Below are positions 1-64,000 of a DNA stretch of 64,000 bases, piece after piece; the stretch's first letter is position 1, and each line of letters starts with the position of its first letter. The notes beneath the pieces are model-generated. The model saw nothing but the letters and a program-made list of their open reading frames with translations. It was not told where the DNA came from and did not search any database. The DNA is from Mangrovibacillus cuniculi (GTDB lineage: Bacteria; Bacillota; Bacilli; Bacillales; R1DC41), in the NCBI RefSeq assembly GCF_015482585.1, contig NZ_CP049742.1, positions 888,501 to 952,500 on the forward strand, written 5' to 3'. A program made the position numbers and the translations under genes.

Positions 1-16
1 GATAAGTAATGAAGTG

Positions 17-48
17 GCCGAAAAGATAATTTGTCTTTTCGGCTTTCT
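17..48 (+). terminator. Intrinsic terminator of the gene upstream of the window
   Basis: A perfect 10-bp stem (17-26 with 34-43, 7-nt loop) is followed by a short T-rich tail. It should end a + strand transcript entering from the left. The few bases before it include in-frame stops (TAA, TGA at 8-12), so the upstream CDS, if any, ends at the window edge and cannot be identified. Confidence 0.75.
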
Positions 49-90
49 GCATTTAATAGTCATTAATAAGTTTTATCTTGGGATGTGCAG

Positions 91-231
91 GATTTTTGGC
101 TCATTCGTGTGAAACATAGTTTCACACGCCTTTTAGCATAGCTGAAAGGTAACAAAAAAATACTCAAGCCAGCGAGAGAGCTAGCTTTCTCAAAGGGCTT
201 GAGTACTTTCTTGTTAAATGAGCCAAAAATC
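91..231. other. 141-bp cloverleaf-like folded intergenic element
   Basis: A perfect 15-bp inverted repeat (91-105 with 217-231) closes three internal hairpins. They are 106-115/119-128 (10 bp, loop ATA), 129-137/141-149 (9 bp with one G-U, loop ATA), and 161-170/196-205 enclosing a 7-bp hairpin 174-180/185-191. No ORF of note lies inside. It could be a structured RNA, a leader element of lspA, or a miniature element with terminal inverted repeats. I see no target-site duplication. I do not recognise the family. Confidence 0.6.
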
Positions 232-261
232 ATCTATTGTTAAACATTCTATCGCAATAAG

Positions 262-290
262 TAGTTTCAATTCCTTGGTTGTGCTACAAT
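262..290 (+). promoter_or_regulatory. Candidate sigma-A promoter of lspA (extended -10)
   Basis: TACAAT at 285-290 is preceded by TGC, forming an extended -10. The -35 position (TAGTTT, 262-267) is poor. It lies about 45 bp before the lspA start. Prediction only. Confidence 0.4.
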
Positions 291-335
291 GCTATGAGTA
301 CAAGTTTACAATTGTTAAGTAGGAGTGGACGGAAT

Positions 336-821
336 ATGTGGATATTTTATGCGATAGCAGCGTTAGTAGTTATCTTAGATCAATTAACTAAATGGCTAGT
401 AGTACAATATATGGAACTTGCAGAATCTATTGAGATTATTCCAAATCTACTCTACATAACTTCACATCGAAATCGCGGAGCTGCTTGGGGGATTTTACAA
501 GGACAAATGTGGTTTTTCTACATTGTGACGGTGGTAGTTGTGGCAGCGTTAGTTTTTTATCTACATCGTCACGCGAAGGGAAAAGTCCTATTAGGCACTA
601 GTATAGGGTTTATGCTAGGTGGTGCGATAGGTAACTTTATTGATCGACTTTTCCGAAAAGAAGTAGTTGACTTTGTCAATACGTATATTGGTTCTTATAA
701 TTTCCCTATTTTTAATGTGGCTGATGCCGCGTTAACAGTAGGTGTCGTCTTATTATTTATTGAAATGCTTCGCGAGGAATGGCAAGCGAAAAAGGAGAAG
801 AAAAATGGAACAACAGCATGA
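336..821 (+). CDS. lspA: Lipoprotein signal peptidase II (LspA)
   Basis: This membrane aspartyl protease removes signal peptides from diacylglyceryl-modified prolipoproteins. The protein is 161 aa, close to the usual length. About four hydrophobic segments are visible. The two catalytic Asp residues lie in the family motifs GNFIDR (D103) and NVADAAL (D130). I placed the start at the ATG at 336, preceded by AGGAG at 321-325; an ATG at 279 in the same frame would add 19 residues with no homologue-like content. The 3' end overlaps the downstream pseudouridine synthase gene by 17 bp, so the two are probably cotranscribed, as in B. subtilis. Confidence 0.96.
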
Positions 822-1713
822 TTGGACAATTACAGAAGAGCATAAAGGAGAACGAATTGATAAATGGTTATCAAGCGTTCAATCTGAGTGGTCTCGTTCT
901 CAAGTACAAACTTGGGTAAAAGATGGAAACGTATTAGTAAATAACGAACAAGTAAAAACAAACTATAAAGTTCAACTCAACGATGTAGTTACTGTTTCTC
1001 CACCAGAAGTAGTGGAATTAGACGTGGAAGCAGAAGAAATGGATTTAGATATTTACTATGAAGATCAAGACGTATTAGTTGTGAATAAACCAAGAGGTAT
1101 GGTGGTTCATCCTGCACCAGGGCATGTAACGGGTACATTGGTAAACGGTCTAATGGCACACTGTAAAGACCTGTCTGGTATCAATGGTGTAATGAGACCA
1201 GGTATTGTTCACCGTATTGATAAGGACACTTCTGGTTTATTAATGGTTGCAAAAAATGACTTGGCGCATGAGTCTTTAGTTAATCAATTGGTAGAAAAAT
1301 CAGTAACGCGAAAATATGTTGCTCTTGTTCACGGGAACATTTCTCATGATTATGGAACGATTGATGCCCCTATTGGCCGTGATCCAGAAGAAAGACAAAG
1401 TATGACGGTAATTGATAAAGGAAAACATGCCGTTACACATTTTCACGTATTAGATAGACTTGAACAGTTTACTATAGTAGAATGCCAATTAGAAACAGGA
1501 CGTACGCATCAAATTCGTGTACACATGAAATATATTGGCTTCCCGTTAGCTGGTGATCCCAAATATGGGCCAAGAAAAACAATAGATTTCCCTGGTCAAG
1601 CGTTACACGCTCGTACACTTGGTTTTGTTCATCCGAGAACAGGAGAGTATATGGAATTTGAAGCTCCTTTACCTGAAGATATGAAAACCTTAATAGATAA
1701 ATTGAAGAAATAA
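805..1713 (+). CDS. RluA/RluD-family ribosomal pseudouridine synthase (YlyB-like)
   Basis: Converts specific uridines, probably in 23S rRNA, to pseudouridine. The order is an N-terminal S4-like RNA-binding domain (about residues 10-70) and a catalytic domain with the signature [14 protein letters not shown], whose catalytic Asp is D139. At 302 aa it is full length. The chosen ATG at 805 has AAGGAG at 791-796 and overlaps the end of lspA; an upstream in-frame ATG at 742 lies deep in lspA and has no such site. The family member cannot be assigned with certainty (RluD versus the B. subtilis YlyB type), so the exact target uridine is unknown. Confidence 0.93.
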
Positions 1714-1715
1714 GG

Positions 1716-1744
1716 TTGACGAGTTACACAATTTACGTTAATCT
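1716..1744 (+). promoter_or_regulatory. Candidate promoter of the pyr operon
   Basis: TTGACG (1716-1721) is followed after 17 bp by TAATCT (1739-1744), immediately before the first PyrR attenuator. The -10 is a weak match. Position and a good -35 are the main support. Confidence 0.35.
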
Positions 1745-1759
1745 GATGTTAGCTGAATA

Positions 1760-2444
<685 letters not shown>

Positions 2445-2451
2445 AAATAGA

Positions 2452-2570
2452 AACCCTTTTAACAGGCGGTCCAGTGAGGCTGACAACGGGTGTAAAATTG
2501 ATAGTTAGGCATAGGTATGCCCATCTACAATTTTCTAAACCTCTTTGTCAACCGGCAGAGAGGTTTTTTC
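2452..2570 (+). promoter_or_regulatory. PyrR attenuator 2 (pyrR-pyrP)
   Basis: A second binding-loop sequence (GGTCCAGTGAGGCTGACAAC near 2467-2486) precedes a long AT-rich pairing segment and a terminator whose arms AAACCTCT and AGAGGTTT lie within 2537-2568, followed by T6. It matches the arrangement before pyrR and allows separate UMP control of the transporter gene. Confidence 0.85.
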
Positions 2571-2599
2571 TTGTTAGAGGGATAGGGAGGATTCTTATT

Positions 2600-3901
2600 A
2601 TGTCCAAGCCAATCTTAGATGTACACGATAAACCAGCACCACTTCAATTTATCGCTTTAAGCTTTCAACATTTGTTTGCGATGTTTGGGGCAACGATCTT
2701 AGTGCCATTTCTAGTAGATTTACCACCATCCATGGCGCTAATTTCAAGTGGACTTGGAACCATTGCATTTTTGCTAATTACGAGATTTCAAGTACCAGCT
2801 TATCTAGGATCGTCCTTCGCTTTCATCACACCGATAATTATTGCACAAACAGCAGGCGGACCTGGAGCTGCTATGATAGGAAGTTTTATGGCAGGGTGTG
2901 TATATGCAGTGGTTGCTCTAATTATTAAAAAAGCGGGTTATAGATGGTTAATGAGATTGTTACCACCGATCGTTGTTGGACCAGTAATCATTGTTATTGG
3001 ATTAGCACTTGCAGGGACAGCAGTAGATATGGCGATGAATGAAACGTTAGCCAACGGTTCTAAAGAATATAATCCCTTGTTCTTATCAGCTGCACTTGTT
3101 ACTTTATCAGTTACAGTAGGATTTAGTATATATGCTAAGAAAGTATTTAGCTTAATACCAATATTAATGGGGATCGTTGCAGGATACATCTACTCCATGT
3201 TTGTTGGCTTAGTAAATTTTGATCCTGTCAAAGAAGCATCATGGATTGCGAACCCAGAATGGTTAATACCAGGTGTGTCTTACGATATTGCAGTGACTCC
3301 TCAGTTAGTGTTCTTAATGGTTCCAATTGCGGTTGTTACCTTATCAGAACATATTGGCCACCAACTTGTGTTAAGTAAAGTAATAGGAAGAGACTTAGTG
3401 AAAAATCCAGGATTACACCGTTCCATTTTAGGTGATGGGGTGGCAACAATTATTTCTTCCTTAATTGGAGGTCCTCCTAAAACAACATATGGTGAAAATA
3501 TTGGAGTACTAGCAATTACAAGAGTGTACAGTGTATATGTTGTCCTTGGAGCAGCAGTCGTAGCTACGTTGTTCGGTTTCTCTGGGAAGGTAACAGCAAT
3601 GATTCAATCCATTCCAACTCCAGTCATGGGCGGAGTATCCATTCTCTTATTCGGAATCATTGCTTCATCGGGACTTAGAATGTTAGTAGATAACAACATT
3701 GACTTTGGAGACAAACGTAACTTAGTAATCTCCTCTGTCATCCTAGTACTAGGAATTGGTGGTGCTTATATAAAATTTGGCCCAGTATTAGAGATACATG
3801 GTATGGCGCTATCCGCTTTTGTAGGTATTCTTTTAAATGTAATCCTTCCTGGAAGACCATCAGCAGATGAGGCGCTGGAAAGTTTAGAGAAAATTTCATA
3901 G
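2600..3901 (+). CDS. pyrP: Uracil permease (PyrP), NCS2 family
   Basis: Imports uracil by proton symport, feeding salvage. It is 433 aa, rich in hydrophobic segments consistent with the 12-14 membrane spans of nucleobase:cation symporter-2 proteins. Visible family features include the segment with AYLGSSFAFITP, the stretch SEHIGHQLVLSKVIGRDL and the glycine-rich GGPPKTTYGEN. The start ATG at 2600 lies downstream of the attenuator terminator with GGGAGG at 2584-2589. An in-frame ATG at 2474 lies in the attenuator itself and is rejected. It is flanked on both sides by PyrR attenuators. Confidence 0.95.
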   Translation: MSKPILDVHDKPAPLQFIALSFQHLFAMFGATILVPFLVDLPPSMALISSGLGTIAFLLITRFQVPAYLGSSFAFITPIIIAQTAGGPGAAMIGSFMAGCVYAVVALIIKKAGYRWLMRLLPPIVVGPVIIVIGLALAGTAVDMAMNETLANGSKEYNPLFLSAALVTLSVTVGFSIYAKKVFSLIPILMGIVAGYIYSMFVGLVNFDPVKEASWIANPEWLIPGVSYDIAVTPQLVFLMVPIAVVTLSEHIGHQLVLSKVIGRDLVKNPGLHRSILGDGVATIISSLIGGPPKTTYGENIGVLAITRVYSVYVVLGAAVVATLFGFSGKVTAMIQSIPTPVMGGVSILLFGIIASSGLRMLVDNNIDFGDKRNLVISSVILVLGIGGAYIKFGPVLEIHGMALSAFVGILLNVILPGRPSADEALESLEKIS

Positions 3902-3904
3902 AAA

Positions 3905-4024
3905 ACTCTTTAAAGATGTCCAGAGAGGCGTCAAAGGGGATGGTTATAGGAATGAAGGACTCTGCATGCCTTCTTCCCCTATACCTAGCGAAAACCCTTT
4001 GACAACTGGTCAAAGGGTTTTTTA
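3905..4024 (+). promoter_or_regulatory. PyrR attenuator 3 (pyrP-pyrB)
   Basis: The binding loop (ATGTCCAGAGAGGCGTCAAAGG, key bases TCCAGAGAGGC at 3919-3929) is followed by an internal segment and a strong terminator. Its perfect arms AAAACCCTTTGAC (3991-4003) and GTCAAAGGGTTTT (4009-4021) end in a T run. The sequence GTCAAAGGGG in the loop can compete for the terminator arm. It controls pyrB and the eight genes after it. Confidence 0.87.
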
Positions 4025-4050
4025 TGTGAACGATGACAACGAGTATCCTT
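4022..4050 (+). repeat. Possible collapsed family C remnant
   Basis: Directly after the attenuator T run, the sequence begins TTATGTGAACGATGACAAC and then reads GAGTATCCTT. It resembles the two ends of the family C repeat (TTACGTGA...GTAACAAC and GAGTATCCTT) with the long central hairpin missing. The match is short and may be chance. Confidence 0.3.
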
Positions 4051-4072
4051 TAAATCGATAGGAGGAATCACC

Positions 4073-4969
4073 ATGAAACACGCTCTGAAAATGTGTCAAT
4101 GGGATGAACAAGACATTATGGAGTTAATAAAGTTAGCAAAACAAATGGAAGAAGGCAGCTATGAAAATCGAAGAAAGCAACCTTATGTGGTAGCTAACTT
4201 GTTTTATGAACCTAGTACACGGACAAAGAGTTCTTTTGAAATGGCTCAAGTGAAACTAGGATATAAAAGAATTCCGTTTGATGTGGCACACTCCTCTGTT
4301 CAAAAAGGAGAAAGTCTATATGACACAGTTAAGACTTTCGAAGCAATTGGTGTAGACGCACTAGTAATTAGGCATGAACAGGAGAATTATTACAAAGAAT
4401 GGATTGATCAAGTTACAATACCAATCATTAATGGAGGGGATGGGTGTGGCCAGCACCCAACTCAAAGTTTGCTAGATTTATATACCATTTATGAGTCATT
4501 TGGAAGTTTCAAAGGGCTTAAGGTAGGAATAGCTGGAGATCTTAGACATTCTAGAGTAGCAAGATCTAATGTGGAAATTTTACATAGATTAGGAGCGACA
4601 ATAATACTTGCTTCACCTGAAGAATGGAAGGATGAAAGCTTAATGCAATACGGAGAGTATTGCTCTATGGATGAATTATGTGAAGTAGTAGATGTTTTGA
4701 TGTTGCTTCGAGTACAGAGAGAAAGACACGTAGAACAAATGCATTCAAATCAAGCAAATTATCTAGAAGTCTTTGGACTTACAGAAAGAAGAATGAGCTT
4801 TTTAAAAAGAGAGAGTATTATTATGCATCCTGCACCAATTAACAGAGGGGTTGAAATTGCAGATCAATTAGTAGAACATCCAAAATCTCGTATTTTCACA
4901 CAAATGAAAAATGGCGTTTTTGTTCGAATGGCTCTACACGAAAAAATAAGACTTGGGGGATGGAAATAA
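4073..4969 (+). CDS. pyrB: Aspartate carbamoyltransferase, catalytic chain (PyrB)
   Basis: Joins carbamoyl phosphate and aspartate to carbamoyl-aspartate, the second step of UMP synthesis. It is 298 aa. The carbamoyl-phosphate site STRTKSSFE is at residues 48-56 and the DGCGQHPTQ and HPAPINRG motifs are present. AGGAGG lies 7-12 bp before the ATG. No pyrI regulatory chain accompanies it, as expected for Bacillus. The stop overlaps the pyrC start by one base (TAATG). Confidence 0.97.
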
Positions 4970-6255
4970 TGATACTAAAAAACGGACTGATATGGACAGA
5001 AAATCGTTGGGTGAAAAGTGACTTGAAAATAGATGAAGGAAAAATAGCAGTCATTTCTTCCTCCATAACACCAGAGGAAAGAGAAGAAGTAATGGATGCT
5101 AATGGAAACTTAGTGATCCCTGGATTGATAGATTTACATGTTCATTTACGGGAACCGGGTTTTACAGAAAAAGAAACCATTAAAACAGGTACGGAAGCTG
5201 CTGTTAGAGGTGGTTTTACAACTATCGCCTGTATGCCAAACACCAAGCCAGTTATTGATAATGTGGAAACACTTCATTATTTACAGGAACGAATTCGGGA
5301 AGAATCACGATGTCATGTGCTACCGTATGCAGCTTTAACAACTAGATTAGCAGGCAAAGAGTTAACAAACTTTGAAGAGTTAACCAAATTAGGGGCATTT
5401 GCATTCACAGATGACGGAGTTGGATTACAAACTGCAAGTACGATGTATGAAGCAATGAAAAAAGCTAAGTTAGTAGGAAAAGCAGTGGTAGCTCATTGTG
5501 AGGATATGAGCCTTGTAAAAGGTGGGGCTATGCATGAAGGAGAAAAGTCTAGAGAACTTGGAATTCCAGGAATATTATCCATCTCTGAGTCTGTTCAAAT
5601 CGCAAGAGATGTTCTTTTAGCAGAGGCAACGGGTGTTCATTATCATGTTTGTCATGTTAGTACGAAGGAATCCGTACGAATTATCCGTGATGCAAAAAAA
5701 GCTGGCATCCACGTAACAGCAGAAGTAAGCCCTCATCATCTTTTACTAACCGAAGATGATATTAAAAAGAATGATGCAAATTGGAAAATGAATCCACCAC
5801 TAAGATCTAAAGAAGACCGAGCAGCATTACGTGAAGGTTTGCTAGATGGTACCATCGACTTTATTGCAACTGATCACGCACCTCATACTCCTGAGGAAAA
5901 GCAAGAAGGATTCGAGAGATCACCGTTTGGTATTGTAGGATTAGAAACAGCCTTCTCGATTTTATATACAAAATTAGTAACGGATGAAGGATTCTGTACA
6001 TTAGAGGAATTATTACACTGGTTAACCGTTGCACCAAGTAATGCCTTTTCGCTAGGAAAAGGAGTTATTAAAGAAGGTGAGATAGCGGACATTACGATCA
6101 TTGATTTGCAGAAGGAAGAGAATATCGATGCATCTACATTTGCTTCAAAGGGGAGAAATACTCCTTTTCATGGCTGGAATGTGAAAGGTTTACCTATCGT
6201 AACTATTGTAAATGGCGAAGTGAAATGGAATAAAGGAGGAGTAGCGGTATGTTAA
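4969..6255 (+). CDS. pyrC: Dihydroorotase (PyrC)
   Basis: Cyclises carbamoyl-aspartate to dihydroorotate using zinc. It is 428 aa, identical in length to the class I B. subtilis enzyme. Metal ligand motifs HVHLREPG (near the N-terminus) and ATDHAPH (C-terminal third) are intact. I start at the ATG at 4969, overlapping the pyrB stop; a slightly earlier in-frame ATG (4960) lies within pyrB. The gene overlaps pyrAA by 7 bp, which indicates translational coupling. Confidence 0.97.
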
Positions 6256-7346
6256 AAAAATTAGTTCTTGAAGATGGTACTTTCTTTGTAGGTAACTCGT
6301 TTGGGTCAGATAATGATGCAATTGGGGAATTGGTTTTTCACACAGGAATGACAGGCTATCAAGAAATGCTGACAGATCCATCTTATTGTGGTCAGCTCCT
6401 TTTATTGACGTACCCTTTAATAGGAAACTATGGTATTAACCGTTCCGATTTTGAAAGTATGAAACCATTTGCTCGCGCTTTACTTGTAAGAGAATGGGAA
6501 CCGGAACCAAGTCACTATGAAAAAGAACAATCTCTTTCTAGCTTTCTAAAGGAGCATAATGTAGTGGGGTTAGCAGGTATAGATACACGCCAACTTACTC
6601 GTCACTTACGAGATAAAGGTGTAATGAAAGCGATGATTACTTCTATTGACCGATCTATATCAGAAGTAGTAGAAGAACTACTAAGCTTTAGACCAAATAA
6701 AAAAGTAGTAGAAGAAGTATCTACCTCACGAGCCTATCAAGCACCAGGCAAAGGGAAACGTGTGGTCGTGATGGATTTTGGCATGAAACATGGAATCCTA
6801 AGAGAGTTAGTAAAACGAGAATGTGACGTTGTAGTCGTACCCCATAACACAACCGCACAAGAAATCTACCGTTTAAACCCAGATGGAGTGCTTCTATCAA
6901 ATGGACCTGGAGATCCTAAAGATTGTTTAGAAGCAGTAGGTACTGTAAAGGAATTACTAGGAAATGTTCCTATCTTCGGTATTTGTTTAGGACATCAGCT
7001 TCTATCCTTAGCATGTGGAGCAGACACATTTAAATTACCATTTGGGCATCGCGGTGCCAATCACCCTGTAAGAGAAATAAAAACAGGAAAAGTCACAATT
7101 ACCTCACAAAATCATGGCTATGCTTGTGATAAAAATTCACTTTTAAATACAGATCTAGAAATAACACATGAAGCTGTGAACGATCAAACAGTAGAAGGAG
7201 TAGCCCACAGAAAATATCCTGCTTTTTCTGTACAATATCATCCCGAGGCATCACCAGGGCCACTAGACGCCAATGATTTATTTCAACAGTTTATTGATTT
7301 AATGGTACATACAGAAATGGAGGCAAAAAATTATGTCAAAGCGTAA
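6249..7346 (+). CDS. pyrAA: Carbamoyl-phosphate synthase, pyrimidine-specific, small (glutaminase) subunit
   Basis: Hydrolyses glutamine and channels ammonia to the large subunit. It is 365 aa. An N-terminal CPSase small domain is followed by a class I glutamine amidotransferase domain, with the nucleophile Cys in [10 protein letters not shown] and the His-Glu pair in [19 protein letters not shown] lies just upstream and the start overlaps the end of pyrC. The end overlaps pyrAB by 14 bp. Its place in the pyr cluster marks it as the pyrimidine-specific paralogue rather than the arginine one. Confidence 0.97.
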
Positions 7347-10300
7347 CGATCTTTCTACAATTCTTGTTATTGGATCTGGTCCAATTATTATAGGGCAAGC
7401 TGCAGAGTTTGATTATGCTGGTACTCAGGCTTGTATTGCTTTAAAAGAGCTGGGCTACAAAGTCATTTTAGTGAATTCCAATCCTGCGACCATTATGACG
7501 GACACAGAGATGGCAGATGTTGTATACATGGAACCATTAAATGTAGATACGTTAACAAGAATTATTCAAAAAGAAAGACCAGACGCTTTATTAGCTACAT
7601 TAGGTGGTCAAACTGGTTTGAATTTAGCGATGGAACTCTCCAATAGTGGTGTTCTACGTATGTATGGTGTAGAGGTGTTAGGTACTTCTTTAGACGCAAT
7701 TGAGAAAGCGGAAGATCGAGATGCTTTTCGCTCTCTAATGAGAGAATTAGGTCAACCGGTGCCAGAAAGCGAAATTGTGCATACGGTTGAAGCGGCATGC
7801 GCGTTCGCCAATCAAATTGGATTTCCTGTCATCGTTCGACCTGCTTATACATTAGGAGGCACTGGTGGTGGTATTTGCCAGACAGAAGAAGAGTTGATAG
7901 AAATTGTCACATCCGGACTACAGCTATCACCAGTAACGCAATGTTTAATCGAAAAAAGCATTGCTGGTTTTAAAGAAATAGAATTTGAAGTAATGAGAGA
8001 CAAAAATGGAACGGGAATTGTGGTTTGTCACATGGAAAATTTTGATCCAGTTGGCGTTCATACAGGAGACTCTATCGTATTTGCTCCTTGTCAGACATTA
8101 AGAGATTACGAAGTACAAATGTTGCGAACGGCTTCGTTATCCATTATTCAAGCGTTGAAAATAGAGGGTGGTTGTAATGTCCAATTAGCTCTCGATCCAC
8201 ACAGTTCTAATTATTACATCATTGAAGTAAACCCAAGAGTAAGTAGATCTTCAGCACTCGCATCCAAAGCAACTGGTTATCCAATAGCAAAAATTGCTGC
8301 TCAAATTGCTGTCGGATTAACATTAGATCAAATCATCAATCCTGTGACAAACAAAACGTACGCTTCTTTTGAGCCAGCTTTAGACTACGTAGTTTGTAAG
8401 ATTCCTAGATTCCCATTTGACAAATTCCAATCAGCAAAGAGACAGTTAGGAACACAAATGAAGGCAACGGGAGAAGTAATGGCAATAGGAAGATGTATGG
8501 AAGAATCCTTGTTAAAAGCAGTGCGATCATTAGAGTTAAAAGTAGTAGACTTACTAAATATTAATCTGTCTATAGAGTCTGATGAGCAAATAGAAAAAAG
8601 AATAAGAAAAGCAGGAGACGAAAGATTGTTTTACTTAGCGGAAGCGTTACGTAGAGGCAAGTCCGTGAGAGAACTCCATAAATGGAGCATGATTGATCCG
8701 TATTTCTTACAGACAATTGAAAGAATCGTTCAATTGGAAAATGTCCTAAGAATTAACCCATGGGATAAAGAATTATTAACAAAAGCAAAAAGAAAAGGAT
8801 TCTCCGATGCAACCATAGCAAAAGTGTGGAATTCTACGGAAGAAGAAGTAAGAAGATACCGTCAAGAATTAGGAGTAGTACCTGTTTACAAAATGGTAGA
8901 CACTTGTGCTGCTGAGTTTGACTCCGCTACGCCATATTTTTATAGCACATATGAGCAAGAAAACGAATCGATTGTTACCTCTAAACCAAAGGTCATTGTA
9001 CTAGGATCAGGTCCAATTCGAATTGGGCAGGGTGTAGAATTTGATTACGCTACAGTTCATGCCATTTGGGCTATTCAAGAAGCGGGTTATGAAGCTATTG
9101 TGATCAACCAAAATCCAGAGACCGTTTCCACGGATTTCTCTATATCTGACAAATTGTACTTTGAACCCCTTACCGTCGAAGATGTGATGCATGTAGTAGA
9201 TTTAGAAAAACCAATTGGGGTAATTGTCCAATTTGGAGGCCAAACTGCACTAAATTTAGCAGAAGGCTTGGCTGCACAAGGTGTTAACATACTGGGAACA
9301 TCTTTAGATGATGTTGATAGAGCTGAAAGTAGAGATCGTTTTGAGGCGACGTTAAAAGAGTTAGCGATCCCACAACCAGAAGGAAAGACTTCTACGTCAG
9401 TTGACGAAGCAATACAAATTGCGAAGAGCATTGGTTACCCTGTGTTAGTTAGACCATCGTATGTACTAGGTGGAAGAGCGATGCAGATTGTTTATGAAGA
9501 AACAGAGTTAATTAATTATATGGAAAAGGCAATGGAAGTAGACAAAGAGAGACCGATATTAATTGATCGCTATATGACTGGTCAGGAATTTGAAGTGGAT
9601 GTGATATGTGATGGTGAAACAGTGATAGTACCAGGAATCATGGAGCATATTGAACGAGCTGGGGTTCACTCTGGCGATTCTATCGCAGTTTATCCTCCAC
9701 CGAGTTTAACAGAAATGGAAAAGGAAGAAGTAGTGAACATTTCCACGAAACTTGCAAAAGCCTTTTCTATTAGAGGTGTAATGAACATCCAGTTTGTAAG
9801 GAGTGAAGGAAACTGGTATGTAATTGAAGTTAACCCTAGATCATCTAGAACGGTTCCGTTCTTAAGTAAAATGACAGGAGTTCCAATTGCATCCGTCGCT
9901 ACAAAAGCTGCATTGGGAGTTTCGTTAAGCGAATTAGGATACAAATCTGGATTAATTCCTGAAGCAGAAGAGATTTCGGTGAAAGTACCAGTATTCTCCT
10001 TTAGTAAGTTACGAAGAGTAGATATTACGCTAGGTCCGGAAATGAAATCAACTGGGGAAGTGTTAGGAAAAGATTCTACACTTGAAAAAGCACTATATAA
10101 AGGGTTGTTAGCTGCTGGTTCTAAGATGCATGAAGCTGGAGGTGTCCTTATTACTTTATCAAACAAAGACAAAGAAGAAGGAACTGCAATTGCAAAAGAA
10201 TTTGCTAAGTTAGGATTTGAATTATATGCAACAGAAGGGACAGCAAAGTCTCTTACAGCTCAAGGTCTAAAGGTAAATACAGTAGGGAAAATTCAAGACG

Positions 10301-10526
10301 AACGAAAAAATGTATTAGATGTTATTCGTCAGGGTGACGTTCATTATGTTATCAATACGTTAACATCTGGAAATCAGCCAGCTAGTGATGGATTCCGAAT
10401 TCGAAGAGAGTCAGTGGAACATGGTATTCCTGTCTTCACTTCACTAGATACAGCAGTTGCGGTTACCAGAGTGTTATCTTCTCGAAGTTTCTCCTTACAA
10501 CCTGTAGCTAAAGGGGTTACAGTGTA

Positions 10527-10527
<1 letters not shown>
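7333..10527 (+). CDS. pyrAB: Carbamoyl-phosphate synthase, pyrimidine-specific, large subunit
   Basis: Uses bicarbonate, ammonia and two ATP to make carbamoyl phosphate. It is 1064 aa and shows the expected internal duplication. [17 protein letters not shown] near residue 14 is mirrored by [16 protein letters not shown] near residue 558; each half carries an ATP-grasp fold with [12 protein letters not shown] and [14 protein letters not shown]-terminal allosteric MGS-like domain follows (last about 130 residues). The start ATG lies inside the end of pyrAA and the stop TAA overlaps the pyrK start (TAATG). Confidence 0.97.
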
Positions 10528-12894
<2,367 letters not shown>

Positions 12895-12911
<17 letters not shown>

Positions 12912-13548
12912 GTTAGCTTCTATATATATAGAATGTGGTGCCATTGCAATAGATCCGATTAACCCATTTACGTGGAGTTCTGGCTTACGTTCTCCAATTT
13001 ACTGTGATAACAGAAAGTTGTTAGGATATCCAAAAGAGAGAAATCAAATTATTCATGAACTGGTTAAAGCAATACAAAATTCTGGTGAGGAAATAGACGT
13101 TATTGCAGGATGTGCCACAGCAGGTATCCCTCATGCTGCTTGGGTTAGTGAGCAACTGCAATTACCTATGGCCTATGTTCGCGGAGAGAAAAAAGCGCAT
13201 GGACGTGGTCAGCAGATTGAAGGGGCAGATGTTACAGGGAAGCGAGTACTAGTTTTAGAGGATTTAATTTCGACAGGTAAAAGTGTGGCAAAAGTGCTAG
13301 AGGCAATTACAGAAGCTGGTGGGAAACCGGTCGTTGTTTGGAGCTTAATGACGTATGAATTAGAGGCAGCTCAAGAGACGTTTGCGAAATGGGGAGTACC
13401 AGTGCATTCTCTATTAGCATTCTCCGATCTTTATCCCTTAGTGAAAGAAAGCTTAAGTGAAGAAGCGTTTATACATTTGCAAAGTTGGTCTAAGAATCCT
13501 GTGACTTGGGATGAGGTATATAGGGAGAACCAGTTAGCAAAGAGCTAA
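12895..13548 (+). CDS. pyrE: Orotate phosphoribosyltransferase (PyrE)
   Basis: Makes OMP from orotate and PRPP. It is 217 aa. The PRPP motif VLVLEDLISTGKS is at about residues 117-129 and the catalytic loop region RGEKKAHGRGQQIEG is intact. The start is the ATG at 12895 with GGGAGG at 12880-12885; a TTG one codon earlier is less likely. It is the last gene of the pyr cluster. The final residues ENQLAKS lie in the first, degenerate unit of the 42-bp array that follows, so the extreme C-terminus may be shaped by the repeat. Confidence 0.95.
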
Positions 13549-13977
13549 AACCGCTGTCGCATGAAAGGGAACCAAACGGCAAAGCGCCAAAGCCGCCATG
13601 AAGTGAGAGAGAACCAGGCGGCAAATCGCTGAAGCCGCCATGAAGCGAGAGGAAACCAGGCGGCAAATCGCCGAAGCCGCCATGAAGTGAGAGAGAACCA
13701 GGCGGCAAAGCGCCAAAGCCGCCATGAAGTGAGAGAGAACCAGGCGGCAAACGGCAGAAGCCGCCATGAAGAGAGAGGGAACCAGGCGGCAAACGGCAGA
13801 AGCCGCCATGAAGAGAGAGGTAACCAGGCGGCAAACGGCAGAAGCCGCCATGAAGAAAGAGGGAACCAGGCGGCAAACGGCAGAAGCCGCCATGAAGAGA
13901 GAGGGAACCAGGCGGCAAACGGCAGAAGCCGCCATAAAGAGAGAGGGAACCAGACGGCAAATCGACAAAGCCACCAC
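13528..13977. repeat. 42-bp tandem array of GC-rich imperfect palindromes, about 10.7 units
   Basis: Units start at 13528, 13570, 13612, 13654, 13696, 13738, 13780, 13822, 13864, 13906 and 13948, a strict 42-bp period. Units 3-10 each contain GGCGGC and GCCGCC arms around an 11-nt loop (AAACGGCAGAA, AAAGCGCCAAA, AAATCGCCGAA or AAATCGCTGAA), joined by a purine-rich linker such as ATGAAGAGAGAGGGAACCA. Because 42 is a multiple of three, several frames stay open on both strands and give false repeat proteins (ENQAANGRSRHEER type on +). Unit 1 contains the pyrE stop and is degenerate. The array is far richer in G and C than its surroundings. Confidence 0.9.
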
Positions 13978-13978
13978 C

Positions 13979-14014
13979 TAAAAAAGAGACACGCCCTAAA
14001 GCGTGTCTCTTTCC
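13979..14014. terminator. Bidirectional terminator between pyrE and rqcH
   Basis: A perfect 12-bp stem (13983-13994 with 14001-14012, 6-nt loop) has A-rich sequence on the left and T residues on the right. It can therefore end both the pyr operon plus array (+) and rqcH (-). Confidence 0.85.
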
Positions 14015-14023
14015 ACTCTACTA

Positions 14024-15739
14024 CTACATTTTCTTACCGACGTATAATTCTCTTATTAAGTCAGCATTTGGCGTCACATATAGCGTTTGTTGGTTGTCAT
14101 AAATCACAAACCCCGGCTTTGCTCCACTTGGTTTCTTCACGTGTCTCACAGCAGTAAAATCAACAGGAACGGAACTTGACTCTTTCGCTTTTGAATAAAA
14201 CGCAGCAATGTTTGCAGCTTCCATTAAGGTAGTGTCATCAGGTTCAGTAGATTGGATAACCACGTGCGATCCAGGAATATCTTTTGTATGTAACCAGATG
14301 TCATCTCTTTTCGCAACTCGATTGGTTAAAAAGTCATTTTGTTTATTGTTTTTACCTGCCAAAATCGTTACTCCAGTAGTAGATTTATATTCTTCTAAAA
14401 CAGGCTTCGTCGGTTTTTGCTTCTTTTGTTTTCCTTGCCTTGCTCGAATATAGCCGCCTTCCATCAACTCTTCTCGAATTTCTTCAATGTCTCTTGGCGA
14501 AGCGGATTCAAGTTGTTGAATTAATTGTTCAAAGTAGTCTACTTCATGCTTTGTTTTTTCAATCTGTTCAAGTACCACAATAATGGCGTTTTTTGCTTTT
14601 TGGTACTTAGAAAACAGTCGTTGTGCATTTTCTGAAGGTGTTAATCTAGGATCTAACGATATTTCCACAGTATTTCCGTCAGGATCGTAATAATCTACTA
14701 CTTCGACTTTATCCATCCCTCTTTGCACCATATATAAATTAGCCGTTAACAGCTCTCCTAATTTTTGATACTTATCAGCTGCTTGTGCGTCATCAAGCGT
14801 TTTTTCTAACTTTACAAGCTTATTTTTATTCTTCTCCCATTCGTTTCGAATTAACCTTTCTACATCCAGTGCATGTTGTTTCACACGTTCTCTTTCTGCT
14901 TTTCCAAAATAGAAGCGGTCGAGTAGATTGCTAAGAGATGGGAAAGTCAACTCACTTCCGTTTTTATGAGTAAGAGAAAGAATACTGAAAAACTCTTTTC
15001 CTTCTGCTTCTATTAAAGTAGGAATAGGTGTTTCCTTTATTTGTTCCATTACTTTTGTAAAAGTAGGAGGGAGCGTACTTTTCGTAGGGAGGCCGGTGCG
15101 CTTAATCACTTCTTTTGCAACTAATGGTGATAAACCTGAAAAATTCTTTACAAGTTGCTGATCTATTTTTCCGCTGTTCCAATCAATAGAACGTAAGATA
15201 TCATTTTCTTCTACATAAAATGGATCCAGTTTATTTTGTTCTGGAGGTAGTACATATTCAAATCCAGGCATTACCGCACGGTGACTATTCACTGCATACG
15301 ACAAGTGTTTAATGCTATCAATGATGGTATTTTTAGCTGGATCTACCAAAACGATGTTGGAGTGTCTTCCCATAATCTCAATCCAAACCTGCTTTGGTGC
15401 AGGGTCACCAATTTCATTTCGTCCTTTGATATCCATTATCATTATTCGATCACGCTTGTATTGGCGGATTCCTTCAATTACATATCCTTCTAAATGTTTT
15501 CGCATTAACATACAAAACATTGGTGGCTCGCTAGGATTTTCGTATGTTTCTTCCGTCAACTGAACTCTTGCATACATGGAGTGAGCAGACAGCAATAGTT
15601 TATGTGTTTTTCCTTTACCTCTTATATGTAAAATCATTTCATTCGAGTAAGGTTGGTGAATCTTATGTATCCTTGCTCCTGCAATCGATTCATTCAATTC
15701 ATTCGTCATACTATAAGTAAATAGCCCATCAAATGCCAT
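14024..15739 (-). CDS. rqcH: RqcH (NFACT family), ribosome quality control; YloA/FbpA-like
   Basis: In B. subtilis RqcH binds stalled 50S-peptidyl-tRNA complexes and adds C-terminal alanine tails that mark nascent chains for degradation. This 571-aa protein has the order NFACT-N (start [11 protein letters not shown]), helix-hairpin-helix, long coiled coil (about residues 280-430) and NFACT-R (about 445-560, [15 protein letters not shown]). The D97-R98 pair that is needed for activity in the B. subtilis protein is at exactly those positions here (QYKRDRIM). Older annotation calls the family fibronectin-binding protein. It is convergent with pyrE and divergent from the Ca2+ ATPase gene. Confidence 0.95.
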
Positions 15740-15786
15740 AGTTTATCAACTCTCTTTATTAGGATCAATCGTATCTCAATTCATAA

Positions 15787-15815
15787 ATTATAACATAGTT
15801 TAGGACAACCATGAA
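15787..15815 (-). promoter_or_regulatory. Candidate promoter of rqcH
   Basis: On the - strand a TTCATG hexamer (15815-15810) is followed after 17 bp by TATAAT (15792-15787), preceded by TGT as an extended -10. It lies about 48 bp before the rqcH start. Confidence 0.5.
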
Positions 15816-15870
15816 TAAGATGGATTGAAGGACAAGGGTATAGAGACTAGAGAGGGAGTGTGCATGACCA

Positions 15871-18549
15871 ATGAAATTCCATGAGATGCGGGAGAAAGAT
15901 GTAGCAGATGCGCTACAAACAAATGTTGAAGAGGGTCTATCTTCTTCTTTTGTGAAAGAGCGCAGAAAGCAAGTAGGGTATAACGAATTAGCTGAAGGAA
16001 AGAAACCCTCTGCTATTCTTTTATTTTTAGGACAATTTAAAGACTTTATGGTACTTGTACTATTAGCAGCTACATTAGTTTCTGGTTTACTGGGAGAATA
16101 TATTGATGCAATTGCGATTATGGCCATTGTTATCGTGAACGCAATTATGGGGTTTGTTCAAGAACAACGTGCGGAGAAGTCATTGGATGCCCTAAAACAA
16201 TTGTCAGCGCCACAAGTGACTGCATTGAGGGACGGAACTTGGACAAGGATTCCTTCCAAAGAATTAGTGCCGGGTGACATAGTGAAGTTCCAATCGGGGG
16301 ACCGTATAGGTGCAGATCTACGATTACTAGAATCAAATAACTTAGAGATTGAAGAGTCTGCATTAACGGGGGAATCTCTTCCCGTTTCCAAGATGACAGA
16401 AGTGCTTCAGCACGCAAGTCCAACTTTAGGTGACTTAGAAAACATGGCATTTATGGGTACGATGGTTACGCGAGGAAATGGAATTGGAATTGTAACAGGT
16501 ACGGGAATGAACACAGCTATGGGTCAAATTGCACATTTGCTTCAGGAAGTACAAATACTTCAAACTCCATTGCAACATCGTCTAGAACAATTAGGAAAAA
16601 TTCTTATTACAGCAGCACTAGGATTAACTATTTTGGTAGTGTTATTAGGTATTTTACAAGGACAAGAGTTATTTACGATGTTTGTTGCTGGTGTATCTTT
16701 GGCAGTAGCTGCAATTCCAGAAGGACTACCTGCAATCGTAACAGTAGGACTATCACTAGGTGTTCAACGAATGATTCGTAAAAATGCTATTGTGCGTAAA
16801 CTTCCAGCAGTTGAAACGCTTGGCTGTGCTTCTGTTATTTGTTCCGATAAAACCGGAACGTTAACACAAAACAAAATGACAGTAACAAAAGTTTGGTCAG
16901 GTGGAAAGACTTGGGGTGTTACAGGAACAGGTTACGATCCTGTTGGTCAATTTGAAGACGGTGATGTGATTGTGTCCCCTTCATCAAATAAAGCTCTTCA
17001 ACAATTAATGACATTTGGGATGCTTTGTAATCATGCTGCTTTAGTAGAAAGAGAAGACCATTTAGTCTTAGATGGTGACCCTACAGAAGGTGCTTTACTA
17101 GTAGCTGGAATGAAAGCTGGTTTATCGAAGGAATCTTTATTAAAACAATTTATTATTGAAAGAGAATTTCCGTTCGATTCTACTAGAAAAATGATGAGTA
17201 TGGTTGTTCGAGATGCGAATGGTCAACGTTTTGTTGTAACAAAAGGTGCACCAGATGTGTTAATTAATAAGTCAGAGTCTATTTTATGGGACAATAAAAA
17301 AGCTAGATTAAGTGCAGAGAAAAAAGTAGATGTTCAAAATGCTATTGTGGAATTAGCTTCCCAAGCATTAAGAACAATTGCGATAGCATTTAAACCACTT
17401 GGACCTTCCACATTAATTGTTACAGAAGAAGAAGCGGAGAAGGAATTAGTGTTTATAGGTCTGCAAGGTATGATTGATCCACCTAGACCAGAAGTAAAAC
17501 AGGCAGTAAAAGAATGTAGCCAAGCTGGAATTAAGACTGTCATGATTACAGGAGACCATGTTATCACAGCTAAAGCTATCGCAAAACAACTAGGAATCTT
17601 AAAAGAGAAAGACCTAGTTCTTGATGGAGAAGCGTTAAACGACATGTCCGTAGAAGAGTTAAAAGATATCGTGGAAGATGTGTCGGTTTTTGCTCGTGTA
17701 TCTCCAGAACATAAATTAAAGATTGTAAAAGCCTTACAGCAAAACGGTCACATTGTTGCAATGACGGGTGATGGGGTAAATGATGCACCGGCCATTAAAA
17801 CAGCAGATATTGGGATTGCTATGGGGATAACAGGAACAGATGTTACAAAAGAGGCATCTTCGTTAATCTTATTAGATGACAACTTTGCTACCATTAAGTC
17901 AGCTATAAAAGAAGGAAGAAACATCTATGAAAACATTCGGAAATTCATTCGTTACTTATTAGCATCTAATGTAGGGGAGATATTGGTAATGCTATTTGCC
18001 ATGTTACTTGGATTACCACTACCTCTAGTAGCAATTCAAATATTGTGGGTCAATTTAGTAACAGATGGATTACCAGCTATGGCACTTGGTATGGACCAAC
18101 CTGAAGGGGATGTGATGAAGCGAAAGCCACGACATCCAAAAGAAGGAGTATTTTCTAGAGGATTAGGTTGGAAAGTCATTTCTCGTGGATTCCTAATCGG
18201 TATAGCAACACTTGCAGCCTTTATGGTGGTATACAATAGAAATCCAGAAGACTTAGCGTATGCTCAAACTATTGCTTTTGCTACATTAGTTTTAGCTCAG
18301 TTAATTCATGTATTTGACTGCAGAAGTGAACATTCCATTTTTTCTAGAAATCCTTTTGAAAATAAATATTTAGTTTGGGCAGTAATTTCCTCCATAGCAT
18401 TAATGTTAGTAGTAATTTATGTACCAGCACTTCAACCGATATTCCATACGTTGCCGATTATTGCAACAGATTGGTTGTTAATCATCGGAATGAGCGCTTT
18501 ACCTACGTTTTTACTTGCAGGTTCATTTTTTGCAAGTAAAAAGAAATAG
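15871..18549 (+). CDS. P-type Ca2+-transporting ATPase (type IIA, YloB-like)
   Basis: Pumps Ca2+ (possibly other divalent cations) across the membrane at the cost of ATP. It is 892 aa. The order is an N-terminal cation ATPase domain, actuator with TGES, M4 with PEGLPAI, phosphorylation motif SDKTGTLT (Asp near residue 326), nucleotide-binding domain with KGAPD, hinge TGDGVNDAPA, and a C-terminal membrane domain with NLVTDGLPA. The organisation is SERCA/PMR1-like. GGGAG lies 13 bp before the ATG at 15871, a long gap; a 6-codon ATG reading frame at 15864 sits between them. It is monocistronic, with its own terminator. Confidence 0.93.
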   Translation: MKFHEMREKDVADALQTNVEEGLSSSFVKERRKQVGYNELAEGKKPSAILLFLGQFKDFMVLVLLAATLVSGLLGEYIDAIAIMAIVIVNAIMGFVQEQRAEKSLDALKQLSAPQVTALRDGTWTRIPSKELVPGDIVKFQSGDRIGADLRLLESNNLEIEESALTGESLPVSKMTEVLQHASPTLGDLENMAFMGTMVTRGNGIGIVTGTGMNTAMGQIAHLLQEVQILQTPLQHRLEQLGKILITAALGLTILVVLLGILQGQELFTMFVAGVSLAVAAIPEGLPAIVTVGLSLGVQRMIRKNAIVRKLPAVETLGCASVICSDKTGTLTQNKMTVTKVWSGGKTWGVTGTGYDPVGQFEDGDVIVSPSSNKALQQLMTFGMLCNHAALVEREDHLVLDGDPTEGALLVAGMKAGLSKESLLKQFIIEREFPFDSTRKMMSMVVRDANGQRFVVTKGAPDVLINKSESILWDNKKARLSAEKKVDVQNAIVELASQALRTIAIAFKPLGPSTLIVTEEEAEKELVFIGLQGMIDPPRPEVKQAVKECSQAGIKTVMITGDHVITAKAIAKQLGILKEKDLVLDGEALNDMSVEELKDIVEDVSVFARVSPEHKLKIVKALQQNGHIVAMTGDGVNDAPAIKTADIGIAMGITGTDVTKEASSLILLDDNFATIKSAIKEGRNIYENIRKFIRYLLASNVGEILVMLFAMLLGLPLPLVAIQILWVNLVTDGLPAMALGMDQPEGDVMKRKPRHPKEGVFSRGLGWKVISRGFLIGIATLAAFMVVYNRNPEDLAYAQTIAFATLVLAQLIHVFDCRSEHSIFSRNPFENKYLVWAVISSIALMLVVIYVPALQPIFHTLPIIATDWLLIIGMSALPTFLLAGSFFASKKK

Positions 18550-18564
18550 GCTATGGTATAATAA

Positions 18565-18598
18565 AAAGGTAATAGGCCGACGTCTATTACCTTTTTTC
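18565..18598 (+). terminator. Terminator of the Ca2+ ATPase gene
   Basis: AAAGGTAATAG and CTATTACCTTT arms with an 8-nt loop are followed by a T run ending near 18597. Confidence 0.85.
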
Positions 18599-18658
18599 TT
18601 TTGCCTACTATGAACTACGGAAGTACTATTTTTTTATTTAGAGAAGGAGTGGAAGATC

Positions 18659-19531
18659 ATGAAGAGTATGACTGGATTTGGTCGTTCTCACTATTTTGGT
18701 GATCATCACTCTGTCACAGTGGAAGTTAGAGCAGTTAATCACCGTTTTTTAGAGTGGACGTTTCGTATTCCTCAAGAGCTAAATCGATACGAAGATAACT
18801 TAAAGAAAATAGGCAAAGAATTACTGCATAGAGGAAAACTTGATGTAACAATTACCATAAACAAAGAAGTTGGTAAAGGTAACAGAATAGTCGTTGATCA
18901 AGATGCAATGGATCAATTATACTTATTGCTTCAGCAAATGAAGTCCACCTACAAAATAGAAGATTCGATTACATATAATGACTTATTACGAGTAAACGAA
19001 ACCTACTACATCCAAGAAGGATTAGAAAGTAATAAAAGTTTAGAACCTATCCTTACTCAAGTCTTTAAGGAAGCAATAGACGCTTTAGTACAAATGAGAA
19101 TAAGTGAAGGTGCGAATCTAAAAAGAGAACTTAAGCAATATGTGTTTGAAATGATAGAGATGATGAATCAAGTAGAAACTCTAGCCCCAACAATTGTCTC
19201 TCGGTATGAGGAAAGATTAAAGAATAAACTAGAGCAACTAGCGTTACCAGAAGAACTAGAACCACGCTGGATACAAGAAGTAGCGGTTTTAGCTGATAAG
19301 GTAGATATTGCAGAAGAAATAGGGAGATTAAAATCTCATTTCACTGGATTCTTGGCAGTATTAGAAGAAGAGGGAAGTGTTGGAAGAACAATAGAATTTT
19401 ATCTCCAAGAAATACATCGAGAAATAAATACGATTGGATCGAAAGCAAACCATGCACAAATTGCACAAGTTGTGGTATCTTTAAAATCGATTTTAGAAAA
19501 AATGCGTGAACAAGCGCAGAATATCGAGTAA
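18659..19531 (+). CDS. YicC/YloC-family endoribonuclease-like protein
   Basis: Member of the YicC family (YloC in B. subtilis), for which endoribonuclease activity has been reported. The 290-aa protein starts MKSMTGFGRS, the family hallmark, and ends with the DUF1732 region containing EEIGRLKSHF and IGSKANHAQIAQVVV. GAGAAGGAGTGG precedes the ATG. It heads a run with remA, gmk and rpoZ, the conserved Bacillus order. The in vivo substrate is not deducible from the sequence. Confidence 0.88.
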   Translation: MKSMTGFGRSHYFGDHHSVTVEVRAVNHRFLEWTFRIPQELNRYEDNLKKIGKELLHRGKLDVTITINKEVGKGNRIVVDQDAMDQLYLLLQQMKSTYKIEDSITYNDLLRVNETYYIQEGLESNKSLEPILTQVFKEAIDALVQMRISEGANLKRELKQYVFEMIEMMNQVETLAPTIVSRYEERLKNKLEQLALPEELEPRWIQEVAVLADKVDIAEEIGRLKSHFTGFLAVLEEEGSVGRTIEFYLQEIHREINTIGSKANHAQIAQVVVSLKSILEKMREQAQNIE

Positions 19532-19594
19532 TCTTGTGTAATGGTAAAAACAGCTGGCAATACTAGATTAATGGGAACGAGAGGAAGGCAAGAT

Positions 19595-19852
19595 ATGAAA
19601 CTTATTAATATCGGTTTTGGAAATATCGTTGCGGCTTATCGCATCATTTCTATAGTTAGTCCTGAATCAGCACCCATCAAGCGTTTGATACAAGATGCAA
19701 GAGATGCTGGGAAGCTTATAGATGCTACATATGGAAGACGAACACGTGCAGTTATTACGATGGATAGTGATCATGTTATTTTATCAGCAGTACAACCTGA
19801 GACGGTAGCAGCAAGATTACAAGATAAAGCGGAACTGACAGAAGAAGGGTAG
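19595..19852 (+). CDS. remA: RemA, biofilm matrix regulator (DUF370)
   Basis: DNA-binding protein that activates biofilm matrix operons and some osmoprotection genes in B. subtilis. This copy is 85 aa and contains the strongly conserved core [20 protein letters not shown] followed by GRRTRAVI and [10 protein letters not shown]. The start is the ATG at 19595 behind GAGGAAGGCAAGAT; the in-frame ATG at 19541 would add an unrelated extension. It sits immediately before gmk, as in other Bacillaceae. Confidence 0.93.
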
Positions 19853-20476
<624 letters not shown>

Positions 20477-20477
20477 T

Positions 20478-20693
20478 ATGTTATATCCATCAATTGATTC
20501 CCTATTAAATAAAATTGATTCAAAGTACTCACTTGTAAGTGTAGCAGCGAAACGTGCGCGTTCCCTTCAAGTAAAAGGAAACGAAACGACAGACGGTTTT
20601 GTATCACACAAATTTGTTGGAAGAGCATTAGAAGAAATTGAATCAGGTTACTTAACAGTCGACAGTAAGAGAGAAGAGTCAGACGAAGAATAA
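20478..20693 (+). CDS. rpoZ: RNA polymerase omega subunit
   Basis: Small subunit that assists beta' folding and polymerase assembly. It is 71 aa, starting [20 protein letters not shown] and containing the conserved ValAlaAlaLysArgAlaArg segment (residues 22-28). GGAGG lies in the end of gmk. It is followed by an intrinsic terminator that closes the yicC-family/remA/gmk/rpoZ group. Confidence 0.95.
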
Positions 20694-20700
20694 CATTAAT

Positions 20701-20736
20701 AGAGCTGTCCGGATCAAATTCCGGGGAGCTCTTTTT
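20701..20736 (+). terminator. Terminator after rpoZ
   Basis: AGAGCT and AGCTCT outer arms and CCGG inner arms form the stem, followed by T5 at 20731-20735. Confidence 0.85.
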
Positions 20737-20876
20737 GGCTATATATAATACTTACGCGCTAACTCTAGCATTACATAGAAATGTATGTCCTATTCGACAA
20801 GTCGTTAGAGTTGGAAAAACAGAAAGATTGCAGTACGCTACTAGTACAGAAAAAATTGGGGAAGAAGGGGATTGTG

Positions 20877-22097
20877 ATGAACGGCAAAAAGATTTTGTTA
20901 GGGGTAACTGGTGGAATTGCTGCTTATAAAGCAATCGCTTTAACAAGTAAATTAACACAAGCAGGTGCGCAGGTCCGTGTTATTTTAACGGAAGGAGCTC
21001 AATCTTTTGTAACGCCATTGTCTTTCCAAGCAATTTCGAGACAACCGGTTTACACGGATACATTTGATGAAAAAGACCCTAGTAAAATTGCTCATATTGA
21101 TTTGGCGGACTGGGCTGATTTAGTGATTGTAGCACCTGCAACGGCAAATGCAATCGCCAAATTAGCACATGGCCTAGCAGACGATATGCTTTCCACTACC
21201 CTGCTTGCTACCACTGCACCTGTTTGGATAGCACCTGCTATGAATGTTCATATGTATCAACATCCTGCTGTTTTAAGAAATATTCAGCAGTTAGCTCAAG
21301 ATGGCATTCAATTCATTGAACCAAGTGAAGGTTATTTAGCGTGCGGTTATGTCGGAAAAGGTAGATTAGAAGAACCAGAAAAAATTACAGATATCGTGAG
21401 AGCGTATTTCGAACAAGATGATATTCCTTCATCATTAAAAGGGATGAAAATCATTGTTACTTCTGGAGCGACAAAAGAAATGATTGACCCAGTTAGATAT
21501 ATTACCAATCCTTCTACAGGTAAAATGGGCGAAGCAATTGCCGAGGAAGCTGCAACTAGGGGAGCAAACGTTACACTTATATCTGCCATAAAACCACAGA
21601 CTATGTCTTCAAATATAGAGTGGGTTAATGTTACGTCAGCACAAGACATGTTTGAGGAAGTAATGGCTAGATACTCTGAGTCCGATATTGTGGTGAAGTC
21701 TGCGGCGGTTTCAGATTACCGTCCTGCTATCACACACCAACATAAAGTGAAAAAGCAAGATGGAAACTTAACGATTGAATTTGAGAGAACAAAAGATATT
21801 CTTCTAACATTAGGTGAGCAAAAAACAAGTCAGTACCTTGTTGGGTTTGCTGCAGAAACACAAGATGTGTTGCGTTATGCAAAAGAAAAACTTGTTAGAA
21901 AAAATGCAGATATGATTGTAGCCAATGACATTACAGCTGCTGGAGCGGGTTTTGCGAAGGATACGAATATTGTTACCATAGTGAAAAAAAATGGAGAAGT
22001 ATTATCGCTCCCTCTCCAATCTAAGAAAGAAGTTGCTCAAAAATTATGGGCAGAAGTGGAAAAAGATGTAACCCACAGGAGAGATCTAATGTTATGA
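20877..22097 (+). CDS. coaBC: Bifunctional phosphopantothenoylcysteine decarboxylase / phosphopantothenate-cysteine ligase (CoaBC, Dfp)
   Basis: Catalyses two consecutive steps of coenzyme A synthesis. It is 406 aa. The N-terminal flavin domain starts with KKILLGVTGGIAAYK; the active-site His is in AHIDLADWAD and further motifs are APAMNVHMY and ACGYVGKGRL. The C-terminal CTP-dependent ligase domain starts near KGMKIIVTSGATKE and contains NPSTGKMG. GAAGAAGGGGATTGTG precedes the ATG at 20877. An upstream in-frame ATG at 20781 adds unrelated residues. The stop overlaps the priA start (ATGA). Confidence 0.95.
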   Translation: MNGKKILLGVTGGIAAYKAIALTSKLTQAGAQVRVILTEGAQSFVTPLSFQAISRQPVYTDTFDEKDPSKIAHIDLADWADLVIVAPATANAIAKLAHGLADDMLSTTLLATTAPVWIAPAMNVHMYQHPAVLRNIQQLAQDGIQFIEPSEGYLACGYVGKGRLEEPEKITDIVRAYFEQDDIPSSLKGMKIIVTSGATKEMIDPVRYITNPSTGKMGEAIAEEAATRGANVTLISAIKPQTMSSNIEWVNVTSAQDMFEEVMARYSESDIVVKSAAVSDYRPAITHQHKVKKQDGNLTIEFERTKDILLTLGEQKTSQYLVGFAAETQDVLRYAKEKLVRKNADMIVANDITAAGAGFAKDTNIVTIVKKNGEVLSLPLQSKKEVAQKLWAEVEKDVTHRRDLML

Positions 22098-24468
22098 AAA
22101 TTGCAGGCGTAGTTGTGGATGTACCAAATCGCCAAACTGATAAATTGTTTCATTACAAGATTCCAGACCATTGGCTTGGACAGATTGAGGTAGGGATGCG
22201 GGTAATTGTCCCTTTTGGTCCTCGAAATATCCAAGGTTTTGTTATGGAAATCGTAGAACAAGCGGATGTTACGAAATTAAGAGATATTATTAAGCCGATG
22301 GATGCTACCCCAGTACTAACAGAAGAATTATTAGAACTTGCTAGCTGGTTAAAAGATGATACCTTTTGCTTTACCATTTCAGCACTCCAAGTTATGCTTC
22401 CTGCTGCATTGAAAACGAAGGTGGAAAAGAAGTTTATTCCCATTCAGCAATCAGAGAAGGTAGATTATCTTTTTCAAGGACGTGCGATGATTACATGGAA
22501 ACAAGCTGAAGAAGAAAATATCCTCGCGGAGTTAACTACTCTTGTTAAGCAAGATCAAGTAGACGTGGAATATGAGGTTAAAGGAAAAGCAAGAAAGAAA
22601 ACAGAGAAATGGGCCGTTTGGACAAGTAGTTCTCTTATAAATGCTTTTGACGAAGTGAACAAGAATGCCAACAAACAACAAGAGATTTTGACTCTATTAA
22701 AGGCTATACCGGAGATGGAAGTACCTGTAAAAGAACTAAAGGAGAATACGAGTCTTTCTGTTTTACAATCAATGGAGGAAAAGAGATGGATTACATTAGA
22801 AGAACGAGAAGTGTATCGAGACCCGTATGCAGATCGAAGCTTTCAACCATCTAATCCACTTCCATTAACAGTAGAACAACAAAGAGTTATTTCACCAATC
22901 CTCACCTCCATAGAAGATCACACCTTCACTCCATTCTTGTTATTCGGAGTAACAGGAAGTGGTAAAACAGAAGTCTACCTACAATCTATCGCAGAGACAT
23001 TAAAAAAGGTAAAGAAGCGATTGTTTTAGTTCCAGAGATTTCTTTAACTCCACAAATAGTACAGCGATTCAAACAACGTTTTGGTGACAGAGTAGCTGTT
23101 TTACACAGTGGTTTGTCAATTGGAGAAAAATATGATGAATGGCGAAAAGTAGCTAGAAAAGAAGTGAGTGTCGTAGTAGGTGCTCGATCAGCTATTTTTG
23201 CACCGTTTACGAACTTAGGATTAATCATCATCGATGAAGAACATGAGTCGAGTTACAAACAAGATGATCAACCCCGTTATCATGCAAGAGACGTAGCGAT
23301 GAGAAGAGCAGAACAATACAAGTGCCCAGTTGTATTAGGATCAGCTACTCCATCTCTAGAATCGTTTGCAAGAGCTAAAAAAGGTGTCTATCACTTATTA
23401 ACAATGAATGAACGAGTGAATGCAAGACCTCTACCTACTGTATCAATAGTTGATATGAGAGACGAATTGAAAAACGGTAACAGGTCTATGTTTTCAACGG
23501 AACTATTTGAAAAGATGAAAGATAGGTTAGAAAGGAAAGAACAGATCGTTTTGTTTCTAAATAGAAGAGGTCACTCCTCTTTTATAATGTGTCGGGATTG
23601 TGGATATGTAGCACAATGCACTGCTTGCGACGTTTCTTTGACTTATCACAGATCTAAAAACGTTTTAAAATGTCATTATTGTGGCGAAGAGGAAGCTATT
23701 CCATCGATTTGTCCTAGTTGTCAAAGTGAACACATTCGTTATTTTGGTACTGGTACACAAAAAGTGGAAGAAGAAATCGGGAAATTAATACCGGAAGCTC
23801 GTGTCATTCGAATGGATGTAGATACGACATCAAAAAAAGGCTCTCACGAAAGACTGTTGAAACAATTTGAAAGAAAAGAAGCAGACATTTTATTAGGAAC
23901 GCAGATGATTGCTAAGGGGCTTGATTTTCCATCTATTACGTTAGTTGGCGTATTGTCAGCAGATACAACGTTGCACATTCCAGATTTTCGAGCTGCCGAA
24001 AAGACATTCCAGCTATTAACGCAAGTAAGTGGACGTGCTGGTAGACATGAGTTGCCAGGAGAGGTAGTAGTGCAAACCTATACTCCTGAACACTACAGTA
24101 TTGATCTAGCTAAGACGCAAGAATTTGAAACTTTCTATCTACATGAGATGCAAACTAGAAAAATGGGGGGATATCCACCGTATTATTTTTTAGTGGCAAT
24201 AACCATGACTCACGAAGATTTACTAAAAGTGGTTGCCTTAGCGGAAGATGTTACTATGTATGTAAGAACGGAACTCTCCAAGGATTCCATCATTCTTGGA
24301 CCGGTGGCTTGTTCCATTCCTAGAATCAAGAATAGATATCGGTACCAATGTTTGATAAAATACAAACGGGAAGCGAATTTAAACGAAACATTAAAAACAA
24401 TTCTGCGTAGAATGCAGCCGAAAGAAAAAGAAGGGTTTACAGTTTCCATTGACCGTCAACCATTATAA
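22094..24468 (+). pseudogene. priA: PriA, primosomal replication-restart helicase, split by a -1 frameshift
   Basis: PriA reloads the replicative helicase at stalled forks. Read in one frame from the ATG at 22094, the protein stops at 23029 (311 aa), just after the Walker A motif GVTGSGKTE. The rest continues in the -1 frame from 23008: GKEAIVLVPEISL, DEEH box, zinc-binding Cys pairs CRDCG, CTAC, CHYC and CPSC, and helicase motifs to 24468. A rejoined product would be about 791 aa, the normal length. The junction is T TA AAA AAG G at 22999-23009 and contains A AAA AAG in the zero frame. The break could be a sequencing or assembly error in an A6 run, a real mutation, or recoding by frameshifting; only the first two need no special mechanism. 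Confidence 0.9.
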
Positions 24469-24485
24469 TGACGGTTATTTTTATT

Positions 24486-24535
24486 GTTACGTGACCTGAA
24501 ACAACTCATTGGCTTGAGCTTAGATGAGTCTCCTT
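24486..24535 (+). repeat. Family C repeat, short copy C1
   Basis: It begins GTTACGTGACCTG and ends GATGAGTCTCCTT. The outer arms ACTCAT and ATGAGT are kept, but the central hairpin is shortened relative to the copies at 43831 and 52858. It follows a T-rich stretch after priA. Confidence 0.65.
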
Positions 24536-24631
24536 GTGCTGTATAGAAAGATTAGTCTTACACAACAAAAAACTAAACTATTCCTAACCATGATAGATAA
24601 CATGAAAAGGCATTTTGAAAGGATGACCAGA

Positions 24632-25114
24632 ATGACAGTATTACCCATTGTTACGCACCCAGCAGAAGTATTAGAGCAACCTTGCGAAAAGGTGTTAACG
24701 TTTGATAAATCGTTACGCAAATTGTTAGATGATATGTATGACACGATGATTGAAGCAGATGGTGTCGGACTAGCTGCACCTCAAATCGGAAAAGCAATAC
24801 AAGTTGCTATTGTTGACATTGACGATGAACATGGAACAGTTGAAATGATAAATCCAGTAATTATGGAATTAAGCCAAGAAGAAGAGATGGAAGTAGAAGG
24901 ATGCTTAAGCTTTCCGGGTGTTTACGGTGAAGTACAACGACCTATTCTATGTACTATTCAGGCCCAAGATCGAAAAGGTAGACACTATCAGTTAACGACA
25001 AGTGGTTTTATGGCACGTGCCATTATGCATGAAATAGACCACTTAAATGGTGTATTGTTTACATCGAAAATTTCACGATACGTAGATGAGGAAGAGTTAG
25101 GAGAGATGGAATAA
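24632..25114 (+). CDS. def: Peptide deformylase
   Basis: Removes the N-formyl group from new proteins. It is 160 aa. Motif I GVGLAAPQ (44-51), motif II EGCLS (89-93, metal ligand Cys91) and motif III HEIDH (133-137) are intact. I chose the ATG at 24632, 9 bp after GAAAGG. The ATG at 24623 abuts that site, and one at 24524 overlaps repeat C1. The stop overlaps the fmt start (TAATG). Confidence 0.96.
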
Positions 25115-26067
25115 TGACAAGAATTGTATTCATGGGAACCCCTGATTTTTCTGTTCCTGTTCTAAACGGTCTAGTAGAGAACGGGTATGACGTAGTAGGC
25201 GTAGTGACACAGCCAGATCGACCAGTTGGTAGAAAAAGAGAATTAACACCGCCACCAGTGAAAGTTGCAGCGGAGAAACACGGAATTCCGGTTTATCAAC
25301 CTGAGAAAATAAGATTAAAAGAGCAATTACAGCCAGTACTGGATATGAAGCCTGATTTAGTCGTAACAGCAGCTTTCGGGCAGATTTTACCAAAGGAATT
25401 ATTGGATACTCCTTCTTTAGGTTGCATAAACGTTCACGCAAGTCTTTTACCGGAACTACGAGGTGGTGCTCCCATCCATTATTCCATTATCCAAGGAAAA
25501 GATAAAACAGGAATTACCATTATGTACATGGTGGAAAAATTGGATGCAGGTGATATCATTACGCAAGTGGAAGTCCCTATAGAAGAAAGAGATCATGTTG
25601 GTAGCTTGCATGATAAATTAAGTGTAGCTGGAGCACAGTTATTATTAGAAACACTTCCTACAATTATAAATGGAACATCTACTAGAACGGTTCAAGAAGA
25701 AGAGCATGTGACATTTGCATATAATATAAAAAGAGAACAAGAAAAGATAGATTGGAATAAAACAGGTGAAGAAATCTATAACCACGTTAGAGGATTAAAT
25801 CCTTGGCCTGTAGCATTTACCACGTTGCAAGGTAAAGTAATTAAAGTATGGTGGACAGAAAAAACAAAACTAGAAACTAATAGCACTCCTGGAACAATTG
25901 TAGCTGTAGAGAAAGATGGTTTTGTAGTGGCAACCGGAAATCATATTGCCATTAAAGTGACAGAGTTACAACCTTCTGGTAAGAAGAAAATGTCTGGTGA
26001 AGACTTTTTACGTGGAAGTAATAAAGAAGATTTAGTAGGAACCACATTAGGAGGAACGAATGAGTAA
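25114..26067 (+). CDS. fmt: Methionyl-tRNA formyltransferase
   Basis: Formylates initiator Met-tRNA using 10-formyl-tetrahydrofolate. It is 317 aa. The Rossmann N-domain starts [15 protein letters not shown]; the catalytic region [17 protein letters not shown] is conserved, and a C-terminal OB-like domain follows. It is coupled to def and overlaps rsmB by 8 bp. Confidence 0.97.
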
Positions 26068-27400
26068 AAAAAATAAAAGACGTTCCGTTCGAGATGCAGC
26101 ATTAGATGTTATCATCGCTGTTGAATCACAAGCTTCATATAGTAACTTATTACTACATCATGCGATTGAAACAAATCAAGTTTCGAAAAAAGATACGGGA
26201 CTTTTAACAGAGCTAACATATGGAACGCTTCAAAGACGTGATGCATTAGACTATTTCCTTGCACCTTTCTTAAAAGGAAAGAAAATAGATGCATGGGTAA
26301 GAAATCTATTACGACTTTCCGTGTATCAGATGGTCTATTTAGACAAAATTCCAGAAAGAGCTATTTTTCATGAAGCGGTTGAAATAGCAAAAGCAAGAGG
26401 CCATAAAGGAATTGCAGGTATGGTAAACGGTGTTCTCCGTTCCATGCAACGTGAAGGTGTTAAAAGTCTAGAAGATATTAATGACCAAGAAGAACGCCTT
26501 GCAGTATCTACTAGTCATCCAGTTTGGCTAGTTAAGCGTTGGGTAGAGCAATACGGATTTGACAAGACAAAAGAAATGGTAGAAGTTAACATTAAAGCAC
26601 CATATCAAACAATTCGAATCAATAGTATAGTAAGCACAAGAGAAGAAGTAATAGAAAAACTAACAGAAGAAGGCTTTATGGTAGAAGCAAGTCCTTATGT
26701 ACCTGAAGCAATTAGAGTTCTAAAAGGAAATGCTGCAAATTCTCCATTGTTTACAGAAGGTTTTTACACCATTCAAGATGAAAGTTCGATGATTGTTGCG
26801 CATGTTGCAGACATCGAGAATGGAAGTAAAGTACTTGATATGTGTGCGGCACCTGGTGGAAAAACAACTCATATGGCTGAGAAAAACAAAGATGGACAAG
26901 TTATATCTTTAGACTTACACAAGCATAAGAAAAAGTTAATAGACGAGAATGCAGAAAGACTAAAACTGAAGAATATTAAATCTTATGTAATGGATGGTCG
27001 AAAAGCTTTAGAGACGTTTGAAAAAGAAAGCTATGACCGTGTACTAGTAGATGCTCCGTGTTCTGGTTTTGGTGTAATGAGGAGAAAGCCAGATATCAAA
27101 TATAGTAAAGTAGAAGAAGATATTCATCGTCTGTCTTCTATTCAAAGTGAGTTACTATCGGTTGCTAGTAAATTAGTAAAACCAAATGGTCTCCTACTAT
27201 TTAGTACATGTACAGTAGATAAAGAAGAGAATAATGAAAATATAGTAAGATTTTTAAAAGAACATCCAGAATTCGATTTAGAAACCCCTCAAGTACCATC
27301 TGCTATACAACCATTTGTGGAGGATAACATGTTACAATTATTCCCACAAGATATAGACAGTGACGGATTCTTTATCGCAGCTTTGAGAAAGAAGGGATAA
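26060..27400 (+). CDS. rsmB: 16S rRNA (cytosine-C5) methyltransferase RsmB
   Basis: Methylates a 16S rRNA cytosine (C967 in E. coli numbering). It is 446 aa, with an N-terminal NusB-like RNA-binding domain (about 1-140) and a C-terminal SAM domain. SAM motif [14 protein letters not shown], catalytic motifs VDAPCSGFG and [13 protein letters not shown] (catalytic Cys) are present. The ATG overlaps the end of fmt and is preceded by AGGAGG. Confidence 0.96.
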
Positions 27401-27402
27401 AA

Positions 27403-28491
27403 ATGGAAACTACAAAACAAAAAATTGCAAAAACAGAAGAGGTTAAAAAACCTTCTATTTACTCATTAGAGTTACATGAACTAAAAGATTGGTTAAAAGA
27501 GCAAGGAGAGAAGCCTTTCCGTGCAGGTCAAATTTTTGATTGGTTATACAAAAAAAGAGTAACTACTTTTGAAGATATGTCCAACCTTAGTCAATCTCTT
27601 CGTCAAAAGTTAGAAGAAAAATTTGCTTTAACTACTTTAAACACTCTAATTCAACAAACATCTTCAGACGGAACAATTAAATTCTTATTTGAGCTACACG
27701 ATGGATATTCCATCGAGACAGTTTTAATGCGCCATGAATATGGGAATTCTGTTTGTGTGACAACACAAGTTGGTTGTCGAATTGGTTGTACGTTCTGTGC
27801 ATCTACACTTGGTGGATTAAAACGACATTTAGAAGCAGGAGAAATCGTTGCTCAAGTCGTAAAAGTACAACAGGCACTAGATGAAACTAATGAGCGCGTA
27901 AGTTCCGTTGTAATCATGGGAATTGGAGAGCCGTTTGATAACTACGATGAAATGATGTCATTCCTAAAAATTATTAACCATGATGACGCACTGAATATCG
28001 GAGCTCGTCATATCACTGTTTCCACTAGTGGTATCATTCCAAAGATTTATAAATTTGCAGACGAAGAACTACAGATTAATTTCGCGGTATCGCTTCATGC
28101 TCCAAACAATGAAATCCGCTCTCGTTTAATGCCAATCAATAAGGCATATAAGCTTCCTGAATTAATGGAAGCCATCCGATACTATGTGGATAAAACAGGT
28201 CGTAGAGTGAGTTTTGAATACGGGTTATTCGGAGGAGTAAACGATCAGGTAGAACATGCAGAAGAATTAGCTTCACTTATTAAAGGGTTGAAGTGCCATG
28301 TTAACTTAATACCAGTTAACTACGTACCGGAAAGAGATTATGTCCGTACACCAAGAAATGATATCTTTGCTTTTGAGAATACATTAAAGGAACGTGGAGT
28401 GAATGTAACCATTCGTCGTGAACAAGGTAGTGATATTGATGCTGCTTGTGGACAGCTTCGCGCGAAGGAGAAACCAGAAGAGACGAGGTGA
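27403..28491 (+). CDS. rlmN: Dual-specificity 23S rRNA/tRNA adenine-C2 methyltransferase RlmN
   Basis: Radical SAM enzyme that methylates C2 of adenosine in 23S rRNA and some tRNAs. It is 362 aa. The [4Fe-4S] ligands are Cys125, Cys129 and Cys132 in CRIGCTFC. The C-terminal [11 protein letters not shown] carries the second functional cysteine. GAAAGAAGGGATAAAA precedes the ATG. It is tightly followed by prpC. Confidence 0.96.
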
Positions 28492-28498
28492 CCTTAGG

Positions 28499-29266
28499 TT
28501 GAAATATATCTTTCGAACTGACAGGGGAAAAGTAAGACAGTATAACGAAGATAATGGTGGGGTTTTTCATAATCAAGCAGGTCAAGTGTTAGCAATAGTT
28601 GCTGATGGAATGGGAGGTCATCGAGCTGGCGATGTAGCTAGCCAGATGACCTTGCAGTTCCTTCAAGAATCTTGGGAGAAGACTTCCGAAATTCACAATC
28701 CTGATGAAGCAAAAAGATGGATGGAAGAACATACAAGGAAAGTAAACGTGCAAGTGTATCAACACTCTTTGCAGAACCAAGAATGTGAGGGGATGGGCAC
28801 TACACTAGTTTTCGCACTATGTACAGACTCATTTGCTACCATTGCAAATATCGGTGATAGTCGTTGCTATATATTAAATGAATCAGGTTTTAAACAGTTA
28901 ACAGAGGACCATTCATTAGTGAATGAGCTAGTACGCGCTGGAGAGATTACCCCAGAAGCAGCAGAATATCATCCGCGAAAAAATGTTTTAATAAAGGCAT
29001 TAGGAACAGAGGGAACTGTTTTGCCAGATATTAAAACCATTACCTTTGAAGATGGTGATAGTCTTCTTTTGTGTTCTGACGGTCTTTCTAATAAAGTGAC
29101 ACTACACGAATTAGAAAGTTTATTATCATCTTCCAATGATTTAACTAATGTAGCAGGCGAACTAATTCAACTAGCTAATGATCATGGCGGTGAAGATAAC
29201 ATCACCTTATGTATCGTCCAACAAATGCAGGAGCTAGAGGAGTTGGATGAAAATGATAATAGGTAA
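28499..29266 (+). CDS. prpC: PrpC, PP2C-type Ser/Thr protein phosphatase
   Basis: Dephosphorylates proteins modified by the partner kinase PrkC. It is 255 aa. PP2C metal-binding motifs ADGMGGH, GDSRCY, CSDGLSNK and GGEDNIT are all present. The start is TTG at 28499: GAGGTG at 28485-28490 is 8 bp upstream and the following residues KYIFRTDRGKVRQYNEDN match the family N-terminus. The in-frame ATG at 28418 lies inside rlmN. It overlaps prkC by 14 bp. Confidence 0.95.
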   Translation: MKYIFRTDRGKVRQYNEDNGGVFHNQAGQVLAIVADGMGGHRAGDVASQMTLQFLQESWEKTSEIHNPDEAKRWMEEHTRKVNVQVYQHSLQNQECEGMGTTLVFALCTDSFATIANIGDSRCYILNESGFKQLTEDHSLVNELVRAGEITPEAAEYHPRKNVLIKALGTEGTVLPDIKTITFEDGDSLLLCSDGLSNKVTLHELESLLSSSNDLTNVAGELIQLANDHGGEDNITLCIVQQMQELEELDENDNR

Positions 29267-31217
29267 GCGTATCAGTGGACGCTATCGTATAGAGAAAATG
29301 ATCGGCGGCGGCGGAATGGCTAACGTCTATTTAGCACACGATATGATCTTAGACCGAGATGTTGCAGTGAAGATTCTTCGTTTTGATTCTTCTAACGAAG
29401 AAGAGTTTATAAAAAGATTCCAAAGAGAAGCACAAGCAGCAACAAGCTTGGCTCATTCAAATATTGTCTCTATTTATGATGTAGGAGAAGATGATGAAAT
29501 TTACTACATTGTAATGGAATATGTAAAAGGGTATACATTAAAAGAATACATACAACAAAATCACCCACTTTCCTTAACAATAGCTGTCCATATTATGCAA
29601 CAAATTGTGTCAGCGATTGATCATGCCCATGAACATAACATTATACATCGAGATATAAAACCTCAAAACATTTTAATAGACGAACACGGAACTGCTAAAA
29701 TAACTGATTTTGGTATTGCCACCGCTTTAAGTGCGACCACCATAACGCAAACAAACTCTGTATTAGGAAGTGTCCATTACTTGTCACCTGAACAGGCAAG
29801 AGGTGGTATGGCAACAAAAAAATCAGATATTTACTCTTTAGGGATTGTGTTCTTTGAGCTAATTACAGGACGTCTTCCGTTTTCTGGTGAGTCCGCGGTA
29901 TCAATTGCCTTAAAACATTTGCAATCGGAAACACCATCTGTTCGTAGATGGAATGCAAACATTCCTCAAAGTATTGAAAATATTATCTTTAAAGCTACGG
30001 CGAAAGATCCTTTTGTTCGTTATGAAACAGCGGGAAAAATGGAAGAAGATTTAGAAACTGCTTTAGATCCTTCTAGGTTAGATGAATCGCCTTTTATCGT
30101 ACCTTTGGATGATGATGCGACAAAAGCAATCCCTGTTATTACCAAGGAAGCTGCAAATAATCACTTGGATGAAACGATGGTTCATACGAAAAATGAAAAG
30201 ACCATTCCTCATCCTGTTTCTAGTAAACTAGAAGAAGAACGTCCGAAAGTAAAAACGAAAAAGAAAAAGTGGATTGTGCCTACTTTATTGCTATTCTTAT
30301 TATTGGTTGGACTTGGTATCGCTTTTGCTATGATTACTGCTCCAAAAGAAATAGAAGTGCCAATAACAGAGGATATGGAATTAAATGATGCGCTAGATGA
30401 ATTAACTGCATTGGGGTTTGAAATTGGTGAAGTTATAGAACAAAATAGCGATGAAATTGAAGATGGGAAAGTTATAAAAACCGACCCTAAGGCTGGGACT
30501 ATGTTGCTTGAAGGGGAAGAAATAGACGTATTTGTAAGTTCTGGTAAAGAAGCGATTGAAATGAAAGATTATGTTGGTAATCGTGTGGAGCAAGTTAACC
30601 GAATACTAGAGAGTGCCGGATTTGAAGTAGAAGTAGAGGAAGAATTCTCTGATGATCCAATTGGTACGATCGTATCACAGACACCTGAATCTGGTGACAT
30701 GGTAATTCCAGAGGATACTATTGTCACTCTTATTGTTAGTAAAGGGGAAGCACCTGTAGAGGTGAAAAATTTAACTGGATTTAATGACCAAGCACTACGG
30801 GATTATGCAGAGTCATCTGGATTAACGATTGACTTATCCAATGAGGAATATTCAGATGAAGTGCAAGCGGGCACGGTTATTTCACAGGATCCAAAACCTG
30901 GAACTGCAGTGGAAAAAGGCTCTGTGATATCAGTTGTACTGTCTAAAGGTCCAAAGGAAGTCCCGCCAAAAGAAGTGCAAAAAGAGGTATTTATTCCTTA
31001 TGAACCAGAAGAAGATGGTAAGCCTCAAGAAGTCATTATATACATTCAAGATATGAATAGAAATATGGTTACTCCGAGTGATTCTTTCTATATCACTCAA
31101 GGAGAAACACGAATATTAACGTTTACGGTAAGAGAAGGCGAAACCGCTGGATATAGAATCTTCCGTGATGGACAAGTCATAGAAGAAGATGTGATAGAGT
31201 TCCCTAAATCCAATTAA
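29253..31217 (+). CDS. prkC: PrkC, membrane Ser/Thr kinase with PASTA domains
   Basis: Eukaryotic-type kinase sensing muropeptides; in B. subtilis it promotes spore germination and affects cell-wall and stationary-phase functions. The 654-aa protein has a kinase domain with the Gly-rich loop GGGGMANVY (18-26), Lys40, HRD at 132-134 and DFG at 152-154. An activation loop with several Thr follows, then a basic stretch and one transmembrane segment at about 339-361. Three extracellular PASTA repeats and a C-terminal Ig-like domain complete it. I chose the ATG at 29253, 10 bp after GAGGAG; an ATG two codons earlier is possible. Confidence 0.95.
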   Translation: MIIGKRISGRYRIEKMIGGGGMANVYLAHDMILDRDVAVKILRFDSSNEEEFIKRFQREAQAATSLAHSNIVSIYDVGEDDEIYYIVMEYVKGYTLKEYIQQNHPLSLTIAVHIMQQIVSAIDHAHEHNIIHRDIKPQNILIDEHGTAKITDFGIATALSATTITQTNSVLGSVHYLSPEQARGGMATKKSDIYSLGIVFFELITGRLPFSGESAVSIALKHLQSETPSVRRWNANIPQSIENIIFKATAKDPFVRYETAGKMEEDLETALDPSRLDESPFIVPLDDDATKAIPVITKEAANNHLDETMVHTKNEKTIPHPVSSKLEEERPKVKTKKKKWIVPTLLLFLLLVGLGIAFAMITAPKEIEVPITEDMELNDALDELTALGFEIGEVIEQNSDEIEDGKVIKTDPKAGTMLLEGEEIDVFVSSGKEAIEMKDYVGNRVEQVNRILESAGFEVEVEEEFSDDPIGTIVSQTPESGDMVIPEDTIVTLIVSKGEAPVEVKNLTGFNDQALRDYAESSGLTIDLSNEEYSDEVQAGTVISQDPKPGTAVEKGSVISVVLSKGPKEVPPKEVQKEVFIPYEPEEDGKPQEVIIYIQDMNRNMVTPSDSFYITQGETRILTFTVREGETAGYRIFRDGQVIEEDVIEFPKSN

Positions 31218-31232
31218 CATAAGGAGGCATTT

Positions 31233-32114
31233 ATGCCAAAAGGCCAAATTATGAAGGCGTTAAGTGGTTTTTACTATGTAAAGATGGAAGACAGATTAAT
31301 TCAATGTAGAGGTAGAGGTGTTTTTCGTAATAAAAACATCTCTCCTCTTGTTGGAGATTATGTACATTATGAGTTCGAAAGAGATCAAGAAGGTACAATC
31401 ATGGAAGTCTTTGATCGAAAGAATGAATTAGTAAGACCACCAATCGCCAATGTAGATCAAGCAATACTAGTTTTTTCGTGTGTAGAGCCGGAATTTAATC
31501 CCGGTTTATTAGATCGTTTTTTAGTATTAATTGAGTATCATGACATTGAACCAATTATTTGTCTAACAAAAATTGATCTAGTTCCAAAAGCCAAATTGCC
31601 TGAATTAGAATCTTTTATCGAGGATTATAGGAAAATTGGCTATCAGGTAGTCATTACATCATCTGAAACAGCAGAAGGGCTAGAAAATTTACTTCCACTT
31701 TTAAAAGATAAACTATCCGTATTCGCTGGACAGTCGGGAGTTGGAAAGTCTTCATTATTGAATGCCTTACGACCAGACCTAGAGTTGAAGACAGCTGGGA
31801 TCTCAACTCATTTAGGGCGAGGAAAGCATACTACACGTCATGTAGAATTGATGGATGTAAATGGTGGAGCAGTTGCAGACACACCTGGTTTCAGTTCATT
31901 AGAATTGATGGAAATGGAAGTGAATGATGTCACTTTTTGTATGCCTGAATTTCAAAGAGCAAGTGAAAAGTGCAAATTTAGAGGTTGTCTACATATAAAT
32001 GAACCGAAATGTGCAGTAAAAACAGGTGTAGAAGAAGGAACCATACCTGCTTACCGTTACGACCACTATTTGCAATTCATCCAAGAAATCCAAGATAGAA
32101 AGCCGAGGTATTAA
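31233..32114 (+). CDS. rsgA: RsgA (CpgA), ribosome small-subunit GTPase
   Basis: Circularly permuted GTPase acting in late 30S assembly. The order is an OB-fold (about 1-70), then GTPase motifs in permuted order G4 (TKID), G1 (GQSGVGKSS near residue 165) and G3 (DTPG), and a C-terminal zinc finger with Cys and His in CKFRGCLHINEPKC. It is 293 aa. AAGGAGGCATTT precedes the ATG. It is probably a substrate of the adjacent PrkC/PrpC pair, as reported for B. subtilis. Confidence 0.95.
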   Translation: MPKGQIMKALSGFYYVKMEDRLIQCRGRGVFRNKNISPLVGDYVHYEFERDQEGTIMEVFDRKNELVRPPIANVDQAILVFSCVEPEFNPGLLDRFLVLIEYHDIEPIICLTKIDLVPKAKLPELESFIEDYRKIGYQVVITSSETAEGLENLLPLLKDKLSVFAGQSGVGKSSLLNALRPDLELKTAGISTHLGRGKHTTRHVELMDVNGGAVADTPGFSSLELMEMEVNDVTFCMPEFQRASEKCKFRGCLHINEPKCAVKTGVEEGTIPAYRYDHYLQFIQEIQDRKPRY

Positions 32115-32119
32115 ATGCG

Positions 32120-32788
32120 ATGAAAATGGCACCTTCCATCTTAGCGGCAAACTTTGCTAACTTAGGACACGATGTGAAAATTGTCAGTGATGCAGGAGCA
32201 GATTACTTACATATTGATATAATGGACGGACATTTTGTTCCAAACATTTCTTTTGGTCCTTCCATTGTAAAAAGTATTCGTTCTTACACAGACATTCCCT
32301 TCGATGTGCATTTAATGATTCAAAACCCAGATCAATATATTGAAGATTTTGTCAAAGCAGGAGCCGACATCATAACGGTGCATGTGGAAGCATGCCCACA
32401 TTTACATAGAACGTTACAACTTATACGCTCTTTTGGTGTTAAAGCGGGGGTGGTGATAAATCCTGCAACATCTGCTTCTATATTAGAGCCAGTTCTTCAT
32501 GAAGTGGATATGATCCTATGTATGACGGTTAATCCAGGCTTCGGTGGGCAAGCTTTTATTCCTTCTGTTCTACCCAAAATTGAATGGTTAGCAGAACAAC
32601 GAGAAAAGAATAATTATTTATATGAAATTGAAGTAGATGGTGGAGTTAATGAAGAAACCATTATTGATTGTGCTAATGCAGGAGCGGATGTATTTGTAGC
32701 AGGATCGGCAATTTTCGCAAAAGATGACCCTGCTGAAGCATTGCAAAATTTAAAATCAGTAGCTATGAAGCACGTAAGAAGAGGGTAA
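32120..32788 (+). CDS. rpe: Ribulose-phosphate 3-epimerase
   Basis: Interconverts ribulose 5-phosphate and xylulose 5-phosphate. It is a TIM barrel of 222 aa. Conserved APSILAANF, HIDIMDGHFVPN (metal and catalytic residues), MTVNPGFGGQ and EVDGGVN motifs are present. It starts 5 bp after the rsgA stop and is 3 bp before thiN, so it belongs to the same transcript. Confidence 0.96.
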   Translation: MKMAPSILAANFANLGHDVKIVSDAGADYLHIDIMDGHFVPNISFGPSIVKSIRSYTDIPFDVHLMIQNPDQYIEDFVKAGADIITVHVEACPHLHRTLQLIRSFGVKAGVVINPATSASILEPVLHEVDMILCMTVNPGFGGQAFIPSVLPKIEWLAEQREKNNYLYEIEVDGGVNEETIIDCANAGADVFVAGSAIFAKDDPAEALQNLKSVAMKHVRRG

Positions 32789-32791
32789 ACG

Positions 32792-33445
32792 ATGAAAAAG
32801 ATTATTCACTTATTAGCAGGGGGACCAAAACATTTGGTCCCCCCTCTTCAAGATTGGGATGCACAAGAAATAATATGGGTGGGTGTGGACAGAGGAGTAA
32901 AACGTCTCTTAGATCAAGGCATAAAACCTACAATGGCAATTGGTGATTTTGATTCAGTAGATCAGGTAGAATGGGAGTTTATTGAGGATAACTTACAGAA
33001 GTATGCTAAATTTAATCCAGAAAAAGATGAAACGGATATGGAGTTAGCGTTAAACTGGGCACTAGAGCAGAAACCTGACGTTATTCGTATTTTTGGTGCA
33101 ACAGGTGGAAGACTTGATCATTTTTTTTCAGCGGCATACATGTTAGCAAAAGATGACGTGCTTCTTCATCCAACTAGTATTGAAATAATTGATCGTTCCA
33201 ATATAATTACTGTTTTATCTCCTGGTACGTACAATTTGGAGAAAAATAGTTTTCCTTATGTTTCGTTTCTTCCAATCAACGGAGAAATTTTTGGTCTAAC
33301 CTTAACCGGAGTGAAATATCCTTTAACGAATCATCCTATCGTACGTGGTTCTACTCTCTGCATTAGTAATGAACTTGTCAACGACTTTGGTTCTGTATCG
33401 TTTGATGAAGGCATATTAATGATGATAAGAAGCAAAGATGAGTAA
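32792..33445 (+). CDS. thiN: Thiamine pyrophosphokinase (ThiN)
   Basis: Transfers pyrophosphate from ATP to thiamine. It is 217 aa. Acidic motifs GDFDSVD and EKDETDMELAL and the GATGGRLDH segment match the family. GAAGAGGG precedes the ATG. It is likely the last gene of the group starting at or before def. Confidence 0.93.
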   Translation: MKKIIHLLAGGPKHLVPPLQDWDAQEIIWVGVDRGVKRLLDQGIKPTMAIGDFDSVDQVEWEFIEDNLQKYAKFNPEKDETDMELALNWALEQKPDVIRIFGATGGRLDHFFSAAYMLAKDDVLLHPTSIEIIDRSNIITVLSPGTYNLEKNSFPYVSFLPINGEIFGLTLTGVKYPLTNHPIVRGSTLCISNELVNDFGSVSFDEGILMMIRSKDE

Positions 33446-33504
33446 ACAGTACTTGGTTGATCATCTAAGAATACTCACGGGAAATCATAAGGAGGGACCG
33501 TTTC

Positions 33505-33588
33505 ATGAAATTTTATACGATCAAATTACCAAAGTTTTTAGGTGGCCTTGTTAAAGCAATGCTAGGAACGTTTAAGAAAGATGCTTAA
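33505..33588 (+). CDS. spoVM: SpoVM, spore-coat anchoring amphipathic peptide
   Basis: A 27-residue peptide beginning MKFYTIKLPKFLGG and ending FKKDA. It matches the 26-aa B. subtilis SpoVM nearly residue for residue with one extra Ala at the end. In B. subtilis it forms an amphipathic helix that recognises the positively curved forespore membrane and recruits SpoIVA, and it inhibits FtsH. AAGGAGGG at 33490-33497 is well placed. The position after thiN and before rpmB is the conserved one. It shows that the organism is an endospore former. Confidence 0.95.
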   Translation: MKFYTIKLPKFLGGLVKAMLGTFKKDA

Positions 33589-33601
33589 ATAAAACAAAAA
33601 G

Positions 33602-33710
33602 TGACTGCAGGGGGACGCTTTCCGCTTCGAAAAGCGAAAGGCGAGCGGTTGCGCACCTTACGCTAGACACCACTTATTCCCGCAGGAGTCGCCCCCTTCC
33701 GCTCCAATCC
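33602..33710 (-). repeat. Short family A copy (A3) carrying a family B fragment (B5)
   Basis: Read on the - strand, GGAGCGGAAGGGGGCGACTC (33706-33687) is the family A core and the other end is GCGTCCCCCTGCAGTCAC (33619-33602). Between them, 33672-33629 reads TGGTGTCTAGCG...GGTGCGCAACCGCTC, the start of a family B element. The copy is a chimera. The rest of 33711-33790 shows nothing I can name. Confidence 0.7.
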
Positions 33711-33788
33711 CTAAACATTATTTTTGGGGAAGCGTTATGTTTACAAGGTCGTGATCTTATTAAAATTATCTATAAGACACTTCTTTAC

Positions 33789-33828
33789 GAAAAAACAGGT
33801 GGATCATCCATGGATCCACCTGTTTTTC
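33789..33828. terminator. Hairpin terminator downstream of spoVM
   Basis: AAAACAGGTGGATC and GATCCACCTGTTTT arms with a 7-nt loop and T tail on the + strand; the left A run means it could also work on the - strand. Confidence 0.8.
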
Positions 33829-33892
33829 TCTGTGTTCACTTTTTTTATAAAAGAAGGATAAATAATTATTTTGTAGAAGAAAGTAAGCATAG

Positions 33893-33928
33893 AAAAAAGC
33901 ACCCACTAGTTAAACTAGCAGATGCTTG
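33893..33928 (-). terminator. Terminator of rpmB
   Basis: On the - strand AAGCATC...CTAGTTTAACTAG...GGGTGCTT folds and is followed by T6. It lies 15 bp after the rpmB stop. Confidence 0.8.
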
Positions 33929-33942
33929 TTCGCGATCGTGTA

Positions 33943-34131
33943 TTATACACGCTCTACTTTACCTGATTTAAGTGCTCTAGCAGAAACCCAAACCTTTTTT
34001 GGTTTACCATCTACAAGAATGCGCACTTTTTGTAAGTTAGCGCCCCAAGTACGCTTGTTAGCGTTCATTGCGTGGGAGCGAGTGTTACCCGAACGTGCTT
34101 TACGTCCAGTAACGGCACATACTTTAGCCAT
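33943..34131 (-). CDS. rpmB: Ribosomal protein bL28
   Basis: A 62-aa component of the 50S subunit. The sequence starts [20 protein letters not shown] and ends GKVERV, typical of bL28. It lacks the CxxC zinc motif seen in some paralogues. It is the only ribosomal protein gene on the - strand here, the same orientation as in B. subtilis, between spoVM and the Asp23-family gene. GGAGGGTAT precedes the ATG. Confidence 0.96.
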
Positions 34132-34262
34132 AGTATACCCTCCTCACTATCAAACAGTTATGACGATTATGTCGCATTTCATTTCTGAAACATACTACAA
34201 TAATTTATCACAACTTTGAAACTGATGCAATATAAAAGACGAAACCTTTCAAGAAAATTTCC

Positions 34263-34291
34263 TTGACATGCAATCGAAATACTGGAATGAT
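34263..34291 (+). promoter_or_regulatory. Candidate promoter of the yloU-fakA group
   Basis: A consensus TTGACA (34263-34268) is followed after 17 bp by AATGAT (34286-34291), 123 bp before the yloU start. Confidence 0.5.
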
Positions 34292-34414
34292 AGGGATGGT
34301 AACTCGCTTTTAAAATGTTCAAGCGTGTAGTAAAATAAGAAAAGCATCCTATTTGCGTAAGTTTGCCATTAGTTGTGAAGAACCAGCTAATGAAAAGAAA
34401 AGGGGGACCAACGA

Positions 34415-34777
34415 ATGTCCATTGAACTAAAAACGAAATTCGGACAGATTGATATCTCAAATGAAGTAATTGCGATGGTTGCTGGTGGTGCGGCAGTTGA
34501 CTGCTACGGTATCGTTGGAATGGCTTCTAAAAATCAAATTAAAGATGGCCTCACGGATATCCTTCGTAAAGAAAACTTTACAAGAGGAGTTATTGTTCGC
34601 CAAGAAGGTGATGAAGTACATATTGATATGTATATCATCGTAGGATATGGAACAAAGATCTCGGAGATTGCACACAATGTTCAATCGGTCGTCAAATATA
34701 CGTTAAATAAAACAATCGGGTTATCAGTTGATTCAGTGAATATATTTGTACAAGGCGTTCGCGTGACGAACCCGTAA
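34415..34777 (+). CDS. Asp23/Gls24-family protein (YloU-like)
   Basis: A 120-aa protein of the alkaline-shock Asp23 family, which associates with the membrane or envelope homeostasis; the molecular role is unclear. The family core GQIDISNEVIAMVAGGAAVDCYGIVGM and the C-terminal VDSVNIFVQGVRV are visible. AAAGGGGG precedes the ATG. It is 16 bp before fakA, a conserved pairing in Firmicutes that suggests a link to fatty-acid incorporation or stress. Confidence 0.9.
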   Translation: MSIELKTKFGQIDISNEVIAMVAGGAAVDCYGIVGMASKNQIKDGLTDILRKENFTRGVIVRQEGDEVHIDMYIIVGYGTKISEIAHNVQSVVKYTLNKTIGLSVDSVNIFVQGVRVTNP

Positions 34778-34793
34778 GTGAGGAGGAGCATTT

Positions 34794-36473
34794 GTGTCTA
34801 TTACATCTTTAGATGGAATGCGTTTTGGAGAAATGGTACTGCAAGGCGCTAACAATCTTTCGGCGAAAGCTGATATGGTGGATGCGTTAAACGTATTCCC
34901 AGTTCCAGATGGAGACACAGGGACAAACATGAACCTGTCCATGACATCTGGAGCAAAAGAAGTGAAACAACACATGCAACCGCATGTAGGGAAGGTAGCG
35001 CAAGCGTTAGCGAAAGGGCTTTTAATGGGAGCTCGTGGTAACTCTGGTGTTATTTTATCTCAATTATTCCGTGGATTCGGTAAATCAATCGAGAACAAGG
35101 AAACGATCAACTCTGTGGAGTTTGCCCAAGCATTAGAAGCAGGTGTAGAGACAGCTTATAAAGCAGTAATGAAGCCTGTTGAAGGTACAATCTTAACTGT
35201 AGCAAGAGAAACAGCGAAACAAGCTGTGGAAATTGCGAAAACAGAAAAGGATATTGTAGTCTTCTTTGAGAAAGTAGTGGATGAGTCAAAGAAATCTTTA
35301 AACCGTACTCCAGACTTACTACCTGTTCTAAAAGAAGTTGGGGTAGTAGATAGTGGTGGCCAGGGACTTGTGTGTGTGTATGAAGGCTTCTTAGCAGAGT
35401 TAAAAGGGGAAGAGCTTCCAGATGCAATTTCTAACGCTCCTAGCATGGACGAGTTAGTAAAAGCGGAGCACCACAAAAGTATTCAAGGGTTTATGGATAC
35501 AGAAGATATCGAATTTGGCTATTGCACAGAGTTCATGGTGAAATTTGAGAAAGAAAAATTAGAGCAACATCCTTACGATGAAGTTGCTTTCCGTAATGAA
35601 CTAAGTCAATGGGGTGACTCTTTGTTAGTTGTTTCTGATGACGAAATTGTAAAGGTTCATATTCATGCAGAAGAGCCAGGTACTGCAATGAACCTAGGGC
35701 AACGTTACGGTAGCTTTATTGCGATAAAAGTAGAAAATATGCGACAACAGCACTCTTCTCTACTAGAGTTGGATGAGCAAAAAGCGGCTACTCCAGTGAA
35801 AAAAGAAGAAAAGAAAAAGGATTATGCAATTGTTACGGTTTCAATGGGGGAAGGTATCGCTGATTTATTTAGAAGCATCGGTGCAAGCCATGTCATTGAA
35901 GGCGGACAAACCATGAATCCAAGTACAGAAGATATCGTCAAAGCGATCGAAGAAGTACATGCTGAGAAAGTATTTATTCTACCGAATAACAAAAATATCA
36001 TTATGGCTGCTGAGCAAGCAGCATCTGTTGCTGAAGTAGAAGCTGTAGTAGTACCTACTAAGACAGTTCCTCAAGGTATGGCAGCGATGTTGGCATTTAA
36101 TCCAATGAGTTCTCTAGAACAAAATAAAGATCAAATGACAGAATCTCTTGCTCATGTGAAAACAGGTCAAGTAACACATGCTGTTCGTGATACAACGATT
36201 GATGGGTTAACTATTACTTCTGGAGACTTCATGGGTATTTCAGAAGGGAAAATCGTGAAGACGAATACAGATTTACTAGCTGTTTCTCAAGAGTTACTTT
36301 CCACTATGTTGGATGATGAATCTGAAATTTTAACAATTTTAAAAGGCGAAGATGCTGATGCAGAGGTTGTAGATGCACTTGTATCTTATGTAGAAGATGC
36401 CTTTGAGGATGTCGAAGTAGAAGTACATGATGGAAAACAGCCATTATATCCATTTATTTTCTCCGTGGAGTAA
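34794..36473 (+). CDS. fakA: FakA (YloV), fatty-acid kinase ATP-binding subunit
   Basis: Phosphorylates fatty acids bound to FakB proteins for entry into phospholipid synthesis. It is 559 aa. An N-terminal DhaL-like kinase domain carries NVFPVPDGDTGTNMNLSM (ATP and Mg binding), followed by a middle domain and a C-terminal DegV-like/FakA region. The start is GTG at 34794 with AGGAGGAG 6-10 bp upstream. A terminator follows. No fakB lies in the window. Confidence 0.93.
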   Translation: MSITSLDGMRFGEMVLQGANNLSAKADMVDALNVFPVPDGDTGTNMNLSMTSGAKEVKQHMQPHVGKVAQALAKGLLMGARGNSGVILSQLFRGFGKSIENKETINSVEFAQALEAGVETAYKAVMKPVEGTILTVARETAKQAVEIAKTEKDIVVFFEKVVDESKKSLNRTPDLLPVLKEVGVVDSGGQGLVCVYEGFLAELKGEELPDAISNAPSMDELVKAEHHKSIQGFMDTEDIEFGYCTEFMVKFEKEKLEQHPYDEVAFRNELSQWGDSLLVVSDDEIVKVHIHAEEPGTAMNLGQRYGSFIAIKVENMRQQHSSLLELDEQKAATPVKKEEKKKDYAIVTVSMGEGIADLFRSIGASHVIEGGQTMNPSTEDIVKAIEEVHAEKVFILPNNKNIIMAAEQAASVAEVEAVVVPTKTVPQGMAAMLAFNPMSSLEQNKDQMTESLAHVKTGQVTHAVRDTTIDGLTITSGDFMGISEGKIVKTNTDLLAVSQELLSTMLDDESEILTILKGEDADAEVVDALVSYVEDAFEDVEVEVHDGKQPLYPFIFSVE

Positions 36474-36482
36474 AGAATAGTT

Positions 36483-36517
36483 AAAACAGAGGGTGTAATA
36501 ACCCTCTGTTTTTTTAT
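36483..36517 (+). terminator. Terminator of fakA
   Basis: AAAACAGAGGGT and ACCCTCTGTTTT arms are followed by T residues. Confidence 0.88.
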
Positions 36518-36563
36518 ATAATAAAATTATATGCTTTGAAGTGATAAGGAAGAGGGGACTTAC

Positions 36564-37226
36564 ATGAAGTATAAAAGTGTTTTTGATATTATTGGTCCTG
36601 TAATGATTGGTCCTTCTAGTTCTCATACTGCAGGGGCAGCTAGAATTGGAAGAGTAGCTCGAAGCCTTTTTGCAAAACAACCAAAATGGGCTAAAATACA
36701 TCTTTATGGTTCGTTTGCTCAGACCTATCGCGGTCATGGGACGGATGTAGCTATAGTAGGTGGCCTTTTAGATTATGATACAGACGATCAAAGAATTGTT
36801 AATGCTCTCTCAATCGCGAAGGCTTCGAATTTAGAAGTAGAGTTCATTGTAGAAGATGGTTTGTCTGAACACCCAAATACAGCTAGAATTGTGCTAGGAG
36901 ATGACACAAATTATTTAGAGTTAGTGGGTATTTCTATCGGTGGTGGTAAAATCGAAGTAACAGAACTAAATGGCTTTCCTTTACGACTATCTGGCAATCA
37001 CCCAGCAATTGTGGTTCTACATGAAGACCGATTTGGAGCAATAGCGAAAGTAGCGACTGTTTTAGCGAACCATGAAATAAACATTGGTCACATGGAAGTT
37101 TCTCGTAAAGAGATTGGAAAATTTGCATTAATGACGATTGAAGTTGACCAAAGCCTTTCTAAGGATGTATTAGAAGAAATTCGATTATTACCAAATATTT
37201 CTCAAGTAACACAGGTAGTAGATTAA
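36564..37226 (+). CDS. sdaAB: L-serine dehydratase, beta subunit
   Basis: Together with SdaAA deaminates L-serine to pyruvate. It is 220 aa. The N-terminal dehydratase beta domain has GPSSSHTAGAARIG; a C-terminal ACT domain (about 148-220) likely senses an amino acid. AGGAAGAGGGGAC precedes the ATG. SdaAA follows after 45 bp. Confidence 0.95.
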   Translation: MKYKSVFDIIGPVMIGPSSSHTAGAARIGRVARSLFAKQPKWAKIHLYGSFAQTYRGHGTDVAIVGGLLDYDTDDQRIVNALSIAKASNLEVEFIVEDGLSEHPNTARIVLGDDTNYLELVGISIGGGKIEVTELNGFPLRLSGNHPAIVVLHEDRFGAIAKVATVLANHEINIGHMEVSRKEIGKFALMTIEVDQSLSKDVLEEIRLLPNISQVTQVVD

Positions 37227-37271
37227 CAGTACGTGTAAGATTGACAACGCTTACATTTAAGGAGTGAGAAA

Positions 37272-38150
37272 ATGTTCTTTCGTAATGTAAAAGAACTTAT
37301 TGATAAAACAACTACTGAAGGCATATCCATATCTGAAGTAATGATCCGACAAGAGATGGCATATACAGGGAAATCTCGTGAAGATATTATGGCGGAAATG
37401 GACCGTAATTTGACCGTTATGGAGCAAGCAGTAGAAAGAGGGATAAAAGGAGTACATTCACCAACTGGATTAACTGGTGGGGATGCTGTACTTCTTCAAA
37501 AGTATATAGAAAAAGGAAATTTCCTTACTGGAGAAACAATTCTAGATGCTGTTAGTAAAGCAGTAGCAACTAATGAAGTAAATGCTGCGATGGGAACAAT
37601 TTGTGCAACACCTACTGCAGGATCTGCTGGCGTTGTGCCCGGAACACTATTTGCAGTAAAAGCAAAACTTAACCCTACTAGAGAAGAAATGATTCGTTTC
37701 CTATTTACTTCTGGTGCATTTGGATTTGTTGTGGCAAATAATGCTTCCATCTCTGGTGCTGCAGGAGGCTGTCAGGCCGAAGTAGGTTCAGCATCTGGAA
37801 TGGCCGCAGCTGCTATTGTCGAGATGGCGGGTGGTACTCCTCAACAATCTGCAGAAGCAATGGCAATTACATTAAAAAATATGCTTGGCTTAGTATGTGA
37901 CCCTGTTGCAGGTTTAGTAGAAGTACCGTGTGTTAAAAGAAATGCAATGGGAGCTGCCAATGCAATGGTAGCTGCTGACATGGCTTTAGCGGGTATTACA
38001 AGTAGAATACCATGTGATGAAGTAATCGATGCCATGTTTAAAATTGGTCAACAAATGCCAACTGCTTTAAAAGAAACGGCATTAGGGGGATTAGCAGCTA
38101 CCCCTACTGGAAAAGCCCTTGAAGAAAAGATATTCGGAGCTAAATCATAA
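37272..38150 (+). CDS. sdaAA: L-serine dehydratase, alpha subunit
   Basis: Fe-S catalytic subunit. It is 292 aa. Cys residues for the oxygen-sensitive cluster lie in GGCQAEVGSASG, VCDPVAGLVEVPCVKRN and the CATPTAGSAG segment. TAAGGAGTGAGAAA precedes the ATG. A terminator closes the pair. Confidence 0.95.
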   Translation: MFFRNVKELIDKTTTEGISISEVMIRQEMAYTGKSREDIMAEMDRNLTVMEQAVERGIKGVHSPTGLTGGDAVLLQKYIEKGNFLTGETILDAVSKAVATNEVNAAMGTICATPTAGSAGVVPGTLFAVKAKLNPTREEMIRFLFTSGAFGFVVANNASISGAAGGCQAEVGSASGMAAAAIVEMAGGTPQQSAEAMAITLKNMLGLVCDPVAGLVEVPCVKRNAMGAANAMVAADMALAGITSRIPCDEVIDAMFKIGQQMPTALKETALGGLAATPTGKALEEKIFGAKS

Positions 38151-38157
38151 TTGTTTT

Positions 38158-38200
38158 AACACACGTACTTACGATAATAGTAAGAACGTGTGTTTTTTTG
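38158..38200 (+). terminator. Terminator of sdaAB-sdaAA
   Basis: AACACACGT and ACGTGTGTT outer arms and CTTAC/GTAAG inner arms are followed by T7. Confidence 0.88.
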
Positions 38201-38242
38201 TTACAATAGAACAAGTGTTATAACCTGAAAGTAGGTGTTAAT

Positions 38243-40276
38243 ATGAACGAACTTAAAGAAATAAAAGGAATAGGATCTGAAACTCTCCTACACTTGAAAG
38301 ACTTAGGCATACATACACTTCATGACCTTCTGCATTATTTTCCATTTCGATACGATGATCAGCGGTTAGTAGATGTAGCAGAAGCGAGTCACGAAGAGAG
38401 AATAACTATTGAAGGAAAAGTTCACTCAGAACCTGGGGTTATGTTTTATCAAAAAGGCAAATCAAAAGCGACTGTTAGAATTCAAACTGGAAGGCACCTG
38501 ATTGCTGCTGTTTTCTTTAATCAACCATACCTAAAAAAGGCCTTTTCAATAGGAGATATTGTTACCTTAACAGGTAAGTGGGATGCTCACAGGCAAGTTC
38601 TTACGGTTCAAAGCCACCAGAAAGGTCCTCATAAAGGGCAGACTGATTATGCCCCCGTATATCATTTGAAAGTAGGTATTACAAACCTGGTGTTTAGAAA
38701 GTGGATGAAGCAAGCATTTCAGCTTCTAAATAACACTCTACCGGAAACCTTACCTACCTCTATTCGGGAGCAATATAAATTGCCAAATAAATTTGATGCT
38801 TTACATACCATGCATTTTCCTGAAAACGAAGGTGCAATAAAACAAGCTAGAAGATACTTTGTTTATGAAGAGTTACTCTTGTTTCAATTAAAAATGCAAG
38901 CTTTAAAGAAGAAAGAAAGTGAACAAAAACAAGGAAACAAAATGACGGTAGATCAAAAGAAAATTGATGCATACAAAAAGTCATTACCGTTTCCTTTAAC
39001 AGCTGCTCAAACAAGAGTAGTTGACGAAATAATACATGATTTGACTTCAAATGGTAGGATGAACAGACTGTTACAAGGTGACGTTGGTTCTGGAAAAACG
39101 GTTGTTGCGAGTATTGCTTTATTAGCTGCGCACACTGCAGGTTATCAAGGCGCACTAATGGTTCCAACTGAGATTCTAGCAGAACAGCACGCTAGTTCGT
39201 TGGCGGATCTTTTGCAGCCAACAGGAATTACAGTAGCACTTTTAACGAGTTCTGTTAAAGGAAAAGCTAGAAGGCTTCTTTTAGAAAGTCTTGCGGAAGG
39301 AGAAATAGACATTTTAATCGGCACACATGCTCTTATCCAAGAGGATGTCGTTTTTTCCAACTTAGGATTGGTTATTACAGATGAACAACATCGCTTTGGT
39401 GTAAATCAACGAAAGATTCTTCGTGAAAAAGGGCTTAACCCAGATGTTCTATTTATGACAGCTACCCCAATTCCGCGAACATTGGCAATCACTGTCTTTG
39501 GGGAAATGGATGTATCCATTATTGATGAACTTCCAGCAGGACGTAAGCCTATTGAAACCTATTGGGTGAAGTCGAATTATCTAGAAAGGGTAGTAGGCTT
39601 CATTGAAAAAGAAGTGAAGAAAGGTAGACAAGCTTACGTTATATGCCCTTTAATCGAAGAAAGTGAAAAGCTAGATGTGCAAAATGCGATTGAGATGTTT
39701 GAGGTACTAAAAGAAAGACTGAAAGGTATCACGGAAGTTGGTCTTATGCATGGACGGTTACATCCTGAACAAAAAGATCAAGTGATGAAAGAATTTGCTG
39801 AGAATGAAACAGGTGTTCTAGTATCTACAACCGTCGTAGAAGTAGGAGTAAATGTGCCGAATGCTACTTTAATGGTGATACAAGATGCAGATCGCTTTGG
39901 TCTTTCCCAACTACATCAGTTAAGAGGCCGAGTTGGCAGGGGAGATCAGCAGTCTTACTGTATTTTAATGGCAGACCCTAAAACGGAAGTAGGGAAAGAA
40001 AGAATGTCCATTATGTGTGAAACAAATGATGGATTTGTTTTAAGTGAACGTGACCTAGAGTTAAGAGGAGCAGGGGATTTCTTTGGGAAAAAACAAAGTG
40101 GTTTACCAGAGTTTAAGGTTGCTGATTTAGTACATGATTATCGTGCTTTAGAAGTTGCACGTTCAGACGCTGAAAAATTAATATCATCATCTGTATTCTG
40201 GGATAATCCAGAATACATTTACTTACGACAATCCTTAGAATCGTCTGGTGCCACGGAAGGTAATCAACTGGATTAA
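38243..40276 (+). CDS. recG: RecG, branch-migrating DNA helicase
   Basis: Reverses and remodels stalled forks and recombination junctions. It is 677 aa. The order is a wedge/OB domain (about 60-150), SF2 helicase with Walker A GDVGSGKT (near 279-286), DEQH box (near 379), TATPIPRT, and QLRGRVGRG. It is followed by fapR after 76 bp, with a separate promoter in between. Confidence 0.96.
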   Translation: MNELKEIKGIGSETLLHLKDLGIHTLHDLLHYFPFRYDDQRLVDVAEASHEERITIEGKVHSEPGVMFYQKGKSKATVRIQTGRHLIAAVFFNQPYLKKAFSIGDIVTLTGKWDAHRQVLTVQSHQKGPHKGQTDYAPVYHLKVGITNLVFRKWMKQAFQLLNNTLPETLPTSIREQYKLPNKFDALHTMHFPENEGAIKQARRYFVYEELLLFQLKMQALKKKESEQKQGNKMTVDQKKIDAYKKSLPFPLTAAQTRVVDEIIHDLTSNGRMNRLLQGDVGSGKTVVASIALLAAHTAGYQGALMVPTEILAEQHASSLADLLQPTGITVALLTSSVKGKARRLLLESLAEGEIDILIGTHALIQEDVVFSNLGLVITDEQHRFGVNQRKILREKGLNPDVLFMTATPIPRTLAITVFGEMDVSIIDELPAGRKPIETYWVKSNYLERVVGFIEKEVKKGRQAYVICPLIEESEKLDVQNAIEMFEVLKERLKGITEVGLMHGRLHPEQKDQVMKEFAENETGVLVSTTVVEVGVNVPNATLMVIQDADRFGLSQLHQLRGRVGRGDQQSYCILMADPKTEVGKERMSIMCETNDGFVLSERDLELRGAGDFFGKKQSGLPEFKVADLVHDYRALEVARSDAEKLISSSVFWDNPEYIYLRQSLESSGATEGNQLD

Positions 40277-40288
40277 AGATAATTTCTA

Positions 40289-40339
40289 TTGCAATCTATT
40301 TAATAGTTTTATATACTACTATTAGTACCTAGTCATAAG
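40289..40339 (+). promoter_or_regulatory. fapR promoter with FapR operator
   Basis: TTGCAA (40289-40294) and TATACT (40312-40317) with a 17-bp spacer form a good sigma-A promoter. Right after it, 40321-40339 reads ATTAGTACCTAGTCATAAG, which contains the TTAGTACC half of the FapR box as I recall it and an imperfect dyad. The operator overlaps the expected transcription start, so FapR should repress its own operon until malonyl-CoA or malonyl-ACP releases it. Confidence 0.8.
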
Positions 40340-40352
40340 ATGGGCGGTGAGT

Positions 40353-40919
40353 ATGATGAAGCCTACAAAAAAAGAGAGGCAAGCCAAACTACAAGACACA
40401 ATTGAATCTAACCCTTTTGTAACAGACGAAGAACTTGCAGAACAGTTTCAAGTTAGCGTCCAGACAATTCGATTAGATCGAATGGAGCTATCCATTCCCG
40501 AATTACGTGAGCGGATAAAGCATGTAGCAGAAAAGAAAATGGTTGATGAGGTTAAATCCTTAGCAATTGAAGACGTTATTGGAGAAATCATAGATATACA
40601 ATTGGACAAGTCAGCTATTTCAATTTTTGATGTAAAAGAAGAACATGTCTTCACCCGTAATCATATTGCGAGAGGTCATCATATATTTGCACAAGCTAAT
40701 TCCCTAGCAGTAGCAGTAGTGGATGAGGAAATGGCACTAACAGCAAAAGCAACCATTCATTTCACGAGATCAGTGAAATTAGGAGAAAGAGTGGTTGCGA
40801 AAGCGAAAGTGTTCCCAACTGAAAAAAAAGATAGAATGCGTATACAGGTAGAGAGCTTTGTAGGAACAGAATTAGTTTTTAAAGGCGATTTTGATATGTT
40901 CCGTGCAACCGCTCGTTAA
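40353..40919 (+). CDS. fapR: FapR, malonyl-CoA-responsive repressor of fatty acid synthesis
   Basis: Represses lipid-synthesis genes and is released by malonyl-CoA or malonyl-ACP. It is 188 aa. An N-terminal helix-turn-helix ([22 protein letters not shown]) is joined by an amphipathic linker helix to a hot-dog effector domain with [21 protein letters not shown] chose the ATG at 40353; an ATG three bases later and a GTG at 40347 are alternatives. Spacing from GGCGGTGAG supports 40353 or 40356. It heads the plsX-fabD-fabG-acpP operon. Confidence 0.94.
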
Positions 40920-40933
40920 GAGGAGGAAGAAAC

Positions 40934-41917
40934 ATGAGACTAGCGATAGATGCGATGGGCGGAGATCATGCACCAAAAGAGATCGTATTAGGAGTAAAGA
41001 AGGCACTAGAAGAATGGTCTGACTTACACGTGTTGCTGTTTGGAGATGAAACACAAATTAGGCCGCTTTTAGAGGAATCAGATAGAGTGAAAATTGTTCA
41101 CACGACAGAATACATTTCTAGTGAGGATGAACCAGTAAGAGCGGTTCGTCGCAAAAAAGATTCTTCTATGGTGAAAATGGCACAGGCTGTGACGAGCGGT
41201 GAAGCGGATGCTTGTGTATCTGCAGGTAATACAGGTGCACTAATGGCTGCTGGACTATTTGTAGTAGGAAGACTTGAAGGTGTGGATCGACCGGCACTTG
41301 CGCCAACTCTACCGACACTAGATGGAAAAGGGTTTCTAATGCTTGATCTAGGTGCAAATGTAGATGCTAAGCCAGAGCACTTACTTCAATATGCTTATAT
41401 GGGCTCTATCTATGCAGAGCAAGTTAGAGGAATTCAACAACCTAGAGTTGGGCTATTAAACATTGGTACAGAAGAGAAGAAGGGAAATGAGCTTACAAAA
41501 GATACACATAAACTACTATCTTCTAGTTCTCTAAACTTTATTGGAAACGTAGAGTCTCGTGATCTGCTAAACGGTGTGGCTGATGTGGTAGTTACAGACG
41601 GATTTACGGGTAATATGGTTTTGAAAACAATTGAAGGAACAGCTCTTTCCATTTTCTCTATGTTAAAAGAAACATTAATGAGTTCTATGAAGACGAAATT
41701 AGCAGCTGGTTTTATTAAATCGGACTTAAAATCATTAAAAGATAAATTAGACTACACAGAATACGGTGGAGCTGGTTTATTCGGTTTAAAAGCTCCGGTC
41801 ATAAAAGCGCATGGGTCTTCCAATGCGAATGCGTTTTATAATGCTATCAGACAAGCTCGAACAATGGTCTCTCAAAATGTATGTACAAGAATGGAAGAAA
41901 GTATGAAAGACTCATAA
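40934..41917 (+). CDS. plsX: PlsX, phosphate acyltransferase
   Basis: Converts acyl-ACP to acyl-phosphate for phospholipid synthesis, a peripheral membrane enzyme. It is 327 aa. It starts [14 protein letters not shown], the family signature, and includes [10 protein letters not shown] and [21 protein letters not shown] precedes the ATG. It is 14 bp after fapR. Confidence 0.96.
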
Positions 41918-41932
41918 TAGGAGGGTTATCGT

Positions 41933-42877
41933 ATGACTATTGCATTTTTATTTCCAGGTCAAGGTTCACAAACTGTTGGAATGGGAAAGCAACTTTATGA
42001 GGAAGACCAGGACAGTAAAGAACAGTTAGATGCCATCAATCAATCCTTACCTTTTGACTTACAAAAAGTGATGTGGGAAGGGCCCAAGGATTTGTTAACG
42101 GAAACAGCTCACGCTCAACCTGCGTTGGTTGCTGTAAGCACAACCTTGGTAAATGTGTTAACTAGAAATGGTATTACTCCAAGTTATCTTGTTGGTCATA
42201 GTCTAGGAGAGTATAGTGCACTTGTAGCAGCTGGTGCGTTTACAGCAGAAGAAGCTGTTCAAATAGTACATAAGCGAGGCTTACTAATGGAACAAGCTGT
42301 ACCTAATGGGAAAGGTGCTATGGCAGCAATCCTTGGGTTAGACGCAGAGAAATTAGAGAATGTTTGCAAGAACGCTTCGACAGAGGAGTATTCCGTACAG
42401 GTAGCGAATTACAACTGTCCAGGTCAGATTGTTATCTCAGGGGATAAAACAGCAGTAGATGCAGCTTGTATTGGTGCAAAAGAAGCTGGAGCTAAAAGAG
42501 CATTGCCTCTTCCGGTGAGTGGACCATTCCACTCATCTCTTATGAGGCCAGCAGCAGCAGAATTTGAGAAAGAACTAGACCAACTTCAAATAAGTCCTGC
42601 TAACATTCCTGTGATTTCTAATGTAACTGCTGAAGAAATGATTGAACCGCTAGAAATTAATAATAAGCTCATTCAACAGCTTTATTCTCCAGTTCGATTT
42701 GAAGAAAGTATCAAATTCCTACTAGAAAAAGGTGTCGATACCTTTGTTGAAGTAGGACCGGGTAATGTTTTAAGTGGACTTGTCAAAAAGATTTCCAAAG
42801 ATGTGAAAATATTTTCTGTATCCGACTTATCATCCGCTCAATCCGTAATCGATGCACAAAGGGAGGCAGTTCAATGA
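41933..42877 (+). CDS. fabD: Malonyl-CoA:ACP transacylase
   Basis: Loads malonyl groups on ACP. It is 314 aa. The catalytic Ser is in GHSLGEYSA, the N-terminal FPGQGSQ motif is present, and the catalytic His lies in [10 protein letters not shown]. The stop overlaps the fabG start by 4 bp (ATGA). Confidence 0.97.
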
Positions 42878-43617
42878 AATTAGTAGGGAAAACAGCAGTA
42901 GTGACTGGTGCTTCTAGAGGTATTGGACGTGCTATAGCTTTAGAGTTATCCGCTCAAGGTGCTAATATTGTCGTGAATTATGCAGGTAGTGAAGCAAAAG
43001 CGATGGAAGTAGCGGAAGAAGTTCGTGCGCTAGGAACGAAGGCAATTGTTGTTCAAGCCAATGTTTCCAACGCAACAGAAGTTCAAGATATGATGAAGCG
43101 AGCAGTAGAAGAGTTTGGTTCTATTGATATCCTCGTTAACAACGCTGGAGTAACGCGTGATAACTTATTAATGCGTATGAAAGAAGAAGAGTGGGACGAA
43201 GTTATAAACATTAATTTAAAAGGTGTTTTCCTTTGTACGAAAGCAGTTACACGAACGATGATGAAACAGCGTTCTGGTAGTATAATAAACGTTGCTTCCA
43301 TTGTAGGAGTAAGTGGTAACGCAGGCCAAGCGAACTATGTTGCTGCTAAGTCTGGTGTAATTGGACTAACGAAAACAACTGCAAAAGAATTAGCACCTCG
43401 CGGGATAACTGTGAATGCAATTGCCCCAGGATTTATCTCTACTGATATGACAGATAAATTAACACCTGAAGTAAAAGAAGCAATGTTGGCGCAAATTCCT
43501 CTAGCGAGATTTGGCGAACCAAAAGATATTGCTTCTGTAGTTAGTTTCTTAGCTTCAGAGGATGCTAAATACATGACAGGTCAAACGTTGCATGTTGATG
43601 GCGGAATGGTTATGTAA
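42874..43617 (+). CDS. fabG: 3-oxoacyl-ACP reductase
   Basis: NADPH-dependent reduction of beta-ketoacyl-ACP. It is 247 aa, a short-chain dehydrogenase with [10 protein letters not shown] (cofactor), NNAG, and the Tyr-Lys pair in [14 protein letters not shown] lies 10 bp before the ATG. The usual close link to acpP is interrupted here by 431 bp of repeat sequence. Confidence 0.97.
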
Positions 43618-43696
43618 TTTGAATAAGTTAGAATTGTACCTGAATTTAAAATAATGATATGTTATAAATAAGAGTTAAAATGAACAGATTTGAAGT

Positions 43697-43708
43697 GCAG
43701 GAGCGGAA
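43697..43708 (+). repeat. Family A fragment
   Basis: GCAGGAGCGGAA matches the start of the family A core and directly precedes repeat B1. It is too short for certainty. Confidence 0.35.
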
Positions 43709-43830
43709 TGGTGTCTAGCTCCAGGTGCGCAGATGCTAGGCAAAGTCGGCTGGCCCTGTGAAGGTTGAAGAACTACCTCCTCGGTCCATCCAACTTTTCT
43801 GCCGCGGCTGAACGCGTGCCTTGCGCTTTT
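43709..43830 (+). repeat. Family B repeat, copy B1
   Basis: It starts TGGTGTCTAGCTCCAGGTGC and ends GCGTGCCTTGCGCTTTT, 122 bp. The central arms AAAGTCGGCTGG and CCATCCAACTTT form a hairpin with two mismatches. I saw no coding content. Confidence 0.8.
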
Positions 43831-43897
43831 GTTACGTGATCGGTAACAACTCAGTGTTGACGACGTGATGTCGTCCGTTCTTAACTGAGTATCCTTA
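43831..43897 (+). repeat. Family C repeat, copy C2
   Basis: GTTAC-7 nt-GTAAC forms hairpin 1. Hairpin 2 has outer arms ACTCAGT/ACTGAGT and inner arms GACGAC/GTCGTC around the loop GTGAT, with unpaired GTT and CGTTCTTA between. It is placed between two family B copies. Confidence 0.8.
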
Positions 43898-43902
43898 CCA
43901 AA

Positions 43903-44024
43903 TGGTGTCTAGCTCCAGGTGCGCAACCGCTCGGAAAAGTCCGAAAGCCCTCCGTTGGCTGAAGAGCTGCCTACTCGGTCTTCCGAACTTTTCTGCCGCG
44001 GCTGAACGCGCGCCTTGCGCTTTT
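43903..44024 (+). repeat. Family B repeat, copy B2
   Basis: It begins and ends as in B1 and is 122 bp long. Central arms GGAAAAGTCCGAAAG and CTTCCGAACTTTTC pair with two mismatches; several differences from B1 occur on both sides of the stem. It ends 14 bp before the acpP ribosome site, so the acpP leader lies next to it. Confidence 0.8.
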
Positions 44025-44048
44025 CTTACTTGAAAGGAGGTGTTTTAA

Positions 44049-44282
44049 ATGGCAGAGGTATTAGAGCGTGTTACGAAAATCATCGTTGATCGCCTAGGTG
44101 TAGAAGAGACTCAAGTTACTCTTGAAGCTTCTTTCAAAGAAGATCTAGGAGCAGATTCTCTTGATGTAGTTGAACTAGTAATGGAGCTTGAAGATGAGTT
44201 CGATATGGAGATTTCTGATGACGATGCAGAGAAGATCTCCACAGTTGGTGATGCTGTGAATTACATACAAGCACAACAATAA
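44049..44282 (+). CDS. acpP: Acyl carrier protein
   Basis: A 77-aa carrier of growing acyl chains. The phosphopantetheine attachment Ser is in [28 protein letters not shown] precedes the ATG. It is separated from fabG by repeats B1, C2 and B2; whether it still depends on the fapR promoter is unclear. Confidence 0.97.
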
Positions 44283-44305
44283 TCGTTTTTAGACTCGAGC
44301 GATTA

Positions 44306-44340
44306 AACCTTGATGGTACTATCCATCAAGGTTCTTTTGA
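44306..44340 (+). terminator. Terminator of acpP
   Basis: AACCTTGATGG and CCATCAAGGTT arms with a 6-nt loop and a TCTTTT tail. Confidence 0.87.
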
Positions 44341-44482
44341 TTGTTACTATAAACATTGGATGAAAAATAGTGACCTGAAAAGGAAAAATCTAATGATTTA
44401 GCTTTTCTACTTAATCGTTTTGCTTTATGATAAGATGGTTAATGAACTAGAAAGAATTAGGGGTATTGAAGGTGGAGATCTG

Positions 44483-45229
44483 ATGAGAAAGACGATGAAA
44501 GATCGAGAAAATAGAAGATTAAAAAAACAACAGATGGATGAAAAGTTCGAGCAATTTCAAAAGGAAATTGGTATTACTTTTTCCAAAACACATTTATTAA
44601 AGCAAGCTTTTACTCATTCATCGTATGTGAATGAGCATCGCAAAAAACCTCACGAAGATAACGAACGTCTAGAGTTTTTGGGAGATGCAGTATTAGAATT
44701 AACCATTTCACACTACCTATATGATCACTTTCCAATGATGAGCGAAGGAGAATTAACCAAACTTAGAGCTGCTATTGTTTGTGAACCATCTTTAGTTGGT
44801 TTTGCGACAGAGTGGAAATTTGGTGACTTAATTTTATTAGGTAAAGGTGAAGAAATGACAGGAGGAAGAACACGTCCGGCTTTATTAGCTGACGTATTCG
44901 AAGCTTTTATTGGTGCTTTGTATCTTGATCAAGGAATCGATCAAGTTGTTCCTTTCTTAGAAAAAACTATTTTCCCAAAAATAATTGCTGGTGCTTTTTC
45001 TCATGTGATGGATTTCAAGAGCCAACTTCAAGAGACGGTTCAGAAAAATGGCAATGGTTCTCTAGAATACCGAATTCTAGAAGAAAAAGGTCCTGCCCAT
45101 AATCGAGAATTTATTTCTATGGTAACGATTAATGGAGAAGAGTTAGGTGTTGGATCAGGTCGCTCAAAAAAAGAAGCGGAACAACATGCTGCACAAATGG
45201 CCTTAGGTAAGTTAAAAGATATAACATGA
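44483..45229 (+). CDS. rnc: Ribonuclease III
   Basis: Cleaves double-stranded RNA, including rRNA precursors and scRNA. It is 248 aa. The signature [14 protein letters not shown] and a C-terminal dsRNA-binding domain ([11 protein letters not shown] to the end) are present. I chose the ATG at 44483 after GGTGGAG; an in-frame ATG at 44420 would add 21 residues without family support. It starts the conserved rnc-smc-ftsY order. Confidence 0.95.
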
Positions 45230-45261
45230 AACTTTTAGTTTAGAGAGTAGGAGGAAGGACT

Positions 45262-48200
45262 ATGTTCCTCAAACGATTGGATGTAGTTGGTTTTAAATCA
45301 TTTGCGGAAAGGACTTCTGTTGATTTTGTTCCTGGAGTTACTGCTGTGGTTGGGCCAAACGGAAGTGGAAAAAGTAATGTCATCGATTCCATTAGATGGG
45401 TGTTAGGAGAGCAATCTGCGAAATCGCTTCGCGGGGCAAAGATGGAGGATGTTATCTTTGCTGGTAGTGATTCTCGTAGGGCGCTTAATTTCGCTGAAGT
45501 TACATTAACACTTGATAATGAAGATCAGACATTACCAATTGAATACAATGAAGTAAGTGTAACGAGAAGAGTATTCCGTTCAGGAGACAGTGAATACCTT
45601 TTAAATCACCAACCTTGTCGATTGAAGGATATTGTAGATTTGTTTATGGATTCAGGCTTGGGAAGAGAATCGTTCTCTATTATTTCCCAAGGAAAAGTAG
45701 ATCAAATCTTAAATAGTAAACCGGAAGAACGCAGAGCAATCTTTGAAGATGCTGCTGGCGTATTGAAATATAAAAACCGAAAAAAGAAAGCAGAACTGAA
45801 ATTAGCAGAGACGCAAGATAACTTATTGAGGGTTCAAGACATTCTTTTTGAATTAGAAGGACAAATCGAACCATTACGAATGCAGTCGTCCATTGCTAAA
45901 GATTACTTAGCTCAAAAAGAAGAGTTAGAGCAATATGATGTTGCAGTCTTAGTACATGATATTAATGAGCTGCAAGATACTCATAAGCGAATAACAATGG
46001 ACTTAAATGAGTGGAAGAAGCAAGAACTAGAGTTAGCAACTACTTTAGCCAAGTCTGAGGCTCACTTAGTAGAAAAAAGAGATCATGTAGCAGCACTTGA
46101 TGACTCTATTGATGAGTTACAGGCTCTGTTACTTCAGACGTCTGAAGAGCTTGAAAAGTTAGACGGTCAAAAGCAAGTTTTAGCAGAAAGACAAAAGAAC
46201 ACAAGTCAAAATGAAACACAGATAAAAGAATCTCTCGAAGAATTGTCAACTAAAATTACCCAATCCAACTTAGAGCGTGAAAGTGCAGAAAAGTTGGTTA
46301 ATGTAGCAGACGAGGAAATGAAGTCGCTAAAAGAACGTGTTTGGGTGTTAGAGAATAAACTTAAGACGTTGGAAAATGGTGTAGAAGATCAAATAGAGTC
46401 ATTAAAAGCAGACTACATTGATTATTTAAACCAACAAGCTAGTGCCAAAAATGAATTAACCTATTTAACTAGGCAGCTTGAACAACTTCAAAGTCGATCT
46501 TCAAGAGTAGAATTAGATAACCAAAAAGATATTGATGCACGACAGGCGTTGCAGACTAGACAAAAAGAGGCGAGCGAACAAGTAGCTTTCTCAAAAGAAA
46601 AACTATCTGCGCATATTACAACGTACCGAGATCAACAACAGAAGTTGGAGTCGTTAGAACGTACCGTTGATAAAGAAGAAAAGCAGCTGTATGAAGCGTA
46701 TGGATATGTGCAAAAAATTCGTTCTCGAAAAGAAGCATTATCGGAAATGGAAGAAGAATTCCAAGGGTTCTTCCATGGAGTTAGAGAAGTACTTAAGGCC
46801 CGAAAAGAAGTCTTAGCGGGTGTTGAAGGTGCTGTCGCAGAGTTAATTCAAGTAGATAAATCTATGGAATTAGCAATAGAGACAGCTCTTGGTAGTGCTA
46901 CTCAACATATTGTCGTGCAAAATGAACAGCACGCAAGACAGGCTATTCAATTCTTAAAACAACGTAAACTAGGGAGAGCCACATTTTTACCTTTAACTGT
47001 AATGAAACCTAGGATGATTGGTGCTGGATTAGTACAAAATCTTTCTTCTCATGAGAGTTATGTCGGTATTGCTTCGTCCTTAGTCAAAACACAGGGTGAA
47101 TATCAAGTCATTGTGGACAATCTTTTGGGATCTACTATTATTGCTCGTGATTTAAAAGGGGCAAATGAACTTGCGAAGATTATCGGACATCGATTCCGAA
47201 TGGTAACACTTGAAGGTGATGTCGTAAACCCTGGTGGTTCTATGACTGGTGGAATGGTAAAACAAAACGCAACTTCTCTTTTAACGAGAAAGAATGAATT
47301 AGAAGAACTAACTGCCAAACTTATCGAGGTGGAAGAGAAGACAAAGGGATTAGAAGAATTATATAAACGACATAAAGAAGAATACCAGTTAGGAATGCAA
47401 TCATTAAAAGAATTGCAAGCTAAAGGGGAAGAACTACGTATAAAAGAACAAAGTGCAGTGAATAACTTGCAACAAATAGAGTTAGAAGTAACGACTTTAA
47501 ATAGACGTCTACAATCATTTGATATTGAAAAATCCGAATGGTTAGAAGAACAAAGCTCCATTAAAAGAAGGCAAGAAGAACTGCTTCAAAACATTAACCA
47601 AGTACAACAATCTATTCAAAAAGTTGATGAACAGATCGAGGTCCTTTCTGAAGAGAAAGCTACCATTGCAAACTCAAAAGAACAATGGACAAAGGACTTA
47701 ATTTCACAAAAGGAACAATTAGCTATTAAGCAAGAACAATGGAAAAATGCCAAACAAACACTTGATCGTGTAACGAAAGAGTTGGACGAACAACAATCGT
47801 CCAAGCAGAAGTTAAGTCAACAATTAACGTGGTTACATGATAATCTTCATAACAACGGTTCATCGGAAAAAGAGATGGAAACAATGTATGAACGAAAAGC
47901 AGAAGAAAAAAAGGAAACGATTGTGTTAATTGCTGCACGACGCGAAACAAGAGCTTCCTTTACTAGAGAAGTAGAAGACATTGAACTACATGTGAAAGAG
48001 TTAAAACGCCAGCATAAAGGTTTAGCGGAAAGTGTTAAAGATGCAGAAATTCACTGTAATCGTTTAGAAGTAGAATTAGATAATCGACATGAGAAATTGT
48101 TGATGGAGTATGATAGTACCATGGACGAAATAGGTGAATTAGGCGAAATATCAATATCAATAGAAGATGCAAGAAAAAAAGTAAAACTTCTAAAACGATC

Positions 48201-48846
48201 AATCGAAGAATTAGGAATTGTAAATGTTGGTGCCATCGAAGAATATGAACGAGTGGCGGAGCGTTACGAATTTTTATCTACACAAAGAGCTGATTTAGAA
48301 GAAGCGAAACAAACGTTAACGGATGTTATGAATGAAATGGATGAAGAAATGACTCGCCGTTTCACAGAAACTTTCAAAGGCATACAATCTCATTTTGAAC
48401 ATGTTTTTCGTGCGCTTTTTGGTGGTGGTCGAGCAGAACTTAAATTGACCAATCCACAAAACATGTTGGAGACAGGTGTAGATATAATTGCCCAACCTCC
48501 TGGAAAAAAACTGCAAAATTTAAGTTTATTATCTGGGGGAGAAAGAGCGCTTACTGCCATTGCTTTGCTTTTTTCTATCCTAAAGATTCGTCCAGTACCT
48601 TTCTGTATTTTGGATGAAGTGGAAGCGGCTTTAGATGAAGCTAACGTCCAGAGGTTCAGCAAGTACTTACGTCAATTTAGTAAAGAGACACAATTCATTG
48701 TGATTACCCACCGTAAGGGAACGATGGAAGAGTGTGACGTCCTATATGGTATTACGATGCAAGAATCAGGCGTTTCAACATTGGTATCTGTTCGATTAGA
48801 AGAGTCCGAACGTTGGGTTGAGCCAGTCAAAGTTGGAGGGAAATAA
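45262..48846 (+). CDS. smc: SMC, chromosome condensation and segregation ATPase
   Basis: Core of the SMC-ScpAB complex. It is 1194 aa. Walker A GPNGSGKSN is at residues 32-40. Two long coiled coils flank a hinge (about 500-660, with GSMTGG near its end). ABC signature LSGGERAL is near 1090 and Walker B FCILDEVEAALDEAN follows. AGGAGGAAGG precedes the ATG. The stop is directly followed by the ftsY ATG. Confidence 0.97.
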   Translation: MFLKRLDVVGFKSFAERTSVDFVPGVTAVVGPNGSGKSNVIDSIRWVLGEQSAKSLRGAKMEDVIFAGSDSRRALNFAEVTLTLDNEDQTLPIEYNEVSVTRRVFRSGDSEYLLNHQPCRLKDIVDLFMDSGLGRESFSIISQGKVDQILNSKPEERRAIFEDAAGVLKYKNRKKKAELKLAETQDNLLRVQDILFELEGQIEPLRMQSSIAKDYLAQKEELEQYDVAVLVHDINELQDTHKRITMDLNEWKKQELELATTLAKSEAHLVEKRDHVAALDDSIDELQALLLQTSEELEKLDGQKQVLAERQKNTSQNETQIKESLEELSTKITQSNLERESAEKLVNVADEEMKSLKERVWVLENKLKTLENGVEDQIESLKADYIDYLNQQASAKNELTYLTRQLEQLQSRSSRVELDNQKDIDARQALQTRQKEASEQVAFSKEKLSAHITTYRDQQQKLESLERTVDKEEKQLYEAYGYVQKIRSRKEALSEMEEEFQGFFHGVREVLKARKEVLAGVEGAVAELIQVDKSMELAIETALGSATQHIVVQNEQHARQAIQFLKQRKLGRATFLPLTVMKPRMIGAGLVQNLSSHESYVGIASSLVKTQGEYQVIVDNLLGSTIIARDLKGANELAKIIGHRFRMVTLEGDVVNPGGSMTGGMVKQNATSLLTRKNELEELTAKLIEVEEKTKGLEELYKRHKEEYQLGMQSLKELQAKGEELRIKEQSAVNNLQQIELEVTTLNRRLQSFDIEKSEWLEEQSSIKRRQEELLQNINQVQQSIQKVDEQIEVLSEEKATIANSKEQWTKDLISQKEQLAIKQEQWKNAKQTLDRVTKELDEQQSSKQKLSQQLTWLHDNLHNNGSSEKEMETMYERKAEEKKETIVLIAARRETRASFTREVEDIELHVKELKRQHKGLAESVKDAEIHCNRLEVELDNRHEKLLMEYDSTMDEIGELGEISISIEDARKKVKLLKRSIEELGIVNVGAIEEYERVAERYEFLSTQRADLEEAKQTLTDVMNEMDEEMTRRFTETFKGIQSHFEHVFRALFGGGRAELKLTNPQNMLETGVDIIAQPPGKKLQNLSLLSGGERALTAIALLFSILKIRPVPFCILDEVEAALDEANVQRFSKYLRQFSKETQFIVITHRKGTMEECDVLYGITMQESGVSTLVSVRLEESERWVEPVKVGGK

Positions 48847-49842
48847 ATGAGCTTTTTTAAGAAGTTAAAAGAGAAATTTACAAGTAATTCTGATGCTGTT
48901 ACAGATAAGTTTCGAGACGGTCTTTCGAAAACTCGAGAAGGTTTTTCTTCCCGAGTAAACGACTTGGTTGCTCGCTACAGAAAAGTGGACGAGGACTTCT
49001 TTGAAGAGTTAGAAGAGATACTTATTGGTGCAGATGTTGGCTTTAACACTGTCATGGAACTTATTGATGAGTTGAAAATGGAAGTAAAGAGAAGAAATAT
49101 TAAAGATACTTCTGATATGCAGTCTGTTATTTCTGAAAAGCTAGTTGAAATTTACGAGAGTCAAGGTGAGGTCAATAGTGAAGTCAACATGCAAGAATCT
49201 GGAATGACCGTTATTCTTGTAGTTGGTGTCAATGGAGTGGGGAAAACTACCACTATTGGTAAACTCTCGAACCGTTTTAAGCAAGAAGGGAAATCCGTAT
49301 TGTTAGCTGCAGGAGATACTTTCCGCGCTGGGGCAATTGATCAGCTTGAAGTATGGGGAGATCGTGTTGGTGTAGATGTTATAAAGCAAGCAGAGGGATC
49401 AGACCCTGCTGCTGTAATGTATGATGCTGTAAAAGCAGCTAAAGCTAGAAACGTGGACGTGTTAATATGTGATACGGCTGGACGCTTACAAAATAAAGTC
49501 AATTTAATGAAAGAACTAGAGAAGGTGAAGCGAGTAATTGAGCGCGAAATCCCTGGTGCTCCTCATGAAGTCCTATTAGTATTAGATGCAACTACTGGTC
49601 AAAACGCTTTGGTACAAGCTAAAACCTTTAAAGAGGCAACAGATGTATCAGGAATCGTCTTAACAAAGCTAGATGGTACGGCTAAAGGTGGAATCGTACT
49701 TGCTATTCGCAACGAGTTACAAGTACCTGTAAAGTTTGTAGGACTAGGGGAAAAGGTAGACGACTTGCAAAAGTTTGATGCAGAGAAGTATGTTTATGGC
49801 TTATTTGCAGAAGCGATTGAGCAAGAAGAAGTTTCGGAGTAA
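48847..49842 (+). CDS. ftsY: FtsY, signal recognition particle receptor
   Basis: SRP receptor GTPase at the membrane. It is 331 aa, with a short basic N-terminal region rather than the long acidic A domain of enterobacteria. NG-domain motifs [10 protein letters not shown] (near 127), [15 protein letters not shown] and GLGEKVDDL are intact. It shares its transcript with smc. A family A element lies after it. Confidence 0.97.
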
Positions 49843-49871
49843 TGTAGTGTAGTAGCTAAGACGGGGTTATT

Positions 49872-50145
49872 AAGAGGCTGGGACAAAATCAAAAAGGGTA
49901 CATTTCGAAAAAACGAGTGTACCTTTTTTGTTTTTAAGTAACTATGACTGCAGAATTACTGCTTTTACAGAATAACTCTTTGGGATTGGAGCGGAAGGGG
50001 GCGACTCCTACGGGAAAGGTGGGTTACTGAGACCCCACAGGAGCGTTCTTCAGCGACGAGGAGGCTCAGCAACCCGCCCCGTGGAAAGCGTCCCCTGCAG
50101 CGGAAATCCCAGTGCAGTCACTTTCGGGTTTTGTCCCAGCCTCTT
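49872..50145 (+). repeat. Family A element, full copy A1, MITE-like
   Basis: It is bounded by perfect 17-bp terminal inverted repeats AAGAGGCTGGGACAAAA (49872-49888) and TTTTGTCCCAGCCTCTT (50129-50145), 274 bp overall. Next to the left end is a hairpin with arms GGGTACATT and AGTGTACCTT and T run, which could act as a terminator. The core has a GC-rich part (50000-50105) with TGACTGCA/TGCAGTCA at its edges. No ORF was seen. A target-site duplication was not evident. Confidence 0.75.
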
Positions 50146-50172
50146 TTGTGATATTAACTAGGGGTGAACTGC

Positions 50173-50201
50173 TTGACAACAATATCTACGGAGTGTAAAC
50201 T
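50173..50201 (+). promoter_or_regulatory. Promoter of ylxM-ffh
   Basis: Consensus TTGACA (50173-50178), 17-bp spacer and TAAACT (50196-50201), about 43 bp before the ylxM start. Confidence 0.65.
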
Positions 50202-50243
50202 AGACCCATGTAAAGGTTTTTCACTTAACAAGGGGGCGAATAC

Positions 50244-50576
50244 ATGCTCGAGAAAACAACCCGGGTAAATTATCTATATGATTTCTACCATCCGTTGTTA
50301 ACAGAAAAGCAGCGAAGTTATATGTCCCTTTACTACTTAGACGATCATTCTTTAGGAGAAATAGCCGAAGAATATGAAGTAAGTCGTCAAGCAGTTTATG
50401 ATAATATACGACGGACAGAAGCTATGCTTGAAGAGTATGAAGAGAAGCTTGGCTTGTTTGAAAAATTTCAAAAGCGCACAAAAATTATGGAAACAATGAA
50501 ACAGCTTGTAGATTCTTCTCCAACTGTCTCTAAAGAACTAGTTTCCTTAGTTGATGAGCTAGAGAAAGTAGATTAG
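50244..50576 (+). CDS. ylxM: YlxM/p13-like helix-turn-helix protein, SRP-associated
   Basis: A 110-aa protein with a sigma-70 region 4-like helix-turn-helix ([27 protein letters not shown]). YlxM proteins are encoded next to ffh in Firmicutes and were linked to SRP function. AAGGGGGC precedes the ATG. It is 14 bp before ffh. Confidence 0.93.
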
Positions 50577-50590
50577 GGGGCGACATATCA

Positions 50591-51943
50591 ATGGCATTTG
50601 AAGGGTTAGCCGACCGTCTGCAACAAACGATGCAAAAGATCCGCGGAAAAGGTAAAGTTTCCGAAGCTGACGTCAAAGAGATGATGCGAGAAGTACGGCT
50701 TGCTCTGTTAGAAGCGGACGTTAACTTTAAAGTAGTAAAAGAGTTCGTAAAGAAAGTTAGTGAACGCTCAGTTGGACAAGAAGTTATGAAAAGTTTAACT
50801 CCTGGTCAACAAGTAGTAAAAGTCGTTAAAGAAGAACTTACAGAACTAATGGGTGGCGAACAAAGCCAAATTGCTACGGCAAAACGCCCTCCAACTGTTA
50901 TTATGATGGTTGGATTACAAGGTGCTGGTAAAACGACAACGACTGGTAAACTAGCAAACCTTTTACGAAAAAAGTATAACCGTAAACCATTACTTGTTGC
51001 GGCTGATATCTATCGTCCTGCTGCTATTAAGCAGTTAGAAACGTTAGGGAAACAGCTGAATATGCCTGTATTTAGCTTAGGAGATCAGGTTAGTCCTGTA
51101 GAAATCGCTCGTCAAGCAATTGAAAAAGCAAAAGAAGAACATTTAGACTATGTTTTAATTGATACAGCTGGACGATTGCATATTGATGAAACGTTAATGG
51201 GTGAATTGGAAGAGATTAAAGAACTTTCTTCTCCAGAAGAAATCTTCTTAGTTGTCGATTCCATGACCGGTCAAGATGCAGTAAATGTGGCACAAAGCTT
51301 TAATGATACGCTTGGTATTACTGGAGTAGTCTTAACAAAGCTTGATGGAGACACTCGTGGTGGAGCTGCGCTATCTATTCGTTCCGTTACACAAAAACCT
51401 ATTAAATTCGTTGGTATGGGTGAGAAGTTAGATGCACTTGAACCTTTCCATCCAGAGCGTATGGCGCAACGTATTTTAGGCATGGGGGATGTACTTTCAC
51501 TTATTGAAAAGGCACAAGCCAATGTGGACGAAGAAAAAGCAAAAGAACTGGAAAAGAAATTCAGAGAAGCGAGCTTTACGCTGGATGATTTCTTAGATCA
51601 GTTAGGTCAAGTAAAGCAAATGGGTCCTCTTGATGAGTTAATTAAGATGTTACCAGGTGCCAATAAAATGAAAGGTATTGATAATCTAAAAGTGGATGAA
51701 AAACAACTTAGTCATATCGAAGCAATCATTCAATCGATGACGACAAAGGAAAAGGAAAATCCAGAGATTATTAATGCTGGAAGACGTAAACGTATTGCGA
51801 AAGGATCAGGTACTACTGTTCCAGAAGTAAACCGTTTATTAAAACAGTTTGAAGAAATGAAAAAAATGATGAAACAAATGTCTACCATGGGGCAAAAAGC
51901 AAAAAAACGTGGTGGATTTGGTGGGATGAAATTCCCGTTCTAA
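50591..51943 (+). CDS. ffh: Ffh, signal recognition particle protein
   Basis: SRP GTPase that binds signal peptides and the SRP RNA. It is 450 aa. N, G and M domains are in order; GLQGAGKTTTTGK (near 107), DTAGRLH, TKLDGDTRGGAA and GMGEKLDALEPF are present. The C-terminal M domain is Met-rich (MKKMMKQMSTMGQ). It is followed by a 345-bp gap before rpsP. Confidence 0.97.
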   Translation: MAFEGLADRLQQTMQKIRGKGKVSEADVKEMMREVRLALLEADVNFKVVKEFVKKVSERSVGQEVMKSLTPGQQVVKVVKEELTELMGGEQSQIATAKRPPTVIMMVGLQGAGKTTTTGKLANLLRKKYNRKPLLVAADIYRPAAIKQLETLGKQLNMPVFSLGDQVSPVEIARQAIEKAKEEHLDYVLIDTAGRLHIDETLMGELEEIKELSSPEEIFLVVDSMTGQDAVNVAQSFNDTLGITGVVLTKLDGDTRGGAALSIRSVTQKPIKFVGMGEKLDALEPFHPERMAQRILGMGDVLSLIEKAQANVDEEKAKELEKKFREASFTLDDFLDQLGQVKQMGPLDELIKMLPGANKMKGIDNLKVDEKQLSHIEAIIQSMTTKEKENPEIINAGRRKRIAKGSGTTVPEVNRLLKQFEEMKKMMKQMSTMGQKAKKRGGFGGMKFPF

Positions 51944-52106
51944 CCTAAAAGAATGCCGTGGTGTCGGTGTAGTACTCATTTGCATCCTCTTGATGTACCT
52001 TTTAACTATTAATTTGTAGATATCTCTTGTGACTGCACTTTTGGACTATCCGGTAGATAGTTGTGTGGCAAATGCAAGGTTGTAAAGTGTATATCTGCAA
52101 AAAAGG

Positions 52107-52150
52107 TCCCACTAGAGAGTAAATATTTATATGTTTTTTCTCTAGTGGGA
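52107..52150. other. Long perfect hairpin in the ffh-rpsP gap
   Basis: Arms TCCCACTAGAGA (52107-52118) and TCTCTAGTGGGA (52139-52150) pair perfectly around a 20-nt AT-rich loop. On the - strand it is followed by CCTTTTTTGC, so it has terminator shape for that strand although no - gene is seen. A second stem, CTTAACAGA/TCTGTTAAG, is at 52186-52213. The rest of 51944-52106 shows nothing I recognise. Confidence 0.6.
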
Positions 52151-52222
52151 AATGAGTAAGTCACTTTTACACCACTAAACAATGGCTTAACAGAATTTTT
52201 TTCATCTGTTAAGAAAAAACAC

Positions 52223-52560
<338 letters not shown>

Positions 52561-52561
<1 letters not shown>

Positions 52562-52800
52562 TGGCAAATTATCAAGACTTGCTCACGTCCATAGTTCAAC
52601 CGCTAGTTGACTATCCAGATGATGTCCGTGTCACTGTTCAAGAGAGTGAACATCAACTTTTACTTGAACTTCATATTCACACTAAGGATATTGGGAAAGT
52701 TATTGGAAAACACGGTCGAGTGATTAAATCTATTCGAACGGTTGTCCAAGCGGCAGCTAGCGCCAAGAATGAAAAGATTTGGATCCAAGTCATTGAATAA
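52561..52800 (+). CDS. khpA: KhpA, KH-domain RNA-binding protein (YlqC)
   Basis: A 79-aa single-KH protein with GKVIGKHGRVIKSIRT, the GxxG loop. KhpA pairs with KhpB (Jag/EloR) and is linked to RNA regulation and cell elongation in other Firmicutes. It is coupled to rpsP and followed by a terminator. Confidence 0.94.
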
Positions 52801-52804
52801 TTTC

Positions 52805-52857
52805 CAAGAGGTTGTCCATAAAGTCATCTTTACATGACTTCTTGGGCAACCTTTTTT
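52805..52857 (+). terminator. Terminator of rpsP-khpA
   Basis: AGGTTGTCC and GGGCAACCT outer arms enclose AAGTCAT/ATGACTT and are followed by T6. Family C copy C3 begins on the very next base. Confidence 0.85.
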
Positions 52858-52923
52858 GTTACGTGACTAGTAACAACTCATCGTTAGCCACGTGATGTGG
52901 CTTGCTCTTAGATGAGTCTCCTT
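52858..52923 (+). repeat. Family C repeat, copy C3
   Basis: GTTAC-7 nt-GTAAC, then outer arms ACTCATC/GATGAGT and inner arms AGCCAC/GTGGCT around the loop GTGAT, with unpaired GTT and TGCTCTTA. Compared with C2, both stems differ at several positions in a paired way. In 52924-53139 I see no further gene or clear element, apart from a TACAAT at 53103-53108 that may be a -10 for ylqD. Confidence 0.8.
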
Positions 52924-53139
52924 ATTATAAATTTTTAGCATTCTTTGACCTAACTAGTTACGTATTAGGCACCATGTTAAAAAAAGGTGCTTAAGAATTC
53001 GTACTAGAGGAGTGAATAAAGGTCCTTAAAACACTTGAGGAAGTCAAAGTGGTATCTAGAATAGATTTAAGCTCCCTATAGTTTGAGAATCGCTAAATGG
53101 TGTACAATAAAAGAAACGTCACATATTAGGTGAATGATT

Positions 53140-53520
53140 GTGAAGATAAAAAAACAAGTGATAGTTTATGAAATCGTAACGGCAGAAATGAAGAAAGAGA
53201 AAGAAACTGCTCTGAAAAAAATACAGTACCAATTGGAATTGGAAATTAGTCAAATGCAGTTTGAATTACGCAAATGGAGAAAAAAACACGGAGCAGAAAA
53301 ATGGCCCTTACAACCACTGTTTAATGAAAAAACTACAGAGCATGGATCTGTCGTTTTTCAACTTCAACAATTAGAATTAGTTCCATTGGGGACTAAAATA
53401 AAGTCAGAAGAACTGGAAACATGGATAGAGGTTCAAGTCGGACAATCTATTGATCACCTACGGGAACCAGATAGCGTAATCGTAGAGAACGGAATTATTA
53501 TTGATATTCAACAGAGGTGA
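53140..53520 (+). CDS. YlqD family protein of unknown function
   Basis: About 126 aa, recognised from its place between khpA and rimM and its YlqD-like make-up: a basic N-terminus ([13 protein letters not shown]), a charged helical part rich in Lys and Glu (about 18-55) and a C-terminal beta-rich portion. Function is unknown. AGGTGA at 53128-53133 is 6 bp before GTG 53140 but touches the ATG at 53134, so I prefer the GTG. rimM starts 5 bp after its stop. Confidence 0.8.
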
Positions 53521-53524
53521 CAAA

Positions 53525-54043
53525 ATGGAAAACTATTATAATGTTGGTAAGATTGTAAATACACATGGTACTAGAGGGGAAGTTCGTGTTTTATCACGCA
53601 CTGATTTCCCAGAAGAGAGATATAAAAAAGGTAGTATTCTATATGTGCAAAAAGAAAATCAAAAAGATTTATTAGAAGTGAAGGTAGAATCGCACAGAAC
53701 ACATAAGCAATTTGACCTGTTGACACTTGAAAATGTCGCTTCTATGACGGAAGCAGAAGCTCTGAAGAATTCCATATTGAAAGTTCATGAGTCTTCTTTA
53801 GGAGAGTTAGCTGAAAATGAGTATTACTTCCATGAAATTATTGGATGTACAGTATCTACAGTAGATGGAGAAGAAATCGGAAATATTTCTGAAATACTTA
53901 CTCCTGGAGCAAATGATGTTTGGGTGGTAAAACGTAAAGGTGGAAAAGAAGCATACATTCCATATATAGAACAAGTAGTTTTAAAAGTAAATGTGGAAGA
54001 TAAAGTAGTGATTATTGATCCAATGGAAGGGTTATTAGATTAA
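53525..54043 (+). CDS. rimM: RimM, 30S maturation factor
   Basis: Assists assembly of the 30S head by binding uS19. It is 172 aa. An N-terminal RimM barrel ([17 protein letters not shown]) and a C-terminal PRC-barrel ([11 protein letters not shown]...) are visible. AGAGGTGACAAA precedes the ATG. It overlaps trmD by one base. Confidence 0.95.
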
Positions 54044-54780
54044 TGAAAATTGATGTATTGTCCTTGTTTCCTGAGATGTTCCAGGGTGTCTTTGGTTCAT
54101 CGATTTTAAAAAAAGCCCAAGAAAATAATCATGCTTCCTATGAGGTGTACAATTTCCGTGAGTACTCCGACCATAAACATCAGTCAGTAGATGACTATCC
54201 TTACGGTGGCGGTGCTGGAATGGTATTAAAAGCACAACCAATATTTGATGCGGTTGAAACATTACGCGAATCAAACAAGGCGTCAAAGCCTCCTAGGGTT
54301 ATTCTCATGTGTCCTCAAGGGGAAAGACTGACGCAAAAGAAATCAGAGGAACTTGCTACTGAGGAGCATCTAATTTTTATTTGTGGCCATTATGAGGGGT
54401 ATGACGAACGTATTAGAGAACATTTAGTCACAGATGAAATCTCTATTGGTGATTATGTATTAACTGGTGGAGAGCTTGGAGCTATGGTGGTTATTGATAG
54501 TGTAGTTCGCTTATTACCTGGTGTACTTGGTAATCAAGAATCCCATATGAAAGATTCCTTTTCTACGGGGTTATTAGAACACCCACAATACACAAGACCT
54601 GCGGATTTTAGAGGATATAAAGTGCCAGAGGTCTTATTAAGTGGTAACCATGCCAAGATAGAAGAGTGGAGAGAGCAAGAAGCACTTAAGCGAACTCTCA
54701 CAAGAAGATCGGACTTGCTAAAGAAATATCCTTTAACAGATAAACAAAAAAAGTGGATTCAACAATGGAAAAATACTTAA
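54043..54780 (+). CDS. trmD: tRNA (guanine-N1-)-methyltransferase TrmD
   Basis: Methylates G37 of tRNAs and prevents frameshifting. It is 245 aa. SPOUT trefoil-knot motifs are GHYEGYDER and [15 protein letters not shown], with the catalytic Asp in the following helix region. Its start overlaps the end of rimM. Confidence 0.97.
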
Positions 54781-54788
54781 ACTAGTAG

Positions 54789-54817
54789 TTGTTTTGCTAT
54801 AGAATTCATGATATATT
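54789..54817 (+). promoter_or_regulatory. Promoter of rplS
   Basis: TTGTTT (54789-54794), 17-bp spacer and TATATT (54812-54817), about 100 bp before the rplS start. Confidence 0.6.
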
Positions 54818-54824
54818 ATTACTT

Positions 54825-55261
<437 letters not shown>

Positions 55262-55268
55262 TCAATTA

Positions 55269-55300
55269 GAAAAGGAGCTTGTTGTTCAAGCTCCTTTTCG
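55269..55300 (+). terminator. Terminator of rplS
   Basis: AAAAGGAGCTTG and CAAGCTCCTTTT arms with a 5-nt loop. The T residues are within the arm. Confidence 0.85.
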
Positions 55301-55384
55301 TGTATTTATATGTTTTTACCTAAAGTGAATGTATACCCTTTTCCACTCAATAAAAACATGTAGCATTTTTAAGGAGGATCAACC

Positions 55385-55936
55385 TTGAAAAGAGCAGTGA
55401 AAGAACTATTCGGATGGCTAAAAGCCTTAGTTATAGCAGTAGTGGTAGCATTTGTTGTTCGTTATTACTTGTTCACTCCAATTTTAGTAGAAGGAACATC
55501 CATGGTACCTACTTTAGCAAATGGCGATCGTATGATTGTGAATAAGTGGAATGATGATACAAGTACCTTAAAACGATTTGATATCATCGTATTTCATTCC
55601 CCGGATGGTAGAGACTTTATTAAACGTGTTATTGGACTTCCAGGAGATACTATTACGTTCCGTGATGATGAATTATACATAAATGGGGAAAAGATAAACG
55701 AACCTTATTTAGATCAATATAAAAGAGATTTAGGGGAACAGCAACTTACAGAGGATTTCACCTTATTTGCACAAACTGGGTTAGAATCAGTTCCAGAGGA
55801 TACGGTATTTGTTATGGGTGATAATAGAGGAAATAGTATTGATAGCCGCCATTTTGGACCCGTAGACGTTGAGGAAATTATCGGACAAACGAATATTATC
55901 TATTGGCCGATGGAAGATATAAAGATAGTAAAGTAA
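55385..55936 (+). CDS. lepB: Type I signal peptidase (LepB/Sip-type)
   Basis: Removes signal peptides of exported proteins. It is 183 aa with one N-terminal transmembrane segment (about 13-30). The catalytic Ser39 (EGTSMVP) and Lys80 (DFIKRVIGLPGD) are present, as is the MGDNR...SRHFGPV box. The start is TTG at 55385 behind AAGGAGGATCAACC. B. subtilis has no signal peptidase gene between rplS and rbgA, but some other Bacillaceae do. Confidence 0.95.
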   Translation: MKRAVKELFGWLKALVIAVVVAFVVRYYLFTPILVEGTSMVPTLANGDRMIVNKWNDDTSTLKRFDIIVFHSPDGRDFIKRVIGLPGDTITFRDDELYINGEKINEPYLDQYKRDLGEQQLTEDFTLFAQTGLESVPEDTVFVMGDNRGNSIDSRHFGPVDVEEIIGQTNIIYWPMEDIKIVK

Positions 55937-55954
55937 TTAGTGAGGAGGGATATC

Positions 55955-56827
55955 ATGACTATTCAATGGTTTCCCGGCCATATGGCCAAAGCAAGAAGAG
56001 AGGTTACAGAAAAACTTAAACTGGTAGATATTATTATTGAGTTAGTGGATGCGAGATTACCAATGTCATCACGTAACCCAATGATTGACCAAATAACTGG
56101 TGAAAAGCCTAGACTTGTTGTATTAAATAAAGCTGACTTAGCGGATAAACATGTGACAGAACAATGGATTGCGTATTTTAAAGATAGAGGCGTAGTGGCT
56201 ATTTCTATCAATGCGCAAGCTGGACAAGGTATGCGTGAAATCGTTAAGGCTTGTCAAGTTATTTTAAAACCCAAATTTGATCGATTAATAGCAAAAGGAG
56301 TTAAGCCTCGTGCCATTAGAGCAATGATTCTTGGTATACCTAATGTAGGGAAATCCACTTTAATTAATCGACTTGCAAAAAAAAATATTGCGAAAACTGG
56401 TAATATGCCTGGTGTAACTAAAGCCCAGCAGTGGATAAAGGTTGGGAAAGAAATGGACTTGCTTGATACTCCGGGAATACTTTGGCCTAAATTTGAAGAT
56501 CAAGAAATTGGCTTTAAATTAGCTCTTACAGGAGCTATAAAAGATAGCATTCTTAACCTTCATGAGATCTCGCAATATGCATTAGAAATTTTGCATGCTT
56601 ATTACCCTGTTACAGTGGAAGAAAGATACGGTATTGAAGAATGGCCAGAAGAAGTCGTAGAGTTATTTAATCAAATCGGTGAAAAGCGTAAAATTTACCG
56701 AGAAGGTGGAGAAATTGACTACGACAAAACAGCAGAAATGATTGTCCGAGAAGTGAGATCTGGTACTTTTGGAACAATCTCGTTAGATAGACCTGATGAG
56801 TGGGAAGAAAAAGCTGATGACCAATAA
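55955..56827 (+). CDS. rbgA: RbgA (YlqF), 50S assembly GTPase
   Basis: Circularly permuted GTPase required for late 50S assembly. It is 290 aa. Motif order G4 (LNKADL), G1 (GIPNVGKS), G3 (DTPGILWP) shows the permutation, followed by a C-terminal ANTAR-like RNA-binding helix bundle. I chose the ATG at 55955 behind GAGGAGGGATATC; an in-frame ATG at 55940 lies before that site. A terminator overlaps its 3' end. Confidence 0.95.
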
Positions 56828-56843
56828 GGTGTCAGCTTTTTCT
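56807..56843 (+). terminator. Terminator of rbgA
   Basis: AAAAAGCTGA and TCAGCTTTTT arms, the first inside the rbgA 3' end, followed by CTTTTTT. Confidence 0.75.
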
Positions 56844-56925
56844 TTTTTGAAGAATAGAAAAGATTTGAAATAGGAAGTGTCCCCTAATAATAAAAGAGAA
56901 ATTACCGATATAAAAGGAGAAACAA

Positions 56926-57702
56926 ATGAATCGACAGTCTATAGCTCAAATTAAAGAACTATTAACACAAGTTACATCTAAAGATAACCCTTTACTAAAA
57001 GAATTATCACTAGACGACCGAAAAGGGGTACAAAGTGCTCTTAAGTCGACTTTATCAAGACTTGAAAAACAGTCGAAGCTAGTCACTCAATTTGAAGAAA
57101 TGAAGGTATTTGAAAACCTAGCAAGAGAAAAAGGTTATACGTATATTGCAGGTGTAGATGAAGTTGGACGTGGCCCGCTCGCTGGTCCTGTTGTAACTGC
57201 TGCTGTTATTCTCCCAAGTAATTTTAAAGCGTATGGTCTGACGGACTCGAAAAAATTGTCAAAGAGCCAACGCGAGCAATTCCATTGTCAAATTAAAAAA
57301 GAAGCCATTGCATACAGTGTGACGTTTACAGACGCTAAAGTAATTGATGAAGTGAATATATATGAGGCTACAAAACAATCAATGATTACTTCTATACAAA
57401 ACTTAGCTGTAAAGCCTGATTATGTCTTGATTGATGCAATGCCTTTAGATATAGATTTACCAAATGAATCCTTCATAAAAGGAGATGCTAGGTCCATTTC
57501 TATAGCTGCTGCTTCTGTTCTTGCAAAAGTAGAGAGAGATATATATATGGAACAGCAGTCAAAGGTTTATCCTGGTTACCAATTCGAAAAAAATGCAGGA
57601 TATGGCACCAAGAATCATCTTATTGCAATAGAAGAAAGAGGACTAACCCCTCTCCATCGACGTAGTTTTGAACCAATAAAATCCATGATTAAAAACAGCT
57701 AA
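56926..57702 (+). CDS. rnhB: Ribonuclease HII
   Basis: Removes single ribonucleotides and RNA from RNA-DNA hybrids. It is 258 aa with the N-terminal extension common in Bacillus. The active-site motif VDEVGRGPLAGPVV and the downstream Asp in LIDAMPLD are present. AAAGGAGAAACAA precedes the ATG. Confidence 0.96.
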   Translation: MNRQSIAQIKELLTQVTSKDNPLLKELSLDDRKGVQSALKSTLSRLEKQSKLVTQFEEMKVFENLAREKGYTYIAGVDEVGRGPLAGPVVTAAVILPSNFKAYGLTDSKKLSKSQREQFHCQIKKEAIAYSVTFTDAKVIDEVNIYEATKQSMITSIQNLAVKPDYVLIDAMPLDIDLPNESFIKGDARSISIAAASVLAKVERDIYMEQQSKVYPGYQFEKNAGYGTKNHLIAIEERGLTPLHRRSFEPIKSMIKNS

Positions 57703-57719
57703 GAAAGGAAATAAAGCCT

Positions 57720-59543
57720 ATGCAGACACCTTCCCTACAACTAAATCAACTCAATGGTACACTCGGTCAATTTAACTCTTCACCTAAATTACAAACTGGA
57801 GATATTGTTCACGGGAAGGTAGTCAAATGGCACCCAAATCAAGTCGCAGAAGTCCAAATAGGGAATAAAAGATTGATGGCCAAGATGGATGTTCCTTTAG
57901 AAGTTGGCAAAGGTAATTGGTTTCAAGTAGAAGTGAAAGATAATTCGGTATTACTCAAAGTTTTACCAAGCGGAACAGAATCGCAAGGAAAAACTAATAT
58001 AGATCAGCTTCTACAAGCGTTAAAACTTCCAATCGATAAAACAATGAAGCAACTTGTATCCTTGTGGTTGGGGCAGCAGCAATCGCTAAACAAAAAGGGT
58101 TTAGAACAAGCGTATCAATTCTTAAAAGAGAATGGTTCGGCTTCGGAGAGCTTCCAAACAATCAAGAATCTACTTCAAGCTAACAAACCTATTACATCTT
58201 TAACATTACAGGCATCTAATGCAATGATTAACACTTCATCAATGTCACAAACTCTAATAGAACTCGAAGCATCCCTTCATCAACTACCTTCAACAGACAA
58301 AAGAGTGGCACAACTTCTTTCGACGATACAAGGGATAAGAGACGCTACTAAGGGTGTTACAAAAGAAGCAGTACAACAATTTCAGACTAAGTTCGTTGAG
58401 GAAGTTCTAAATCCATCGTCCAAAACAGGACAACAACTTAGTGAATTACTCCAATCTACTTATCCTAAAAATTACTCATCTAATGAGAGTAATAAAAGCC
58501 TGGCATTAGCTCATTCTATCAATCAGGTGATTTTTGGAAAAGAATCATCCGATATTATACAAAAAATTGCGCAACAAAAAGGGAACTTAACCGGCGAGCA
58601 AAAAGAATTCCTTACTCAAATCGTTCGAACACTGCCAAATGGGGAAGGGAAAGCAATGTTTCTAGAGCAAGTAGCTAAAAACAGTTTAACTGGTGAAAAT
58701 GCCGTTCGTATGATTTCAAATTTAACCGTTGAAACACTCTCATCTAGCTCCATCGGCAGAGAGCAACTTACTTCTATCCTAACTTCAACATATAAAACAG
58801 AACAACCATTGACGCAGTTTTTTACTAAATTATTGTTACATCAACAAAACCATCAACAGTTACCTATAGATGTGCAAGAATGGATACAAACAACTACAGA
58901 ACAAATCATGGCGAAAGTAGACAAAGGCAGCACCACCCCTCTTTTGAGTATTATCTCTAAAATGTTAGGGACAGATTTAGAAAATCAATTAAGAAATCAA
59001 ACAGTGGTAACTAGTCTAATAGATGAACAATTAAAACCAAATTTACTGAAGATACTTTCAGATCCTTCATTCGCTAGCTCCAAAGAACAAATAGAATCAA
59101 TTATAGCAAAGATTCAAGGTGGCCCTTTGTTTTCGGGAGATAATGGACCTCAGCATCATGTTACGATGAACCTACCCCTTTTACTTCAAGAAAAGCCATT
59201 AGATTTAACATTAAAGTGGGAAGGAAAAAGACTAGATGATGGGAGCATAGATCCAGATTATTGTAGAATATTATTCTACTTAGATCTTCCTAATTTACAC
59301 TCCACCATAATTGATATGAACGTCCAACAAAGGATTGTAAATCTTACTATTTATACGGATAAAGCAGAGGAAGCAGAGGTAAGAGCGTCTGCGTTAATGG
59401 AGAAAATAGAAGGAGGATTGGCTTCTATTTCCTATACATTATCTTCATTAAAATGGAAATTACCGTCAGAAGAAACGGTGGAACAGAGAACCAATCGATT
59501 GTGGAGCTCTTCTTCCTATGAAGGAGTGGATATTAGAGTATGA
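57720..59543 (+). CDS. YlqG-like protein with FliK-type C-terminus
   Basis: A 607-aa protein rich in Gln, Ser and Thr, with no signal peptide and low complexity over much of the middle. The C-terminal 120 residues (LDLTLKWEGKRL... FYLDLPNLHSTIIDM... ALMEKIEGGLASISYTL) resemble the C-terminal domain of FliK hook-length control proteins. B. subtilis has ylqG at this position with unknown function. It overlaps the FlhB-C-like gene by 4 bp. The FliK relation is by eye and needs a profile search. Confidence 0.75.
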   Translation: MQTPSLQLNQLNGTLGQFNSSPKLQTGDIVHGKVVKWHPNQVAEVQIGNKRLMAKMDVPLEVGKGNWFQVEVKDNSVLLKVLPSGTESQGKTNIDQLLQALKLPIDKTMKQLVSLWLGQQQSLNKKGLEQAYQFLKENGSASESFQTIKNLLQANKPITSLTLQASNAMINTSSMSQTLIELEASLHQLPSTDKRVAQLLSTIQGIRDATKGVTKEAVQQFQTKFVEEVLNPSSKTGQQLSELLQSTYPKNYSSNESNKSLALAHSINQVIFGKESSDIIQKIAQQKGNLTGEQKEFLTQIVRTLPNGEGKAMFLEQVAKNSLTGENAVRMISNLTVETLSSSSIGREQLTSILTSTYKTEQPLTQFFTKLLLHQQNHQQLPIDVQEWIQTTTEQIMAKVDKGSTTPLLSIISKMLGTDLENQLRNQTVVTSLIDEQLKPNLLKILSDPSFASSKEQIESIIAKIQGGPLFSGDNGPQHHVTMNLPLLLQEKPLDLTLKWEGKRLDDGSIDPDYCRILFYLDLPNLHSTIIDMNVQQRIVNLTIYTDKAEEAEVRASALMEKIEGGLASISYTLSSLKWKLPSEETVEQRTNRLWSSSSYEGVDIRV

Positions 59544-59812
59544 AGGAACAAAGACAAGAAGCGGTAGCGTTAAGATACAATGAGGGGAAAGATGATGCTC
59601 CGAAGGTCATTGCAAAGGGAAAAGGGTTGATAGCCGAGGAAATATTGGCGAAAGCAAAAGAGTTTGATATCCCAGTGCAAGAGGACCCAGCGATGCTTTC
59701 TATCTTAGGTACCTTAGAGATAAACGAATCTATACCAGAAGAACTATTTGAAGCAGTAGCGGAGGTGTTTGCATTCGTTTATCAGGTGGATAAGACGTAT
59801 AAAAAAAACTGA
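59540..59812 (+). CDS. YlqH-like, stand-alone FlhB C-terminal domain
   Basis: A 90-aa protein that aligns by eye to the cytoplasmic tail of FlhB after its self-cleavage site: QEAVALRYNEGKDDAPKVIAKG, then IPVQEDP and SIPEELFEAVAEVFAFVYQVD. The NPTH cleavage motif and the membrane domain are absent. In flagellar assembly FliK acts on exactly this domain of FlhB, so the YlqG/YlqH pair may mirror it. The role is unknown. Confidence 0.85.
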   Translation: MKEQRQEAVALRYNEGKDDAPKVIAKGKGLIAEEILAKAKEFDIPVQEDPAMLSILGTLEINESIPEELFEAVAEVFAFVYQVDKTYKKN

Positions 59813-60042
59813 AATTTAATAGTAACTAATTCTATTAAATTAGTAAGTGATGCTTCTACAAAACTAAAGAAGGTACATTCCCAAAAATAGAATGTACCTT
59901 CTTTACGCTGTATTTAAGTTAAAATAATGGAGAATTATTGCTTTTACTTTATTAATTTTTGGGATTGAAGCGGAAGGGGGCGACTCCTACGGGAAAGGTG
60001 GGTTACTGAGACCCCGCAGGAGCGTTCTTCAGCGACGAGGAG

Positions 60043-60141
60043 TGATGTCTAGCTCCAGATGCGCAGAAGACAGTACCTCACGTACAAGCCCTCGGTCCCT
60101 CCAAGTTTGCTACCGAATCTAAACGCGCGCCTTACGCTTTT
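60043..60141 (+). repeat. Family B copy B3 (shorter, degenerate), nested in A2
   Basis: TGATGTCTAGCTCCAGATGC to CGCGCGCCTTACGCTTTT, 99 bp. The central hairpin is degraded compared with B1 and B2. Confidence 0.75.
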
Positions 60142-60207
60142 GTTACGTGAACAGTAACAACTCAGTGTTGACGACGTGATGTCGTCCGTCTTTAACTGAG
60201 TATCCTT
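60142..60207 (+). repeat. Family C copy C4, nested in A2
   Basis: It has the same layout as C2, with GTTAC/GTAAC, ACTCAGT/ACTGAGT-type outer arms and GACGAC/GTCGTC inner arms around GTGAT. It directly follows the TTTT end of B3, as C2 follows B1. Confidence 0.8.
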
Positions 60208-60351
60208 ATCATACTGACGCCGCCCCGTGAAAAGCGTCCTGCTGCAGCGGAAATCTCCGTGCAGTCACTTTTGGGTTTTGTCCAAGCGTTATATATTGTA
60301 AATATTCATTGCGTAATCTTCACATACCAATTTTCCAGAATAGTAAAACGA

Positions 60352-60403
60352 GTGAAATATTTCACAGGTTGCGGTAGACATCCGCTCGACATTCTTATAC
60401 AAT
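60352..60403 (+). promoter_or_regulatory. sucCD promoter with upstream 14-bp palindrome
   Basis: TAGACA (60375-60380), 17-bp spacer and TACAAT (60398-60403) form a likely promoter. Just upstream, GTGAAATATTTCAC (60352-60365) is a perfect palindrome that could be an operator or activator site. No regulator is identified. Confidence 0.5.
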
Positions 60404-60446
60404 GAAAGCGCAGTCTATTTTTCATAGTTTGATAGGAGGATGGGAA

Positions 60447-61607
60447 ATGAATATCCATGAGTATCAAGGAAAAGAAATCCTCAAGGCTTTCGGGGTAGCA
60501 GTACCAAACGGAAAAGTTGCGTTCACAGTAGAAGAAGCGGTGGAAGCAGCGAAAGAATTAGGTACTTCTGTAAGCGTTGTCAAAGCGCAAATCCACGCAG
60601 GTGGACGTGGTAAAGCTGGTGGGGTTAAAGTTGCTAAAAATCTAGATGAAGTACGTACATATGCGAGTGAAATTTTGGGGAAAACACTTGTAACTCATCA
60701 AACAGGTCCAGAGGGGAAAGAAGTTAAGCGCCTGTTAATTGAAGAGGGCTGTGACATTAAGAAAGAATACTATATTGGTTTAGTATTAGACCGTGCAACT
60801 TCTCGTATTACGCTGATGGCGTCTGAAGAAGGTGGAACGGAAATCGAAGAAGTTGCAGAAGCAACTCCTGAGAAAATCTTTAAAGAAGTAATTGATCCAG
60901 TTGTAGGATTAACTGGATACCAAGCTCGTCGTGTAGCTTTTAACATTAACATTCCAAAAGAATTAGTAAATAAAGCAGTGAAATTCATGATGGGGCTATA
61001 TAATGCATTTGTCGAAAAAGATTGTTCGATTGCTGAGATTAATCCACTTGTTATCACAGGGGATGGTCAAGTAATGGCATTAGATGCGAAGTTAAACTTT
61101 GACTCCAATGCTCTATACAGACAAAAAGACATCGTTGCTTATCGCGACCTAGAAGAAGAAGATGCTAAAGAAATCGAAGCTTCTAAATATGATCTAAGCT
61201 ACATCTCATTAGATGGAAATATTGGTTGTATGGTAAACGGTGCAGGTCTTGCGATGGCAACAATGGATATCGTAAAGCATTACGGCGGAGAACCGGCTAA
61301 CTTCCTGGACGTTGGGGGCGGTGCAACTGCTGAGAAAGTTACAGAAGCATTCAAAATCATTCTATCTGACCCAAGTGTTAAAGGTATCTTTGTAAACATT
61401 TTCGGCGGAATAATGAAGTGTGACATTATCGCTACAGGTGTTGTAGAAGCTGCTAAGCAATTAGGGTTAACTGTGCCACTAGTTGTTCGCCTAGAAGGTA
61501 CTAACGTTGACCTAGGAAAAGAAATTCTTAACAAGTCAGGATTAAACATCATTGCTGCAGAGTCTATGGCAGACGGTGCACAAAAAATTGTTGAGCTTGT
61601 AGGCTAA
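60447..61607 (+). CDS. sucC: Succinyl-CoA synthetase, beta subunit
   Basis: TCA-cycle enzyme subunit with an ATP-grasp fold. It is 386 aa. It starts [16 protein letters not shown] and includes [13 protein letters not shown] and the C-terminal FLDVGGGAT and FGGIMKCD motifs. I chose the ATG at 60447 behind TAGGAGGATGGGAA. SucD follows after 19 bp. Confidence 0.97.
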
Positions 61608-61626
61608 CGAAAGGCAGGGGAATGGA

Positions 61627-62529
61627 ATGAGCGTATTTATTAATAAAGATACAAAGGTAATTGTTCAGGGGATTACAGGAGCTACTGCCCTTTTCCATAC
61701 AAAACAAATGATTGAGTATGGCACGCAAATTGTTGGTGGAGTAACTCCAGGTAAAGGTGGTACAGAAGTGGAAGGAGTACCGGTATTCAACACAGTTGCA
61801 GAAGCTGTGGAGAAAACTGGCGCAAACGCTTCTGTTATCTATGTACCTGCAGCATTCGCAGCAGATGCAATTTTAGAAGCAGTAGATGCTGAACTAGATT
61901 TAGCTATCTGTATTACAGAACATATCCCAGTACTGGATATGGTAAAAGTAAAGCGTTATATGGAAGGAAAGAAAACTCGTCTAGTTGGTCCTAACTGTCC
62001 GGGTGTTATTACTCCAGGAGAATGTAAGATTGGTATTATGCCAGGGTACATTCATACAAAAGGTCATGTAGGCGTAGTATCTCGTTCTGGTACATTAACG
62101 TATGAAGCTGTACATCAGCTATCACAAGCTGGAATCGGTCAATCTACAGCAGTAGGTATTGGTGGAGACCCAGTAAATGGCACTAACTTTATTGATGTTC
62201 TTCAAGCTTTCAATGAAGATCCAGATACGTATGCTGTTATCATGATTGGTGAAATCGGTGGTACTGCAGAAGAAGAAGCTGCTGAGTGGGTAAAAGCAAA
62301 TATGACGAAACCAGTAGTAGGATTCATTGGCGGACGTACTGCACCTCCAGGAAAACGTATGGGACACGCAGGTGCCATTATTTCAGGTGGAAAAGGGACA
62401 GCTGATGAGAAAATACGTGTGATGAACGAATGTGGTATTAAAGTAGCGGAAACACCTTCTGTAATGGGTGAAACGCTTATTGAAGTACTGCACGAAAAAG
62501 GTATTTTTGAGAAGTGTAAAACGCATTAA
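61627..62529 (+). CDS. sucD: Succinyl-CoA synthetase, alpha subunit
   Basis: CoA-binding subunit with the phosphorylated His in GHAGAII. It is 300 aa. It starts [18 protein letters not shown] and contains [33 protein letters not shown] precedes the ATG. Confidence 0.97.
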
Positions 62530-62532
62530 TAG

Positions 62533-62652
62533 AAAGGCGTAAGGAGCGTTTTAAGCCGCGGCAAAAAGTTCAGAAGACCGAGTAGGCAGTACTTCAGCCA
62601 ACGGAGGACTTATGAACTTTACAGTGCGGTTGCGTACCTGAAGCTAGACACT
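62533..62652 (-). repeat. Family B copy B4, inverted
   Basis: Read on the - strand it runs from AGTGTCTAGCTTCAGGTACG to CTCCTTACGCCTTTC. The hairpin arms AAAGTTCATAAG and CTTCTGAACTTT pair with one mismatch; the sequence differs from B1 and B2 but the pairing is kept. Confidence 0.75.
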
Positions 62653-62678
62653 AATGTAAAGTATTTTGCAACACAAGA

Positions 62679-62718
62679 AGAATAAGCGTTGGATTACTTC
62701 AACGTTTATTCTTTCTGT
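62679..62718 (+). terminator. Terminator of sucCD
   Basis: AGAATAAGCGTTG and CAACGTTTATTCT arms with a 7-nt loop and short T tail. Confidence 0.75.
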
Positions 62719-62759
62719 CTAAATTTGACGGATTTCTACTATATTATAAGAGGTGATTT

Positions 62760-63650
62760 ATGCTTATTGACGAACGTAATCTTTGGGCTCTTGCTCATTA
62801 CCCTTTCATTTCCCTCAAACAAAAATGGCAACTACTGAAACTAGACCCCACCCTCCATTTTCTAAATACTAAAATTCAGTCCACTTCCACTTCACTCCAA
62901 AAAACGATTGAACAGTTTATCCAATTTTCTAATACATTCCCATACGATGAATTAAAGGAACGATATTTTATCCAAAAAATTGAAGTCGTTTCATTGCAAA
63001 ATTCTCTTTATCCACTATCTCTACTGCAAGTGTATCTCCCTCCACTACTGCTTTTCACAAAAGGAAATACCAGTTTATTGAATAAGGAAAAGATTGCTGT
63101 GATTGGTTCTAGAAAAGGTAATGAAGAAGGTAAGCGTATCATTGAACAGCTTTTTCCATCATTAATAGATCGGGGAATGGTTATTGTAAGTGGTGGTGCA
63201 AAAGGTATAGATTTTTACGCACATGATAGTACGTTAAAACTGGGTGGAAATACCATTGCCGTTTTAGCAGGTGGTTTGTTTCATATGTATCCAAGAAATC
63301 ATTTGAGTCTATTTAGAGAAATTGCATTGGACTCTTTAGTAGTGACAGAACATCCACCGTCAACTTTCGTTCAAAAGTGGCATTTTGTCGAGAGAAATAG
63401 AATTATTTCGGGTATTTCTAAGGGTGTCATTGTTATTCAAGCAGAAATTAATAGTGGATCGATGAGTACGGTTAGACATGCTCTAGATCAAGGTAAAGAA
63501 GTATTTGTAACTCCCGGTTGTTGGGGGCACGCATTGTCAAAAGGTCCTCAACTATTAGCCAAAGAAGGTGCGACATTGGTAACGTGTTCGGATGATATTT
63601 TTAGAGAGATTGAAAATAAACCGTTTACAAACATTGCCTCTTTCGTGTAA
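62760..63650 (+). CDS. dprA: DprA (Smf), DNA processing protein
   Basis: Loads RecA on incoming single-stranded DNA during transformation. It is 296 aa. The Rossmann-like DprA domain contains IGSRKG (near 116), SGGAKGIDFYAH, AVLAGG and ERNRIISGIS. AGAGGTGATTT precedes the ATG. It implies a transformation pathway, but other competence genes are outside the window. The region is syntenic with B. subtilis sucD-dprA-topA. Confidence 0.95.
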   Translation: MLIDERNLWALAHYPFISLKQKWQLLKLDPTLHFLNTKIQSTSTSLQKTIEQFIQFSNTFPYDELKERYFIQKIEVVSLQNSLYPLSLLQVYLPPLLLFTKGNTSLLNKEKIAVIGSRKGNEEGKRIIEQLFPSLIDRGMVIVSGGAKGIDFYAHDSTLKLGGNTIAVLAGGLFHMYPRNHLSLFREIALDSLVVTEHPPSTFVQKWHFVERNRIISGISKGVIVIQAEINSGSMSTVRHALDQGKEVFVTPGCWGHALSKGPQLLAKEGATLVTCSDDIFREIENKPFTNIASFV

Positions 63651-63699
63651 TATCGGTTGAAAGATAGAAGAAGTAAGGGAACTTATTCCATGTGTTTGC

Positions 63700-63728
63700 T
63701 TGACAAACATCTAATCCCTCTTTACTAT
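63700..63728 (+). promoter_or_regulatory. Promoter of topA
   Basis: Consensus TTGACA (63700-63705), 17-bp spacer and TACTAT (63723-63728), 63 bp before the topA start. Confidence 0.65.
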
Positions 63729-63790
63729 TTACATTTGATTACACAAACAATAAAACATTGAAATTTAAAGACCTCTAAGGAGGAACCATT

Positions 63791-64000
63791 ATGTCAGATT
63801 ATTTAGTTATCGTTGAATCTCCTGCGAAAGCAAAAACGATTGAGCGATATTTAGGGAAAAAATATAAAGTAAAAGCATCTATGGGACACGTGCGAGACTT
63901 ACCGAAAAGTCAGATGGGTGTAGATGTAGAACACGATTATGAACCAAAGTATATTACCATAAGAGGTAAAGGTCCTGTTTTAAAGGAATTAAAAACTGCA
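63791..64000 (+). CDS. topA: DNA topoisomerase I, 5' part (cut by window end)
   Basis: The first 70 codons of a type IA topoisomerase that relaxes negative supercoils. [20 protein letters not shown] is the start of the TOPRIM domain, with the conserved Glu at residue 9, followed by the [16 protein letters not shown] motif. AAGGAGGAACC precedes the ATG. The gene continues past 64000. Confidence 0.95.

Follow-up and report, generated by a model that had tools for sequence, protein, structure and literature searches.

What kind of element is the structured repeat at positions 52858–52923 of the 64,000-nucleotide stretch of the Mangrovibacillus cuniculi genome analysed here (the window), and what keeps its stems paired while their bases change? 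A sequence-only reading of the window had listed three copies of this repeat, named family C, with a two-hairpin layout and changes on both sides of the stems, and had taken them for a functional or self-copying RNA or single-stranded DNA (ssDNA) hairpin. All three copies were found where that reading had placed them, on the plus strand and each extended by two stem bases (Table 1), and the stem changes that it described are seen in them. Hairpin 1 has the layout TTGTTAC-GTGANNN-GTAACAA and lies 5′ of hairpin 2, which in copy 2 reads ACTCATC / GTT / AGCCAC-GTGAT-GTGGCT / TGCTCTTA / GATGAGT and is followed by CTCCTT. The element begins with TTGTTAC at its 5′ end and finishes with TCCTT at its 3′ end.

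Table 1. Family C copies and adjoining features, in window coordinates.
Feature	Position	Strand	Remarks
Family C copy 2 (main element)	52856-52923	+	96.0 bits to covariance model R1
Copy 2, hairpin 1	52856-52876
Copy 2, outer stem	52877-52882 with 52911-52916		paired segments
Copy 2, inner hairpin	52886-52902
Copy 2, 3′ tail	up to 52923
RF01690 match to copy 2	52858-52927	-	34.2 bits (cut-off 35)
Intrinsic terminator (hairpin and T-tract)	52806-52857	+	copy 2 directly 3′, sharing the last two T
Family C copy 1	43829-43896	+	93.8 bits to R1; RF01690 33.2 bits on - strand
Family C copy 3	60140-60207	+	92.4 bits to R1
Fourth family C copy (degenerate, internal deletion)	24484-24535	+	45.0 bits to R1
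Family A repeat (TGTCTAGCTCCAGG...GCGCGCCTTGCGCTTTT)	43712-43830	+	directly 5′ of copy 1; boundaries by eye
Family A repeat	43906-44024
Family A repeat	60046-60141	+	directly 5′ of copy 3; boundaries by eye

Family C is a structured repeat that is present in many copies in the M. cuniculi genome (3.15 Mb). Covariance model R1, which was built from 58 copies, gave at least 143 matches at E≤0.001 when at most the best 150 of 1238 candidates were scored, and at least 133 of these reached 45 bits. Three further matches, with scores of 57.6, 39.7 and 39.0 bits, lay outside this main list. Hairpin 1 alone, used as a pattern, matched the genome exactly 66 times, and its reversed control did not match at all. 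In the alignment of 58 distinct copies (A1), standard pairs occupied 95.7% of the pair cells, and 97 cells carried two-sided changes, compared with 30.4 ± 7.5 after column shuffling (0 of 500 shuffles as high) and with only 4–24 in a control in which the pairing partners were slid. A1 comprises 58 of 68 first-round copies, taken without a fixed selection rule; among the ten left out were copies duplicated over the 68 bases, copies with truncations or gaps, and a few of other kinds. The same excess was observed in 114 distinct rows from 100 loci of the genome (214 two-sided cells vs 67.2 ± 7.3; 15 of 19 pairs) and in 25 copies from M. cuniculi, Bacillus and Halalkalibacter (alignment A4; 100 vs 28.1 ± 4.1; 14 of 19 pairs), although both alignments were fitted to the model and therefore lean towards structure, and the shuffles ignore relatedness. 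A4 consists of rows at E≤1e-5 and replaced a 34-row set (A3) with at least one spurious row. The three outer base pairs that vary exist in eleven distinct versions with full complementarity, which together account for 69 of 104 copies. The pairing-preserving changes reported from the window are thus part of strong covariation in all three helices, and the genome-wide alignments gave significant covariation in the shuffle tests among copies that are not all near-identical.

The sequence-only reading did not recognise the family and supposed that it might be known under another name. This was borne out: family C is homologous to Bacillaceae-1 RNA (Rfam RF01690), read on the opposite strand. At the gathering threshold, Rfam gave no match for the repeat in the whole window, and RF01690 came to light through a relaxed search and through relatives of the element; copy 3 had no listed RF01690 match at E≤5 in the relaxed search of the window. 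Ordinary regulatory RNAs were also identified by Rfam among window positions 1758-1878, 3903-4027 and 54854-54897, namely two PyrR binding sites and an L19 leader. Several other M. cuniculi copies exceed the RF01690 gathering cut-off of 35, with 49.2, 44.5 and 38.5 bits, and at least 13 matches at E≤0.001 were obtained from the best 16 candidates scored in the genome. The cmscan alignment places the RF01690 helices, two hairpins and an internal loop, in the window copy, and in a joint alignment with Bacillus and Halalkalibacter copies all three helices covary. Family C and Bacillaceae-1 RNA share two hairpins, of which the larger has an internal loop, an AAGGA end, aligned CUAAG and AACG segments, dispersal in Bacillales and the occurrence of tandem copies. 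However, the UCCU terminal loops of the RF01690 consensus are not found in family C, which has UCAC in their place (GTGA on the element strand), so it is a divergent relative and not a typical RF01690 member. It further differs in hairpin 1, which often has a 7-base loop and an A/T-rich stem, in having at least 143 matches in one genome, and in its start at terminator T-tracts in one orientation. Family C is a relative of the Bacillaceae-1 motif, a subfamily that is specific to this lineage and has expanded in it.

Bacillaceae-1 is classed as an RNA (Y) that is probably not cis-regulatory (n) in the table of Weinberg et al. 2010 (PMC2864571). In 2014 its function was listed as unknown, and its discoverers were described as unsure of the strand (PMC4333381). 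For B. subtilis, eight Bacillaceae-1 structures are recorded in BSGatlas (PMC8208703), and a 2022 paper in Gene, according to its entry among the references of PMC10440787, divides the family into two classes. The passages on Bacillaceae-1 in these sources and in PMC9029176 describe neither a link to terminators nor mobility.

R1 matched only M. cuniculi and Halalkalibacter nanhaiisediminis among 397 genomes of the order. A pattern scan of named genomes picked out an element of identical layout in Bacillus changyiensis, B. haynesii and B. paralicheniformis; pattern-scan stretches in Bacteriovoracaceae and Chryseobacterium (2/6) look like chance. Model R2, made from M. cuniculi copies together with relatives, matched 16 of 44 genomes from the genus of B. 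paralicheniformis, and all 12 R2 loci given to Rfam carry RF01690 on the opposite strand. When 299 genomes were sampled from the order, RF01690 itself had a match in 147, and in 146 of these the match exceeded the cut-off; the counts per genome are lower bounds, as about 16 of the best candidates were scored in each. Eight of the 12 Bacillus loci adjoin a 5S gene, in the 23S-5S spacer where a 23S gene is in reach, and in all eight (L205, L206, L208, L209, L218, L221, L222 and L230) RF01690 lies on the rRNA strand. The two classes of the 2022 Gene paper are reportedly an rrn-linked and an intergenic one, with expression from either strand. The family is thus already known, and the M. cuniculi genome holds a divergent, expanded lineage of it. 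What is new here is the terminator-linked placement, the GTGA loops and the absence of a G·T preference in the resident copies.

The placement of family C is sharply defined. Of the 133 copies with at least 45 bits, 113 begin, in a single orientation, at the T-tract of an intrinsic terminator, defined as a hairpin of ≤ -8 kcal/mol with at least 5 T in the last eight bases before the element. The same test was positive in 4 of 198 control segments, taken 5′ of the first 100 copies at distances of 150 and 300 bases. The proportion was similar across score classes (61/73, 33/39 and 19/21) and was 4/10 for weaker copies. Of the 20 exceptions without a scored terminator, 14 follow the hairpin and CTTTT end of a family A repeat, as judged by eye, and window copies 1 and 3 are exceptions of this kind. 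An upstream open reading frame (ORF) lies on the element's strand for 100 of the 113 copies with an ORF in reach (20 copies have none), and the element lies a median of 49 bases from the stop codon. In five pairs the two copies show no more than one difference over 68 bases, and in four of these pairs the partners stand behind different terminators. The partners of the identical pair, at 948640 and 1021409 of the host genome (G000:C1), also have their downstream flank in common; the pair may therefore represent one longer composite that was duplicated. Family C also forms clusters or tandem arrays, at L165 1954-2252, L162 58-201 and L171 1011-1223, in which hairpin 1 has other stems (TGCCCAC, TGGTCGC, TTGTCGC); here too the copy that comes first is preceded by a terminator-like hairpin (by eye). 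Most copies (121 of 133) also point along the fitted direction of the replication fork, but so do 219 of 266 ORFs (p 0.024), and since these data had also served to fit the origin and the terminus, nothing was drawn from this bias. Positions 1-420 of the host contig are nearly identical to ~381920-382300, which is either a duplication or an assembly-end artefact.

Outside M. cuniculi the picture is different. In 79 comparison copies from 60 stretches of 12 other genomes, picked among the listed top RF01690 matches, a terminator lay 5′ of the element in one case and on its other side likewise in one. Copies of the motif in these genomes mostly have flanks in common, being parts of longer repeats (by eye). 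The terminator link is thus a property of the M. cuniculi lineage.

Family A repeats (TGTCTAGCTCC...GCGCTTTT) occupy three places in the window. The one directly before copy 1 is hairpin-forming with a short T tail and ends GCGCTTTT, and the one directly before copy 3 ends ACGCTTTT. Some family A copies (G000:C1 334202 and 2025279) hold an inner Bacillaceae-1-like element of CTTGTAC type on the other strand, and the copy at window 60046-60141 has a partial one. Because family A holds such inner elements, the two families seem to be building blocks of a single mosaic system.

Strong covariation is what a working RNA would show, and among the alternatives to a mobile element a host-encoded functional RNA, acting as a CsrA-binding sponge or as a 3′-end element beside terminators, survives best, although we consider it unlikely. 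The decay of the resident copies bears on it directly. A C-to-T or A-to-G change within a pair yields G·T when read on one strand and A·C when read on the other. Selection on the RNA of either strand should produce an imbalance between G·T and A·C, since G·T is tolerable and A·C harmful. In 114 distinct rows of 115, from 100 loci, the departures from Watson-Crick pairing were divided evenly between G·T (41) and A·C (39; p 0.91); the test counts cells and not independent events, and any bias of the search model would be towards G·T. Among 203 non-Watson-Crick cells, 57 were G·T, which is close to the ~27% that the observed 108 transitions and 90 transversions would predict. Rare bases had mean frequencies of 0.023–0.062 in all structural classes, with a fairly even distribution between paired and unpaired columns; transitions and rare bases were counted in 103 distinct of the 104 copies (from 133) that are exactly 68 nt long. 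As a rough yardstick, the terminator stems of 117 copies contained 170 G·T and 2 A·C, with energy folding favouring G·T. With no G·T preference on either strand, the single copies thus show no trace of selection at the level of RNA. The strand that would be transcribed also differs, as the Rfam strand is the rRNA strand in the eight 5S-adjoining Bacillus rrn loci (8/8; 12 loci scanned), whereas in M. cuniculi the opposite strand runs with the upstream ORF (100/113). In addition, most family C elements start after a T-tract, where most transcripts are expected to end. After insertion, therefore, copies seem to decay without constraint, whereas the fold is retained by the lineages; this is the pattern of a mobile element.

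One feature of the canonical copies in other genomes favours an RNA. On the element strand, 56 of 58 rows of such copies retain one particular G·T pair of hairpin 1, which could reflect an RNA role or a protein contact in hairpin 1 and suggests that the family C strand, opposite to that of Rfam, is the structured one. The ratio of 63 G·T to 2 A·C in the alignment of comparison copies (A5) was not used as a test, because its rows were chosen for high scores and 57 of the 63 G·T belong to one near-fixed pair.

The loops address the sponge version of this alternative. CsrA sites have been proposed for the reverse complement of Bacillaceae-1, that is, the family C strand, in the part of PMC4333381 that treats the motif, and CsrA is present in 17 of 17 genomes checked. 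In M. cuniculi, however, GTGA opens the loop of hairpin 1 in 101 of 115 rows, the loop of hairpin 2 is GTGAT, GTGAA or GTGAC in 97 of 115, and GGA is absent from both loops in all 115 aligned rows despite two csrA genes. (The two csrA matches, at G000:C1 2219138-2221112, lie ~1.7 kb apart on opposite strands.) In the 12 other genomes, by comparison, hairpin 2 has the loop A[CG]GA[CT] in 78 of 78 copies and hairpin 1 has A[CG]GAN in 77 of 78; these copies are top RF01690 matches, which favours canonical loops and intact pairing, and A5 lacks one of the 79 comparison copies, which scored 22.5 bits. The CTTGTAC-type subfamily shows the same switch, with GTGAG or GTGAC accompanied by GTGAT in two full M. 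cuniculi copies (those at 334202 and 2025279), and AGGAT with AGGAC in two copies of the comparison genome G163. As the loop change is common to both hairpins and to separate subfamilies, it points to a trans-acting reader of the loops, and since CsrA occurs in all 17 genomes yet GGA has been lost in M. cuniculi, this reader is not CsrA in any simple way. The structured, covarying and probably self-copying hairpin of the sequence-only reading is supported, whereas a functional RNA at every site is not.

Terminator placement could also reflect tolerance only, with elements landing at any T-run and surviving where they do no harm. Sites behind terminators are safe, and insertions inside genes would be selected against. 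However, the junction lies exactly at the T-tract and is not scattered across intergenic space, and a hairpin was found at 113 of 117 T-rich junctions compared with 18 of 44 intergenic runs of T5 or longer in the window (Fisher p 2e-14; the T criteria of the two sets differ slightly), so that the hairpin counts and not the T-run alone. We therefore regard tolerance as quite improbable. That the two-sided changes arose by mutation, with template switching at small palindromes perfecting the stems without selection, is more improbable still: A4 does hold 2 one-sided against 100 two-sided cells (8 of the 100 being U-A to G-U) and loops of 5–7 bases would suit such a process, but covariation extends to the outer stem, with its ~28 enclosed bases, single-sided breaks remain in many copies, and loops and internal-loop bases (GTT, TTA) kept across genera are left unexplained.

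The reading that we prefer, with a probability of about 0.62, is that family C is a very short non-autonomous mobile element, REP-like in its working but not a REP. During copying, a single strand would fold into two hairpins with similar loops, and an enzyme acting in trans would copy the element. A trans-acting protein would read the loops and insert the element 3′ of a hairpin with a T-tract, that is, a terminator. Selection on pairing would act on the source copies at the moment of copying, which would yield covariation between lineages and leave inserted copies free to decay. A wider proposal is put forward tentatively, as it is rather less likely than not to hold in full: Bacillaceae-1 RNAs may altogether be ssDNA-hairpin mobile elements, with a lineage-specific loop-reading protein that co-evolves with the loops of all subfamilies, and with harmless homing to terminators in M. 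cuniculi.

Regarding the enzyme, the M. cuniculi genome contains one Y1_Tnp match, for which the best family is the REP-associated NF047646 (60.8 bits, cut-off 80). This single Y1 (RAYT-like) gene is a candidate only. No family C copy lies beside it, the nearest listed match being more than 30 kb away, and Y1_Tnp had no match in Bacillus haynesii and B. paralicheniformis, though elements are present there. An origin from RAYT was rejected, as the Y1_Tnp searches and the scanned flanks of seven loci gave no linkage. The lone gene (ORF at G000:C1 2436168-2436755, - strand) has in its vicinity a tandem repeat with about seven units, each ~85 bp long (by eye), the two together spanning L086 1234-2490 (G000:C1 ~2436168-2437424). 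The units contain GCGCTTTTGT, resembling a family A end joined to a family C start. Plasmids, phages and viral contigs gave no match to M. cuniculi-type queries, the viral scan consisting of one exact pattern. Reverse transcriptase (PF00078, RVT_1) had no match in the M. cuniculi genome, which argues against a retro-mechanism.

Group IIC introns are terminator-homing retroelements. Family C resembles them in standing just 3′ of a terminator hairpin in a fixed orientation, but its 66–68 bases have neither the length nor the ends of an intron, and it is found in a genome without a PF00078 match. No terminal inverted repeats, as in MITEs, were seen at the family C ends. REP elements and their RAYT transposases form GTAG and CGTC super-families and are described in PMC3733652, in the portion concerned with these repeats, as short, palindromic, high-copy repeats that lie mostly 3′ of genes and have family-specific stems. 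These properties are shared by family C, but it consists of two unlike hairpins in direct order, has no unpaired GTAG or CGTC tag of the kind given there at its ends, and has no copy adjoining the RAYT-like gene. By its table description, Bhal-1 of Bacillus halodurans (74 bp, 36 copies, intergenic type, conserved structure; PMC2267715) is also similar.

With more than 100 copies, changed loops and a sharp insertion site, M. cuniculi offers a handle on RF01690: an RNA can be told from mobile DNA by each of three features, namely the junction with the terminator, the switch of the loops and the count of G·T against A·C. If the mobile reading is true, many RF01690 annotations in Bacillales would be remnants of transposable elements, and the rule of terminator targeting would be an unusual integration specificity.
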